From positions 1-40,169 of the forward strand of contig JASLKC010000004.1 in the NCBI GenBank assembly GCA_030747785.1: 40,169 nucleotides of DNA. Reading direction: 5' to 3'. Source of the stretch: Candidatus Poseidoniaceae archaeon (GTDB lineage: Archaea; Thermoplasmatota; Poseidoniia; Poseidoniales; Poseidoniaceae). A program made the translations under genes and the position numbers. The notes beneath the pieces are model-generated. The model worked only from the letters and a program-made list of their open reading frames with translations, was not told where the DNA came from and did not search any database. This document shows positions 1-40,169 of this stretch, in pieces (positions within the stretch are counted from its first letter, which is position 1; every line of letters begins with the position of its first letter).

Positions 1-1
1 T

Positions 2-748
2 GCAGATGGTGCTGCGGATGACCCAAGGCAACCAACTGAGAACCAAACTACACTATTCCTCTACTCCAATGGACAATCAACCCATTGGTCTCATTTCAAT
101 GCAACAGTCCCAGATAATAATGCTCAGGATGGAGTGCTTACTGAACAGAAAGACAACGGCCTAATCGATATCGATTATCGATTCAGTATGAATCCAACAT
201 TGGCAAAGCGCCTCAATATGACTGTCGATGGAGAAGTTCGAGTAATCCTCAATCTTTATCTCGATGGCGACTGGACCAATGATGGCAATGGTGCTTGCTC
301 AAACAATGAATGTGAAGGACTCAACGTCACAGTCTGGGCTGGAGCAACTGAAGTCACTCGTCAGTATCAGGCTACTTCGCAAGGTTGGCAAACTATCAAT
401 ATCAACCATCGAATTACCGAGGAGTTATCTCTTTGGGATTCTGCTCAAGCAAATCCCTCGATTCAAATTCAAATGAAACTAAAGGGCAATAGAGAAGATG
501 GTTTTATTCCAGGCACTATTGTAGGTGAACCTGCAAATTTCACCCTCAGTCTCTCTGGTAATGAAAGTGATACACGGGTAATAATGCCAATCGATGAATC
601 CTCATGGGCCACAGAATTCCAAGTAAATGAGACAATGCCTGCAAATGAAGACCAACCAGGTTTCTTACTCGTCACTGCAGTTGGAGCAGTCATGATGGCT
701 GCTGTTTACCGTAACCGTTCAGAGGACGGCGAGGACAGCATCGAGTGA
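2..748 (+). CDS. Surface protein C-terminal part with PGF-CTERM-like tail (5'-partial)
   Basis: The reading frame is open from the first bases of the window, so the true start lies upstream; the first in-window ATG is internal. About 248 residues remain. The visible part is rich in Asn, Asp, Thr and Ser, with several N-x-S/T sequons, as expected for an extracytoplasmic archaeal domain with beta-rich character. The last ~30 residues contain a PGF tripeptide, a hydrophobic stretch (LLVTAVGAVMMAAVY) and a short charged tail starting RNRSEDGE. That layout matches the PGF-CTERM signal processed by archaeosortase and replaced by a lipid anchor. The ectodomain function is not recognisable. The 3' end overlaps the end of convergent hisS by 30 bp. 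Surface location is well supported; processing is inferred. Confidence 0.75.
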   Translation, partial: ADGAADDPRQPTENQTTLFLYSNGQSTHWSHFNATVPDNNAQDGVLTEQKDNGLIDIDYRFSMNPTLAKRLNMTVDGEVRVILNLYLDGDWTNDGNGACSNNECEGLNVTVWAGATEVTRQYQATSQGWQTININHRITEELSLWDSAQANPSIQIQMKLKGNREDGFIPGTIVGEPANFTLSLSGNESDTRVIMPIDESSWATEFQVNETMPANEDQPGFLLVTAVGAVMMAAVYRNRSEDGEDSIE

Positions 749-2038
749 TAGAGCAACTGATTGTTGTTCTCCACTGCTTAAATTCTTGATACTGCAAACG
801 CCGTTTTCAAGATCCTGTGGACCGATGATTACTACGCTAGTGAAACCATTCTTCGCGGCCCAATCAAGGCTCTTTCCGATATTCTTTCCGCGCAAATCCA
901 ATTCGGCAGAATGGCCAGAATCACGCAAGCCTTTCACCAATGGTAGAACATTCCCTACATCAATTCTGAATGGCAATATCAGAGTTGATGGTGCAGCGGA
1001 TTCTCCTGGAACAATCTCACTTCGACCATCTCTTTCACCTTGAGCTTCAAGAGCGAGTAGTACACGGTCGAATCCCAATCCAAATCCGCATGAAGGGTCA
1101 AGGTCGTCTAGGCCGAATAAGTGGAGTAAGCGGTAAGACCCTCCTCCAAGCACTTGTCCTTCGCCACCGAGTTCGGCAACATTGACTTCAAAGACCATTC
1201 CAGTATAGTAATCCAAGCCTCTTGCAACACATAGATTGACTTTGAGAGAAGGCGGGGTTGGGGCTAGCATTTCCAAGATTGAGAGCAATTGCCCTAATTC
1301 ATCTAATGACGAAGAGGATACACCCATCTCATCAAGAATAGTTTTCGCTTGAGTTAACGTCTCACTTCCACCATCTAGACCAGATAAGGCACGAAGCCCG
1401 TCACCAGCAGACGCAGCGATTCCTTGTGAGACAAGGAATTCGGCTAATCCATCCCAATCGCCCTTATCGAGCAAACGCATTGCACTAGCGACCGGCGGTT
1501 CACCTTCTCCTTCAGAGGACAGCCCAATGGAGGTCAGTGCATCCCTTAGAACACCGACGTGGCCGATTACTAATTCCCAATCCGCAAGTCCGCATGCATC
1601 GAGCATGTCTAATGCAGTAGCGATTACTTCGGCCTCAGCAAGAGGGCCACTTGAACCAATTAGTTCGATTCCATATTGGAAAAATTCACGATATCGACCC
1701 TTCTTAGATTCTTCATATCTGAAACATTGGCCAAAGTAAGATAGGCGCAAAGGCTTGGGTGAAGAACGCATTTCCTCGCTAATCATTCTCATTACTGGAG
1801 CGGTTAATTCGGGGCGAAGGGTTAGGTCGCGCTCCGACTTGTCTTGGAAAGCATAGAGTTGCTTTACAACACCCGGGCCACTCTTGGCAGTAAAGAGGTC
1901 AAGACTTTCAAAAATAGGGGTTTGAACGCGTTTGAAACCATGGGTTCGGGCCTTGGATTCAAGTAGATTCTCGAAGGCAAGCCGACGGTTCATGACTGCC
2001 GGGGTAAAGTCCCGAGTTCCGCGTGGTCGTTGCACCAT
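719..2038 (-). CDS. hisS: Histidyl-tRNA synthetase
   Basis: Class II aminoacyl-tRNA synthetase that charges tRNA-His with histidine in the cytoplasm. At 439 residues it has the usual length. Motif 1 begins with RGTRDFTP near the N-terminus; the motif 2 region has LTLRPELTAPVMRMI and RYEESKKGRYREFFQYGIE; the histidine-specific ARGLDYYTG is present; motif 3 is the GFGLGFDRVLLALE segment. The C-terminal ~90 residues fit the anticodon-binding domain. It lies 66 bp downstream of a membrane-protein gene on the same strand. The ATG sits inside a strong predicted hairpin (separate entry), which suggests translational control. The 3' end overlaps the convergent surface-protein gene by 30 bp. Confidence 0.96.
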   Translation of the reverse strand: MVQRPRGTRDFTPAVMNRRLAFENLLESKARTHGFKRVQTPIFESLDLFTAKSGPGVVKQLYAFQDKSERDLTLRPELTAPVMRMISEEMRSSPKPLRLSYFGQCFRYEESKKGRYREFFQYGIELIGSSGPLAEAEVIATALDMLDACGLADWELVIGHVGVLRDALTSIGLSSEGEGEPPVASAMRLLDKGDWDGLAEFLVSQGIAASAGDGLRALSGLDGGSETLTQAKTILDEMGVSSSSLDELGQLLSILEMLAPTPPSLKVNLCVARGLDYYTGMVFEVNVAELGGEGQVLGGGSYRLLHLFGLDDLDPSCGFGLGFDRVLLALEAQGERDGRSEIVPGESAAPSTLILPFRIDVGNVLPLVKGLRDSGHSAELDLRGKNIGKSLDWAAKNGFTSVVIIGPQDLENGVCSIKNLSSGEQQSVALSLDAVLAVL

Positions 2039-2058
2039 CGCCCCAAAGGGGCGTGCAA
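2030..2058 (-). promoter_or_regulatory. Hairpin holding the hisS start codon in a bulge
   Basis: On the minus strand an outer 6-bp stem (TTGCAC with GTGCAA) encloses an inner 5-bp stem (GCCCC with GGGGC, loop TTT). The four bases between the stems on the 3' side are GATG, which include the hisS ATG; the second and third codons form the 3' arm of the outer stem. The pairing is read directly. A role in limiting initiation or in autoregulation is inference. Confidence 0.55.
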
Positions 2059-2104
2059 CCCCTCTTTCATCTCACCGGATACAAAATGGGTTCTTAGAGT
2101 GATT

Positions 2105-2746
2105 TCACCACTCAACATCCCAGTCCAAAAAGTCGTATTGTATGTATTGCATTACTGGATTTGGCTCGGCCTCAGACGCCTCTTCAATTATTGTGGGCTC
2201 ATCTGCTACAGGCTCAAGTTCAACTTCGGCTTTTTCGTTCATTTGTTCATCATCTAGAACATGGAGATCGGGGGCCTCAGGTACACCTTCAAGTGGATGG
2301 GATAGTTTCTCCATTCGTGAAACAAGTTCCCAATCTGGCTCCTCAACCTGAGAGGATGTCTCCTCATCTTCAGGAACTTCTTCGACTGGATTGCTGAGTA
2401 CAACTGGTGATGCCTCAACTTTTGCTACGGCTTGTATTGGAATATCGATTCCAAGTTTGGTCCACGCATCAGTTGATTCCTCTTCATCGAGTGTGCGCCC
2501 CGAAGACTCTTGTTTTGCTTTCTGCTTCATTTCATATTCACGAACAACTTGCTTCTCTGCTTCAACCTGAGCTTCAATTGTGGCCCACATTGCTTTCTCA
2601 TGGCTCTCTTCCGCTTCACGTTTCATGAGCGCAACTGCTCTCTTTGAAGGTAAATCAAAACGTTTCCAAAACCATCGTACAATTGGAATCAGCACGATTG
2701 CAACAGCCAAACCGATGCCAAGATACTCAAAAAGGCTCAATGCCAT
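2105..2746 (-). CDS. Single-pass membrane protein with long acidic cytoplasmic tail, unknown function
   Basis: 213 residues. The N-terminal ~25 residues form one hydrophobic segment (YLGIGLAVAIVLIPIVRWFW) followed by basic residues, so the rest is probably cytoplasmic. Residues ~40-80 are highly charged and likely helical or coiled-coil (EAEESHEKAMWATIEAQVEAEKQ... region); the remainder is Glu/Asp/Pro-rich and low in complexity. No enzymatic motif was recognised. Its ATG follows the symporter stop closely in TGAGGATTATCAGATG, where the stop codon forms part of the ribosome-binding site, so the two are probably translated together. It might be a partner of the symporter or peptidase, but nothing in the sequence shows this. 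Confidence 0.75.
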   Translation of the reverse strand: MALSLFEYLGIGLAVAIVLIPIVRWFWKRFDLPSKRAVALMKREAEESHEKAMWATIEAQVEAEKQVVREYEMKQKAKQESSGRTLDEEESTDAWTKLGIDIPIQAVAKVEASPVVLSNPVEEVPEDEETSSQVEEPDWELVSRMEKLSHPLEGVPEAPDLHVLDDEQMNEKAEVELEPVADEPTIIEEASEAEPNPVMQYIQYDFLDWDVEW

Positions 2747-2756
2747 CTGATAATCC

Positions 2757-4451
2757 TCAAGAAATTATTTCTGCGTTTTCGGAAAGATGTTCCCAGCCTG
2801 TGGGATACTCTCCAACTGCGCATACCAAATCATCTTGACCGCCTGGTAATCCACTTATATCGACATCAGCACCCTCTGGAATATTTCTGAATAATGGCCT
2901 TTGTACCAGATATTTGTTGAATATCATAAAACCACCAGCGACAATTCCCCAGAACAACAAGATAATCGAGATACCATGAGGGTTGCCTGGATTCCAAACA
3001 TCGTGGGTATTCATTATCATATCACCGAAGTATGAGACGATTAGAACTGTGAACAGTATCGGGAATGCGAGATACATGAGGAGGTCCCACCAACGGCCGA
3101 TCCATACGTCATTATCTCCGGTATTGATGAAATCATCACGGAAGGCAGATACTCCGATATTTAGGTAGCCTTGAAGGCCTGGGCTTGCTTCTCCTGCCTC
3201 GACTTGAGCACGCCATTTCGTGTATCCATACTTCCAGATTGTGAATGCAATAAATAAGCCACTGAACATTAATCCATAGCCCCAGATGTGGTCTTGTACC
3301 TCTAGGAATTGCGGGAAGGCAGTGCCATCAGGAGCAATGGTAATCCAAAGTATGGCAGAAGGAATTCCAAATATGAAAATCGCAATCGATGTAAACAATA
3401 CCGACATGTTACGCGTATATCCGTGGTCAACGAAATTACGCACACATAATTCCACTGTTGAAATCATACTGGTTAGAGCAGCGAATGTAAGAGCGAGGAA
3501 GAAACCTGCCATCATTACCCATGCGCCAACTCCACCGCCAGGAGCCTGAGCGAAAACCTCTGGTAATGCAAGGAAAGTGATTGCGCTTGAACCACCTGTA
3601 ACAGTAGCAAGAGGGTCTGCCGATACTGCAAATATTGCTGAAAGAACCGTAAGACCTGCAATGATTGAAATCGAATTATTTGCTAATCCCATTGTGAAAG
3701 CATTGAGAGTAGTATCCTCGTCCTTTCGCATGTAAACCGAGTAAGTAATCGCCATTCCCATTCCAGCAGAACATGACCATGCAGATTGTGAAAGGCCGTT
3801 AATCCAGATACTTGGCTCACCTAACTGGCTCCAGTTAACGGTGAACATGAAGAGGAATCCATCGAGGCTTCCATCTGCGAGGTCCATCCAAAGAGAAAGC
3901 CCAAGCGACATGAATAGAAGAACGAAAAGGCTGCACATCAAGATGACATTGACCTTCTCAATTGCTTTTGCACCCTTCCATATTGCGAAGAGAGTTATTG
4001 CAACCACGAGAAATTGATAGAATATTACTTGGCCACTTGATTGTAGGAATTCGTTCCAAACTAATTGCGTGTCTACATTTTTGCCAACTAGATCATTGGT
4101 GACTCCAAGTTGGAAATACTTCAGGCACCATCCTGCTACAACTGCGTAATAGAATCCAATAGCTGTTGAAATCCATGCAGTCCAAAGCCCCATCCATGCG
4201 AATCTCTTTCCTGCAAAGATACGGAAAGTTCCGATTGTTCCAGTCCTGCTTCTCTTACCGAGAGCGAATTCTGCAATTACTAATGGAATCGACCATACAA
4301 AGAGGAAAAATAGCCAAGGAATGAGGAAAGTACCTCCTTCATTAGCGCCAACCATTCGTGGGAAACGCCAAATGTTTCCAGTACCGATTGCAGCACCGAT
4401 TGAGGCGAAGATGAGGCCCATCCTGCCACTGAATTGGTCTGATTGACTCAT
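2757..4451 (-). CDS. Sodium:neurotransmitter symporter (NSS/SNF) family transporter
   Basis: Multi-pass transporter of 564 residues with about 12 hydrophobic segments, in the LeuT-fold NSS family that couples Na+ entry to uptake of amino acids or similar amines. The N-terminus carries the family signature: GAAIGTGNIWRFP (the GNxWRFP element of TM1), then EGGTF and IPLVIAEFALGKRSR. TM6-region residues such as SQSAWSCSAGMG and the segment LANNSISIIAGLTVLSA also fit. The start codon overlaps the stop of the M14 carboxypeptidase gene by four bases (ATGA), a strong sign of translational coupling. Together the pair suggests import of amino acids released by extracellular peptide trimming. The exact substrate cannot be deduced. 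A small membrane-protein gene follows 10 bp downstream. Confidence 0.92.
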   Translation of the reverse strand: MSQSDQFSGRMGLIFASIGAAIGTGNIWRFPRMVGANEGGTFLIPWLFFLFVWSIPLVIAEFALGKRSRTGTIGTFRIFAGKRFAWMGLWTAWISTAIGFYYAVVAGWCLKYFQLGVTNDLVGKNVDTQLVWNEFLQSSGQVIFYQFLVVAITLFAIWKGAKAIEKVNVILMCSLFVLLFMSLGLSLWMDLADGSLDGFLFMFTVNWSQLGEPSIWINGLSQSAWSCSAGMGMAITYSVYMRKDEDTTLNAFTMGLANNSISIIAGLTVLSAIFAVSADPLATVTGGSSAITFLALPEVFAQAPGGGVGAWVMMAGFFLALTFAALTSMISTVELCVRNFVDHGYTRNMSVLFTSIAIFIFGIPSAILWITIAPDGTAFPQFLEVQDHIWGYGLMFSGLFIAFTIWKYGYTKWRAQVEAGEASPGLQGYLNIGVSAFRDDFINTGDNDVWIGRWWDLLMYLAFPILFTVLIVSYFGDMIMNTHDVWNPGNPHGISIILLFWGIVAGGFMIFNKYLVQRPLFRNIPEGADVDISGLPGGQDDLVCAVGEYPTGWEHLSENAEIIS

Positions 4452-6577
4452 GCAGAGCCCTCCTCCTCTAACTCTGCAATGAGGATGGCTGCTACATCCT
4501 CCTTATCTTCAATCATCATGCGAAGGCATACCGCTAGTCCTCCCCAAACAAAGAAGGCCACTGTAGTGAATAGGAATAGAGAGCCGAATAGGCTTCCAAA
4601 TGCAGCGCGATATTGCAGATCCAAAGTAAGGTAACCACCCCACTGTGGATACTCAATCATGTTAGAACCATCAAGTGTAGACATCATTACTTTGTAATGC
4701 AGTTGTCCGGTTACGGTATCATCTATTGGAATCCATGAACGCAATACTCTACCGGATTCATTATCGATGAGAGTACAATTTGTATCTGTCTCTTCGAATC
4801 CGCTATGACTCCATGCAGTAGTGGACCATTCCTTTGGTCCATAATCTGATTGAGTACGGGTCGGTTTTACCGTCCTATACATCACGTGGGTGTCATGGTG
4901 ATTGAGAGATACTGGGAAATTAGACCCAATACAAATATCGATTGGAATATCTCCAGATTCTGGAATTATTATTTGGTCTGGAGTTTGCAAGATGTGGTTT
5001 CGAGCCATCTGGAATTCTGCACGCTCTCGAGGATTATCTGCAATCTCAATCATGTAGAATGGTACACCAGCATTGAGAGAAGCGATGTGGTCGATATCAT
5101 CTGGATGCTGGTGGAACGCAGTTCCGATTTCCATAGTATAACAATAGGAGCCATGAACTCCGTAATGCCAATCGCAGAAGTCACCAGTAGTTGGATACAG
5201 AGATGAAGACTGCATGTTCTCGTAAGTTGTAAGTTGAGCCATCCAATCGCCGTGGTACTTGAGTTGCTCTTGGTCAGGATTGTCACAGTTCTGACAGTGG
5301 CCCCATGGATAGAGTACCAAATCAGAGAAGGAATGCCAGGTAAGGGTTGCCTTGAATTCTGATGCACCGTCTGAATTGTCATCATTCATCTCGGTCATAT
5401 CTTGGATAAACTTGGTTTCTGGCTCAGAATTTCCGCCCAACCAATCCTCATCGGTTAAGCCGTCAGCATCGTCATCCTTTCCATCGACGTGGTCCTCATT
5501 CAACTTGAAGTCGCCATCTTGGTCAACTGTGTCGACCGGCCCGTTGTAAACATCATTGTTAGCTCCGGCTTCACCAGCATAACACATACCCGGGAATAGA
5601 GGCCCAGTAGCGCCTAGCGGTGCACCCCATTCAAATTGATAATTACGATTCAAGTCAACTCCATCGCAACTTGGATCGACTTGCTCATCGACATCTGGAA
5701 GTGGGGTTACACCAGTGACGGTATTGTCACGTAGGTTCTTTCTCCAGCCTCCTGTTGGATTGGTCTCCCATGCATTTGGTCCACTGTAAACCTCTCTATC
5801 GTAGCGGTTACCATCGACATTGAGCATTGGAATAAGGTAGATTTCTCGGTTGTTCACCATATCGGTAATCCATTGTTCTGAATAGTCTTCATCAACCCCG
5901 AGATCACCTGGGCCACAGGCGAGTCCGTCGCCGTTTGAATCCTGGTCGCTTGCATTACCGAGAGCATGGCAATCTCCATCATTGTCGATTCCATCCCATG
6001 GGTCTTCGTCTACGAGTCCATCGCCATCATTATCGTATCCGATATTATTGTAGGAGAAGGCAAGAATCTCAAGGAAAAACATCGGGACCTCATAACTCAT
6101 CCATTCTCGCGCATGGTGGTTCCCAACGAGCATTATGTCATCACGGTCTTCGTAATTTCCATGGTCGCCATTGAATGCATTATGTCCTCCGCCTTGGACA
6201 TCACCAGTAATTTTGACCCATGGGGATGGGTGACCGTAGTACCAGCCCTCGTATGTGTCGGCAGTAGTTTCCTCTCCTCGAGCATTTACACCACCATTCA
6301 ATCCTTCATGGAACTCGATAATATCTGGATTCTGTTCTGCTAATTGCTGCATGCGTTCCTTCATCGAAAAGTAATCGTGATATTCCTTGAATTGTATCTG
6401 TTCATCGCCACCCCAAGGGTAGACCCAATCGGCATAGTCCTCTGACCAGATATCATAGGGAGTCAAACCTGTAGGTTCTTCTTGAACTACTACGGCGCTT
6501 GCCATAGGTGCTACAAGAGAGAGCAGGAACGGCAAGAGGAGAATGGAAAGAACGCCCCACGATGTGTTACCCTGCAT
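4448..6577 (-). CDS. Exported zinc carboxypeptidase (M14 family), membrane-anchored
   Basis: About 709 residues from the ATG at 6577; a TTG three codons upstream is less likely. Signal peptide at residues 1-28. M14 features: zinc ligands in NHHAREW (HxxE, ~H155 and E158), substrate-binding GGWRKNLRDN and DLNRNYQFEW, third zinc ligand in TWHSFSDLVLYPWG (~H415), and the catalytic glutamate in CYTMEIG (~E483). A C-terminal hydrophobic segment (~residues 660-690) followed by an acidic tail should anchor it with the catalytic domain outside. Two Asp-rich inserts (~182-232 and ~350-380) contain repeated DNDGDG-type calcium-binding motifs inside the catalytic domain. It releases C-terminal amino acids from peptides. 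First gene of the unit with the symporter. Confidence 0.94.
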   Translation of the reverse strand: MQGNTSWGVLSILLLPFLLSLVAPMASAVVVQEEPTGLTPYDIWSEDYADWVYPWGGDEQIQFKEYHDYFSMKERMQQLAEQNPDIIEFHEGLNGGVNARGEETTADTYEGWYYGHPSPWVKITGDVQGGGHNAFNGDHGNYEDRDDIMLVGNHHAREWMSYEVPMFFLEILAFSYNNIGYDNDGDGLVDEDPWDGIDNDGDCHALGNASDQDSNGDGLACGPGDLGVDEDYSEQWITDMVNNREIYLIPMLNVDGNRYDREVYSGPNAWETNPTGGWRKNLRDNTVTGVTPLPDVDEQVDPSCDGVDLNRNYQFEWGAPLGATGPLFPGMCYAGEAGANNDVYNGPVDTVDQDGDFKLNEDHVDGKDDDADGLTDEDWLGGNSEPETKFIQDMTEMNDDNSDGASEFKATLTWHSFSDLVLYPWGHCQNCDNPDQEQLKYHGDWMAQLTTYENMQSSSLYPTTGDFCDWHYGVHGSYCYTMEIGTAFHQHPDDIDHIASLNAGVPFYMIEIADNPRERAEFQMARNHILQTPDQIIIPESGDIPIDICIGSNFPVSLNHHDTHVMYRTVKPTRTQSDYGPKEWSTTAWSHSGFEETDTNCTLIDNESGRVLRSWIPIDDTVTGQLHYKVMMSTLDGSNMIEYPQWGGYLTLDLQYRAAFGSLFGSLFLFTTVAFFVWGGLAVCLRMMIEDKEDVAAILIAELEEEGSA

Positions 6578-6632
6578 GACGACCAACTAGCCCAAACCGC
6601 ATCGGTACTTGAAGACGCCGCGCCTAAAGTCA

Positions 6633-6649
6633 AGCCCCCATAGGGGGCT
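6633..6649. promoter_or_regulatory. Perfect inverted repeat in the divergent carboxypeptidase/MscS promoter region
   Basis: AGCCCCC, ATA, GGGGGCT: a 7-bp perfect inverted repeat in the 128-bp space between the divergent M14 and mscS genes. It could be an operator shared by both promoters or a leader hairpin. A CTAAAAGC element immediately downstream could serve as a plus-strand TATA-like box for mscS. Confidence 0.35.
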
Positions 6650-6705
6650 AAAAGCACCTTTTGCAAGGGAAAACAACATCCCCCTCGGAGGACCACCCCC
6701 CGAAT

Positions 6706-7791
6706 ATGAAGCAATTTATTGAGTATATTCCGAATCACGAAAACATGTTCCTTGGATTCAGTGTTGGAACAGCTGTCACACTAATTTGGATGATTGTTGT
6801 TGTATTGATTATCCGTTCAATCGTCGGAGTGATTTTGCCAAAAATATTCAGTACGATTTCATCGACTAGTGATGGAGCATTGAAGGCTCTTTCAGGTTCA
6901 GGAAACGCACTTGGAACTGCCGCTGGTGCTGCTCTATTGTATTTCCAACTAGGAGACCTCGATCATGAATTGGTGATAATGCCAGAATTTATTGAATCAT
7001 TTCTCCCTGGTCTCGTACAATTTGTGATGGTCATTTCATTGGTCATGTGTGCTTTCAGAGCAGTTGGAATCGTCCATGCTGTAGTAATGTGGACTGATGA
7101 TGATGGAGTACTCGACGGGAGTCAGAAAACTGTTGTTTCCGCGGCAGAAAGTATGTTGAAATTCTTGACCATTATTTTCGGAGCGGTATTCATCGCTGAT
7201 TCTCTCGGTTTCGACCTTGCTACTCTAGTAGCAGGACTCGGCATTACTGGCCTTGCACTTGCTTTAGCTGCACAAGATACAATCTCCAACATTTTTGGAG
7301 CAACAACCGTGCTACTAGACCGCCCATTCAAAGTCGGTGATTGGGTAATGATTGGCTCGGTAGAAGGCGAAGTAATGGAAATTGGATTGAGGACTACATT
7401 GATTCGTACCAGTCTCGACACTGTTATCACAATGCCAAATGCCAATCTAACAAATACCCCGGTTGAGAATTGGGGTAAGCGAAGATTCCGCCGTTGGCAA
7501 CCAATTTTCAAACTCGATATCAATTCTAATCCTGATTCGGTAGAATCCTTCTGTCAAGGTGTTGCAACGATGATTGAAAAGAATGAAAAGACGATGAAAG
7601 AAGATAGTTCATTCGCTAGAGTCTCATCACTAGGACCCACCGCAATAGACATTGGTTGCAATGTTTACTGGGATATTACCAGTGGTAAAGAAGAGCGTGA
7701 AGAGCGCGATAGTTTCCTTCTCGGGGTAATGAGTTTAGCAAAGAAGAACAAGATTTCGTTCTACGACTTGAGGACGCTTCAAAACTCTTGA
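6706..7791 (+). CDS. mscS: Small-conductance mechanosensitive channel (MscS family)
   Basis: 361 residues from the ATG at 6706, beginning MKQFIEYIPN; an upstream in-frame TTG gives an unlikely Pro/Ser-rich extension. There are four to five hydrophobic segments in the first ~190 residues. The pore-lining helix and beta domain carry the MscS signature: GLGITGLALALAAQDTISN, then GATTVLLDRPFKVGDWV, SVEGEVMEIGLRTTLIRT and ITMPNANLTNTPVENW. The C-terminal ~90 residues fit the cytoplasmic alpha/beta cage domain. It forms a membrane channel that opens under tension and protects against osmotic down-shock. It is transcribed divergently from the carboxypeptidase operon, and its 3' end overlaps the convergent unknown gene by 13 bp. 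Confidence 0.94.
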   Translation: MKQFIEYIPNHENMFLGFSVGTAVTLIWMIVVVLIIRSIVGVILPKIFSTISSTSDGALKALSGSGNALGTAAGAALLYFQLGDLDHELVIMPEFIESFLPGLVQFVMVISLVMCAFRAVGIVHAVVMWTDDDGVLDGSQKTVVSAAESMLKFLTIIFGAVFIADSLGFDLATLVAGLGITGLALALAAQDTISNIFGATTVLLDRPFKVGDWVMIGSVEGEVMEIGLRTTLIRTSLDTVITMPNANLTNTPVENWGKRRFRRWQPIFKLDINSNPDSVESFCQGVATMIEKNEKTMKEDSSFARVSSLGPTAIDIGCNVYWDITSGKEEREERDSFLLGVMSLAKKNKISFYDLRTLQNS

Positions 7792-8816
7792 CGCCAGTCT
7801 GGTTCAACCAAATCGTGAACGATTTTGGATGCCATTGCTATTCCAACGAATATCAATAACGGGGTATTCGCAGAAGAAATTTCGCCGATTCTCTCTAACA
7901 TAACCCCAACTACCCCGCATGCAAGAGAAAAAGGGATGCCCATTCTAACGAGACGCATTGTTCCAAGTTTTGCTTGTAACCTATCGACCTTTGACAAATA
8001 TGCATCAATGACTGAACTATCTTCAGCGAATGCAAAAGATTCAGCCTTTGCCATCAGCATCACATCATAGCGCATATGGGCGATTCCGCCAGTTGATGTT
8101 CGCATCACATTTCTATTGGAATATCTTGGCCCTATTGTTCGACTCCATCCCTCAAGAGATAGACCTACAGCGCCCCTTAATGCTGGCAATTGAGCATCAT
8201 CAAGGAGAAGACTTTCAGACAATGGAATGGGTAATGGACGCATTGTTGCCCCGAGATGGATCCTCGGGACACCAACTGTTCCGTTATTGTGAGCTGCACG
8301 CCACAATGTGTTAGTCTTCAAACGGTCTTCTACAATTTTGAGTCTCGCATTCCAACCCTTCTGGTTATTTGGAGTACTAAATCCAGAATCGATTAGTGAA
8401 GAGTGTAATTCGCCAACCCTCTCTCCGGTTTTTTCTAAAGCATCATTCTTTGAATAAATCAGAACTCTATCTTCAGGGTCTGATATTCCAGCAATAGGCA
8501 AATCGAGATAATCTTTAACGGCATCATTCAATTTATTATTTCTGACGAGCCTAGAGCAATGATTACCGGTTGGTATTGGAATAACCAAAGCTATGTGCGT
8601 ACCGATATCAATCCACATTCCATGGTGATCTTCACTGAGCAGGGTCACACTCTCGACTTCAGGCCAATCGCCCCAAGTCGATTCTTTTGAGTTCCACCAA
8701 GAGGCTTCGTGGATTCCATCGTCAAGCCAAAGAAGAGTTGTACCCCAAGAGGTAATAATCTCAGATTCATCGTGATTCTGCACGATACCTCTCGGCCACC
8801 ACGGGCGGTCCTCCAT
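7779..8816 (-). CDS. Unknown protein with C-terminal membrane hairpin
   Basis: 345 residues. No family was recognised. The N-terminal ~130 residues are rich in Trp and acidic residues with alternating hydrophobic strands (for example TTLLWLDDGIHEASWW and MWIDIGTHIALVIPI), which suggests a beta-rich or PH-like fold. The middle is mixed alpha/beta and the last ~60 residues contain two hydrophobic helices (MGIPFSLACGVVGVML and TPLLIFVGIAMASKIV) probably forming a membrane hairpin. There is no signal peptide, so the N-terminal domain is likely cytoplasmic. It converges on mscS (13-bp overlap) and diverges from uppS across 71 bp. It appears to be a monocistronic gene. Confidence 0.75.
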   Translation of the reverse strand: MEDRPWWPRGIVQNHDESEIITSWGTTLLWLDDGIHEASWWNSKESTWGDWPEVESVTLLSEDHHGMWIDIGTHIALVIPIPTGNHCSRLVRNNKLNDAVKDYLDLPIAGISDPEDRVLIYSKNDALEKTGERVGELHSSLIDSGFSTPNNQKGWNARLKIVEDRLKTNTLWRAAHNNGTVGVPRIHLGATMRPLPIPLSESLLLDDAQLPALRGAVGLSLEGWSRTIGPRYSNRNVMRTSTGGIAHMRYDVMLMAKAESFAFAEDSSVIDAYLSKVDRLQAKLGTMRLVRMGIPFSLACGVVGVMLERIGEISSANTPLLIFVGIAMASKIVHDLVEPDWRQEF

Positions 8817-8887
8817 GAAGTAGGCCAGAGGTTGGTGGGGATTAACTCAAACGGTTGAAGCGAGTAGGAAGAGGGAGGGCGGAGCGT

Positions 8888-9667
8888 ATGGGCATCAGTG
8901 AGCGTATGGGAGATGTCCTCGGTCAAGCGGTCGAGTCCAAACTTCTACGCGAAGTGAAAGAACACCCAACAAATGTGAACCACCTGGCCATTATTATGGA
9001 TGGTAATCGCCGTTTCGCTTGGTCAAAGGCGCTTGAGACTGGTCTTGGACATCGGATGGGAAAGCAAAAACTCGAACAAGTGCTTGACTGGGTTCTTGAA
9101 CTTGAAATTCCATTTCTAACCGTATATGCCCTATCAACTGATAATCTTACAAGAGAAACTACTGAATTAGAAGGGTTGTTCAAACTCTATCGCGAAGGTC
9201 TCAAAGATATTGCAGATGACCCTCGAATCCATGATAACAAAGTGAAGGTTCAAATTATTGGGAGGCGGGAATTACTTCCTGATGATGTAAATATGGCAAT
9301 CGATTATGCTGAATCTAAAACTGCAGAATATGGTGATTATACCTTCACGATTTGTCTTGCTTATGGTAGCCGAGAAGAAATGCTTGATGCGATAAAAAGT
9401 ATTGCAGTGGACCATTGTGCTGGAGAATTAGAACTCGATAGTATTGATGAGAATGAGGTTAGTCGCAGACTTTACACTGCAGATATGCCCGATCCTGACC
9501 TTGTAATTCGAACTTCAGGTGAAGAGAGAATCTCAAATTTCCTTCTCTGGCAAATGGCATATTCAGAATTGTACTTCACAGATGTATTCTGGCCTTCATT
9601 CTCGAAGAAGGAACTTCTCAAAGCAATTCAAACATATCAAGCACGCAAGCGTAGATTCGGTGAGTAA
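8888..9667 (+). CDS. uppS: cis-Prenyltransferase (polyprenyl diphosphate synthase)
   Basis: Adds isopentenyl diphosphate units in cis configuration to make the long polyprenyl diphosphate that, in archaea, carries glycans for N-glycosylation and surface polymers. About 259 residues. The family motifs are in order: HLAIIMDGNRRFAW with the catalytic Asp (the MDGNRR form is typical of archaeal and eukaryotic members), LTVYALSTDNLTR, IQIIGRRELLP-like region, and the C-terminal DLVIRTSGEERISNFLLWQ followed by YFTDVFWPSF. The ATG at 8888 follows a purine-rich GAGGGAGGG element; an in-frame TTG at 8855 would add 11 residues but has no better ribosome-binding site. The downstream Nudix gene begins 1 bp after its stop. 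Confidence 0.94.
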   Translation: MGISERMGDVLGQAVESKLLREVKEHPTNVNHLAIIMDGNRRFAWSKALETGLGHRMGKQKLEQVLDWVLELEIPFLTVYALSTDNLTRETTELEGLFKLYREGLKDIADDPRIHDNKVKVQIIGRRELLPDDVNMAIDYAESKTAEYGDYTFTICLAYGSREEMLDAIKSIAVDHCAGELELDSIDENEVSRRLYTADMPDPDLVIRTSGEERISNFLLWQMAYSELYFTDVFWPSFSKKELLKAIQTYQARKRRFGE

Positions 9668-9668
9668 T

Positions 9669-10082
9669 ATGCCAGCTTGCGACGATTGCGGTCAATGGCC
9701 ACAACCCGCCCTTGCAGTAGATGCAGTTGTCATCAACGATGGAGAAATACTTCTCATTACACGAGGAAGAGAACCGTGGAAAGGCATGTTAGCATTACCA
9801 GGAGGATTCGTTAACAAAGGCGAGGACCCTGAAATTGCAGTATTGCGTGAACTCAAAGAAGAGACGGGGTTAGATGGAGAGGTAGCCCGCTTACTGTGCG
9901 TACGTGGTGACCCTAAAAGAGACCCTAGAGGGCATGTCGTTTCTATTGCATATCTTGTGAAAGCTACTGGGAATCCACAAGGTGGTGATGATGCAGTTGA
10001 AGCAAACTGGTATGACTTGAATTCCATTACAAAATTGGCAGGTGACCATGTTTCAATGGTCAATATTGTTGGCAATAAGTAG
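9669..10082 (+). CDS. Nudix hydrolase
   Basis: 137 residues from the ATG at 9669. It contains a complete Nudix box with the pattern Gx5Ex7REUxEExGU: GFVNKGE, seven residues, then RELKEETGL, so the Mg2+-binding glutamates are intact. The core beta strands flank it (ALAVDAVVINDGEILLITRG and GHVVSIAYLVKA). The N-terminus MPACDDCG has two Cys but no matching second pair. The family hydrolyses nucleoside diphosphates linked to another moiety; ADP-ribose or an oxidised nucleotide is plausible but unproven. The uppS stop lies inside its ribosome-binding site (GGTGAGTAATATG), so the two are probably coupled translationally without an evident metabolic link. Confidence 0.9.
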   Translation: MPACDDCGQWPQPALAVDAVVINDGEILLITRGREPWKGMLALPGGFVNKGEDPEIAVLRELKEETGLDGEVARLLCVRGDPKRDPRGHVVSIAYLVKATGNPQGGDDAVEANWYDLNSITKLAGDHVSMVNIVGNK

Positions 10083-10108
10083 ATTAAGTGTGGAGGTTAG
10101 GGACTGAC

Positions 10109-10474
10109 ATGCAACCTATGCCAGGACAGCAACCGCAGCAAATGTACGGCCAGCCACAAGCGGCCCCAATGGGACAGACAGTAATAATTCAGCAACCAAC
10201 TGGAAACGGAATGGCCGTTACTGGTGGAGTAATGGGGATACTAACATGGGTATTCTTCCTACTTGGCCTAGTTATTGGATTCACAATGTGCTTAACACCG
10301 ATTACTATGCTTTTGGGAATTATCTTCAGCCACATTGGCCTATCCGGATCAAAGAGATCTGGAGTTGGCGGCGGTTGGGCAGTAACAGGACTCATCCTAA
10401 ACTACCTATATTTAATCGCTATAATCGCTCTGTTCGTCTTATTCGGAGCAGCAATTGCTTCAATGGGCGCTTGA
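10109..10474 (+). CDS. Small two-helix membrane protein with Pro/Gln-rich N-terminus (DUF4190-like)
   Basis: 121 residues. The first ~35 residues are Met/Pro/Gln-rich and disordered (QPMPGQQPQQMYGQPQ), followed by hydrophobic helices separated by a Gly/Ser/Arg-containing loop with GSKRSGVGGG. This layout resembles DUF4190-type membrane proteins of unknown function. A GGAGGTTAGG element just upstream of the ATG is a good Shine-Dalgarno and supports this start over the GTG at 10088. A related Q/P/M-rich low-complexity tail appears in the membrane protein at 37.0-37.9 kb. It converges on the DUF354 gene with one base between the stop codons. Confidence 0.75.
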   Translation: MQPMPGQQPQQMYGQPQAAPMGQTVIIQQPTGNGMAVTGGVMGILTWVFFLLGLVIGFTMCLTPITMLLGIIFSHIGLSGSKRSGVGGGWAVTGLILNYLYLIAIIALFVLFGAAIASMGA

Positions 10475-10475
10475 T

Positions 10476-11399
10476 TTAGCCAATTATTCTGATGAGTTGC
10501 TCCCTTACAGGGGGCCATTCAGGTAAATCTAAGGCATCTGTAAGGTGGATGCCTGCAAGCCATGATGCATGGATATCATCATCACATTGTGATGCAATGA
10601 AAAGTGGATAACCATCTGCTACCAAACGATTGAGGAAACCACGTTTGGCACGGCTCACCAATAATGTTGGAACTCCAAGCAATACCGCTTCACTTGCCAG
10701 AGTTACACTTTGTGTAATGACACCATCCATCGATGCAACTCGGCTATCCAATAACCAGGGGTCGCCTTCTACCTCATTCTCATCGGCATTCGTAACTTCG
10801 ATTCCATTCAACCATTCTTCTGGAATCTTCAATAATTCATCTTCATCATGGATTCCATTACCGACGAGTTTTCGGACTAGAACTCTTGGAGGATTGCTTA
10901 CTTCTTTCGGCCTTAATTGAGGTCGCAAATGCACATGTCCATGCAAGCCATCAATGCGATGGAAAGTTGCTTTCTTTGCCATTAATGGCCCAGATAACTT
11001 CTCATCAAAATGTGTAGGAATAATGATGTCTGTAGCCCTAGCCAATCGATGTGCTAGATGATTTACCTCGGTATCGGTGATGTATATTCTGCGAGCCTTT
11101 CGTGGAGCGGCACGCAACTCAAGAGGGGCACCTACAGAAATGACCTTGTCAACTCCTCGTAGTGCCTTATTTGCAATCCTTGTCCGCTTCCACGCCTTTC
11201 GCCACTTTCCCTTGCCGATAGGACGAGGAACCCACACTGTTCTACGACGAGGTAGATGGCCATCTGAATGCTCTATCATCGCCCGAACCTCATCTCGTTC
11301 GGTAGCAATGATGACATCGTTTGCGTGCGATAGTTCACGCATAAGGGGCGCAAATAGCCGCGCATGGGCGGGATGATCTATCACCCACCCAGTCGCCAT
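10476..11399 (-). CDS. DUF354 family protein, putative GT-B glycosyltransferase
   Basis: 307 residues. The opening WVIDHPAHARLFAPLMREL followed by NDVIIATERDEVRAMIE matches the start of DUF354 proteins (IDhPaHvhff.p.i.eL...), which resemble GT-B-fold UDP-sugar enzymes. The C-terminal half has the donor-binding look: DGVITQSVTLASEAVLLGVPTLLVSRAKRGFLNRL, with a conserved glutamate in SEAVLLGVP. Members are found in archaeal surface polysaccharide contexts, but the substrate is unknown. It is transcribed divergently from ridA across 56 bp. A TATA-like element ~25 bp from its ATG would give a leaderless or nearly leaderless mRNA. Confidence 0.8.
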   Translation of the reverse strand: MATGWVIDHPAHARLFAPLMRELSHANDVIIATERDEVRAMIEHSDGHLPRRRTVWVPRPIGKGKWRKAWKRTRIANKALRGVDKVISVGAPLELRAAPRKARRIYITDTEVNHLAHRLARATDIIIPTHFDEKLSGPLMAKKATFHRIDGLHGHVHLRPQLRPKEVSNPPRVLVRKLVGNGIHDEDELLKIPEEWLNGIEVTNADENEVEGDPWLLDSRVASMDGVITQSVTLASEAVLLGVPTLLVSRAKRGFLNRLVADGYPLFIASQCDDDIHASWLAGIHLTDALDLPEWPPVREQLIRIIG

Positions 11400-11420
11400 A
11401 CCGCACCCAGCCCGCGAGGC

Positions 11421-11428
11421 CTATTTTG
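11421..11428. promoter_or_regulatory. TATA-like element between divergent DUF354 and ridA genes
   Basis: CTATTTTG on the plus strand (CAAAATAG on the minus) lies ~25 bp from the DUF354 ATG and ~31 bp from the ridA ATG, the distances expected for archaeal TATA boxes of leaderless or short-leader transcripts in both directions. Confidence 0.4.
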
Positions 11429-11455
11429 ATGTGCCACCACCTCTTCGACCTCAAT

Positions 11456-11836
11456 ATGGGGAAGCAAGTAATCACAATCCCGGGGACAAAATTGTACGGA
11501 CCATACTCTCCCGGAGTCAAGGCAAACGGTATGATTTGGCTCTCTGGACAGATTGCACCAGAAGCCGGAGAGGATACTGCAAGCCAAACTACAGGGGCGT
11601 TAGCAAAAATTGACGCCTTGCTAGAAGCAGCAGGTACCACAAAGGATGCTGTGTGCTTTGTTCAAGTCCTGCTGGTCGATATCGAAGATTTCGCTGACAT
11701 GAATGAAATCTATGCTAATTGGCTCGGCGACATGGAAGTCAAACCCGCTCGTGCAGCCTTTGAAGCAGGTAAGCTCCCTGGTGGAGCAAGAATAGAAATC
11801 GTAGCCCAAGCGATAGATACCAAGTGTTGTGAGTGA
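11456..11836 (+). CDS. ridA: RidA family reactive intermediate deaminase
   Basis: 126 residues from the ATG at 11456 (MGKQVITIPG). RidA enzymes hydrolyse reactive enamine/imine intermediates, such as 2-aminoacrylate, produced by PLP enzymes. Family features: GPYSPGVKANGMIWLSGQIAP near the N-terminus, the central region FVQVLLVDIEDFADMNEIYANW, and the C-terminal active-site segment KPARAAFEAGKLPGGARIEI, which holds the conserved Arg and Glu. Length and motif spacing are normal. A small membrane-protein gene follows, with the ridA stop inside its ribosome-binding region. Upstream in-frame ATGs would add a 10-residue extension not typical of the family. Confidence 0.93.
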   Translation: MGKQVITIPGTKLYGPYSPGVKANGMIWLSGQIAPEAGEDTASQTTGALAKIDALLEAAGTTKDAVCFVQVLLVDIEDFADMNEIYANWLGDMEVKPARAAFEAGKLPGGARIEIVAQAIDTKCCE

Positions 11837-11841
11837 TTCTC

Positions 11842-12024
11842 ATGCCTGGCTCCCCATATCTGGCGGAGCCACCTGAAGGACTGTGGACGTGGCCCCGACT
11901 TCTCAAATTCAGCATACCCACAATTGGTGCAATTAGCATAGTTGCATGGTGGCAAGAATTACTCATGGAATGGGGTATTGTTTTGATTCTATCATTTGGT
12001 GCAGCCCTCATCCTGAGGAGATGA
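11842..12024 (+). CDS. Small membrane protein
   Basis: 60 residues with one or two hydrophobic helices (LLKFSIPTIGAISIVAWW and WGIVLILSFGAALIL) ending in RR. No family was recognised. The ATG at 11842 is preceded by GTGAGTGATTCTC, in which the ridA stop codon TGA sits within a Shine-Dalgarno-like AGTGATT; this arrangement recurs in the window and supports the gene being real. An alternative GTG at 11833 would overlap ridA by four bases. The phosphohexomutase gene starts 32 bp downstream. Confidence 0.6.
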   Translation: MPGSPYLAEPPEGLWTWPRLLKFSIPTIGAISIVAWWQELLMEWGIVLILSFGAALILRR

Positions 12025-12056
12025 TGTTCATACGAGGGGACTGACACGGCCATCCC

Positions 12057-13448
12057 ATGGAGTGGCCGACTCACTGCTTCAAGGCCTACGATATTCGTGG
12101 GCTTTCGGGGGATGAATTAACCGAGGACTTTGCCCTTCGCTTAGGCCGTGCTATGGCGACATATCTCGGTTGTAAGCGCTTCGCAGTCGGCCGAGATATT
12201 CGTGATTCAAGCCCTGGTCTAACATCCAACCTCATCGCAGGGCTTGTTGCCGGCGGAGTAGAGGTTCTAGATCTTGGAATAGTCTCTACAGGATGCCTAT
12301 ACCACGCTTGTTGGACTTTACCTGTTGATGGAGGAGTAATGGTTACAGCCTCGCATTTGCCAATGCCGACCCACAATGGATTCAAGATGTGTCGAGGCAC
12401 ATTACCACTCGCGGGAGAGGAGATTCAAGAATTGAAAGAAGTCTTCCTTGCAGGTGAATTCATCGAAGGAGAAGGCGGGGTCATAGACCACCCTCATGAG
12501 GACACATACCTCGAAGCAATCATCGCTTCAGCAGGAATGCCTGCAAGGCCTGTTAAGGTTGCAGTGGACTGTGGAAACGCAGTGCCCGGGCCCGCTATGT
12601 CTCGATTGCTGGACATGATGGGAGTAGAACACATCGACCTCTATTGCGACTGGGATTCTACTGAACCAAACCATGGAGCAGACCCAACAAGAGAATACAA
12701 CATGGTAGACCTCGGAACAGCCGTACTCGAACATGGTTGTGAATTCGGACTTGGCGTCGATGGTGATGGTGACCGCTTAGGAGCGGTTGATGAAAATGGA
12801 AAATTCGTATATCCTGATAGATTGATTTCGCTAATTGCTGACGATGTTGTAGGCAAAGAAGAAGGAAAAGACTTGCTAATTTACGATGTGAAATGCTCGA
12901 TGAATGTCGAGAAGAGCATATTGGCTGCTGGTGGCAGACCGATGATGGCAAAGACCGGTCATTCATTCATGAAGCGAGTCCTTGCCCAACACCCAGATGC
13001 TTTGATGGCAGCTGAGATGAGTGGACATATCTTCATGGCGGACCGAGGTTGGTACGGATTTGACTGCTCGCTTTACAATGCAGCGCGTATCATCGAATTA
13101 TGGTCGAGACGTGAAGATTCATTTGCGGCGAATTTAGACCGCCTTGCTCCAAATCTCCCTACTACTGGTGAGGTGAAGGTACCATGTGCTGAGGAAGACA
13201 AGTTGTCAACTGTCGCAGCGATTACATCTGCATTTGAGGACCACCAATGTTCGACAATCGATGGTGTAAGGGTCCGTTTCGAAAAGGAGGGTCAACAAGT
13301 CGGATGGTACCTCGCTCGCAAATCCAACACCGAGGCAATCCTTGTGATGAGAGTAGAAGCGGTTGACCAAGGTACGCTCGATGCGATTGTAGAGATGATA
13401 GATGAAAGGGTTTCACCCCTCATCGACATTAGCAAGTTGCTTGCTTGA
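12057..13448 (+). CDS. Phosphomannomutase/phosphoglucomutase family phosphohexomutase
   Basis: 463 residues with the four-domain alpha-D-phosphohexomutase layout. It interconverts hexose 6- and 1-phosphates (mannose, glucose or glucosamine), feeding sugar-nucleotide synthesis. Motifs in order: N-terminal FKAYDIRG; phosphoserine loop TASHLPMPTHNGFK (Ser ~99); metal-binding GVDGDGDRLGAV; sugar-binding AEMSGHIFM; phosphate-binding RKSNTEAILVMRVEA. The active-site loop is unusual: canonical TASHNPPxYNGFK is replaced by a version one residue longer without the Asn after His, although the Ser, His and NGFK are kept. Substrate specificity cannot be assigned. It converges on an unknown gene with no base between the stop codons. 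Confidence 0.92.
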   Translation: MEWPTHCFKAYDIRGLSGDELTEDFALRLGRAMATYLGCKRFAVGRDIRDSSPGLTSNLIAGLVAGGVEVLDLGIVSTGCLYHACWTLPVDGGVMVTASHLPMPTHNGFKMCRGTLPLAGEEIQELKEVFLAGEFIEGEGGVIDHPHEDTYLEAIIASAGMPARPVKVAVDCGNAVPGPAMSRLLDMMGVEHIDLYCDWDSTEPNHGADPTREYNMVDLGTAVLEHGCEFGLGVDGDGDRLGAVDENGKFVYPDRLISLIADDVVGKEEGKDLLIYDVKCSMNVEKSILAAGGRPMMAKTGHSFMKRVLAQHPDALMAAEMSGHIFMADRGWYGFDCSLYNAARIIELWSRREDSFAANLDRLAPNLPTTGEVKVPCAEEDKLSTVAAITSAFEDHQCSTIDGVRVRFEKEGQQVGWYLARKSNTEAILVMRVEAVDQGTLDAIVEMIDERVSPLIDISKLLA

Positions 13449-13466
13449 TCACTCTACTGGAGTGAT
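13448..13466. terminator. Inverted repeat at the convergent 3' junction
   Basis: ATCACTC, five-base loop TACTG, GAGTGAT: a perfect 7-bp stem that starts at the last base of the phosphohexomutase stop codon and covers the last codons of the opposing gene. A bidirectional 3'-end or terminator role is plausible, though part of it is coding. Confidence 0.4.
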
Positions 13467-14123
13467 TGTGTACTCAAGGCTAACGAGTTCGATGATGTAC
13501 TCAACTTCCTCGCCTTCATCTGTAACAGTACAGCCTGGCCTTTGAGCATCATTGACAACAACTGAGATGTCTAAGGCGTATACCCCAAAGCCAGTATCTC
13601 CTCCTTCAAGCATAGAAGAAATTTCATTCTCACTCAGACCTGAAACGTTTGAACCTACAATACTCGAGTTATGCCATTCTGCAACAACCTCTGTAATACC
13701 AGTTCCAGTTGCAGAACCAGTAAATTCTTCCTTCATAACCATGCCAGTGACGTCATCATCCTGATTTGGTAATGGTGGAACATTACATGTAAGTCCTTGA
13801 TGGCTTTCATCGTCGGTATTGGTCATTGTAACACGAACTGCAACAATATTGAGACCATCGACATCACCAGCATCGGAATTTGCTGAGATACTAACTGTGG
13901 TACCGTCTTCGACATAGATAATGTCGTCACCGATTGCATGGTAGGAATATGTTCCATCAACACTGTAGTTTCCAACTGCCCCACTTGAGCCTCCAAGTGT
14001 TCCAACATCCTTCAAGGAAGATGCCATGTTGAAATATACTGGGAAGGCGATTAAGAAAAATGCTATACAAACTGCTTTAATTTGTGTATCGCGGTCTTCT
14101 TGTAAATCGTCGAGTAATGACAT
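13449..14123 (-). CDS. Membrane-anchored extracytoplasmic protein, unknown function
   Basis: 224 residues from the ATG at 14123 (MSLLDDLQEDRD), which follows a GGAGGG Shine-Dalgarno; longer in-frame starts run back into the upstream gene. One hydrophobic helix near residues 17-35 (AVCIAFFLIAFPVYFNMA) is a signal anchor. The remaining ~185 residues are Ser/Thr/Asp/Gly-rich and beta-like with N-x-S/T sequons and two Cys (LTCNVPP and RPGCTV), as in exported archaeal proteins. No family was recognised. The gene upstream on the same strand ends 47 bp before it, so the two may be cotranscribed. Confidence 0.7.
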   Translation of the reverse strand: MSLLDDLQEDRDTQIKAVCIAFFLIAFPVYFNMASSLKDVGTLGGSSGAVGNYSVDGTYSYHAIGDDIIYVEDGTTVSISANSDAGDVDGLNIVAVRVTMTNTDDESHQGLTCNVPPLPNQDDDVTGMVMKEEFTGSATGTGITEVVAEWHNSSIVGSNVSGLSENEISSMLEGGDTGFGVYALDISVVVNDAQRPGCTVTDEGEEVEYIIELVSLEYTITPVE

Positions 14124-14170
14124 TTCTGGCCCTCCTTCATGTAACCGGTGTCGCTCGTCATACCCAAGGC

Positions 14171-14638
14171 TTACGGTTCCGTGGACCCGGGCCATTCTTT
14201 CAATCCAAGCTTGGCAAACGCTCTTTTTGAACGCCTCCAAACGGGCAACAGGAAGCCGATTTTACTTTTTTCTCCAAAAGTCCATTTCCACGGACAGCGC
14301 GGTAATGATAGAGCCCATTCGCGAATCAGTTCTTTCGCCTCCTCATTACCGTCTCCGCCGGGGATTATCCATGAAGAAACGTTGATTGCTCCAGCTGAGC
14401 CCTTTGTCTCAGCCCATGAGTGCATTTCTAAGCCCTGAAGTGGGCCATCAAGCAGTTCAATTCCCAATGTCCGAGTATTCTGTGCCATTGGCATGATAAT
14501 CGCAAATCTATCAACGAGGCGACTTCCTTCGTGCCGACTCATCTCCCAGCCATTATTTGCCGCGATTTCTCTGAAGGCCTTGACATTGACCGGAGGTGTG
14601 GTTGAAACCTCTAGGTTGAACTCACGGCGCTTGAGCAT
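14171..14638 (-). CDS. Unknown cytoplasmic protein
   Basis: 155 residues from the ATG at 14638 (MLKRREFNLEVS); a TTG directly before it is the only longer option. No signal peptide or membrane segment. The sequence is rich in Trp and Arg with alternating strands and helices (FNLEVSTTPPVNVKAFREIAANN-like start, then LGIELLDGPLQGLEMHSW). No motif or family was recognised. The C-terminus (VWRRSKRAFAKLGLKEW) is basic. It lies between the structured RNA-like region upstream and a membrane-anchored protein gene downstream on the same strand. Confidence 0.6.
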   Translation of the reverse strand: MLKRREFNLEVSTTPPVNVKAFREIAANNGWEMSRHEGSRLVDRFAIIMPMAQNTRTLGIELLDGPLQGLEMHSWAETKGSAGAINVSSWIIPGGDGNEEAKELIREWALSLPRCPWKWTFGEKSKIGFLLPVWRRSKRAFAKLGLKEWPGSTEP

Positions 14639-14675
14639 CAAATGGGGCGAGCCAGCGCTTGTGCATCAATGAATC

Positions 14676-14913
14676 GAAAGAAAAGGGGTTGCCATCCTCA
14701 GACGATGGCTGGTAAGACCATGAGAATCCCCCGCCCGAAGGCGGGGGTCTCATGGATGGTCCAATCTCGGTCTGAACCCGGATCCTCAGCCCATTATTGG
14801 GCGAGGTATACCTCGGACTGTGAACCGTTCATGGTCAGTCGTGACTGGACCCTGCTCACACTGATGCCCTATCGGGCCAGTGTGTATCTTGGTCGTCAAA
14901 CAACCGAACTCTG
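14676..14913 (-). ncRNA. Candidate structured RNA downstream of rpl12, class unknown
   Basis: This 240-base stretch has no credible gene but contains at least five hairpins as read on the minus strand. (1) 14857-14884: CACACTG pairs CAGTGTG, inner GCCC/GGGC with GATA loop. (2) 14833-14851: GGTC/GACC and AGT/ACT. (3) 14784-14806: CCTC/GAGG plus GCCCA/TGGGC. (4) 14718-14755: CCATGAG/CTCATGG plus eight G-C-rich pairs closed by a UUCG tetraloop. (5) 14691-14709: GCCATC/GATGGC followed by a pyrimidine-rich CCCCTTTTCTTTC tract resembling a terminator. The UUCG loop exists only in the minus-strand transcript, which sets the orientation. It starts immediately after the rpl12 stop, so it may be a processed 3' UTR of the ribosomal operon or an independent RNA. 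No RNase P, SRP or tRNA signatures were found. Confidence 0.5.
14691..14709 (-). terminator. Hairpin plus pyrimidine tract, likely transcript end
   Basis: GCCATC, seven-base loop, GATGGC, followed on the minus strand by AACCCCTTTTCTTTC. It is positioned to end the transcript running through rpl12 and the structured region. Confidence 0.45.
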
Positions 14914-14916
14914 ACT

Positions 14917-15219
14917 TCAGCCAAAGAGAGATCCAAGTCCCTCAAAGCCGCCTGCTTCTTCCTCTTCCTCTTCAGCTTCTTCAGCAGCGGGTGCCTCGGA
15001 TGCAGAAGCGGCAGCGGCAGCAGGTGCTGCAGCAGCGGGGGCAGCAACAGCGGTAGCCATTGCTTCAGCTATGTCAACACCGCTTAGTGAGGCTACTAGA
15101 GCCTTCACACGGGCAGAGTCAGCCTTTACACCAGCAGCCTTTAGGACTGCAGTGACAGCTTTGTCGTCGATCTCAGTTTCGGCAGAATGCAAAAGCATTG
15201 CAGCGTATACGTACTCCAT
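14917..15219 (-). CDS. rpl12: Ribosomal protein L12 (archaeal P1/P2-type stalk protein)
   Basis: 100 residues with the archaeal/eukaryotic P1 layout: an N-terminal helical dimerisation and P0-binding domain ([18 protein letters not shown]), an Ala-rich hinge, an acidic Glu run, and the conserved C-terminal tail ending [11 protein letters not shown], which contacts translational GTPases. It forms the ribosomal stalk with P0. Preceded by TGAGGTGAAAAAATATG, a strong Shine-Dalgarno, 24 bp after rpl10. The final residues FEGLGSLFG nearly repeat the end of L10 (FDGLGSLFG), as expected because P0 and P1 share this tail. Last gene of the secE-spt5-rpl11-rpl1-rpl10-rpl12 cluster. Confidence 0.97.
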
Positions 15220-15243
15220 ATTTTTTCACCTCAAAATTTCAAA

Positions 15244-16260
15244 TTAACCGAATAAGGACCCAAGGCCGTCGAAACTGCCTTCTTCCTCTTCTTCCTCTTC
15301 TTCCTCCTCGGCCTCGGCTGGGGCCTCGTCGGTGCTCGATGCTTCAACAGTTGCAGATTCTGCAGCGGAAGCGGCTGCACCCAAGAGTTGGGTGAGCTCT
15401 TCATCGAGAGCGTCACCAGACAAAGACCCTGCAACGCCCATGGCGCCACGGTGTGCTTGTCCGATGAAGTGCGGCAGAGTGTCGGGTGTGACAATTGCCG
15501 CCTCCAATGCCAATGCCAGAGCTTCGCCGCTGGCCTTGGACAGGAGTGTTGGTATGGTCTCGCTGGTGAACCAGCGGATATTGCATGCAAGGTTGAAAGA
15601 ACCTGCAGCATAACTGATGAGGTCGGTTTCGAACTTCTTGTAATCGATATCGAGTGTCTTTGGCTCAAATCTGACGCCATCCTCTAGGGTGCCGCACAAA
15701 CGTAGACCAGTAACGATTGGATTGATTCCAATCTTAGAGAGCATCAATCCCATATCGCCTTCAAAGACTTCGCCCTCTTTGAGAACGGTAGTCTCTTTCT
15801 GAATCCGGACGGAACCGCCCATGATCTTAGCTGGAATTCCTACGGAGTTCAATTCTCCAACAATTGGACCAGGGGCCATACCGGTGTCCATCTTCTCAAC
15901 GACAATGTCGTGTGGTGCAATGTCACCAGGCTTTGCAGCACGTCCGGCCTCAGTCTTCTGTAATTCAGAGAATACTTGGAAGGAATCCAAATCTGATTGA
16001 ACCAATGCGGGCTGAACTGCACCGTCATATAGAGCCTCAAGGTCAGCGAAATCTCGACCATTTGCTTCCCATGCCAATTTCATCAGGCGCTTCTTTGCGA
16101 CTAATATGCTCATCTTGTCATAAAGACCACTGCGCATTCCAATCATTGCGCCTGCTGGAACACCGTGAATATCGATGACAGCGATGGTCCCGCCACTCTC
16201 TAGCATTGAAGAGAGGGTGGACACTGTGTCCTTCTTCCAGGATGCTACCTTAGGAATCAA
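15244..16260 (-). CDS. rpl10: Ribosomal protein L10 (P0)
   Basis: 338 residues, the usual length for archaeal P0. The N-terminus MIPKVASWKKDTVSTLSSML fits the family (..aeWKk.ev..L), followed by the rRNA-binding domain with MRSGLYDKMSILVAKKRLMKLA, the insertion domain, C-terminal helices that dock L12 dimers, and an acidic tail ending SFDGLGSLFG. It starts with TTG, which overlaps the rpl1 stop codon by four bases (TTGA). The Shine-Dalgarno GAGGTGATT lies within the last codons of rpl1, so translation is probably coupled. Assembles with L11 and L12 at the GTPase-associated centre. Confidence 0.96.
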   Translation of the reverse strand: MIPKVASWKKDTVSTLSSMLESGGTIAVIDIHGVPAGAMIGMRSGLYDKMSILVAKKRLMKLAWEANGRDFADLEALYDGAVQPALVQSDLDSFQVFSELQKTEAGRAAKPGDIAPHDIVVEKMDTGMAPGPIVGELNSVGIPAKIMGGSVRIQKETTVLKEGEVFEGDMGLMLSKIGINPIVTGLRLCGTLEDGVRFEPKTLDIDYKKFETDLISYAAGSFNLACNIRWFTSETIPTLLSKASGEALALALEAAIVTPDTLPHFIGQAHRGAMGVAGSLSGDALDEELTQLLGAAASAAESATVEASSTDEAPAEAEEEEEEEEEEGSFDGLGSLFG

Positions 16261-16901
16261 TTAATCACCTCAATTCTGGTTGCTGGACCCATTGTGGTCT
16301 TAACGTAAAGTGAACGAATGTTTCCAATTCCACGCTCTAACTTGGAAGTGACACGATTGTACACTTCCATAGCGTTCTTCAATAATTCTTCATGAGATTG
16401 GGAAAGTGTTCCGAATGAAGCCTGGAAGGTGACCTTGTCACGTGACTTCACAACGGTAGTTGATTGAAGTCCAGATGCGATGACTGCTGGGTCAACAACT
16501 GGTGGTACAGGACGAGGCATCTTTCCACGAGGACCGAGGATGACACCGAGGTAACGTCCAATAAGTCCCATGTGTGGTACTTCAGCGAGGAAGAAATCAT
16601 AGGAATTTGCCAATTTCTTTGCTTGACCCTTGGATTTGCCCAACTCTTCAATCTCTGATGGATCGATGACGTGTATTCCTGCTTTCTTTGCCTTTTTTGC
16701 AGCATCGGAACCAGCGAACATTGCGACCTTGATACTGCGGCCACGGCCAGAAGGAAGACGAATCTCCTCCTGAATACGGTTGTTTGGGTTCTTGAGGTCG
16801 ACATCCTTGATTGTGAACGAGATGTCCATAGATTCGACAAACTTGCGCTCTGGCGCACCTTCGATGGCGCTCCTGATTGCTTCTGAGATTTTTTCTTCCA
16901 T
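16257..16901 (-). CDS. rpl1: Ribosomal protein L1
   Basis: About 214 residues. Binds the L1 stalk of 23S rRNA and guides release of deacylated tRNA. Recognisable parts are the SIKVAMFAGSDAAKKAKKAG region, FFLAEVPHMGLIGRYLGVILGPRGKMPRPVPP (the universally conserved L1 signature) and the C-terminal KTTMGPATRIEVI. The ATG at 16901 is preferred over GTG at 16910 because GGGGTGG lies at the right distance upstream. Archaeal L1 represses its own mRNA in known cases; a G/C-rich hairpin 20 bases upstream of this start may be the site (separate entry). The last codons contain the Shine-Dalgarno for rpl10. Confidence 0.96.
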   Translation of the reverse strand: MEEKISEAIRSAIEGAPERKFVESMDISFTIKDVDLKNPNNRIQEEIRLPSGRGRSIKVAMFAGSDAAKKAKKAGIHVIDPSEIEELGKSKGQAKKLANSYDFFLAEVPHMGLIGRYLGVILGPRGKMPRPVPPVVDPAVIASGLQSTTVVKSRDKVTFQASFGTLSQSHEELLKNAMEVYNRVTSKLERGIGNIRSLYVKTTMGPATRIEVIN

Positions 16902-16921
16902 TTTTTCCACCCCTTCGGTCG

Positions 16922-16945
16922 GCGGAGGCCAAGGCCCCCTCCCGC
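16922..16945 (-). promoter_or_regulatory. G/C-rich leader hairpin upstream of rpl1
   Basis: In the 59-base space between rpl11 and rpl1, GCGGGAGG can pair with CCTCCGC with one bulged G (minus-strand reading); an alternative inner GGCC/GGCC pairing also exists. L1 autoregulation through an mRNA mimic of its rRNA site is established for methanogens and bacteria; assignment here is inference. Confidence 0.35.
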
Positions 16946-16960
16946 GGTCCGTGAATCAGT

Positions 16961-17242
16961 TCAAGCAAAACGTGTGTCCCATTCTCCTTTCTCGATTGTA
17001 GTCAGTGCATCCTTAGCCCAGAGTCCATCGATTTTCACACGCATTGCGACACAAGTGCCGATGACCTCACGGGTCTGCGCCTTCAGATCGTTTCCGGTCA
17101 AGTGGCCTTCTTTCGCCTTCTGGCGAGCGACGTCCATTGCCTTCTCGAGACTCAAGTCCTCGGTTGCGGCATCCAACGAACCATTGCACTTCTTGACACC
17201 TAGAGCCTTCTTGATGAGCTCGCTGGTCCAGGGCTTTGGCAT
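16961..17242 (-). CDS. rpl11: Ribosomal protein L11, C-terminal domain only
   Basis: 93 residues instead of the usual ~140-165. It aligns with the C-terminal rRNA-binding domain of L11: TSELIKKALGVKK (family: tsaLIKKelG), LSLEKAMDVARQKAKEGHLTGNDLKAQTREVIGTCVAMRVKIDG and a short acidic end. The whole N-terminal domain, including the PGPPLGPxLG loop, is absent. The start looks genuine: AGAGGTG lies at the right distance before the ATG, the upstream 106 bp contain a TATA-like box and no coding remnant, and the next gene upstream is intact spt5. So this appears to be a domain loss, not a frameshift. Position in the rpl11-rpl1-rpl10-rpl12 cluster supports the identity. Confidence 0.88.
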   Translation of the reverse strand: MPKPWTSELIKKALGVKKCNGSLDAATEDLSLEKAMDVARQKAKEGHLTGNDLKAQTREVIGTCVAMRVKIDGLWAKDALTTIEKGEWDTRFA

Positions 17243-17296
17243 GATTGAACACCTCTGACGCTCACGGACGTGAGCAAGTCGCCGACTAAACCCCCC

Positions 17297-17304
17297 TATT
17301 TAAT
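17297..17304 (-). promoter_or_regulatory. TATA-like box for the rpl11-rpl1-rpl10-rpl12 operon
   Basis: Minus-strand ATTAAATA lies 55 bp upstream of the rpl11 ATG in a space otherwise rich in G+C. Transcription starting ~25 bp downstream would give a leader of ~30 bases carrying AGAGGTG. Confidence 0.5.
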
Positions 17305-17348
17305 CGCGCCGTGTGGCAACAATGGGGTAATCAGGGCACCTCTCTGTA

Positions 17349-18266
17349 TCACTCGACGCGCTCGATGACTCGAACGTGATCTCCACGCATCTTCAAGGTC
17401 ATTGGAATAGGCTGTTCGTACAGCTCCATGCTGACCTCTTCTTTGGTTTCTGCAACGCTGGTAACGCGTGCTTTCTCACCCTTGAATGCACCAGTGACGA
17501 TTTCGACAATACAACCAACCTCGATTCCGCTGGTAACAGCCTTTGGCTCGAGATATGGTAGAATGTCTTTGAGAGGTGCTTCACCTGGAAGAACGGTCTT
17601 TGCGTTCTTCAGTGGAGTCTGGTTTAGTCCACGGCGTGCTTTCGGGTCACGGCCACCGGAGCGACCGATCAACTTCTCAACGTGGTGGAGAGCACTTGAC
17701 TCAACCATCACATATCCACGCATGCCCGTTGGGTGGAGGATTCCAAAGATTTCATCTTGAATGGATGAAAGTGAACCACTACCCATTAGGCGAGCTTGCA
17801 TTTCATCAGCGACACGCTTCTCAGAACCGATTGCGGTTTTGACGATGAAAAGGTAAGCGGAAACGGAACCGTACATTTCACGTACGATTTTCTCACTACC
17901 TTCTTGTTCGAGGTCTGCGAAAACGCAGTTGTGATTCTGAATGTCTCCGGGGTCTACCCAAACGCTCTCGATATAGCGACCGGAAGGTGTGACTTCCTTA
18001 GAGGAAGATACAACGAGAATGGGTCGGATATCCTGCATTACATTGCTAGAACTGATAACACCGAGTGCCGGTCCAGATCGAACATAGGTCAAATCCTCTG
18101 TAGGAATACCTGTGCACTCTGCGACACGAGCGATTATTTCCTCTGGTTCTTCGCCAATACCGTATACTCCATCCCAAAGGGCTGGAGAATCTGCATCGGA
18201 CTTTGAGCGGCGCAAAAGGAGAAGTTCTTCCTCGTGTCTAACAAATGCGATAAATGCGTCTGCCAT
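17349..18266 (-). CDS. spt5: Transcription elongation factor Spt5/NusG with N-terminal Nudix-like domain
   Basis: 305 residues, about twice the length of a normal archaeal Spt5. Residues ~137-235 are the NGN domain (YLFIVKTAIGSEKRVADEMQ, ILHPTGMRGYVMVES, LPGEAPLKDILPYLEP) and ~245-303 the KOW domain (GCIVEIVTGAFKGEKARVT, MRGDHVRVIE). These bind Spt4 and the RNA polymerase clamp for processivity. Residues 1-~125 resemble a Nudix fold: strand FIAFVRHEEELLLLRR, WDGVYGIGEEPEE, helix IIARVAECTGI, and ESVWVDPGDI. The Nudix box lacks key Glu residues (ARVAECTGI against RExxEExGx), so it is probably not catalytic. The start has GAGGTGG overlapping the secE stop. An internal Met131 could start a conventional Spt5 but lacks a ribosome-binding site. 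Confidence 0.92.
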   Translation of the reverse strand: MADAFIAFVRHEEELLLLRRSKSDADSPALWDGVYGIGEEPEEIIARVAECTGIPTEDLTYVRSGPALGVISSSNVMQDIRPILVVSSSKEVTPSGRYIESVWVDPGDIQNHNCVFADLEQEGSEKIVREMYGSVSAYLFIVKTAIGSEKRVADEMQARLMGSGSLSSIQDEIFGILHPTGMRGYVMVESSALHHVEKLIGRSGGRDPKARRGLNQTPLKNAKTVLPGEAPLKDILPYLEPKAVTSGIEVGCIVEIVTGAFKGEKARVTSVAETKEEVSMELYEQPIPMTLKMRGDHVRVIERVE

Positions 18267-18276
18267 CTAAACCACC

Positions 18277-18543
18277 TCAAATACCGAATACGTCGTGTAT
18301 TAACCAAGGGATGAATGTGTCCATAAGGACTAGAATCACAAATCCGATGAAGCCTAAAACGAAAAGGCCAATTCCACAAATAATACTGGTCTGCTTAAAC
18401 TCTTGAGGAGTTGGTTTGCGGGCCATGCGTAGAATACGAGCCCAAGAACCGCGAGAAATCTTGCGGAACTGAGCCTCAATGGCATCTTGCTTAGCCTGTA
18501 CCTTATCCTCAAAAGAGTTGGTCTGATCATTGTCATCCGACAT
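18277..18543 (-). CDS. secE: Protein translocase subunit SecE/Sec61-gamma
   Basis: 88 residues. An acidic N-terminal extension precedes an amphipathic helix ending in SWARILRMARKPTPQEFKQTS, the conserved SecE signature, and a single transmembrane helix (ICGIGLFVLGFIGFVILVLM). SecE clamps the SecY channel. The ATG follows GAGGTGA. Its stop codon TGA is part of the spt5 Shine-Dalgarno (TGAGGTGGTTTAGATG), matching the conserved archaeal secE-spt5 gene order. The N-terminal extension is longer than in many archaeal SecE proteins, which are commonly ~60 residues. Confidence 0.94.
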   Translation of the reverse strand: MSDDNDQTNSFEDKVQAKQDAIEAQFRKISRGSWARILRMARKPTPQEFKQTSIICGIGLFVLGFIGFVILVLMDTFIPWLIHDVFGI

Positions 18544-18654
18544 GGTTTCACCTCAGGGGATTCAAGGCGACTTATGACCCTCATTTAACCCAACCGGCGC
18601 GACCGTAGGCCCTCACCCGACTGGTTCAAAGCACTCCTGTGCCTCGATGACTCC

Positions 18655-19506
18655 ATGGCGGAGCGTGACCCATATCAGGTTCTCGGTGTGTCACGAGGGG
18701 CTAGTGATGCCGAGATTAAGAAGGCGTTTCGCAAACTTGCTCGCCAATTTCACCCTGACAGAAATGATGGGTCTCCACAAGCAGAAGCGCGTTTCAAGGA
18801 AGTACAAGCCGCATACGATTCTATTGGCACAGCCGAAGCCCGACGCACCCACGAACAATCTCAGATGTTTGGCGGCGGCGGGAATCCCTTCGGCGGCGGC
18901 GGAATGGAGGACATCATATCGCAAATGTTCGGTGGCGGCATGGGTGGAATGGGCGGTATGCCAAGAGGCGGGGCCCAAAGGCCTCGTCCACCTACTGAGC
19001 GCGGCCAAAATGCCACAGCATGGCTCGACCTTACACAGGAAGAAGCGAAGGCTGGTGGATCTTTTAACATCAAATTCAAACAATTAATTCCAGGTAGTCA
19101 CGGAAGTATCGACCAGAAGAGCAAGATGATTCGTCTCAATGTCAAGTCCGGTACTCGACATGGTAAGGAAATGCGAGTTAAGGACCAAGGTCACGGCCAT
19201 CCCCAAGGGGTAAATGGAGACCTAATTGTCACAATTAGAGTCGACCCTGGAGAAGGATGCCGATGGGATGGTGACCGCATTGTCAAAGAAGTTGAAGTGA
19301 CATATTCTGTATTGATGCTTGGAGGTAAGGTAACCGTAACCCTTCCCAATGGAGTAAAGGGGAAAATCTCAATTCCTCCTCTCTCACAAGTTGGAGACCG
19401 TCAACGAGTGAAAGACATCGACATTGAATTCATTCTTTCTGAAAAGGAAGAGCTCACCGAATTCCAGAAGGATGCTCTAGAGGCCCTGAAGGATGTGGGT
19501 CTGTGA
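18655..19506 (+). CDS. J-domain co-chaperone, DnaJ/CbpA type without zinc finger
   Basis: 283 residues. Residues ~4-70 are a J domain with the HPD tripeptide (FHPDRNDG) that stimulates Hsp70/DnaK ATPase. A Gly/Phe/Met-rich linker follows (~72-115), then two beta-sandwich substrate-binding domains ([61 protein letters not shown]). The CxxCxGxG zinc-finger domain of classical DnaJ is absent, so this is a type B protein like CbpA. It ends in the four-base overlap GTGA with the RNase gene. Divergent from secE across 111 bp. Confidence 0.93.
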
Positions 19507-21569
19507 AGAAGCGCAAGGGTCGTGAAGCACCACCTGAGGAGCGACTATACCGGCGTATCCTTGGACATGGGCTCGAGGGTGAACTCTCTCTCGACCTTGT
19601 GTGTGACACTATCAGGGCGAGAGAACCCAATCTCAAACAGAATGAGAAGCAGTTACACAGCCAAATTCAGGAGACTATCATTCATGCTTGCCGCAAAGGC
19701 GAGTTATTCATCGGTAAGTCAGAAGCATTCTCACTTAGAACAAAGGAGGCCAAGGAGGCCATAGAGGCTTCAGTCAGAAAATTCAGAGAAGGAGCACATG
19801 AAGGCGCTATGCTCGCCCTTCTGAAAGGCGAGCCGATACCAGATGATTTCTCCTTGCTACCAAATGAAGTTCTACGCACATACCTTGGTTTCAACTTGGT
19901 CAAACAACTCGAAAAGAATGCGCAAAAGAAGAGTGGTCTGAGATTCCCTGACCCGATGATTGCAATGGCATGGTTGATGCGCGACCATTTTACTCCTGAG
20001 CAAATGCTCGATGCGCGCCTCGATTTCCGTCGTAGGCAGAACGACAATCCATTCCCAAGAGAATACCGTGAGGACTTGATCAAACATGCTGAAACTCTGC
20101 CAGCCCCCTCGATGGCTGAAGATAGGGTAGACCTACGACATATCCCATTCGTCACTATCGATCCACCTGATGCCAAGGACTTCGATGATGCGGTCTGCCT
20201 CATTGATGACACCCTATGGGTTGCTATTGCCGATGTTGCTCACTATGTCAGACCTGATACCGCTCTGGACCTTCACGCACGCCATAGAGCAACCAGCGTG
20301 TATCTTCCTCACTGTGTCCTACCTATGCTCCCACCAAGGCTTGCTGATGACCTGTGTTCGCTTCGAGATGATGCTGACCGCTTCGCCATGGTAGTAGAGA
20401 TGCGAATTGAAGGTGCCGAGGTAGTGGAGACAAAAGCACATCAGGCCCTCATCAGAGTGAAGCAGAACCTCTCGTATGACGAGGTTCTCGATAAGGAGTT
20501 ATTTCCCGAAATGATGGAACTCTCGAAGCAGATGAAAAAGCGCCGAATTGGCCTAGACATTGCTGGAGCCGAAATACGCCCGCGTATCAGGGAGGATGGA
20601 ATCTCCCTCGATGTCAAATGGCCGAGTGATGCTACCGAGATGATTGAAGCCTTCATGGTCGCAACCAATGAAGCGATTGGACATCTGCTCGGTGATGCTG
20701 GAGCCGCCGTACCTTGGCGCTGCCACTCACCACCAGATTCCCCGGAGGTTGATTCCCTCAATGCGCGCTTAGATGCTCTAGGAGTCGATATCGAACTACC
20801 CATGCCTTCGCACAGAACCAGTGGACAAAGTGAGGAAAGTGAAACTCTCGACCTCCTCTCTGCATGGGCCGGTCTCAATGTCGAGACCGAGCAGGAGGAA
20901 GATACTGATGACTTCATGTCCAGTGTCATCGATTCCGAAGCTCGTGGAGAGATGCTTCAAGCCCTGAGAGATGCTCAATCTGTAGCATCCAAATTATCTG
21001 ATTCGAAGAGGAGAGTCGTAGACCAGGGCTTGTTCCAACTGATGCAACGCGCTATTTACAGCGAGGAAAACCTCGGCCACTTCGGTCTCGATCTCGACGC
21101 ATATGCTCACTTCACCTCACCGATTAGGCGCTATCCCGACCTAATCGCTCATCGCCAACTCAAGGCGATGTTAGCCGGTAAGGACTGGCCACATAACGAG
21201 GAAGAAGTCGCAGAGATGTCTGCACATTGTTCTGAGCGAGGCATGCAAGCCAAGCGGCTCGAATGGGAACTGGTCTCAAGCGTCTGCAATATGCACCTAA
21301 TGAACAGCGAGGAAAGTGCAACATGGAATGCAAGAATCGTTGGACTCAAGGTACCATGGATATTCCTAGACCTCGAAGATGATGGCTCCTTCCAAGGACG
21401 AATGCACTTACGTCAACTCGGTGGTAGGGAACGTTTGCAAATCGACGAACACGGGCTGACTGTTCTCAATGAAAGCGGCGAAGTATTACTCAATCTCGGT
21501 CAGAAATTCGAATGCCGACTCAGAGGACTCGATATCTGGTCAGGAAGTCTTGACCTCGCCCCTGTATAA
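19503..21569 (+). CDS. RNB-domain exoribonuclease (RNase II/R family)
   Basis: 688 residues. The catalytic RNB domain begins ~residue 205 and has the metal-binding Asp cluster in [14 protein letters not shown] (~D220, D226, D228, D229, matching RNase II D201/207/209/210). Also present are [41 protein letters not shown] and the C-terminal [17 protein letters not shown]. It degrades RNA 3' to 5' hydrolytically. The N-terminal ~200 residues are helical with no clear cold-shock RNA-binding domains; the last ~70 residues may be a degenerate S1-like fold ([31 protein letters not shown]). Start is GTG overlapping the J-protein stop by four bases. RNB enzymes are uncommon in archaea outside some lineages, so transfer is likely. 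Confidence 0.93.
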
Positions 21570-21574
21570 TTTGA

Positions 21575-21715
21575 GTGCGAGAGGCAAGTAACGAACCTAC
21601 TCAAACTTCAGATATTGAAGATGGAAATTTGATACCAGGTTTCACATTGTTGCCAACACTTGTAGCATCGGTTTTCGCTGTATTTATCGTTAGTCGAAAT
21701 GAAAAGCAACGATAG
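21575..21715 (+). CDS. 46-residue mini-ORF consisting of a PGF-CTERM-type tail
   Basis: Starts with GTG six bases after the RNase stop and ends TAG at 21715. The product is a short polar, acidic lead (NEPTQTSDIEDGN), then IPGF, a hydrophobic helix (TLLPTLVASVFAVFIVS) and a basic tail RNEKQR. The layout matches the PGF-CTERM sorting signal seen on the surface protein at the start of this window, but with almost no ectodomain. It may be the remnant of a surface-protein gene whose body was deleted, or a genuine small anchored peptide. No good Shine-Dalgarno is seen for the GTG. Confidence 0.45.
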   Translation: MREASNEPTQTSDIEDGNLIPGFTLLPTLVASVFAVFIVSRNEKQR

Positions 21716-21777
21716 ATTGTTTCAACCAATAACGGCTCAGCCCCGGCCTGATACCTACCTAATACTGGAAGATGGAA

Positions 21778-22599
21778 TTATATGCATTCGTATGACAAAA
21801 CAAATGCCAAAGTAAAGTCAACTTCTCCATTGTAAGAATTCGAGTCACCATCATCAATACCTGACCATGATATGAATTTAGCTAATACCATCTCGTCTTC
21901 AATAATTTCACCATAATAAGTACATTCTTCTTCCAATCCCCATGATGGTTCAATTGAAGGATTTGCTATGCTACCTTGCCATTTCAAGCAGCCTGTCGCG
22001 TACTGATTATTAGGACTAATGTCGTATGACCGATCACTGGAAACATATTCCGCACATGCACCGAATGTAACTTCTTCAACAAATGGATCCACATAATATA
22101 ACGCACACAATTCTTCCAAGTAATATGTTCGAGGAGTATCATAATACTCTAAGGCATCACATTCTTCACCTGTTCTATACTCGTAACGATTTCTTTCATC
22201 ATAGAATACTTCAACTTCAAACAATCTATCATCTTCCCCGTTATCGACTTTGATGTGATCAATATATAGATAACCTGTTGCATGATCATATTCAAGAGAA
22301 TAACTATCCTCTAGGGCACCGCCACCAATTGTTGCAACAAGCACCAATGCAACAGTGAGAAGTGTAATTCCAATCACGATTATTCCAATCATTTTCGGAG
22401 TGATGCCACTTGGCTTTGTTTGATTTAATAGAATGATACTATCATCAAACCCCTGTGGCTGGTTGAAATTAATTACATCTTTAACAAAACTGGGTTCAGG
22501 GGTTGCTAATCGAGGGCTTGGTGTGAGGTGATTCGTACAATTAGGGCAAGCAGCCCAATTTGGCGCAACTTCCCCCCCGCAATGTGAACAGAACGGCAT
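21778..22599 (-). CDS. Zinc-ribbon membrane protein with Cys-rich extracellular domain
   Basis: 273 residues. The N-terminus is a cytoplasmic zinc ribbon (MPFCSHCGGEVAPNWAACPNC; two CxxC pairs at residues 4-7 and 18-21). One transmembrane helix follows at ~70-92 (MIGIIVIGITLLTVALVLVAT). The extracellular ~180 residues are Asp/Glu/Tyr-rich with at least seven Cys (EECDALEYY, ELCALYY, FGACAEY, TGCLKW, EECTYY, YECI), probably disulfide-linked. Zinc-ribbon plus membrane helix is a common archaeal layout, but the outer domain is unfamiliar. The surrounding DNA is more A+T-rich than most of the window, and the gene lies between the PGF-CTERM remnant and tRNA-Leu, consistent with an accessory spot. 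Confidence 0.75.
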   Translation of the reverse strand: MPFCSHCGGEVAPNWAACPNCTNHLTPSPRLATPEPSFVKDVINFNQPQGFDDSIILLNQTKPSGITPKMIGIIVIGITLLTVALVLVATIGGGALEDSYSLEYDHATGYLYIDHIKVDNGEDDRLFEVEVFYDERNRYEYRTGEECDALEYYDTPRTYYLEELCALYYVDPFVEEVTFGACAEYVSSDRSYDISPNNQYATGCLKWQGSIANPSIEPSWGLEEECTYYGEIIEDEMVLAKFISWSGIDDGDSNSYNGEVDFTLAFVLSYECI

Positions 22600-22770
22600 T
22601 GAAAATCACTATTTATCAAAGTACATAAATTTTGATATCAATATGCAACGAAGGTAAAATACCCTAGCAAATTATACTCAGCAACTATCATTATTATTGG
22701 TTCGCAATTCACTAATTGGACTTTACTAATTGCGACTTTATTGATATTCATTTACTCCAATATTGAGTAC

Positions 22771-22776
22771 AAAAAA
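22771..22776 (-). terminator. T-run downstream of tRNA-Leu
   Basis: Six consecutive T on the minus strand, ~55 bases past the tRNA 3' end, in an A+T-rich 230-bp spacer with no gene. Oligo-T is the usual archaeal termination signal. Confidence 0.4.
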
Positions 22777-22829
22777 GTAAGTTTATACTCATACGGGGTA
22801 CGGTTTCAGTACAACGATTAGAGGAGAGG

Positions 22830-22913
22830 TGCGGGGGGCAGGATTCGAACCTGCGAATCAATAAGAAATGGGACCTAAACCCACCGCCGTTGACCAAGCT
22901 GGGCGACCCCCGC
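22830..22913 (-). tRNA. tRNA-Leu (anticodon UAG)
   Basis: Cloverleaf read on the minus strand: acceptor GCGGGGG pairs with CCCCCGC; D-arm GCC/GGC with the AGCTTGGTCAA loop; anticodon stem GTGGG/CCCAT with loop TTTAGGT, giving UAG (plus-strand positions 22875-22877); a variable region of ~13 bases; T-arm GCAGG TTCGAAT CCTGC; discriminator A at 22830. It decodes CUA and, by wobble, other CUN codons. The long variable region is consistent with a class II Leu tRNA. The 3' CCA is not encoded (next bases CCT). No intron is seen. Confidence 0.95.
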
Positions 22914-22983
22914 GCAAACATGCGTACATGATTCCCTTCATCAAACCGACTGTTCAAGAACTAGAGGCAAACACCGCAACACA

Positions 22984-25900
22984 ATGGCTGGCTTCGAAAG
23001 CATCGGTCGTTGGCTTGTTCCAAGAAGGAACAAAGTCCACATCGCTATTTTCATTCTTACAATTTTGATGGTCCCTGGAGCAATGAAAGCCCTTGAGCCA
23101 ATCGATATGGAATCCTATGATATGGAATCCCCAGAATTGACTGCCGAGGAAATCATCAACGAAAAGTTCGCAACGACTGAGATTATTCTTGGCTTTTCAG
23201 TTGGCGTACGTGACCCTGCAATGGTAGGAAGTACACCTGTTCCTGTACCCACCACCTCAGACGGAACACCTGACTGGTCGTCGATTGCATCCGCCGACGA
23301 AATAATTGATTCCGGTGAAAATTGGGGTGGTATTACTGCTCCCGATGGAGGGATCCTCAATCTCACTATATTGCGAGAAATCGAGGCTAAACACGCTGTG
23401 ATTCTCGAGCATCCTCTCGGACAACACATGAAGCCATTTGTCAATGATGTGACCGGGCTTCAAACCACTGGAGTAATGAGTCTGGCTGACATTTTTAGAG
23501 GCTTTATGGCTAACGAATCAATCCTTACCGCTCCAAGACAAACAATGGCAGGGGCGGAAGAACCTCTAGCTGACTGGAGCGATTGTGGAGTTCTTGAATG
23601 TCTTACTTTCGATGATGAGAATTTGACTCAAGATCATATCGATTTAGCATCGGTTAGAATGGCCAGTGTCGATGGTTCAAACTTCCTACGTTGGCTATCT
23701 CTTGACCGAGGATTTGTTGCTGATGGCAATTCCAATGTTACCGGCCCTATCGGTGGTAAACTCTTGGAAAATGGTTCTTGGGAGGACGCTGTTTGGGGAC
23801 CTGGACGATGGTCTGCTTCCACTTCTTGGCTCCTTGTGCAACTCGATAGAGCCGCTCTAATTGAGTCGGGGTGGACAATGGTGTGGAAGGATTCTCATCA
23901 GGAAACGGCGATTCGTTCCACTGAAGATGGGATAATTATGGGTGGGTACAGAATCGATGATTCTGAATTAGTGTTATCCCCTCCAAATTATACTGAAGAG
24001 ACCTGTCCAATCGAAGGTGATCCTTGTTCGGTAGAATGGACAATGATGCATCTTGAAGGAGCGATTAGAAGTCATGATGACCAATCGGTCACACTCCTAG
24101 TTGGTCAAGGTGTAAATGTCGAAGTCAACCGAGAATTACAATCATCAGGCTCATTGATTTTGATGATGGGGATCGCTATTCTGATTCTACTATATTCTTC
24201 TCTTAAACGCTGGACTGATGTAATGATTGTTTCAATGGCACTAGGTGGTGCCTTACTTTGGATGCAAGGATTAATCGGTCATGCATCCAGTCTATTCGGA
24301 TGGATGGGTTTCGATATTATCTCGCGTTCTCAATTCTCAAATCTTCTACCGATTCTCGTTCTAGCCCTCGGAATAGACGACTCACTACACGCCTTGCATC
24401 GCTACAAAGAAGAGCGAAGCCTAGGTCGGTCTCCGGGCTCTGCTGGAGAAGTCACAATCAAGCGTGTGGGAAGAGCGATTATGCTCACCTCAGTCACAAC
24501 TATGTCTGCATTTGCCGCTAACTTGTTCAGCGATGTTGCAGCCTTGAGGTCGTTTGGCGTGGAGGCTGCACTCGGAATATTAGCAGCCTTCATTTTGACT
24601 GGGATTTGGGCTCCATTAATTCGAGTGTCTTTCGATGTATGGATGGAAAATAGAGGCAAGAACACTACGCCGGTCATAAGGCGAACACTGATTCGAGAAG
24701 ACCGTCTGAAATACATTGCAGAAAAGGCAGGAACCGGGTCTCGTCCAATTGTTATCGCATTTATTTGTCTCCTATTGACTATACCTGCAGCTTGGGGGAT
24801 GATGCAATTAGAAGGCGATTTTGCTGTCGAGGATTTCCTCGATGAAGAAAGCGATTTCGCCTTTGGAGTCAAGGTTGTTACTGAGAGATTCTCCGATGAA
24901 GGAGAACCATCGATGATGTTGGTTGAAGGGGATATTACCGACCCTACTGTATATGCTGCAATCGATGCTTTCCGACAAAATGCCAATCAACGTACTGAAG
25001 GATTACCAGATAAATATACTCGCCAACCAGATGGCAATGTCGACATCTTGGCCATCGATGAGATGGTAGAACTCGCCCGGCTATCGATGTTGGAGAACCG
25101 GCAACTATTCTGGGACCATGGGCTAAATGCCAGTGGATGTAATACCCCTGGTGCATTGGATTTACCCGATACTAATGACAGAGATTGTTTGGTATTCCTA
25201 TATGGCGTTCTCACGCTAAATGGAGTCCCTGGAACGCCAGCAATTCCTGCTATTCCGAAGAGTATTGTCGACCTATACATTTCTCCTTCTTCCACCCCCG
25301 ACCCAACACAAGTTTGGCTCGATATGGATGGCGAGCCGATTACCTATGACCGCATGCTGATTAGATTCGGAATCACCAGCCCAGAGGATTTCCCTTCGAT
25401 GAATAAGTGGTTTGAGGAATTGAGAAGTGACCTGAAACCCCTAACTGACCTTTCTAGCGGAACATGGGAAGAACAAGGTACTGAAGAAGAAGATAAACCA
25501 CTAACTTGGGTGATGCCAACCGGCAAGCCCGTCATCCGTTTCATCGCTAGCGATAAGATGCAAAATGAAATGCAGTCAAGCCTTATCCTTGGTTCATTAT
25601 TTGTTCTTTGTACATTGGTTATTGGATTTAGATCACTAAGACAATCTCTTGTTACATTAATTCCAATCCTCCTTGTAGTTCTCTGGCTTTATGGCTTAAT
25701 TTACGCATTTGGATATTCACTGAATATCGTAACTGTGACTATTGCTACGATATCTCTTGGGGTGGGTATTGACTATTGTATTCACGTCACTGAAAGATAT
25801 CGTGAAGGAAGAGAGACCGGTGAAAATCACCGTCAAGCTTTGCATGGAGTAGGCGGTGCTTGTGCACTAGCATTAGTTGGTTCTGCATTTTCCGACATTG

Positions 25901-26061
25901 CAGGATTTGCAATTATTGCTACATCACCAATGGGATTGTTCAATGCTTTCGGACTCTTCAGTGCAATGATGATTTTGTTATCTCTAATCGCTTCAATGGT
26001 CCTTACAACTGCCGCTTTGGGCCTCATTGAACCACCCCCCGCATCAAGTGCAGAAGAATGA
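22984..26061 (+). CDS. RND superfamily (HAE3/MMPL-type) membrane transporter
   Basis: 1025 residues in two halves, each with one N-terminal transmembrane helix, a large extracytoplasmic domain and a block of five more helices, the classic 12-helix RND plan. Block one contains ILVLALGIDDSLHALHRYKEE; block two contains the equivalent LGVGIDYCIHVTERYREGRETGENHRQAL and FSDIAGFAIIATSPMG. These (G)xDxxxH segments mark HAE3-type and sterol-sensing-domain relatives. The extracytoplasmic domains hold paired Cys (DCGVLECL, ETCPIEGDPC). The family exports lipids or hydrophobic compounds; the substrate is unknown. The tRNA-Leu gene lies upstream on the opposite strand. Confidence 0.92.
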   Translation: MAGFESIGRWLVPRRNKVHIAIFILTILMVPGAMKALEPIDMESYDMESPELTAEEIINEKFATTEIILGFSVGVRDPAMVGSTPVPVPTTSDGTPDWSSIASADEIIDSGENWGGITAPDGGILNLTILREIEAKHAVILEHPLGQHMKPFVNDVTGLQTTGVMSLADIFRGFMANESILTAPRQTMAGAEEPLADWSDCGVLECLTFDDENLTQDHIDLASVRMASVDGSNFLRWLSLDRGFVADGNSNVTGPIGGKLLENGSWEDAVWGPGRWSASTSWLLVQLDRAALIESGWTMVWKDSHQETAIRSTEDGIIMGGYRIDDSELVLSPPNYTEETCPIEGDPCSVEWTMMHLEGAIRSHDDQSVTLLVGQGVNVEVNRELQSSGSLILMMGIAILILLYSSLKRWTDVMIVSMALGGALLWMQGLIGHASSLFGWMGFDIISRSQFSNLLPILVLALGIDDSLHALHRYKEERSLGRSPGSAGEVTIKRVGRAIMLTSVTTMSAFAANLFSDVAALRSFGVEAALGILAAFILTGIWAPLIRVSFDVWMENRGKNTTPVIRRTLIREDRLKYIAEKAGTGSRPIVIAFICLLLTIPAAWGMMQLEGDFAVEDFLDEESDFAFGVKVVTERFSDEGEPSMMLVEGDITDPTVYAAIDAFRQNANQRTEGLPDKYTRQPDGNVDILAIDEMVELARLSMLENRQLFWDHGLNASGCNTPGALDLPDTNDRDCLVFLYGVLTLNGVPGTPAIPAIPKSIVDLYISPSSTPDPTQVWLDMDGEPITYDRMLIRFGITSPEDFPSMNKWFEELRSDLKPLTDLSSGTWEEQGTEEEDKPLTWVMPTGKPVIRFIASDKMQNEMQSSLILGSLFVLCTLVIGFRSLRQSLVTLIPILLVVLWLYGLIYAFGYSLNIVTVTIATISLGVGIDYCIHVTERYREGRETGENHRQALHGVGGACALALVGSAFSDIAGFAIIATSPMGLFNAFGLFSAMMILLSLIASMVLTTAALGLIEPPPASSAEE

Positions 26062-26137
26062 GCAGGTTTCATGAGGGGGAGACCGCCCGGGTGGTTTGTT
26101 CCACAGTGGGGTTGACCCCGGTGGTATGGTGATTTTT

Positions 26138-27820
26138 ATGCCCGACAAGGAGATTCCAAAGGATGATTCCGATAGTGAAGAGGAGTGGATGTCCTATGCT
26201 AATGCAGGCTTTGGGGCAACCGATTATTCACTCTGGGACGAGGATGAAAAACCAGCAAAAATCATTGATGAGGAGGATTTTGATGACCTTCAACTCGATA
26301 CCGGTGAAGAAGAAATTCCTGCTGCTCCAAGACCTGCTGGTCTGAAACATCTGGTGCGAATGGGGTCCTGTGACCACTGCCTTGGTAGAATCGGAGGCAA
26401 GAAACGCTTCGGTCAGAATTTCCTAGAAAGCGGTATCGAAGTAAGAGCCGGTGTTGTCGAATCAGATTCGACTATGGCATCAGCGAGAGAGAATGAACCG
26501 CTATGTCCATTCTGTGAAAATCTCTTCGAAGAAGCACCTCTTCTCGCTCAGATTATCCATGAAGAAATAGGCGAACATGAATGTGATAGATTGCAACTCG
26601 GCGCTCGGTTTCCCAAGGACCAAACCGAAGTTGAAGACCATCTTCGCAAGCGCTTTGGCGCTGGTGGTTCGGCCGCTTTGAAAACCAGTCTTGTCGAAGA
26701 GGTTGCAGCCCAATTGCGCGCAATCGATTCCAATGTTCGTCTTGTGATTGACAAGCCTCAAATTCTAGCATTAATCGATGTTCTCACTCTAACAGTAGAT
26801 CTGGATATTCGCTCTCATTACATCTATGGCCGCTATCGTAAACTGGCAAGAGGAATTCCACAGACTAAGTGGCCTTGTAGGGCGTGCAAAGGACGAGGAT
26901 GCAGAAAGTGTGACGGCACTGGTATGCAATATGATTCAAGTGTTCAAAGCCTAGTAGGCGACCCACTTCTCGGAATTTTTGACTCTAAAGAGCATGCATT
27001 CCATGGAATGGGAAGAGAGGATATCGATGTGCGTTGCCTTGGAAGAGGTCGGCCATTTGTTATCGAAATGAAGAAGCCGGTAAAGCGAAACATCGAGCCA
27101 AGTATAATGATGGCTGCAATCAATGAGGCAGCAGATGGCCAAATCGAAGTTACCGACATGAGGCATTCTAACCGAAGTGAAGTTGTTAGAGTAAAGGATA
27201 CACCTGCCGAAAAATCCTACACTATTCGATTCAAAATCGAAGCTGCTACTCAAGATAAAATGAATGAATTAACCAAAGTTCTTGAAATTCCTAAGGAGGA
27301 AAAGAGAGGGGGAAACCGTCGCAGGCAACGTCGCCCTCACCCCAATTCACGTAAAGAGGAAGTGAAGGTAGAAGTCGATCTATCTACGCTTTCGAAGGCC
27401 GAACTCGTCACAACTTGCGAAGAAAAGGGACTTCCTAAGTCGGGAACAAAAGATGTCTTAATCGAAAGAATTCAAAATTATTCGGAAGAAACTCTACCGC
27501 TACCTGACCAAGAACATGTCCTCGAGATAATGCAAAAACTCCAGGGTTGTACTCTCGCCCAGCGAACACCTGAGCGTGTGGCTCACCGCCGTGCCGACAA
27601 GATTCGGAAGCGCAAAGTCATGCAAACTAGTGGGGCAAAAGTTGAGGTCGGCAAAGACGGAAGCATGTTTGGAGAATTCAATCTCCGCTGTGAATCTGGA
27701 ACCTATGTCAAAGAGACCATTCATGGTGACGGAGGAAGGACTCAACCCTCGGTAGCATCTCTAATTGGGGCGATTTGTGAAGTAGAATGGCTCGATGTCG
27801 CCGATATACACGCCGATTGA
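26138..27820 (+). CDS. pus10: tRNA pseudouridine synthase Pus10 with inserted SAP domain
   Basis: 560 residues, versus ~400-450 for typical archaeal Pus10. Makes pseudouridine 54/55 in the T-loop of tRNAs. The start at 26138 follows GGTGAT. An unusual acidic N-terminal ~60 residues comes first. The THUMP-containing domain has CDHC (78-81) and CPFC (123-126). A second Cys set, CRACKGRGCRKCDGTG, leads into FHGMGREDIDVRCLGRGRPFVIE, with the catalytic Asp ~297. Within the catalytic half, ~residues 413-449 (VDLSTLSKAELVTTCEEKGL...GTKDVLIERI) form a clear SAP nucleic-acid-binding motif preceded by a basic RRRQRRP stretch. The Pus10 fold then resumes with RTPERVAHRRADKIRKRKV, ESGTYVKETIHGDGGR and PSVASLIG. 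Confidence 0.93.
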   Translation: MPDKEIPKDDSDSEEEWMSYANAGFGATDYSLWDEDEKPAKIIDEEDFDDLQLDTGEEEIPAAPRPAGLKHLVRMGSCDHCLGRIGGKKRFGQNFLESGIEVRAGVVESDSTMASARENEPLCPFCENLFEEAPLLAQIIHEEIGEHECDRLQLGARFPKDQTEVEDHLRKRFGAGGSAALKTSLVEEVAAQLRAIDSNVRLVIDKPQILALIDVLTLTVDLDIRSHYIYGRYRKLARGIPQTKWPCRACKGRGCRKCDGTGMQYDSSVQSLVGDPLLGIFDSKEHAFHGMGREDIDVRCLGRGRPFVIEMKKPVKRNIEPSIMMAAINEAADGQIEVTDMRHSNRSEVVRVKDTPAEKSYTIRFKIEAATQDKMNELTKVLEIPKEEKRGGNRRRQRRPHPNSRKEEVKVEVDLSTLSKAELVTTCEEKGLPKSGTKDVLIERIQNYSEETLPLPDQEHVLEIMQKLQGCTLAQRTPERVAHRRADKIRKRKVMQTSGAKVEVGKDGSMFGEFNLRCESGTYVKETIHGDGGRTQPSVASLIGAICEVEWLDVADIHAD

Positions 27821-27832
27821 GATATCGCGGTG

Positions 27833-27840
27833 CTTATATG
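27833..27840 (+). promoter_or_regulatory. TATA-like box for the rpl21e operon
   Basis: CTTATATG lies 66-73 bp upstream of the rpl21e ATG, just after the pus10 stop. Transcription beginning ~25 bp downstream would give a ~45-base leader that includes the small hairpin and Shine-Dalgarno. Confidence 0.45.
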
Positions 27841-27869
27841 GGTCTGGCAGGTCGGCAGGTTGCTCCGAA

Positions 27870-27883
27870 GTGTCTTATGACAC
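27870..27883 (+). promoter_or_regulatory. Leader hairpin upstream of rpl21e
   Basis: GTGTC, loop TTAT, GACAC; it ends ~10 bases before the AAGGTGG Shine-Dalgarno. It could be a protein-binding site in the ribosomal-protein mRNA leader; no direct evidence. Confidence 0.3.
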
Positions 27884-27905
27884 GTGGAGAAAGGTGGCGA
27901 TTACA

Positions 27906-28196
27906 ATGAAGCGCTCAAAGGGACAACGCCAAGGCACCCGAAGCATCCTACGTCGCGGACGCCATGAGCAAGGCCGAATTAACATCAGCCGCATCATGCA
28001 TGAGTACGCCGAAGGCGACCGTGTTGCTATCGTTCTCGATGGTGGACAACAGATGGGAATGCCTCACCGCCGATTCCAAGGACGTACAGGATTTATCGAA
28101 GGACGTCAAGGATCTGCTTGGGTCGTCGCTGTAAAAGACGGACACATGCAGAAGACCGTTGTCGCTCGACCAGAGCACCTACGCCCATTGGAGTGA
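27906..28196 (+). CDS. rpl21e: Ribosomal protein L21e
   Basis: 96 residues from ATG 27906, preceded by AAGGTGG. Matches the L21e family: basic N-terminus MKRSKGQRQGTRSILRR, then EYAEGDRVAIVLDGG, GMPHRRFQGRTGFIEGRQG (family: GMPHprfhGrTG.v.g..G) and a C-terminus ending VVARPEHLRPLE. It is a large-subunit protein specific to archaea and eukaryotes. It opens the conserved cluster rpl21e-rpoF-DUF655-ksgA. Its last codon and stop (GAG TGA) form part of the rpoF ribosome-binding site (GGAGTGATTTTGATG). Confidence 0.97.
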   Translation: MKRSKGQRQGTRSILRRGRHEQGRINISRIMHEYAEGDRVAIVLDGGQQMGMPHRRFQGRTGFIEGRQGSAWVVAVKDGHMQKTVVARPEHLRPLE

Positions 28197-28201
28197 TTTT
28201 G

Positions 28202-28564
28202 ATGTCTGATAATGAAGTATTCACCGATTATTCTTCTGTCCGCGACCTGCTACTGAATGCTCAGGAGCGCCGTGGATTCCTAACCTACGAACAGAAGGCC
28301 GCTCTACAACATGCAGAGTGGGCAGCAAGCGATAACCGCAATGGATACCGCACAGAGGCCAAAGTATTCCAAGATATGTTACTAGCAATTCTGGAAATTG
28401 AAAAATTCCAGAAATACCCTGAACTCGCTGCTAAGTTGGCCGAGTTAATGCCCATGCACTCAGATGATGTTCGTGCAGTCGCTGCAAGCCGTCGTATCTC
28501 AATCGAGAACGAGGAAATTGAAGCGGTTCTTGACATCGTCCGTAAGCATGTTGGTGTTGAATGA
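28202..28564 (+). CDS. rpoF: DNA-directed RNA polymerase subunit F (Rpo4)
   Basis: 120 residues. Forms the stalk of archaeal RNA polymerase with subunit E (Rpo7). The family look is clear: EVFTDYSSVRDLLLNAQERRGFLTYEQKAALQHAEWAA near the N-terminus and the C-terminal HRDC-like helical region (AELMPMHSDDVRAVAASRRISIENEEIEAVLDIVRKHV). Start is ATG five bases after the rpl21e stop, sharing a stop/Shine-Dalgarno overlap. Gene order with rpl21e upstream and DUF655 downstream is the standard archaeal arrangement and strengthens the call. Confidence 0.96.
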   Translation: MSDNEVFTDYSSVRDLLLNAQERRGFLTYEQKAALQHAEWAASDNRNGYRTEAKVFQDMLLAILEIEKFQKYPELAAKLAELMPMHSDDVRAVAASRRISIENEEIEAVLDIVRKHVGVE

Positions 28565-28586
28565 AACGACCCAACGGTGATGGAAA

Positions 28587-29195
28587 ATGCGACCCCCTCA
28601 CCGCGGAGACCGAAGACAAGGCGGGCGCAAGCCTCGTGATGAGAAGGTCGACCCGTTACTCAAGGTAGAATGGTGTCGTGTTCTCGACCATCCTGATGCT
28701 GGTGGGGCGCTCGCAGTCTTAACCGAACCAAATCTACACATCATTCGAATCCGTACCAAACCTGGAACTGGCCAACAACAATCCGGGGCCCGTCTATACA
28801 TGGGAGTAGAACACAGCCAACGTGAGATCGTTGGCGATGTGCTTGGTTTTGCAAGAATTCGTGACCTCTCCCCCACAACTAATTTTCAGTTGCCAGTTAT
28901 TATCCAGCAATATATCGAAGATGCTCCTGAAGTTTTCATTCAACAATTCTTCAACCGTGCGGGAAACCTTTCACTCAAGATGCATGCATTCGAACTCCTC
29001 CAAGGTGTTGGAAACAAGAAAGCACAAGAAATGGTTGAAGCTAGAGGACGAACCGGTTGGAAGGACTTTGCTAGCCTAAACGAAGGATGTGGAATTAATG
29101 CTCCAGAACTTCTAGCCAAGAGATTTGTTTCCGAGATAAAGGACCGTGGACTTCAACCACGGCTTATCGACCTACTTTGCAGACAGGATGAGTGA
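28587..29195 (+). CDS. DUF655 family protein with helix-hairpin-helix motif
   Basis: 202 residues. An Arg-rich N-terminal stretch (RPPHRGDRRQGGRKPRDEK) is followed by an OB-like or beta domain (VEWCRVLDHPDAGG, LHIIRIRTKPG) and a helix-hairpin-helix in LSLKMHAFELLQGVGNKKAQEMVEARGRTGWKDF, as in DUF655. Members are conserved between rpoF and ksgA in archaea and probably bind nucleic acid; the exact role is unknown. The last codon and stop (GAG TGA) lie in the ksgA ribosome-binding region (GAGTGATTATCATG). Confidence 0.92.
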   Translation: MRPPHRGDRRQGGRKPRDEKVDPLLKVEWCRVLDHPDAGGALAVLTEPNLHIIRIRTKPGTGQQQSGARLYMGVEHSQREIVGDVLGFARIRDLSPTTNFQLPVIIQQYIEDAPEVFIQQFFNRAGNLSLKMHAFELLQGVGNKKAQEMVEARGRTGWKDFASLNEGCGINAPELLAKRFVSEIKDRGLQPRLIDLLCRQDE

Positions 29196-29200
29196 TTATC

Positions 29201-30031
29201 ATGGCCATGGGTGCAAGAGCACTCATCGACCGCCTGAAGGCACGTCAACCCAATATCAAAGCTCTTGGTCAACACTATCTCCACGATGAGGAAGTTATCT
29301 CCTCCTCGATTGAAATGGCTGAATTATCACCTGATGATCGAGTGATTGAAATTGGCCCAGGGCCAGGTACACTTACCGAGAGACTTCTCGAAACAAGCAA
29401 TGTAGTCGCCATTGAAATCGATGAAGGTGCTTGCGAACATCTTAGGATGGTCTTCCCTGAACTCGAACTTATCGAAGGCGATGCACTCCAAGTAAACTGG
29501 CCTCAAGCCAACAAAGTTGTAGCAAATATCCCCTACCAGATTTCCTCTCCTCTAATTGATGTAATCACAAGACAACCTTCGATTACTCAGGTAGTAATCC
29601 TCGTCCAAGAAGAGTTTGCAGAACGCCTTGTCATCGAAACGCTCGCAGATAGAGGCTCTCTCGGAATGTGTGTTGCGCTTGATTGGGATTGTGAAATGGG
29701 CCCTAGAGTTGCTCCACATTGCTTTATTCCTGCACCCCGTGTACATTCTAGACTAGTTTGTATGAAGCGAATCGACAGCAAAGTGAATTCTCGCCTAGCC
29801 AAATTATTGATTCGGCAAGGGTTTGAACAAAGGCGCAAGAAATTGCGAAATACGCTTTCGCGGGCACCTCGTAGGATTAATCGCATTTCAGGATGGCATG
29901 CTTCAATGTACAAAGAAGCCTTTCAGTCCATCGATTCTGAATTGCTAGAACTGCGCCCCGAAGATCTAAAACTCGCTGATTGGCTTGCACTTTCGAAAGA
30001 ATTGCAGGATTATGCATCGGCGATGGGTTGA
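29201..30031 (+). CDS. ksgA: 16S rRNA (adenine-N6,N6)-dimethyltransferase KsgA/RsmA (Dim1)
   Basis: 276 residues from ATG 29201; an in-frame GTG at 29192 overlaps DUF655 and is less likely. Dimethylates two adjacent adenines in the 3' helix of 16S rRNA, late in small-subunit assembly. Motifs: LGQHYLHDEEVI; SAM-binding motif I VIEIGPGPGTLTERLL; acidic motif VVAIEIDEGACEHL; EGDALQV; catalytic motif IV NIPYQISSPL; and the C-terminal segment RQGFEQRRKKLRNTL. Length is normal. It ends the conserved rpl21e-rpoF-DUF655-ksgA cluster. Confidence 0.96.
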   Translation: MAMGARALIDRLKARQPNIKALGQHYLHDEEVISSSIEMAELSPDDRVIEIGPGPGTLTERLLETSNVVAIEIDEGACEHLRMVFPELELIEGDALQVNWPQANKVVANIPYQISSPLIDVITRQPSITQVVILVQEEFAERLVIETLADRGSLGMCVALDWDCEMGPRVAPHCFIPAPRVHSRLVCMKRIDSKVNSRLAKLLIRQGFEQRRKKLRNTLSRAPRRINRISGWHASMYKEAFQSIDSELLELRPEDLKLADWLALSKELQDYASAMG

Positions 30032-30073
30032 CATCCATCGGCCGCTACGGCCCAACTCGTCGGAGGGATGTGA

Positions 30074-31162
30074 ATGGCAAAGAAGGACACATATCTTGCA
30101 CTGCTACGCCGTGGAATCGATGAAACCACAGCAATGCAATTGGCTGATTCTGGTATAAAAATTGGTGATCTGAAAAAGATTGACAAATCCCAGTTGGTTG
30201 AAAATTACGGTCTCAAGGCTGATATCGCCGATGGTGTACTTGAAATTATTTCTTCAGGTTCGAAAACTCACGGTAAAGAGAGATATCTTTCCAAAGTTTT
30301 GGCGCCAGAGCGTAAGCAAGAAAGCAAAATCGAAGAATTGAAATTCAAGCGTCAACAAAAGGACGTACTCTCCGAACTTGCGGAGCAAAAAGAGCGACTC
30401 AAACTCGCTCGAGTTGAGTCTTTTAGAATGCAGAAACTCGTAATGAACCGTCTCGGGAAGACCGTTGAGTTGATCGTAAAGCTCGAAAATAATCTTCACG
30501 ATGAAGGTAAGGACGACCAGAAGGTGAAGATTCGTGACCAATTAGAAACGAGAGGCCTAGAGGCTGCTCGTGACCACGAAATGCTTGACCTCGAAGGAAC
30601 ACCTCAAGATATCGTTGACTTCCGCCGCAATATCGTACCAAAATTAATTCTCCACGCCTGCCCTGAATGCAATGAGGAAATGGACCCTCGTTCAAGTCGC
30701 AATCCTGATGACAAAGAGAACTGGTCATTCATTTGCTGGGAATGCGAGACCGATTTCTTGCCTGGGCTCGCAAGCACTGTCGATGAGGTCATGGAAAATG
30801 GTGGCAGAATTGTCATCGACCCTGATGCAAACCCTCGCAACCCCGTTCCACCGAAACCTGCTCGCCAAGACTTCACTACAATCAATGAACTGATTAAGGC
30901 TGAGCTTGAGGAAACCGGTGCAGATGCTGACACAATGACACAGGTTGCAGAGCATTCTGTTCTGGCTAGTGGCCTAATGAGTATTGATGATTGGATTGAC
31001 CAAACTCTTGCTGCAAAGGGATACATTCAGGCCCAAGAGGACCGTGAAGACTTCATTCTACGCACTGGTGCTGGTGCAACCAAGTTCAACAAGTGGATGA
31101 AGAAGGCTGGACTATACTTCAACAAGCAAACTGGCCGCTGGTCGCGCTGGGAAGATCGTTGA
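30074..31162 (+). CDS. Unknown protein: helical N-terminus, coiled coil and zinc ribbon
   Basis: 362 residues, soluble. Residues 1-60 look like a helix-hairpin-helix or SAM-like bundle (LLRRGIDETTAMQLADSGIKIGDLKKI resembles DNA-repair helical repeats). Residues ~75-175 are strongly charged and predicted coiled coil. A treble-clef or ribbon zinc site follows: CPEC (196-199) and CWEC (221-224). The C-terminal ~110 residues end in a Gly/Lys/Trp-rich segment (FNKWMKKAGLYFNKQTGRWSRW) suited to nucleic-acid contact. Taken together these suggest a nucleic-acid or ribosome-associated factor, but no family was recognised. It lies 42 bp after ksgA with GGAGGGATGTGA as ribosome-binding site, and the ferredoxin gene follows immediately. 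Confidence 0.8.
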   Translation: MAKKDTYLALLRRGIDETTAMQLADSGIKIGDLKKIDKSQLVENYGLKADIADGVLEIISSGSKTHGKERYLSKVLAPERKQESKIEELKFKRQQKDVLSELAEQKERLKLARVESFRMQKLVMNRLGKTVELIVKLENNLHDEGKDDQKVKIRDQLETRGLEAARDHEMLDLEGTPQDIVDFRRNIVPKLILHACPECNEEMDPRSSRNPDDKENWSFICWECETDFLPGLASTVDEVMENGGRIVIDPDANPRNPVPPKPARQDFTTINELIKAELEETGADADTMTQVAEHSVLASGLMSIDDWIDQTLAAKGYIQAQEDREDFILRTGAGATKFNKWMKKAGLYFNKQTGRWSRWEDR

Positions 31163-31171
31163 GTGATTCAC

Positions 31172-31459
31172 ATGGGTCTTGTGCGCTTCCTCAGAGGTGC
31201 GAAGCTCCTTGGTCAAACTCAAACGATGAAGGGTGTGTCTTTAGTCGAACATGGGCAATCTGCCAATGTCGAAATCCCCACCAATTGTACAAGCGGTAAT
31301 TGTGGAGCATGTATGGTGACTCTTCTTTCTGGTGAAGTTAGCCTTCCAGAACCACTCACTCCAGGCCTCGATGAGGAGATTGTAGCAGATGGGGCCCGTT
31401 TGGGTTGTATTGGAATTCCAAAAGGTGATGTCGATATCGATATCTTGCCTCCAATTTGA
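31172..31459 (+). CDS. [2Fe-2S] ferredoxin, plant/adrenodoxin-type fold
   Basis: 95 residues. Cys39, Cys44, Cys47 and Cys79 give the plant-type pattern C-x4-C-x2-C-x31-C (CTSGNCGACMVTLLSGEV then ARLGC). The preceding beta strands (GVSLVEHGQSANVEIP) fit the beta-grasp fold. It is a one-electron carrier; its partner is not apparent in the window. Start is the ATG at 31172 with GAGTGATTCAC upstream, in which the stop codon of the preceding gene is embedded. Its own stop forms part of GAGGTGAT before the next small gene. Confidence 0.92.
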   Translation: MGLVRFLRGAKLLGQTQTMKGVSLVEHGQSANVEIPTNCTSGNCGACMVTLLSGEVSLPEPLTPGLDEEIVADGARLGCIGIPKGDVDIDILPPI

Positions 31460-31468
31460 GGTGATATT

Positions 31469-31627
31469 GTGGATATACCATGGTGGGTTTGGACTCTAAA
31501 TATCGTTGGAGTTGGCGCTACAGTTTGGTTTCTTACCTGGCGATTAAAGAGTAAATTATCTGAAGTAGAAGACCGACATGTGATGGGTGGAATCCGTCAC
31601 AGAAAGCGACTTCTTGAATCTGAATAA
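31469..31627 (+). CDS. Small single-pass membrane protein
   Basis: 52 residues, GTG start preceded by the perfect Shine-Dalgarno GAGGTGAT that includes the ferredoxin stop codon. One helix near the N-terminus (WWVWTLNIVGVGATVWFLTW) and a basic, charged tail (RHRKRLLESE). No family recognised. The quality of the ribosome-binding site and the coupling to the ferredoxin gene are the main evidence. It could anchor the ferredoxin or another partner at the membrane, but that is speculation. Confidence 0.65.
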   Translation: MDIPWWVWTLNIVGVGATVWFLTWRLKSKLSEVEDRHVMGGIRHRKRLLESE

Positions 31628-31638
31628 AGCCCCAAAAG

Positions 31639-31646
31639 GCATATGA
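31639..31646 (+). promoter_or_regulatory. TATA-like box for corA (leaderless spacing)
   Basis: GCATATGA is centred ~27 bp before the corA ATG, and no Shine-Dalgarno is seen before that start. This is the spacing of a leaderless archaeal transcript. Confidence 0.45.
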
Positions 31647-31668
31647 CTGCCGCTCTGAGGGCACAAAC

Positions 31669-32658
31669 ATGGCCGAGTTGCGACTCTATACTACCGGCGA
31701 GGGCGTGATTGCTCAGTCAGAGTTCGCATTAGAGGGGCTTGCCGACACCATCAAAGGAAAGGGTTCGGCTTGGCTAGATATCCTCAAGCCTGGTGAAGAA
31801 GTGAAATCTTTCCTAGAAGAATTGGGTGTCGATGAATTGGCAGTTGAGGATATCTTCGGTCATGCTAGCGATACTGTTCAGAGATTTCACGGTCACCGGT
31901 TCATAGTAGTTAGAGCCCGAGATGCCGATAATCGACTCGATACCGAGCCTGTTGCAATTATCTTGAAGGGCGACCTGATGATTACCGTTAGAGGTACTCG
32001 CATACCAGCACTCGATGTGTTCAGCCGTCGTCTCAAGACTGCAGATGATGATGAAGTTGCAATGGGTGTGGATTTCCTACTCTACGAACTACTCGATTCG
32101 ATTGCTGATGATTGGACTCCGATTCTTTCTGAATATTCCAACAACTTAGATGAGTTAGAGTACCAAGTATTCGATCCAACTGAAGCGTATGACGGGCTGC
32201 TCGAAGGGCTCCACGACCTGAAACGTCTACTTCGTGAGGCAAGCAAGTCAATCGAATCACTCCAAAGCGCATGTTTGAGGCTTCTCAAACCCGGTGAGCG
32301 CCTGATTAACGAGAATACCTTACCGTTCTTTACCGACCTTCAGCAATTATCTACTACTCTGGTGAAGCGTTGTACTGCTTATTCTGCTGGTGCTACAAGC
32401 ACTCGAGATACTTACCTCTCTCATGTTAGTATGGATCTCGCTCGCTCCAATGCCAAGTTAACTGAAGTGATGACTACATTGACCATTATTGGTGCAATAA
32501 TGCTACCTCTGACTCTTATTGCTGGCATATTTGGAATGAATACTCAACTCCCATTCAATACAAGTGAGATTGGATTCTGGCCTGTTATAGGAATAATGAG
32601 TACCTTTACTCTATTGATGCTCGGCTACTTCAGCAAAAAGGGCTGGCTAAGCAAATGA
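31669..32658 (+). CDS. corA: CorA family divalent cation (Mg2+/Co2+) transporter
   Basis: 329 residues. The N-terminal cytoplasmic domain (~1-255) carries typical elements: WLDILKPGEE, LAVEDIFGHAS, VVRARDAD, and a long stalk helix region (SNNLDELEYQVFDP, LHDLKRLLREASKSIESLQ). Two C-terminal helices hold the hallmark GMN selectivity motif in LPLTLIAGIFGMNTQLP, followed by the final helix and a basic KKGWLSK end. Forms a pentameric Mg2+ channel. The stop codon TGA is part of the ribosome-binding site of the next gene (TGAGGGATATTAGTG). Confidence 0.95.
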   Translation: MAELRLYTTGEGVIAQSEFALEGLADTIKGKGSAWLDILKPGEEVKSFLEELGVDELAVEDIFGHASDTVQRFHGHRFIVVRARDADNRLDTEPVAIILKGDLMITVRGTRIPALDVFSRRLKTADDDEVAMGVDFLLYELLDSIADDWTPILSEYSNNLDELEYQVFDPTEAYDGLLEGLHDLKRLLREASKSIESLQSACLRLLKPGERLINENTLPFFTDLQQLSTTLVKRCTAYSAGATSTRDTYLSHVSMDLARSNAKLTEVMTTLTIIGAIMLPLTLIAGIFGMNTQLPFNTSEIGFWPVIGIMSTFTLLMLGYFSKKGWLSK

Positions 32659-32667
32659 GGGATATTA

Positions 32668-32964
32668 GTGGGTCGAAAACAGGCTGCTCTTCAGAGAAAG
32701 GTTGCTCGTCTTGCAGGAGATTGGAGTGACCCTCACGATGAAGTTTCTTGGTCCAAGCGCGACATCGTCCAAAATATTGATGTTAGCGATGATGGAGAAG
32801 TTCAACTCACTATCAAGCCATCAAGGCCTCATTGTCCATGTTGCCTTATCGACCTCAATAATTTCCGAAAGAAAATGTGTGACTTAAAGGGAGTCACTTT
32901 TGTCGAAATCAAAATCGTTGGTGTTCCAGCATCTGACCGCTGGGAACGTACTCTCAATCGTTGA
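32668..32964 (+). CDS. Small protein resembling the MIP18/DUF59 Fe-S assembly family
   Basis: 98 residues, GTG start coupled to corA through TGAGGGATATTA. After a basic N-terminus, the segment DEVSWSKRDIVQNIDVSDDGEVQLTIKPSRPHCPCCLIDLNNFRKKMCDLKGVTFVEIKIVG has the strand-helix-strand pattern of DUF59/MIP18 domains, which act in Fe-S cluster maturation: a (D)I..I.V..dG.V.l.l....p.CP stretch with conserved Cys (HCPCC), then a helix and GV..VEI. The identity is by pattern only and is moderately supported. The 3' end overlaps the convergent membrane-protein gene by 11 bp in an inverted repeat. Confidence 0.6.
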   Translation: MGRKQAALQRKVARLAGDWSDPHDEVSWSKRDIVQNIDVSDDGEVQLTIKPSRPHCPCCLIDLNNFRKKMCDLKGVTFVEIKIVGVPASDRWERTLNR

Positions 32965-32967
32965 GAG
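32951..32967. terminator. Perfect inverted repeat covering both convergent stop codons
   Basis: CTCTCAA, TCG, TTGAGAG: a 7-bp perfect stem containing the TGA of the DUF59-like gene and, on the other strand, the TGA of the membrane-protein gene. A shared bidirectional 3'-end signal is plausible. Confidence 0.45.
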
Positions 32968-33766
32968 AACGACGCCACTTGAGCCACTGATATGCAGGAA
33001 TTGATGTTGTAATTACTGCACTAAACCAACAGATTAGAGTCCCCACAATTATTCCATGTTCTGGCAAAGCCCAAGGTGCAATCAGTGAATAAACTGCAAC
33101 AGAAGAGCCGCCCAACATCATTGGTCCTGCTGCACCTGTTGGAACATCAGAGCCTTGAGCCATCCAAAGTGCAACCATTGTTGTCAAGAAAATTGCAGGG
33201 AAAACTGATGCCAACCCAGCAATGATTGGCTGGCCCATCGATGATAATTGAACTGCTATACCGATGGCTGTTGCAGCAGCTAATCCGCGCAAAATTAGTA
33301 CATTCATTGTCACAGAATTCTTTCCTTTAGGGGCTTTTTGTGGAATCCAAGTCATCCACAATCCAAGGGTAACTAAAGCCACCAAACCGGCAATTCCGAC
33401 CATTCTTTCAGAAAAATAATTGAGAGTTTCTGTCAGTGAAACTGTCATCAATAATGCCAGTATTGACCAGAAGGCTAGAGATACGAATGTCATTTGAGCA
33501 AGAGTTACTCCTTCTTTCATTCTAGGATAGACAACCCAAGATGCAACGAAAAGAGCATTGAGTAACATCCAAAATGGAATCAGTGACATGCTTGTAGCCA
33601 GATCCTCAGAGCCCCCTTCGACATACATTCCAATGGTTGCTGGAATGATTGTTGTAGGAAGAGTACCAAGTATTCCGCCAATAATTCCGCCCCATTTCTC
33701 AATGGCTACTGTGACTAGAATTGCCACTATGCCGGCGAAGAATGCCGAAAGTAGAATTGATAACAT
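32954..33766 (-). CDS. Multi-pass membrane protein, unknown function
   Basis: 270 residues with about eight to ten hydrophobic helices. Two similar-looking halves are visible: the first has GGIIGGILGTLPTTIIPATIGMY, the second has AGLASVFPAIFLTTMVALW, suggesting an internal duplication. A GlpM/DUF3147-like relationship is possible but not established. The start at 33766 was chosen because the ATG shares its A with the stop of the upstream thioredoxin-fold gene (TGATG) and AGGT precedes it; a longer frame would run through that gene. It ends the peroxiredoxin-thioredoxin unit and might serve in redox or stress functions, which is only a context guess. Confidence 0.75.
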   Translation of the reverse strand: MLSILLSAFFAGIVAILVTVAIEKWGGIIGGILGTLPTTIIPATIGMYVEGGSEDLATSMSLIPFWMLLNALFVASWVVYPRMKEGVTLAQMTFVSLAFWSILALLMTVSLTETLNYFSERMVGIAGLVALVTLGLWMTWIPQKAPKGKNSVTMNVLILRGLAAATAIGIAVQLSSMGQPIIAGLASVFPAIFLTTMVALWMAQGSDVPTGAAGPMMLGGSSVAVYSLIAPWALPEHGIIVGTLICWFSAVITTSIPAYQWLKWRRSLND

Positions 33767-34113
33767 CAGAGAAACCTGTTGAGTCGATTTTGCATTCTTT
33801 CTAATCCGCCACCAGCCCATTGCTTCTTCATCTCACCATCGACGAAAAGGACATTGAACGGAAGCACATCGACACCAGAAACCCAATCATGGGCGATTTT
33901 GAATCGGCCAAGCCCAGGCGTATCAAGCAGAATCTTTCCAACTCGTACACCCTCTGGTATTGTGAATTCTTCTAATTCTGCAGTCCAAGTTTTACAGGCT
34001 GCACAATCATTCTTTCCAAGCATCAACATCGCAATTGGTGCTGAGAGGAATTCCTCCCAATCCTTTGGACCGAGGTGCTCCAATTGTATCACCGAATCAA
34101 GCGACGTAATCAT
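33766..34113 (-). CDS. Thioredoxin-fold protein
   Basis: 115 residues from the ATG at 34113. The CxxC motif CAAC (37-40) in AMLMLGKNDCAACKTWTAEL lies after the first strand, and DVLPFNVLFVDGEMKKQWAGG supplies the cis-Pro region and later strands. This fits a small thioredoxin-like oxidoreductase. Its start lies inside the 3' end of the peroxiredoxin gene (17-bp overlap), and its stop overlaps the start of the membrane-protein gene. The overlap with a peroxiredoxin suggests it recycles that enzyme, although CAAC differs from the classical CGPC. Confidence 0.85.
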   Translation of the reverse strand: MITSLDSVIQLEHLGPKDWEEFLSAPIAMLMLGKNDCAACKTWTAELEEFTIPEGVRVGKILLDTPGLGRFKIAHDWVSGVDVLPFNVLFVDGEMKKQWAGGGLERMQNRLNRFL

Positions 34114-34624
34114 CGCCCTTGGACCAATTTGCACCACACAAGCCACCGGCTTGGGTAGCCTGACAGGTACGAAGGATCTCTGCTGGTGAGCGACCTGCGT
34201 CCATTCCGTTAATGGAATACATCTGCACATTTCCTTCTGGGTCTACTAGAACAGTTCCACGGAAGCCTACTCCAACAGCCTTGTTCATCATATCAAAAGC
34301 CTTGGTGACCTTGTGAGTTGTGTCTGCAATAACAGGGTGGGTCACGCCACCAGGGAATATCTCGCTATCTGCGAACCATGCATTGTGACTGTAATACGAA
34401 TCTGTTGAACATCCGATAACTGCGATTCCGTCATCCTCAAATTCTTCCTTCAGTGACTCGAAACCGACAATTTCGGTAGGGCAGATAAAAGTGAAATCTA
34501 GAGGATACCAATAGATGACATACCATCCGCCAGCGAGGTCTTCACTAGATAGTGTAGCCTTCTTTCCATTATCGTATACTGTTGCGCTCCATTCAGGTGC
34601 TTGCTTTCCAATCATGTTACCCAT
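34097..34624 (-). CDS. Typical 2-Cys peroxiredoxin (AhpC/Prx1 type)
   Basis: 175 residues. Reduces hydrogen peroxide and organic peroxides. The peroxidatic Cys is in PLDFTFICPTEI (~C48), the resolving Cys in GGLCGANW (~C163), and ...GVGFRGTVLVDPEGNV and AGRSPAEILRT are conserved parts of the fold. The ATG at 34624 is chosen because GAGGA lies six bases before it; ATG at 34630 would be too close. It overlaps the next gene, a thioredoxin-fold protein, by 17 bp, so the pair likely forms an antioxidant unit. Confidence 0.95.
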   Translation of the reverse strand: MGNMIGKQAPEWSATVYDNGKKATLSSEDLAGGWYVIYWYPLDFTFICPTEIVGFESLKEEFEDDGIAVIGCSTDSYYSHNAWFADSEIFPGGVTHPVIADTTHKVTKAFDMMNKAVGVGFRGTVLVDPEGNVQMYSINGMDAGRSPAEILRTCQATQAGGLCGANWSKGDDYVA

Positions 34625-34659
34625 GAACATTCCTCAAACCGCCGAGAAGGAAGGCATAC

Positions 34660-34677
34660 ATGAAGGTGTGCTTTCAT
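34660..34677. terminator. Imperfect inverted repeat after the histone-fold gene
   Basis: ATGAAGG, TGTG, CTTTCAT: a 7-bp stem with one mismatch that abuts the stop codon of the upstream gene and lies in the 52-bp space before the peroxiredoxin gene. It could be a terminator or an operator for the peroxiredoxin promoter. Confidence 0.3.
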
Positions 34678-35453
34678 CATTCAAAGGGGTCTAGATGGAT
34701 TAACTGCTCAATATCTATTCTCTTGTATCCGCGCTCTTCAGCATCAATTCCCGCACGCTTGAGCATTCTTCTCATCCAACCAAGCATCATTAGGTCCTTC
34801 ATCCGGTCCAATGATTCGATGAACCCCGATGGATTTCCACCGAGTTGTGCATGTTCACGAATGCTGTGCCCAGTTTCATCTACCACGTCGTAGTAGAGTA
34901 AGAGTAATTCTTCAACCGCAGCATCTGTAATCGGCAACCCTGCAAAACTACGAGCCATCTTTCGCAAAGCCATTGGAGTTAGAGCTGAACCACTAACCTG
35001 GCCTTCGAGTAAATCTTCCTCTGATTCAGATTCAGCAACTTCAACTTCATCACTTGGTTCCGAGACCATGATTTTGAGATGGCGGGGTTTGATAGTAGCA
35101 ACCCTATCCTTCGCCGCAGACATTTCAGCGGTATTCAGAATACGCTTGAGATGGCTTTCAAGATGTTCAATTCCCGCTTGTACCGCTTCAGAACCAACGC
35201 TCTCAAGATCGCTGAGGCGTTCAATCATCAATTCACGAGTTCGATTGTAATTGAGACGGGTTCGATTGGTATCGTCCAAGGTCTTTTTCTCAGGGGTTGC
35301 TGAAAGAGTGGCTGATTCCATCGCTGGGACCATTCTGTCTATTTCAGCAATCAATTCTTCGACAAGTTGTTGTTTAACGGCTCCAGCAAGACGCATTTCT
35401 GTAAATGAAGAGGCTACTGCGCCGATATGGCTAGGAGAATAGGGTTTGGCCAT
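34677..35453 (-). CDS. Putative tandem histone-fold protein
   Basis: 258 residues from the ATG at 35453, preceded by GGTGGAGTG. Three stretches follow a short helix, long helix, short helix pattern. Residues ~7-63 end in KKTLDDTN, like the KTVKAED loop/helix-3 start of archaeal histones. Residues ~68-130 (YNRTRELMIERLSDLE..., SEAVQAGIEHLESHLKRIL, RVATIKPRHLKIMV) give the best match, with xTIKPRHLKI resembling histone KTVKAEDIKLA. Residues ~158-230 (LTPMALRKMARSFAGLPITDAAVEE...) resemble helices 1-2 of a third unit. An acidic linker (SESEEDLLEG) separates the second and third. The gene is coupled to a zinc-finger gene upstream. This may be a diverged chromatin or TAF-like protein; similarity is read by eye and could be generic helical resemblance. 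Confidence 0.55.
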   Translation of the reverse strand: MAKPYSPSHIGAVASSFTEMRLAGAVKQQLVEELIAEIDRMVPAMESATLSATPEKKTLDDTNRTRLNYNRTRELMIERLSDLESVGSEAVQAGIEHLESHLKRILNTAEMSAAKDRVATIKPRHLKIMVSEPSDEVEVAESESEEDLLEGQVSGSALTPMALRKMARSFAGLPITDAAVEELLLLYYDVVDETGHSIREHAQLGGNPSGFIESLDRMKDLMMLGWMRRMLKRAGIDAEERGYKRIDIEQLIHLDPFE

Positions 35454-35455
35454 CT

Positions 35456-35722
35456 TCACTCCACCAGTCCGTCCTCTCGCCCGAGGGCTTGAGAGACTTC
35501 CCATGCGTGAAGGCATTCATGACCACCGAGAAATCCACCGGCTTCACGTGAAGGACCAATGAATTCAGCGCCACAGAATTGGCAGAAAACCTGTACAATC
35601 AGTTCGTTGTAATAGGTCCCGTTTGCAGTAACGCGCTTCATGATACGCTTTCCGACATCACCTTCATTCCAATCGCTTGTCTTCTCAGTGATATCTTCGT
35701 CAATAATGATTTCTTCTTCCAT
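35456..35722 (-). CDS. Small C2H2-type zinc-finger protein
   Basis: 88 residues from the ATG at 35722. Acidic N-terminus (MEEEIIIDEDITEK), a central beta-like segment, then CQFCGAEFIGPSREAGGF...HECLH, giving C-x2-C-x17-H-x3-H. That spacing is longer than classical C2H2 but could coordinate zinc. The start is chosen because GGTGA lies six bases before it and includes the stop codon of the M24 peptidase (TGGTGAATAATATG); upstream in-frame ATGs lie inside that gene. Its own stop falls in the Shine-Dalgarno of the histone-fold gene. A DNA or protein adaptor role is plausible. Confidence 0.75.
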   Translation of the reverse strand: MEEEIIIDEDITEKTSDWNEGDVGKRIMKRVTANGTYYNELIVQVFCQFCGAEFIGPSREAGGFLGGHECLHAWEVSQALGREDGLVE

Positions 35723-35727
35723 ATTAT

Positions 35728-36945
35728 TCACCATTCCGTAATCCATGGCCAAGCGCCACCAGCAGTGATTGGCCTCATGCCTTCACCATCCCGCACCCAT
35801 GTATCCTCGCTCCCAATCGAACCTGTGGTATGGACTACCTTGGGCTCAATTGCCATAGTCCCGCCCACTGGTAATGGGCGATCAAATCCTTCTGCAACAA
35901 TTGGAGTTTCGTCGAGTTGGAGGCCAACTGAATGACCGAGGAAGCGGGATTGGTCTGGTGCCATTCCCATCAAGTTGTCAGCATGACCTAATTCGGTTGC
36001 AAGTGCAAGTCCTTCCCGCCATGCTTGTGAACAATCGAGTCCTTGGTCTAGCACATCGACCACGGTGTCTTTGACTGCAATCATATCCTCAAGACGCTGC
36101 TCCCATTCACTTGAAAGTGAGCCTGCTACGAACATTCGTGTTGCATCAACAACATATCCACGGTGGAGATGAACAAGGTCAACAAGAACTGGTTCATTTG
36201 TCTTGATTGTTGAAAATCCTGAGCCCATGGACGCCATTGGATGCGGACCTGTTCCTCCGATTGCAGAGTCGAAAAACGACGGTATGCCGCCAGCACGACC
36301 AGCGACAATAACGCCACGATCACATTGTAGTGGAAATCTGCGCATCTGAACATTGCCGCCAAAACCTGCAGCCCTACTAACTGCCTCTGCAGCAGCGACC
36401 AATTCGATTTCTGATACTCCTTCTCCGCCTACTGCTGCAACTGCTTCGAACATCTGTAACTGGATTTCAGCACCATCAGCCATCATTTGTAATTCCCATT
36501 CCGACTTGACTTCACGTTGGCTATGAACCAGTGAAGTCACGTCCTCAGTGGAATCTAATTTTTCAGCAAAACGATTTGCAAATCCGCCAGGTATTTCGGT
36601 AAATTGCAATGCTGGCTTACAACCGATTTCATCCTTGAAAGCGGCCATTCTTGGAAAGGCTTCGACGCTATGGGGTGAATCATCTCCTCCAGATTCATGC
36701 TGGGCACGAGCTAATGAACGACGTACGAATAATCGGCATTCTCCTTCAGCTGGAACAAAGAGAGACGCATTTTGCCTACCACCTGCGTAGTAGTAGAGGT
36801 CGACTGGATTCTGGATTAAAGCCCCTTCAAGGCCTGCTTCGCGCAGTCTTGCCTGAAGGCCAGACTGCCTCGCCTCGAGTTCGCTAACCGGCACACGCCA
36901 ATCCTCGTCCTCGGGGCCGACTAAGGTGTTGAAGCCGTCCTCCAT
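35728..36945 (-). CDS. M24 family metallopeptidase (Xaa-Pro aminopeptidase-like)
   Basis: About 405 residues from the ATG at 36945. The N-terminal creatinase-like domain (~1-165; LREAGLEGALIQNPVDLYYYAGG) is followed by the pita-bread catalytic domain. Metal ligands: two Asp spaced by ten residues in VLVDLVHLHRGYVVDATRMF, His in FLGHSVGLQLDETPI, Glu in MAIEPKVVH, and Glu in SEDTWVRDGEG. The family cleaves N-terminal residues preceding proline. No signal peptide, so it is cytoplasmic. A longer frame to 36984 is unlikely because the TATA-like box at ~36994 would place the transcript start downstream of it. First gene of a coupled unit with the zinc-finger and histone-fold genes. Confidence 0.92.
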   Translation of the reverse strand: MEDGFNTLVGPEDEDWRVPVSELEARQSGLQARLREAGLEGALIQNPVDLYYYAGGRQNASLFVPAEGECRLFVRRSLARAQHESGGDDSPHSVEAFPRMAAFKDEIGCKPALQFTEIPGGFANRFAEKLDSTEDVTSLVHSQREVKSEWELQMMADGAEIQLQMFEAVAAVGGEGVSEIELVAAAEAVSRAAGFGGNVQMRRFPLQCDRGVIVAGRAGGIPSFFDSAIGGTGPHPMASMGSGFSTIKTNEPVLVDLVHLHRGYVVDATRMFVAGSLSSEWEQRLEDMIAVKDTVVDVLDQGLDCSQAWREGLALATELGHADNLMGMAPDQSRFLGHSVGLQLDETPIVAEGFDRPLPVGGTMAIEPKVVHTTGSIGSEDTWVRDGEGMRPITAGGAWPWITEW

Positions 36946-36993
36946 GGTGCAAACGGGTAGCCAATGGTTCAAAACGACTCCCATTCAAGATTT

Positions 36994-37000
36994 CATATAG
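36994..37000. promoter_or_regulatory. Near-palindromic TATA-like box shared by divergent genes
   Basis: CATATAG on plus, CTATATG on minus. It is ~26 bp before the plus-strand gene's ATG (leaderless spacing) and ~50 bp before the M24 ATG (short leader). One element could serve both directions. Confidence 0.45.
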
Positions 37001-37022
37001 ATTCAAAGGATTCTTATTGTAT

Positions 37023-37856
37023 ATGCTGTTCCGAAAACTGATGCACATCTCTGGGAAAATACTCTTGATAGTCGGTGGCCTTGTCTTAGCTGGAGGTTTA
37101 GCGATGATGTTTGGAGGCGGCGCTATGGCTTCGGATGGGGTCGATGACCTCGAAAATTTCGAGGCCGAATTTATTGAAGAAAACTCAACGTCTGGTTCAT
37201 TAACAATTACGGATTATGACGGTATGGGTGAACTTGGATTTTCATTCTGGGTAAAGGGTACGCATGTCGATGCTGATAACAATAGTATGTGGGATGATTG
37301 TGAAAATGTAAATCTCACATTGTCAAACAGTACCGCAGATAATTTTTTTAATATTGATTGCTCATATGATGGAAATTACTCAGAAAGTGAAAGGCGAGGG
37401 GATGAAGGAAATATTGCAACAGAACAGGGACTAATTTGGATCGGTCAAGGATGTGCAGGGGATTGCGCAAATGGGACCTATTTCTTTGATTCAAATACTC
37501 CAGTATGGGTTCAATATGATGATCAAGTACTAGGTGAACTGTTTGGTGATATTGGCGAAGTTATTGGCGGCGGAATGCTATGGTGTTTTTCATGGTGTTT
37601 TACTGGAGGTGGCGTCTTTTTACTATTACTTGGACTAATTCTTGGATTTGCGATTCGTCCTAATCCTGGACCTGTCGTCATGCAGCAACCAGGGATGATG
37701 ATGCAGCAACCTATGATGGTGCAACAGCCTATGATGCAACAACCCGTGACGCCGCAACCCGCACAAACTCAGATGTCAGAACCGGTTTTCGAGCAACCTA
37801 AGGTCTACGAACAACCGGAAATCGAGAACAATGATTCACCGCCCGGTGGGCTATAA
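37023..37856 (+). CDS. Two-helix membrane protein with extracellular loop and Met/Gln/Pro-rich tail
   Basis: 277 residues. Helix one (ISGKILLIVGGLVLAGGLAMMFGGG) lies near the N-terminus, an acidic, N-x-S/T-rich outer domain (~45-175) contains four Cys (DDCENV, DCSYDG, GCAGDC), helix two is MLWCFSWCFTGGGVFLLLLGLILGFAI, and a cytoplasmic tail has repeated MQQP units (GMMMQQPMMVQQPMMQQP). Function unknown; the tail resembles the N-terminal low-complexity part of the protein at 10.1 kb, suggesting a shared adaptor style. Start is the ATG at 37023 with no ribosome-binding site, consistent with a leaderless transcript. Its stop directly abuts that of the convergent methyltransferase gene. Confidence 0.8.
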   Translation: MLFRKLMHISGKILLIVGGLVLAGGLAMMFGGGAMASDGVDDLENFEAEFIEENSTSGSLTITDYDGMGELGFSFWVKGTHVDADNNSMWDDCENVNLTLSNSTADNFFNIDCSYDGNYSESERRGDEGNIATEQGLIWIGQGCAGDCANGTYFFDSNTPVWVQYDDQVLGELFGDIGEVIGGGMLWCFSWCFTGGGVFLLLLGLILGFAIRPNPGPVVMQQPGMMMQQPMMVQQPMMQQPVTPQPAQTQMSEPVFEQPKVYEQPEIENNDSPPGGL

Positions 37857-38798
37857 TCAAGACTCGATGACTGGCGCAACCCAAGCATCGGTTTTGGCTA
37901 ACCTTTCTTCAGCTATTGCGCAGTACTCTTCGGAGAGATCGAGTCCAACATAACGACGTCCGCACATCTTTGCAGCAACTGCAGTTGTGCCTGAGCCAAG
38001 GAATGGATCTAGAACGACATCGCCTGCATAGGTGTACATCTCGATACAACGCCGTGGTAATTCAACAGGGAATGGCGCAGGATGATTGACCCTGCGTGCG
38101 GATTCGGTAGGGAATGACCAAATCGATTTGGTATGATGAATGAATTCCTCTTTGACGATAGTATCTATGCGACCTTCTGCCCTTTCTGTCTTTGAGCGAG
38201 CGAGTTTGTAATCTCCTTTTGAGAATACCAACAGATACTCGTGTATATCGCGCAGGCAAGGATTGGAGGCGCTCTGGAAACTTCCCCACGCACAGGAGGA
38301 GCCTGCACTAGCACTCTTATCCCAAATTATCTCACCCCGGTGAAGGAATCCAATTTCATGCATGATGAGATTGATATGACTAGCAAGTGGAATGTAGGGC
38401 TTTCTTCCAAGATTGGCTACATTGACTACCATGCGCCCTCCCGGGGAGAGTACACGATAGCACTCGGCGAAAACATCGTGGAGTAATCCAAGGTAATCAG
38501 ATAGGCTGAGGTCCTCATCATAATCCTTGGAAGCATTGTATGGGGGAGATGTTACAACGAGTTGAACGCAATTATCTGGTAGTGGCATCTGTTTGCTATT
38601 GCCATTGATTACAACATCTGCTAATTCTGGTGGAAATTCATTATCCTCGCCCACATCACGACTCTTTACTAGGTCATCATACATCTTAGCGCCATAATAG
38701 ACCGAAGAATCGTGGCCTTCGCGCTTGGATACCCCGAATGCACTGGTTGTGGTCTTAGCACGCTTCTTCGCTCCTTCGAAGGGAGTATCGCGCACCAT
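37857..38798 (-). CDS. Orphan DNA methyltransferase (beta class, N4-cytosine or N6-adenine)
   Basis: 313 residues. Motif order is beta class: catalytic motif IV TSPPYN early (VVTSPPYNASKDYDEDLSLSDYL), then the C-terminal SAM-binding motif I DPFLGSGTTAVAA and YVGLDLSEEYC. The TSPPY form is common in N4-cytosine and some N6-adenine enzymes. The region between holds the target-recognition part (ASAGSSCAWGSFQSASNPCLRDIHEYLLVF). No restriction endonuclease gene is adjacent, so a housekeeping or regulatory role is likely. ATG 38798 is placed ~24 bp from the TATA-like box (leaderless); ATG at 38807 is the alternative, only ~12 bp from that box. It is divergent from pgk. Confidence 0.9.
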   Translation of the reverse strand: MVRDTPFEGAKKRAKTTTSAFGVSKREGHDSSVYYGAKMYDDLVKSRDVGEDNEFPPELADVVINGNSKQMPLPDNCVQLVVTSPPYNASKDYDEDLSLSDYLGLLHDVFAECYRVLSPGGRMVVNVANLGRKPYIPLASHINLIMHEIGFLHRGEIIWDKSASAGSSCAWGSFQSASNPCLRDIHEYLLVFSKGDYKLARSKTERAEGRIDTIVKEEFIHHTKSIWSFPTESARRVNHPAPFPVELPRRCIEMYTYAGDVVLDPFLGSGTTAVAAKMCGRRYVGLDLSEEYCAIAEERLAKTDAWVAPVIES

Positions 38799-38818
38799 GC
38801 TCAGCATCCTAATCTCTG

Positions 38819-38827
38819 CATATATGA
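38819..38827 (-). promoter_or_regulatory. TATA-like box for the DNA methyltransferase gene
   Basis: Minus-strand TCATATATG, with the ATATAT core ~24 bases upstream of the ATG at 38798. This spacing gives a leaderless mRNA and supports that start. Confidence 0.5.
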
Positions 38828-38867
38828 TGTTTCGCGATTGAGTGTATTGCTACCCGCGCGTTTTGAC

Positions 38868-38885
38868 CGGTTCTCTCAAAAACCG
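38868..38885 (+). promoter_or_regulatory. Hairpin upstream of pgk
   Basis: CGGTT, eight-base loop CTCTCAAA, AACCG lies ~20 bases before the pgk start, just ahead of the GGAGTGA Shine-Dalgarno. It may be a leader element; no function is evident. Confidence 0.25.
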
Positions 38886-38905
38886 TCGGTGGGTCGGAGT
38901 GACTG

Positions 38906-40168
38906 ATGGGAAGGGTACTCACCCTTGACGACGTCCGTCTTGACGGACGAACTGTCCTCGTACGCGTCGATATCAATTCGCCACTCGATCCTGTGACCAA
39001 TGTTTTCCTAGACGATACCAGAATCCGTAGAATTCTGCCAACCCTGAACCGCCTTTCTAAGTCAAAGGTTGTCTTACTAGTTCACCAATCAAGGCCTGGG
39101 AAGAAAGATTTTACCAGCACATTGGGTCATTCACGTGAGTTAGGACGTTTACTTGGTAGGAATGTTCGATGGATAGAGGACATTCATGGAGAAGTAGCAC
39201 TGAAAGCAATTGAAACCATGGAAGATGGCGATATCATCATGCTTGACAATGTTCGAATGGATGAGCAAGAAGTTAGTGTCAAAGGCGACTTTGATGCACT
39301 CTCAGAAACTACTCTGGTGCAAAACCTCGCAGGTGTTGCTGATGCTTTCGTCAACGATGCATTTGCTTGTGCTCACCGCTCAAGTGCTTCGATTGTTGGT
39401 TTTACTCATCTATTACCCTGTATTGCAGGCGACCTCATGGGCCATGAACTCGCAAAATTGAGAGAAGCGCTTGAGAACCCTGTTCGTCCAGCTATTGCAG
39501 TACTTGGAGGAATCAAAGTTGACGATTCAGTAATCGTTGCAGATAATATGCTCCGCAAGGGTATCTGTGACCATGTGTGGGTAACGGGGGGAGTTGCAAA
39601 TCTCTTCCTCGAACTCGCTGGAATCGAACTCGGTTCAATCAATCATGAATTCCTCAAGAACGAACTCGGTGATTCTTGGGATGATACCGTAATGATGGCT
39701 ACAAGGCTGCTTGCTGACTTCCCAGAGTGTATTCTAATGCCGAGTGATGTGGCTGCCAATGTTGAAGGCAACCGTGTTGACCTCTCACTTTCACAATTAC
39801 CGATTGAAGCGCCGATTTTCGATCTCGGTATCACAAGTATCAGGGCATTGTCCAAGGCGATTAAAACCGCTGGGACAATTATCCTCAACGGACCTGCAGG
39901 AGTATTCGAATTACCTGATTTCGCCCTTGGTACCGTCGAGATGCTCAACGCATGTGCTGAGACTGATGGCTATGCTGTGATAGGCGGTGGTCACACCGCT
40001 ACTCTCGTGAGTCAAAGAGGCCTGATGGACCGTATGGGCCACGTCTCTACCGGTGGAGGCGCTTGCCTTGAATTACTGGCGGGAAGGGTTCTGCCAGGGG
40101 TCGATTCGCTCGAGAAGAGTGCGGCTCAATTTGAGATGAGTATTCAGAATCCTCTGGAACACCAGTGA
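38906..40168 (+). CDS. pgk: Phosphoglycerate kinase
   Basis: 420 residues, complete; the window ends one base after the stop. Transfers phosphate between 1,3-bisphosphoglycerate and ADP in glycolysis, and the reverse in gluconeogenesis. Recognisable parts: VLVRVDINSPLD (N-terminal substrate-binding signature), DTRIRRILPTLN, LVHQSRPG, LDNVRM, FVNDAFACAHRSSAS, the hinge with VRPAIAVLGGIKVDDS, nucleotide-binding IILNGPAGVFE, and the C-terminal GGGHTATL and STGGGACLELL. Start is the ATG with GGAGTGA upstream. 107 bp separate it from the divergent methyltransferase ATG. Length and motif order are normal for archaeal enzymes. Confidence 0.97.
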   Translation: MGRVLTLDDVRLDGRTVLVRVDINSPLDPVTNVFLDDTRIRRILPTLNRLSKSKVVLLVHQSRPGKKDFTSTLGHSRELGRLLGRNVRWIEDIHGEVALKAIETMEDGDIIMLDNVRMDEQEVSVKGDFDALSETTLVQNLAGVADAFVNDAFACAHRSSASIVGFTHLLPCIAGDLMGHELAKLREALENPVRPAIAVLGGIKVDDSVIVADNMLRKGICDHVWVTGGVANLFLELAGIELGSINHEFLKNELGDSWDDTVMMATRLLADFPECILMPSDVAANVEGNRVDLSLSQLPIEAPIFDLGITSIRALSKAIKTAGTIILNGPAGVFELPDFALGTVEMLNACAETDGYAVIGGGHTATLVSQRGLMDRMGHVSTGGGACLELLAGRVLPGVDSLEKSAAQFEMSIQNPLEHQ

Positions 40169-40169
40169 A

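Follow-up and report, generated by a model that had tools for sequence, protein, structure and literature searches.

A ribosomal protein uL11 reduced to its C-terminal domain across the marine archaeal order Poseidoniales

The rpl11 locus and its 93-residue product

The window (the whole stretch of DNA analysed, 40,169 nt from a Candidatus Poseidoniaceae archaeon) carries rpl11 on its minus strand at 16961–17242. This open reading frame encodes a ribosomal protein uL11 of 93 aa that begins at the inter-domain linker (MPKPWTSELIKKALG) and consists of the rRNA-binding C-terminal domain (CTD) alone, as judged from Pfam, from PDB and NCBIfam alignments, and from relatives. The upstream neighbour on the same strand is spt5 (17349–18266), a transcription elongation factor gene identified by domain matches, whose product is extended at its N-terminus by about 139 aa. 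Downstream, also on the minus strand, lie rpl1 (16257–16910) and rpl12, encoding a P1-type stalk protein (14917–15219), each assigned by a domain match, and between them rpl10 (15244–16260), which by domain match and alignment encodes a full-length uL10 colinear with archaeal uL10. The initial annotation had described this operon context correctly. An order with spt5 before and rpl1-rpl10-rpl12 after is usual for uL11 but not strictly defining. Rfam gave a single match in the window, a tRNA gene (22830–22913, minus strand).

The sole Pfam match of the 93-aa protein was PF00298, the L11 RNA-binding domain, with residues 3–70 aligned to profile positions 2–68 of 69 (E = 6.1e-10; 39.8 bits against a cut-off of 21.4). 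No match to PF03946 (L11_N) was found in it up to E = 0.1. It aligned with residues 71–158 of 4v6u chain BH and residues 68–156 of 2otj chain I, both archaeal uL11 proteins of known structure, and with positions 71–158 of 164 in NF002232, the equivalog model for full-length archaeal L11. The initial reading of a product of some 93 residues comprising the CTD only was thus borne out by all three kinds of alignment. The protein belongs to uL11 by its CTD, lacks the N-terminal domain with its factor-facing GPLG motif, and falls outside the full-length archaeal equivalog: it scored 61.4 bits on NF002232, under the cut-off of 162, whereas a two-domain protein from family f3 (introduced below) scored 181.1. 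Domain loss of this kind could pass unnoticed, as a short uL11 clears the Pfam cut-off for the CTD while scoring 61 against 162 on the full-length model.

With dN/dS of 0.06–0.15 over 21 pairs of close relatives (7 sequences), the short gene evolves under purifying selection. An AlphaFold2 model built on 16 natural sequences, mostly from family f1, which corresponds to Candidatus Poseidoniaceae, had a mean pLDDT of 79.9, with values of 61–66 across the first 30 residues. Its best archaeal fold matches were uL11 CTDs (TM to query 0.74 for 4v9f_I and 0.75 for 5d8h_C). Sequence and model together suggest that the CTD most likely retains its rRNA-clamping role.

A 106-nt spacer (17243–17348, minus strand) separates rpl11 from the stop codon of spt5. 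It contains a Shine-Dalgarno-like GAGGTG 7 nt 5' of the ATG (17250–17255) and a promoter-like block (17281–17304) made up of the TATA-like ATTAAATA (17304–17297), 10 nt, and GTCGGC (17286–17281), which does not correspond to any standard archaeal promoter element known to us. The leader, the Shine-Dalgarno sequence and the TATA-like box had all been noted initially, and such features proved common to relatives. We submitted 93 rpl11 loci, some of them the same genome twice, of which 85 were used for TATA and Shine-Dalgarno counts and 91 for the block; the 91 exclude L149, whose frame seems broken near the start, and L150, which lacks an ATG there. Using expressions written after the sequences had been inspected, we found AAATA-N10-GTCSS (17281–17301 in the window), at exactly 10-nt spacing, upstream of 88 of the 91 short rpl11 starts, and a TATA-like box 45–75 nt 5' of the start in 82 of 85 (mean 1.57 and maximum 6 in 200 mononucleotide shuffles). 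The alignment comprised 89 promoter segments, 55 of them unique, with close relatives counted apart. A Shine-Dalgarno-like motif from a broad set, counted without a control, was present in 81 of 85 relatives. Of the 31 order loci, 28 contained the whole block, with 30 occurrences in 341 kb, versus one of nine f3 loci (once in 94 kb). The block presumably acts as a promoter.

An alignment of uL11 across Poseidoniales, which the initial annotation had proposed, gave the same picture throughout: all 31 proteins (the window and L067–L096) were short, with the ATG at the same linker site. N-termini read MPKPWT, MPQPWT, MSRPWT or MSDNWT in f1, and MSARNETPH, MSDRNETPH, MSDRDETPH or MSDNWT in f2, presumably Candidatus Thalassarchaeaceae. 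In all 31 loci the open frame 5' of the ATG ran for only 0–51 codons before an in-frame stop, too short for the missing domain of about 66 residues. The distance from spt5 to rpl11 was 57–154 nt in the 22 of 31 rows with a placed start (L075, L077, L079, L084, L086, L095, L096 and two loci lacking spt5 are omitted). The two genes were adjacent in 29 of the 31 loci; in L091 and L094 a divergent open frame stood upstream in place of spt5, so rpl11 would there need its own transcript start. The short rpl11 is thus a real gene with its own start, under selection and presumably expressed.

Distribution of the two uL11 domains

The genome from which the window derives (1.83 Mb in 59 contigs, an estimated 86% complete) gave no match to PF03946 in six frames at that completeness. 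It holds one PF00298 match, so the second rpl11 that the initial annotation had asked after is not present there. With 60 relatives added, L11_N was found in none of 61 genomes and the CTD in 53. Over the whole order, L11_N was detected in one of 318 genomes (E 0.001) and in none of the 35 genomes at 90% completeness or more, and the CTD in 262 of 318 (261 above the family cut-off) and in 33 of the 35 that were at least 90% complete. Neither domain was found in 56 genomes, and 261, including the window's own, had the CTD without L11_N. The stable domain loss proposed from this single locus is therefore strongly supported, and it is order-wide rather than local.

Could the short gene be an artefact of assembly or binning, or a normal gene with a misplaced start? 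The window genome is fragmented and incomplete, which would favour an artefact, but the CTD occurs without L11_N in those 261 order genomes and the short gene recurs in independent assemblies, including a 2.06-Mb single-contig genome (G036). Named records with a relative of the protein include CM001443.1, a chromosome record of 2,064,136 bases and so as long as the G036 contig, and the isolates AG-461-G23, AH-287-P07 and AH-273-O19, whose names we take to denote single-cell assemblies. A misplaced start is disfavoured by the in-frame stop close upstream of the ATG in every aligned locus and by the conserved promoter-like block. We therefore give this explanation practically no credence.

It is also very unlikely that a second gene, diverged beyond the reach of the profile, still supplies the N-terminal domain. 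Profile searches can miss extremely divergent proteins or unrelated functional equivalents, most Poseidoniales genomes are incomplete, and two members of the phylum scored only weakly with PF03946 (E = 4.2e-11 and 1.2e-8). Against this, the profile matched in each of the 14 control genomes, which include bacteria. Among the f3 matches listed it scored 71–89 bits, bar one partial match of 51.8, and its best score in the phylum was 94.5. At E 0.001 it had no match in any but one of the 318 order members, so that a separate gene for the domain, another possibility raised at the outset, was seen neither in the window's own genome nor in the rest of those 317.

Outside the order, the domain is the rule. 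In a sample of the class, L11_N was present in 18 of 145 genomes, all of them from family f3, which belongs to another order and presumably represents MGIII, the sister order. In a sample of the phylum it was present in 247 of 389 genomes: none of 126 order members and 247 of 263 others, a count of the presence of L11_N and not of the full length of every gene. The 16 outside genomes without it include one from f3, so a missing L11_N is not unique to Poseidoniales among incomplete genomes. Among the 172 genomes outside the order that are at least 90% complete, 170 had the domain, and the two misses (G410 and G502) have congeners that possess it. This survey covers one phylum and 14 control genomes, and we do not claim uniqueness beyond it.

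The f3 loci show what the Poseidoniales lack. In all nine (L097–L105), rpl11 encodes both domains in 156 aa and starts within 2 nt of the spt5 stop or overlaps it (the L105 row contains Ns); about 200 nt coding for the N-terminal domain sit where the order has its spacer. GPPLGP is present in all nine f3 proteins, whereas GPLG is absent from the 31 order proteins and from the open frames preceding their ATG. The CTDs differ too: CNG or FNG in 31 of 31 order proteins against GSG in 9 of 9 from f3, and SMR or AMR against SMG in the same sets. We did not find rpl1, rpl10 or rpl12 beside the full-length rpl11 in the nine f3 stretches; the rpl11-rpl1-rpl10-rpl12 operon seems to be split in f3, and this gene order is thus not required for uL11.

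The neighbouring Spt5 also differs between the groups. Its N-terminal extension gave a weak Nudix match, below the cut-off, and stop-to-stop frames spanned 288–318 aa in 29 order loci versus 171–265 aa in 10 f3-like loci, so the extension looks order-wide.

The single order genome with L11_N, G196, carries a full-length rpl11 (L106) on an 8.2-kb contig (C36). The first 2,890 bases of this contig matched three f3 loci at 85–88% and had no counterpart among the 30 order loci compared; for the remainder, no match emerged among any of the loci used. Elsewhere in the G196 genome there is a further CTD match, a weaker one, which backs the reading that the contig is likely contamination.

The remainder of the GTPase-associated centre

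We recovered 23S rRNA from four of six genomes tried with the Rfam archaeal 23S model. The factor-site core was identical in three; the fourth (G046) had two substitutions, including one in the first loop. The loops near positions 1067 and 1095 (E. coli numbering, here and below) were otherwise kept in all four, and A1067 and A1095 were present in each. A pattern search gave matches in 69 of 389 genomes, 27 of 126 order members among them, but the pattern itself fixes much of the loops, so their conservation is read from the four Rfam matches only. For f3, no 23S match was obtained in one genome with Rfam or in eight with the pattern.

Two rRNA features were considered and set aside. A U-A pair at 1091–1100, as a sign of rRNA remodelling, also occurred in 7 of 42 outgroup matches, six of them with L11_N. 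A G at 1083 was found in 26 of 27 order matches and in one of 42 others (G580, which keeps L11_N); it is a marker only.

Among the proteins, the uL10 of the window aligns end to end with archaeal uL10 and has no added domain, L12 matches its family, and EF-2 is canonical in the window's own genome. EF-2 was sought in 27 genomes, and 22 full-length proteins were used (6 from f3 and 16 from order members), together with 28 of 30 outgroup sequences; L271 was dropped as interrupted and L275 as partial. The order showed five departures among 175 positions conserved outside it. In L271 (G563:C14:77838-80933) the EF-2 match consists of two segments, separated by about 900 nt, in a single open frame of 1053 aa, an intein-like arrangement.

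A truly remodelled centre, with EF-2 domain V altered to match the loss, might be suspected from the proportion of f3-conserved EF-2 positions that vary in the order, which is 0.38 in domain V against 0.16–0.27 in the other domains (domain limits are approximate). Domain V is also relatively fast within the order, its value being reached by one of 160 random 100-column sets. However, it is equally fast in f3 (1 of 160), which keeps the uL11 domain; the rate ratio between the two clades is ordinary, reached by 86 of 160 random sets; and in domain V the order shows one departure among 17 positions conserved outside. EF-2 co-evolution specific to the loss was therefore rejected, since a fast domain V is common to f3 with its full uL11, and we regard such a remodelled centre as quite improbable.

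Thus, the components checked (23S factor-site loops, uL10, L12 and EF-2) look ordinary, and the remodelled GTPase-associated centre of the initial annotation is not supported in that wording. A simplified centre fits better, with EF-2 as the only factor covered.

Origin of the short uL11 and comparison with known systems

uL11 is a two-domain protein whose N-terminal domain contacts translation factors, according to the available text of PMC9122527, and is a target of thiostrepton in bacteria (PMC3347575 and PMC9122527). In Poseidoniales the domain is missing, so its factor contacts cannot exist there. The common ancestor of the order very probably lost it, leaving a short gene with its own promoter and ribosome-binding site and a functional CTD; a single loss on the Poseidoniales stem is the most likely course. 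After the loss, a promoter and ribosome-binding site would have arisen where the N-terminal domain had been encoded, with translation initiating at the linker preceding the CTD. Homology and the predicted fold suggest that the remaining CTD binds the 58-nt GTPase-associated rRNA and helps uL10 to hold the stalk base. Factor recruitment would then rely on uL10, the tails of L12/P1 and rRNA loops left bare, with no mobile domain of the sort that contacts factors elsewhere. Translation would depend on these parts and on what else the ribosome offers, or else on some substitute.

A substitute of this kind, an unrelated order-specific protein that occupies the vacated site on the ribosome, has an argument in its favour. 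In vitro, yeast ribosomes with changes to the GPLG motif retain only 9–32% of poly-Phe synthesis (PMC9122527), so total loss should need compensation, and a cost-free loss would be surprising. Yet uL10 in the window has no added domain, and no replacement candidate came up in a search that was not systematic; we consider such a replacement doubtful. We think it probable instead that these abundant marine archaea have, for as long as the order has existed, made protein with no uL11 N-terminal domain and with nothing in its place, the rRNA loops, uL10, L12 and EF-2 otherwise unchanged, in which case the switch would be dispensable in nature.

An entire order of marine archaea appears to have dispensed with a part regarded as standard in ribosomes, and a natural lineage lacking it offers a ready comparison for what the uL11 N-terminal domain contributes. 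Poseidoniales ribosomes are also predicted to be insensitive to thiostrepton-type drugs, a likely consequence of lacking the target domain. We found no earlier report of uL11 N-terminal domain loss in the open-licence literature, searched by title or abstract start. The available main text of PMC6461757, which names the order, contains neither 'L11' nor 'ribosomal protein', and in the available text of PMC10989744 L11 and Poseidoniales occur in the reference list only.

The CTD of Poseidoniales uL11 is alike in sequence and predicted fold to that of full-length archaeal uL11 from H. marismortui (4v9f chain I) and M. jannaschii (5d8h chain C). Full-length archaeal uL11 is described with an N-terminal domain and GPLG (PMC9122527, in the text available), whereas Poseidoniales lack both. 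The isolated CTD L11-C76 (1fow) is nearly the same piece of protein; L11-C76 is a laboratory construct, whereas the CTD-only protein is natural and, as far as found, the sole form in Poseidoniales. Bacterial relC-type strains are uL11-deficient mutants. Such mutants miss the whole protein, whereas Poseidoniales keep the CTD, in natural and widespread lineages. Their ribosomes function in the absence of the uL11 N-terminal domain, as those of Poseidoniales would, although yeast deprived of both RPL12 genes grows and translates poorly (PMC9122527).
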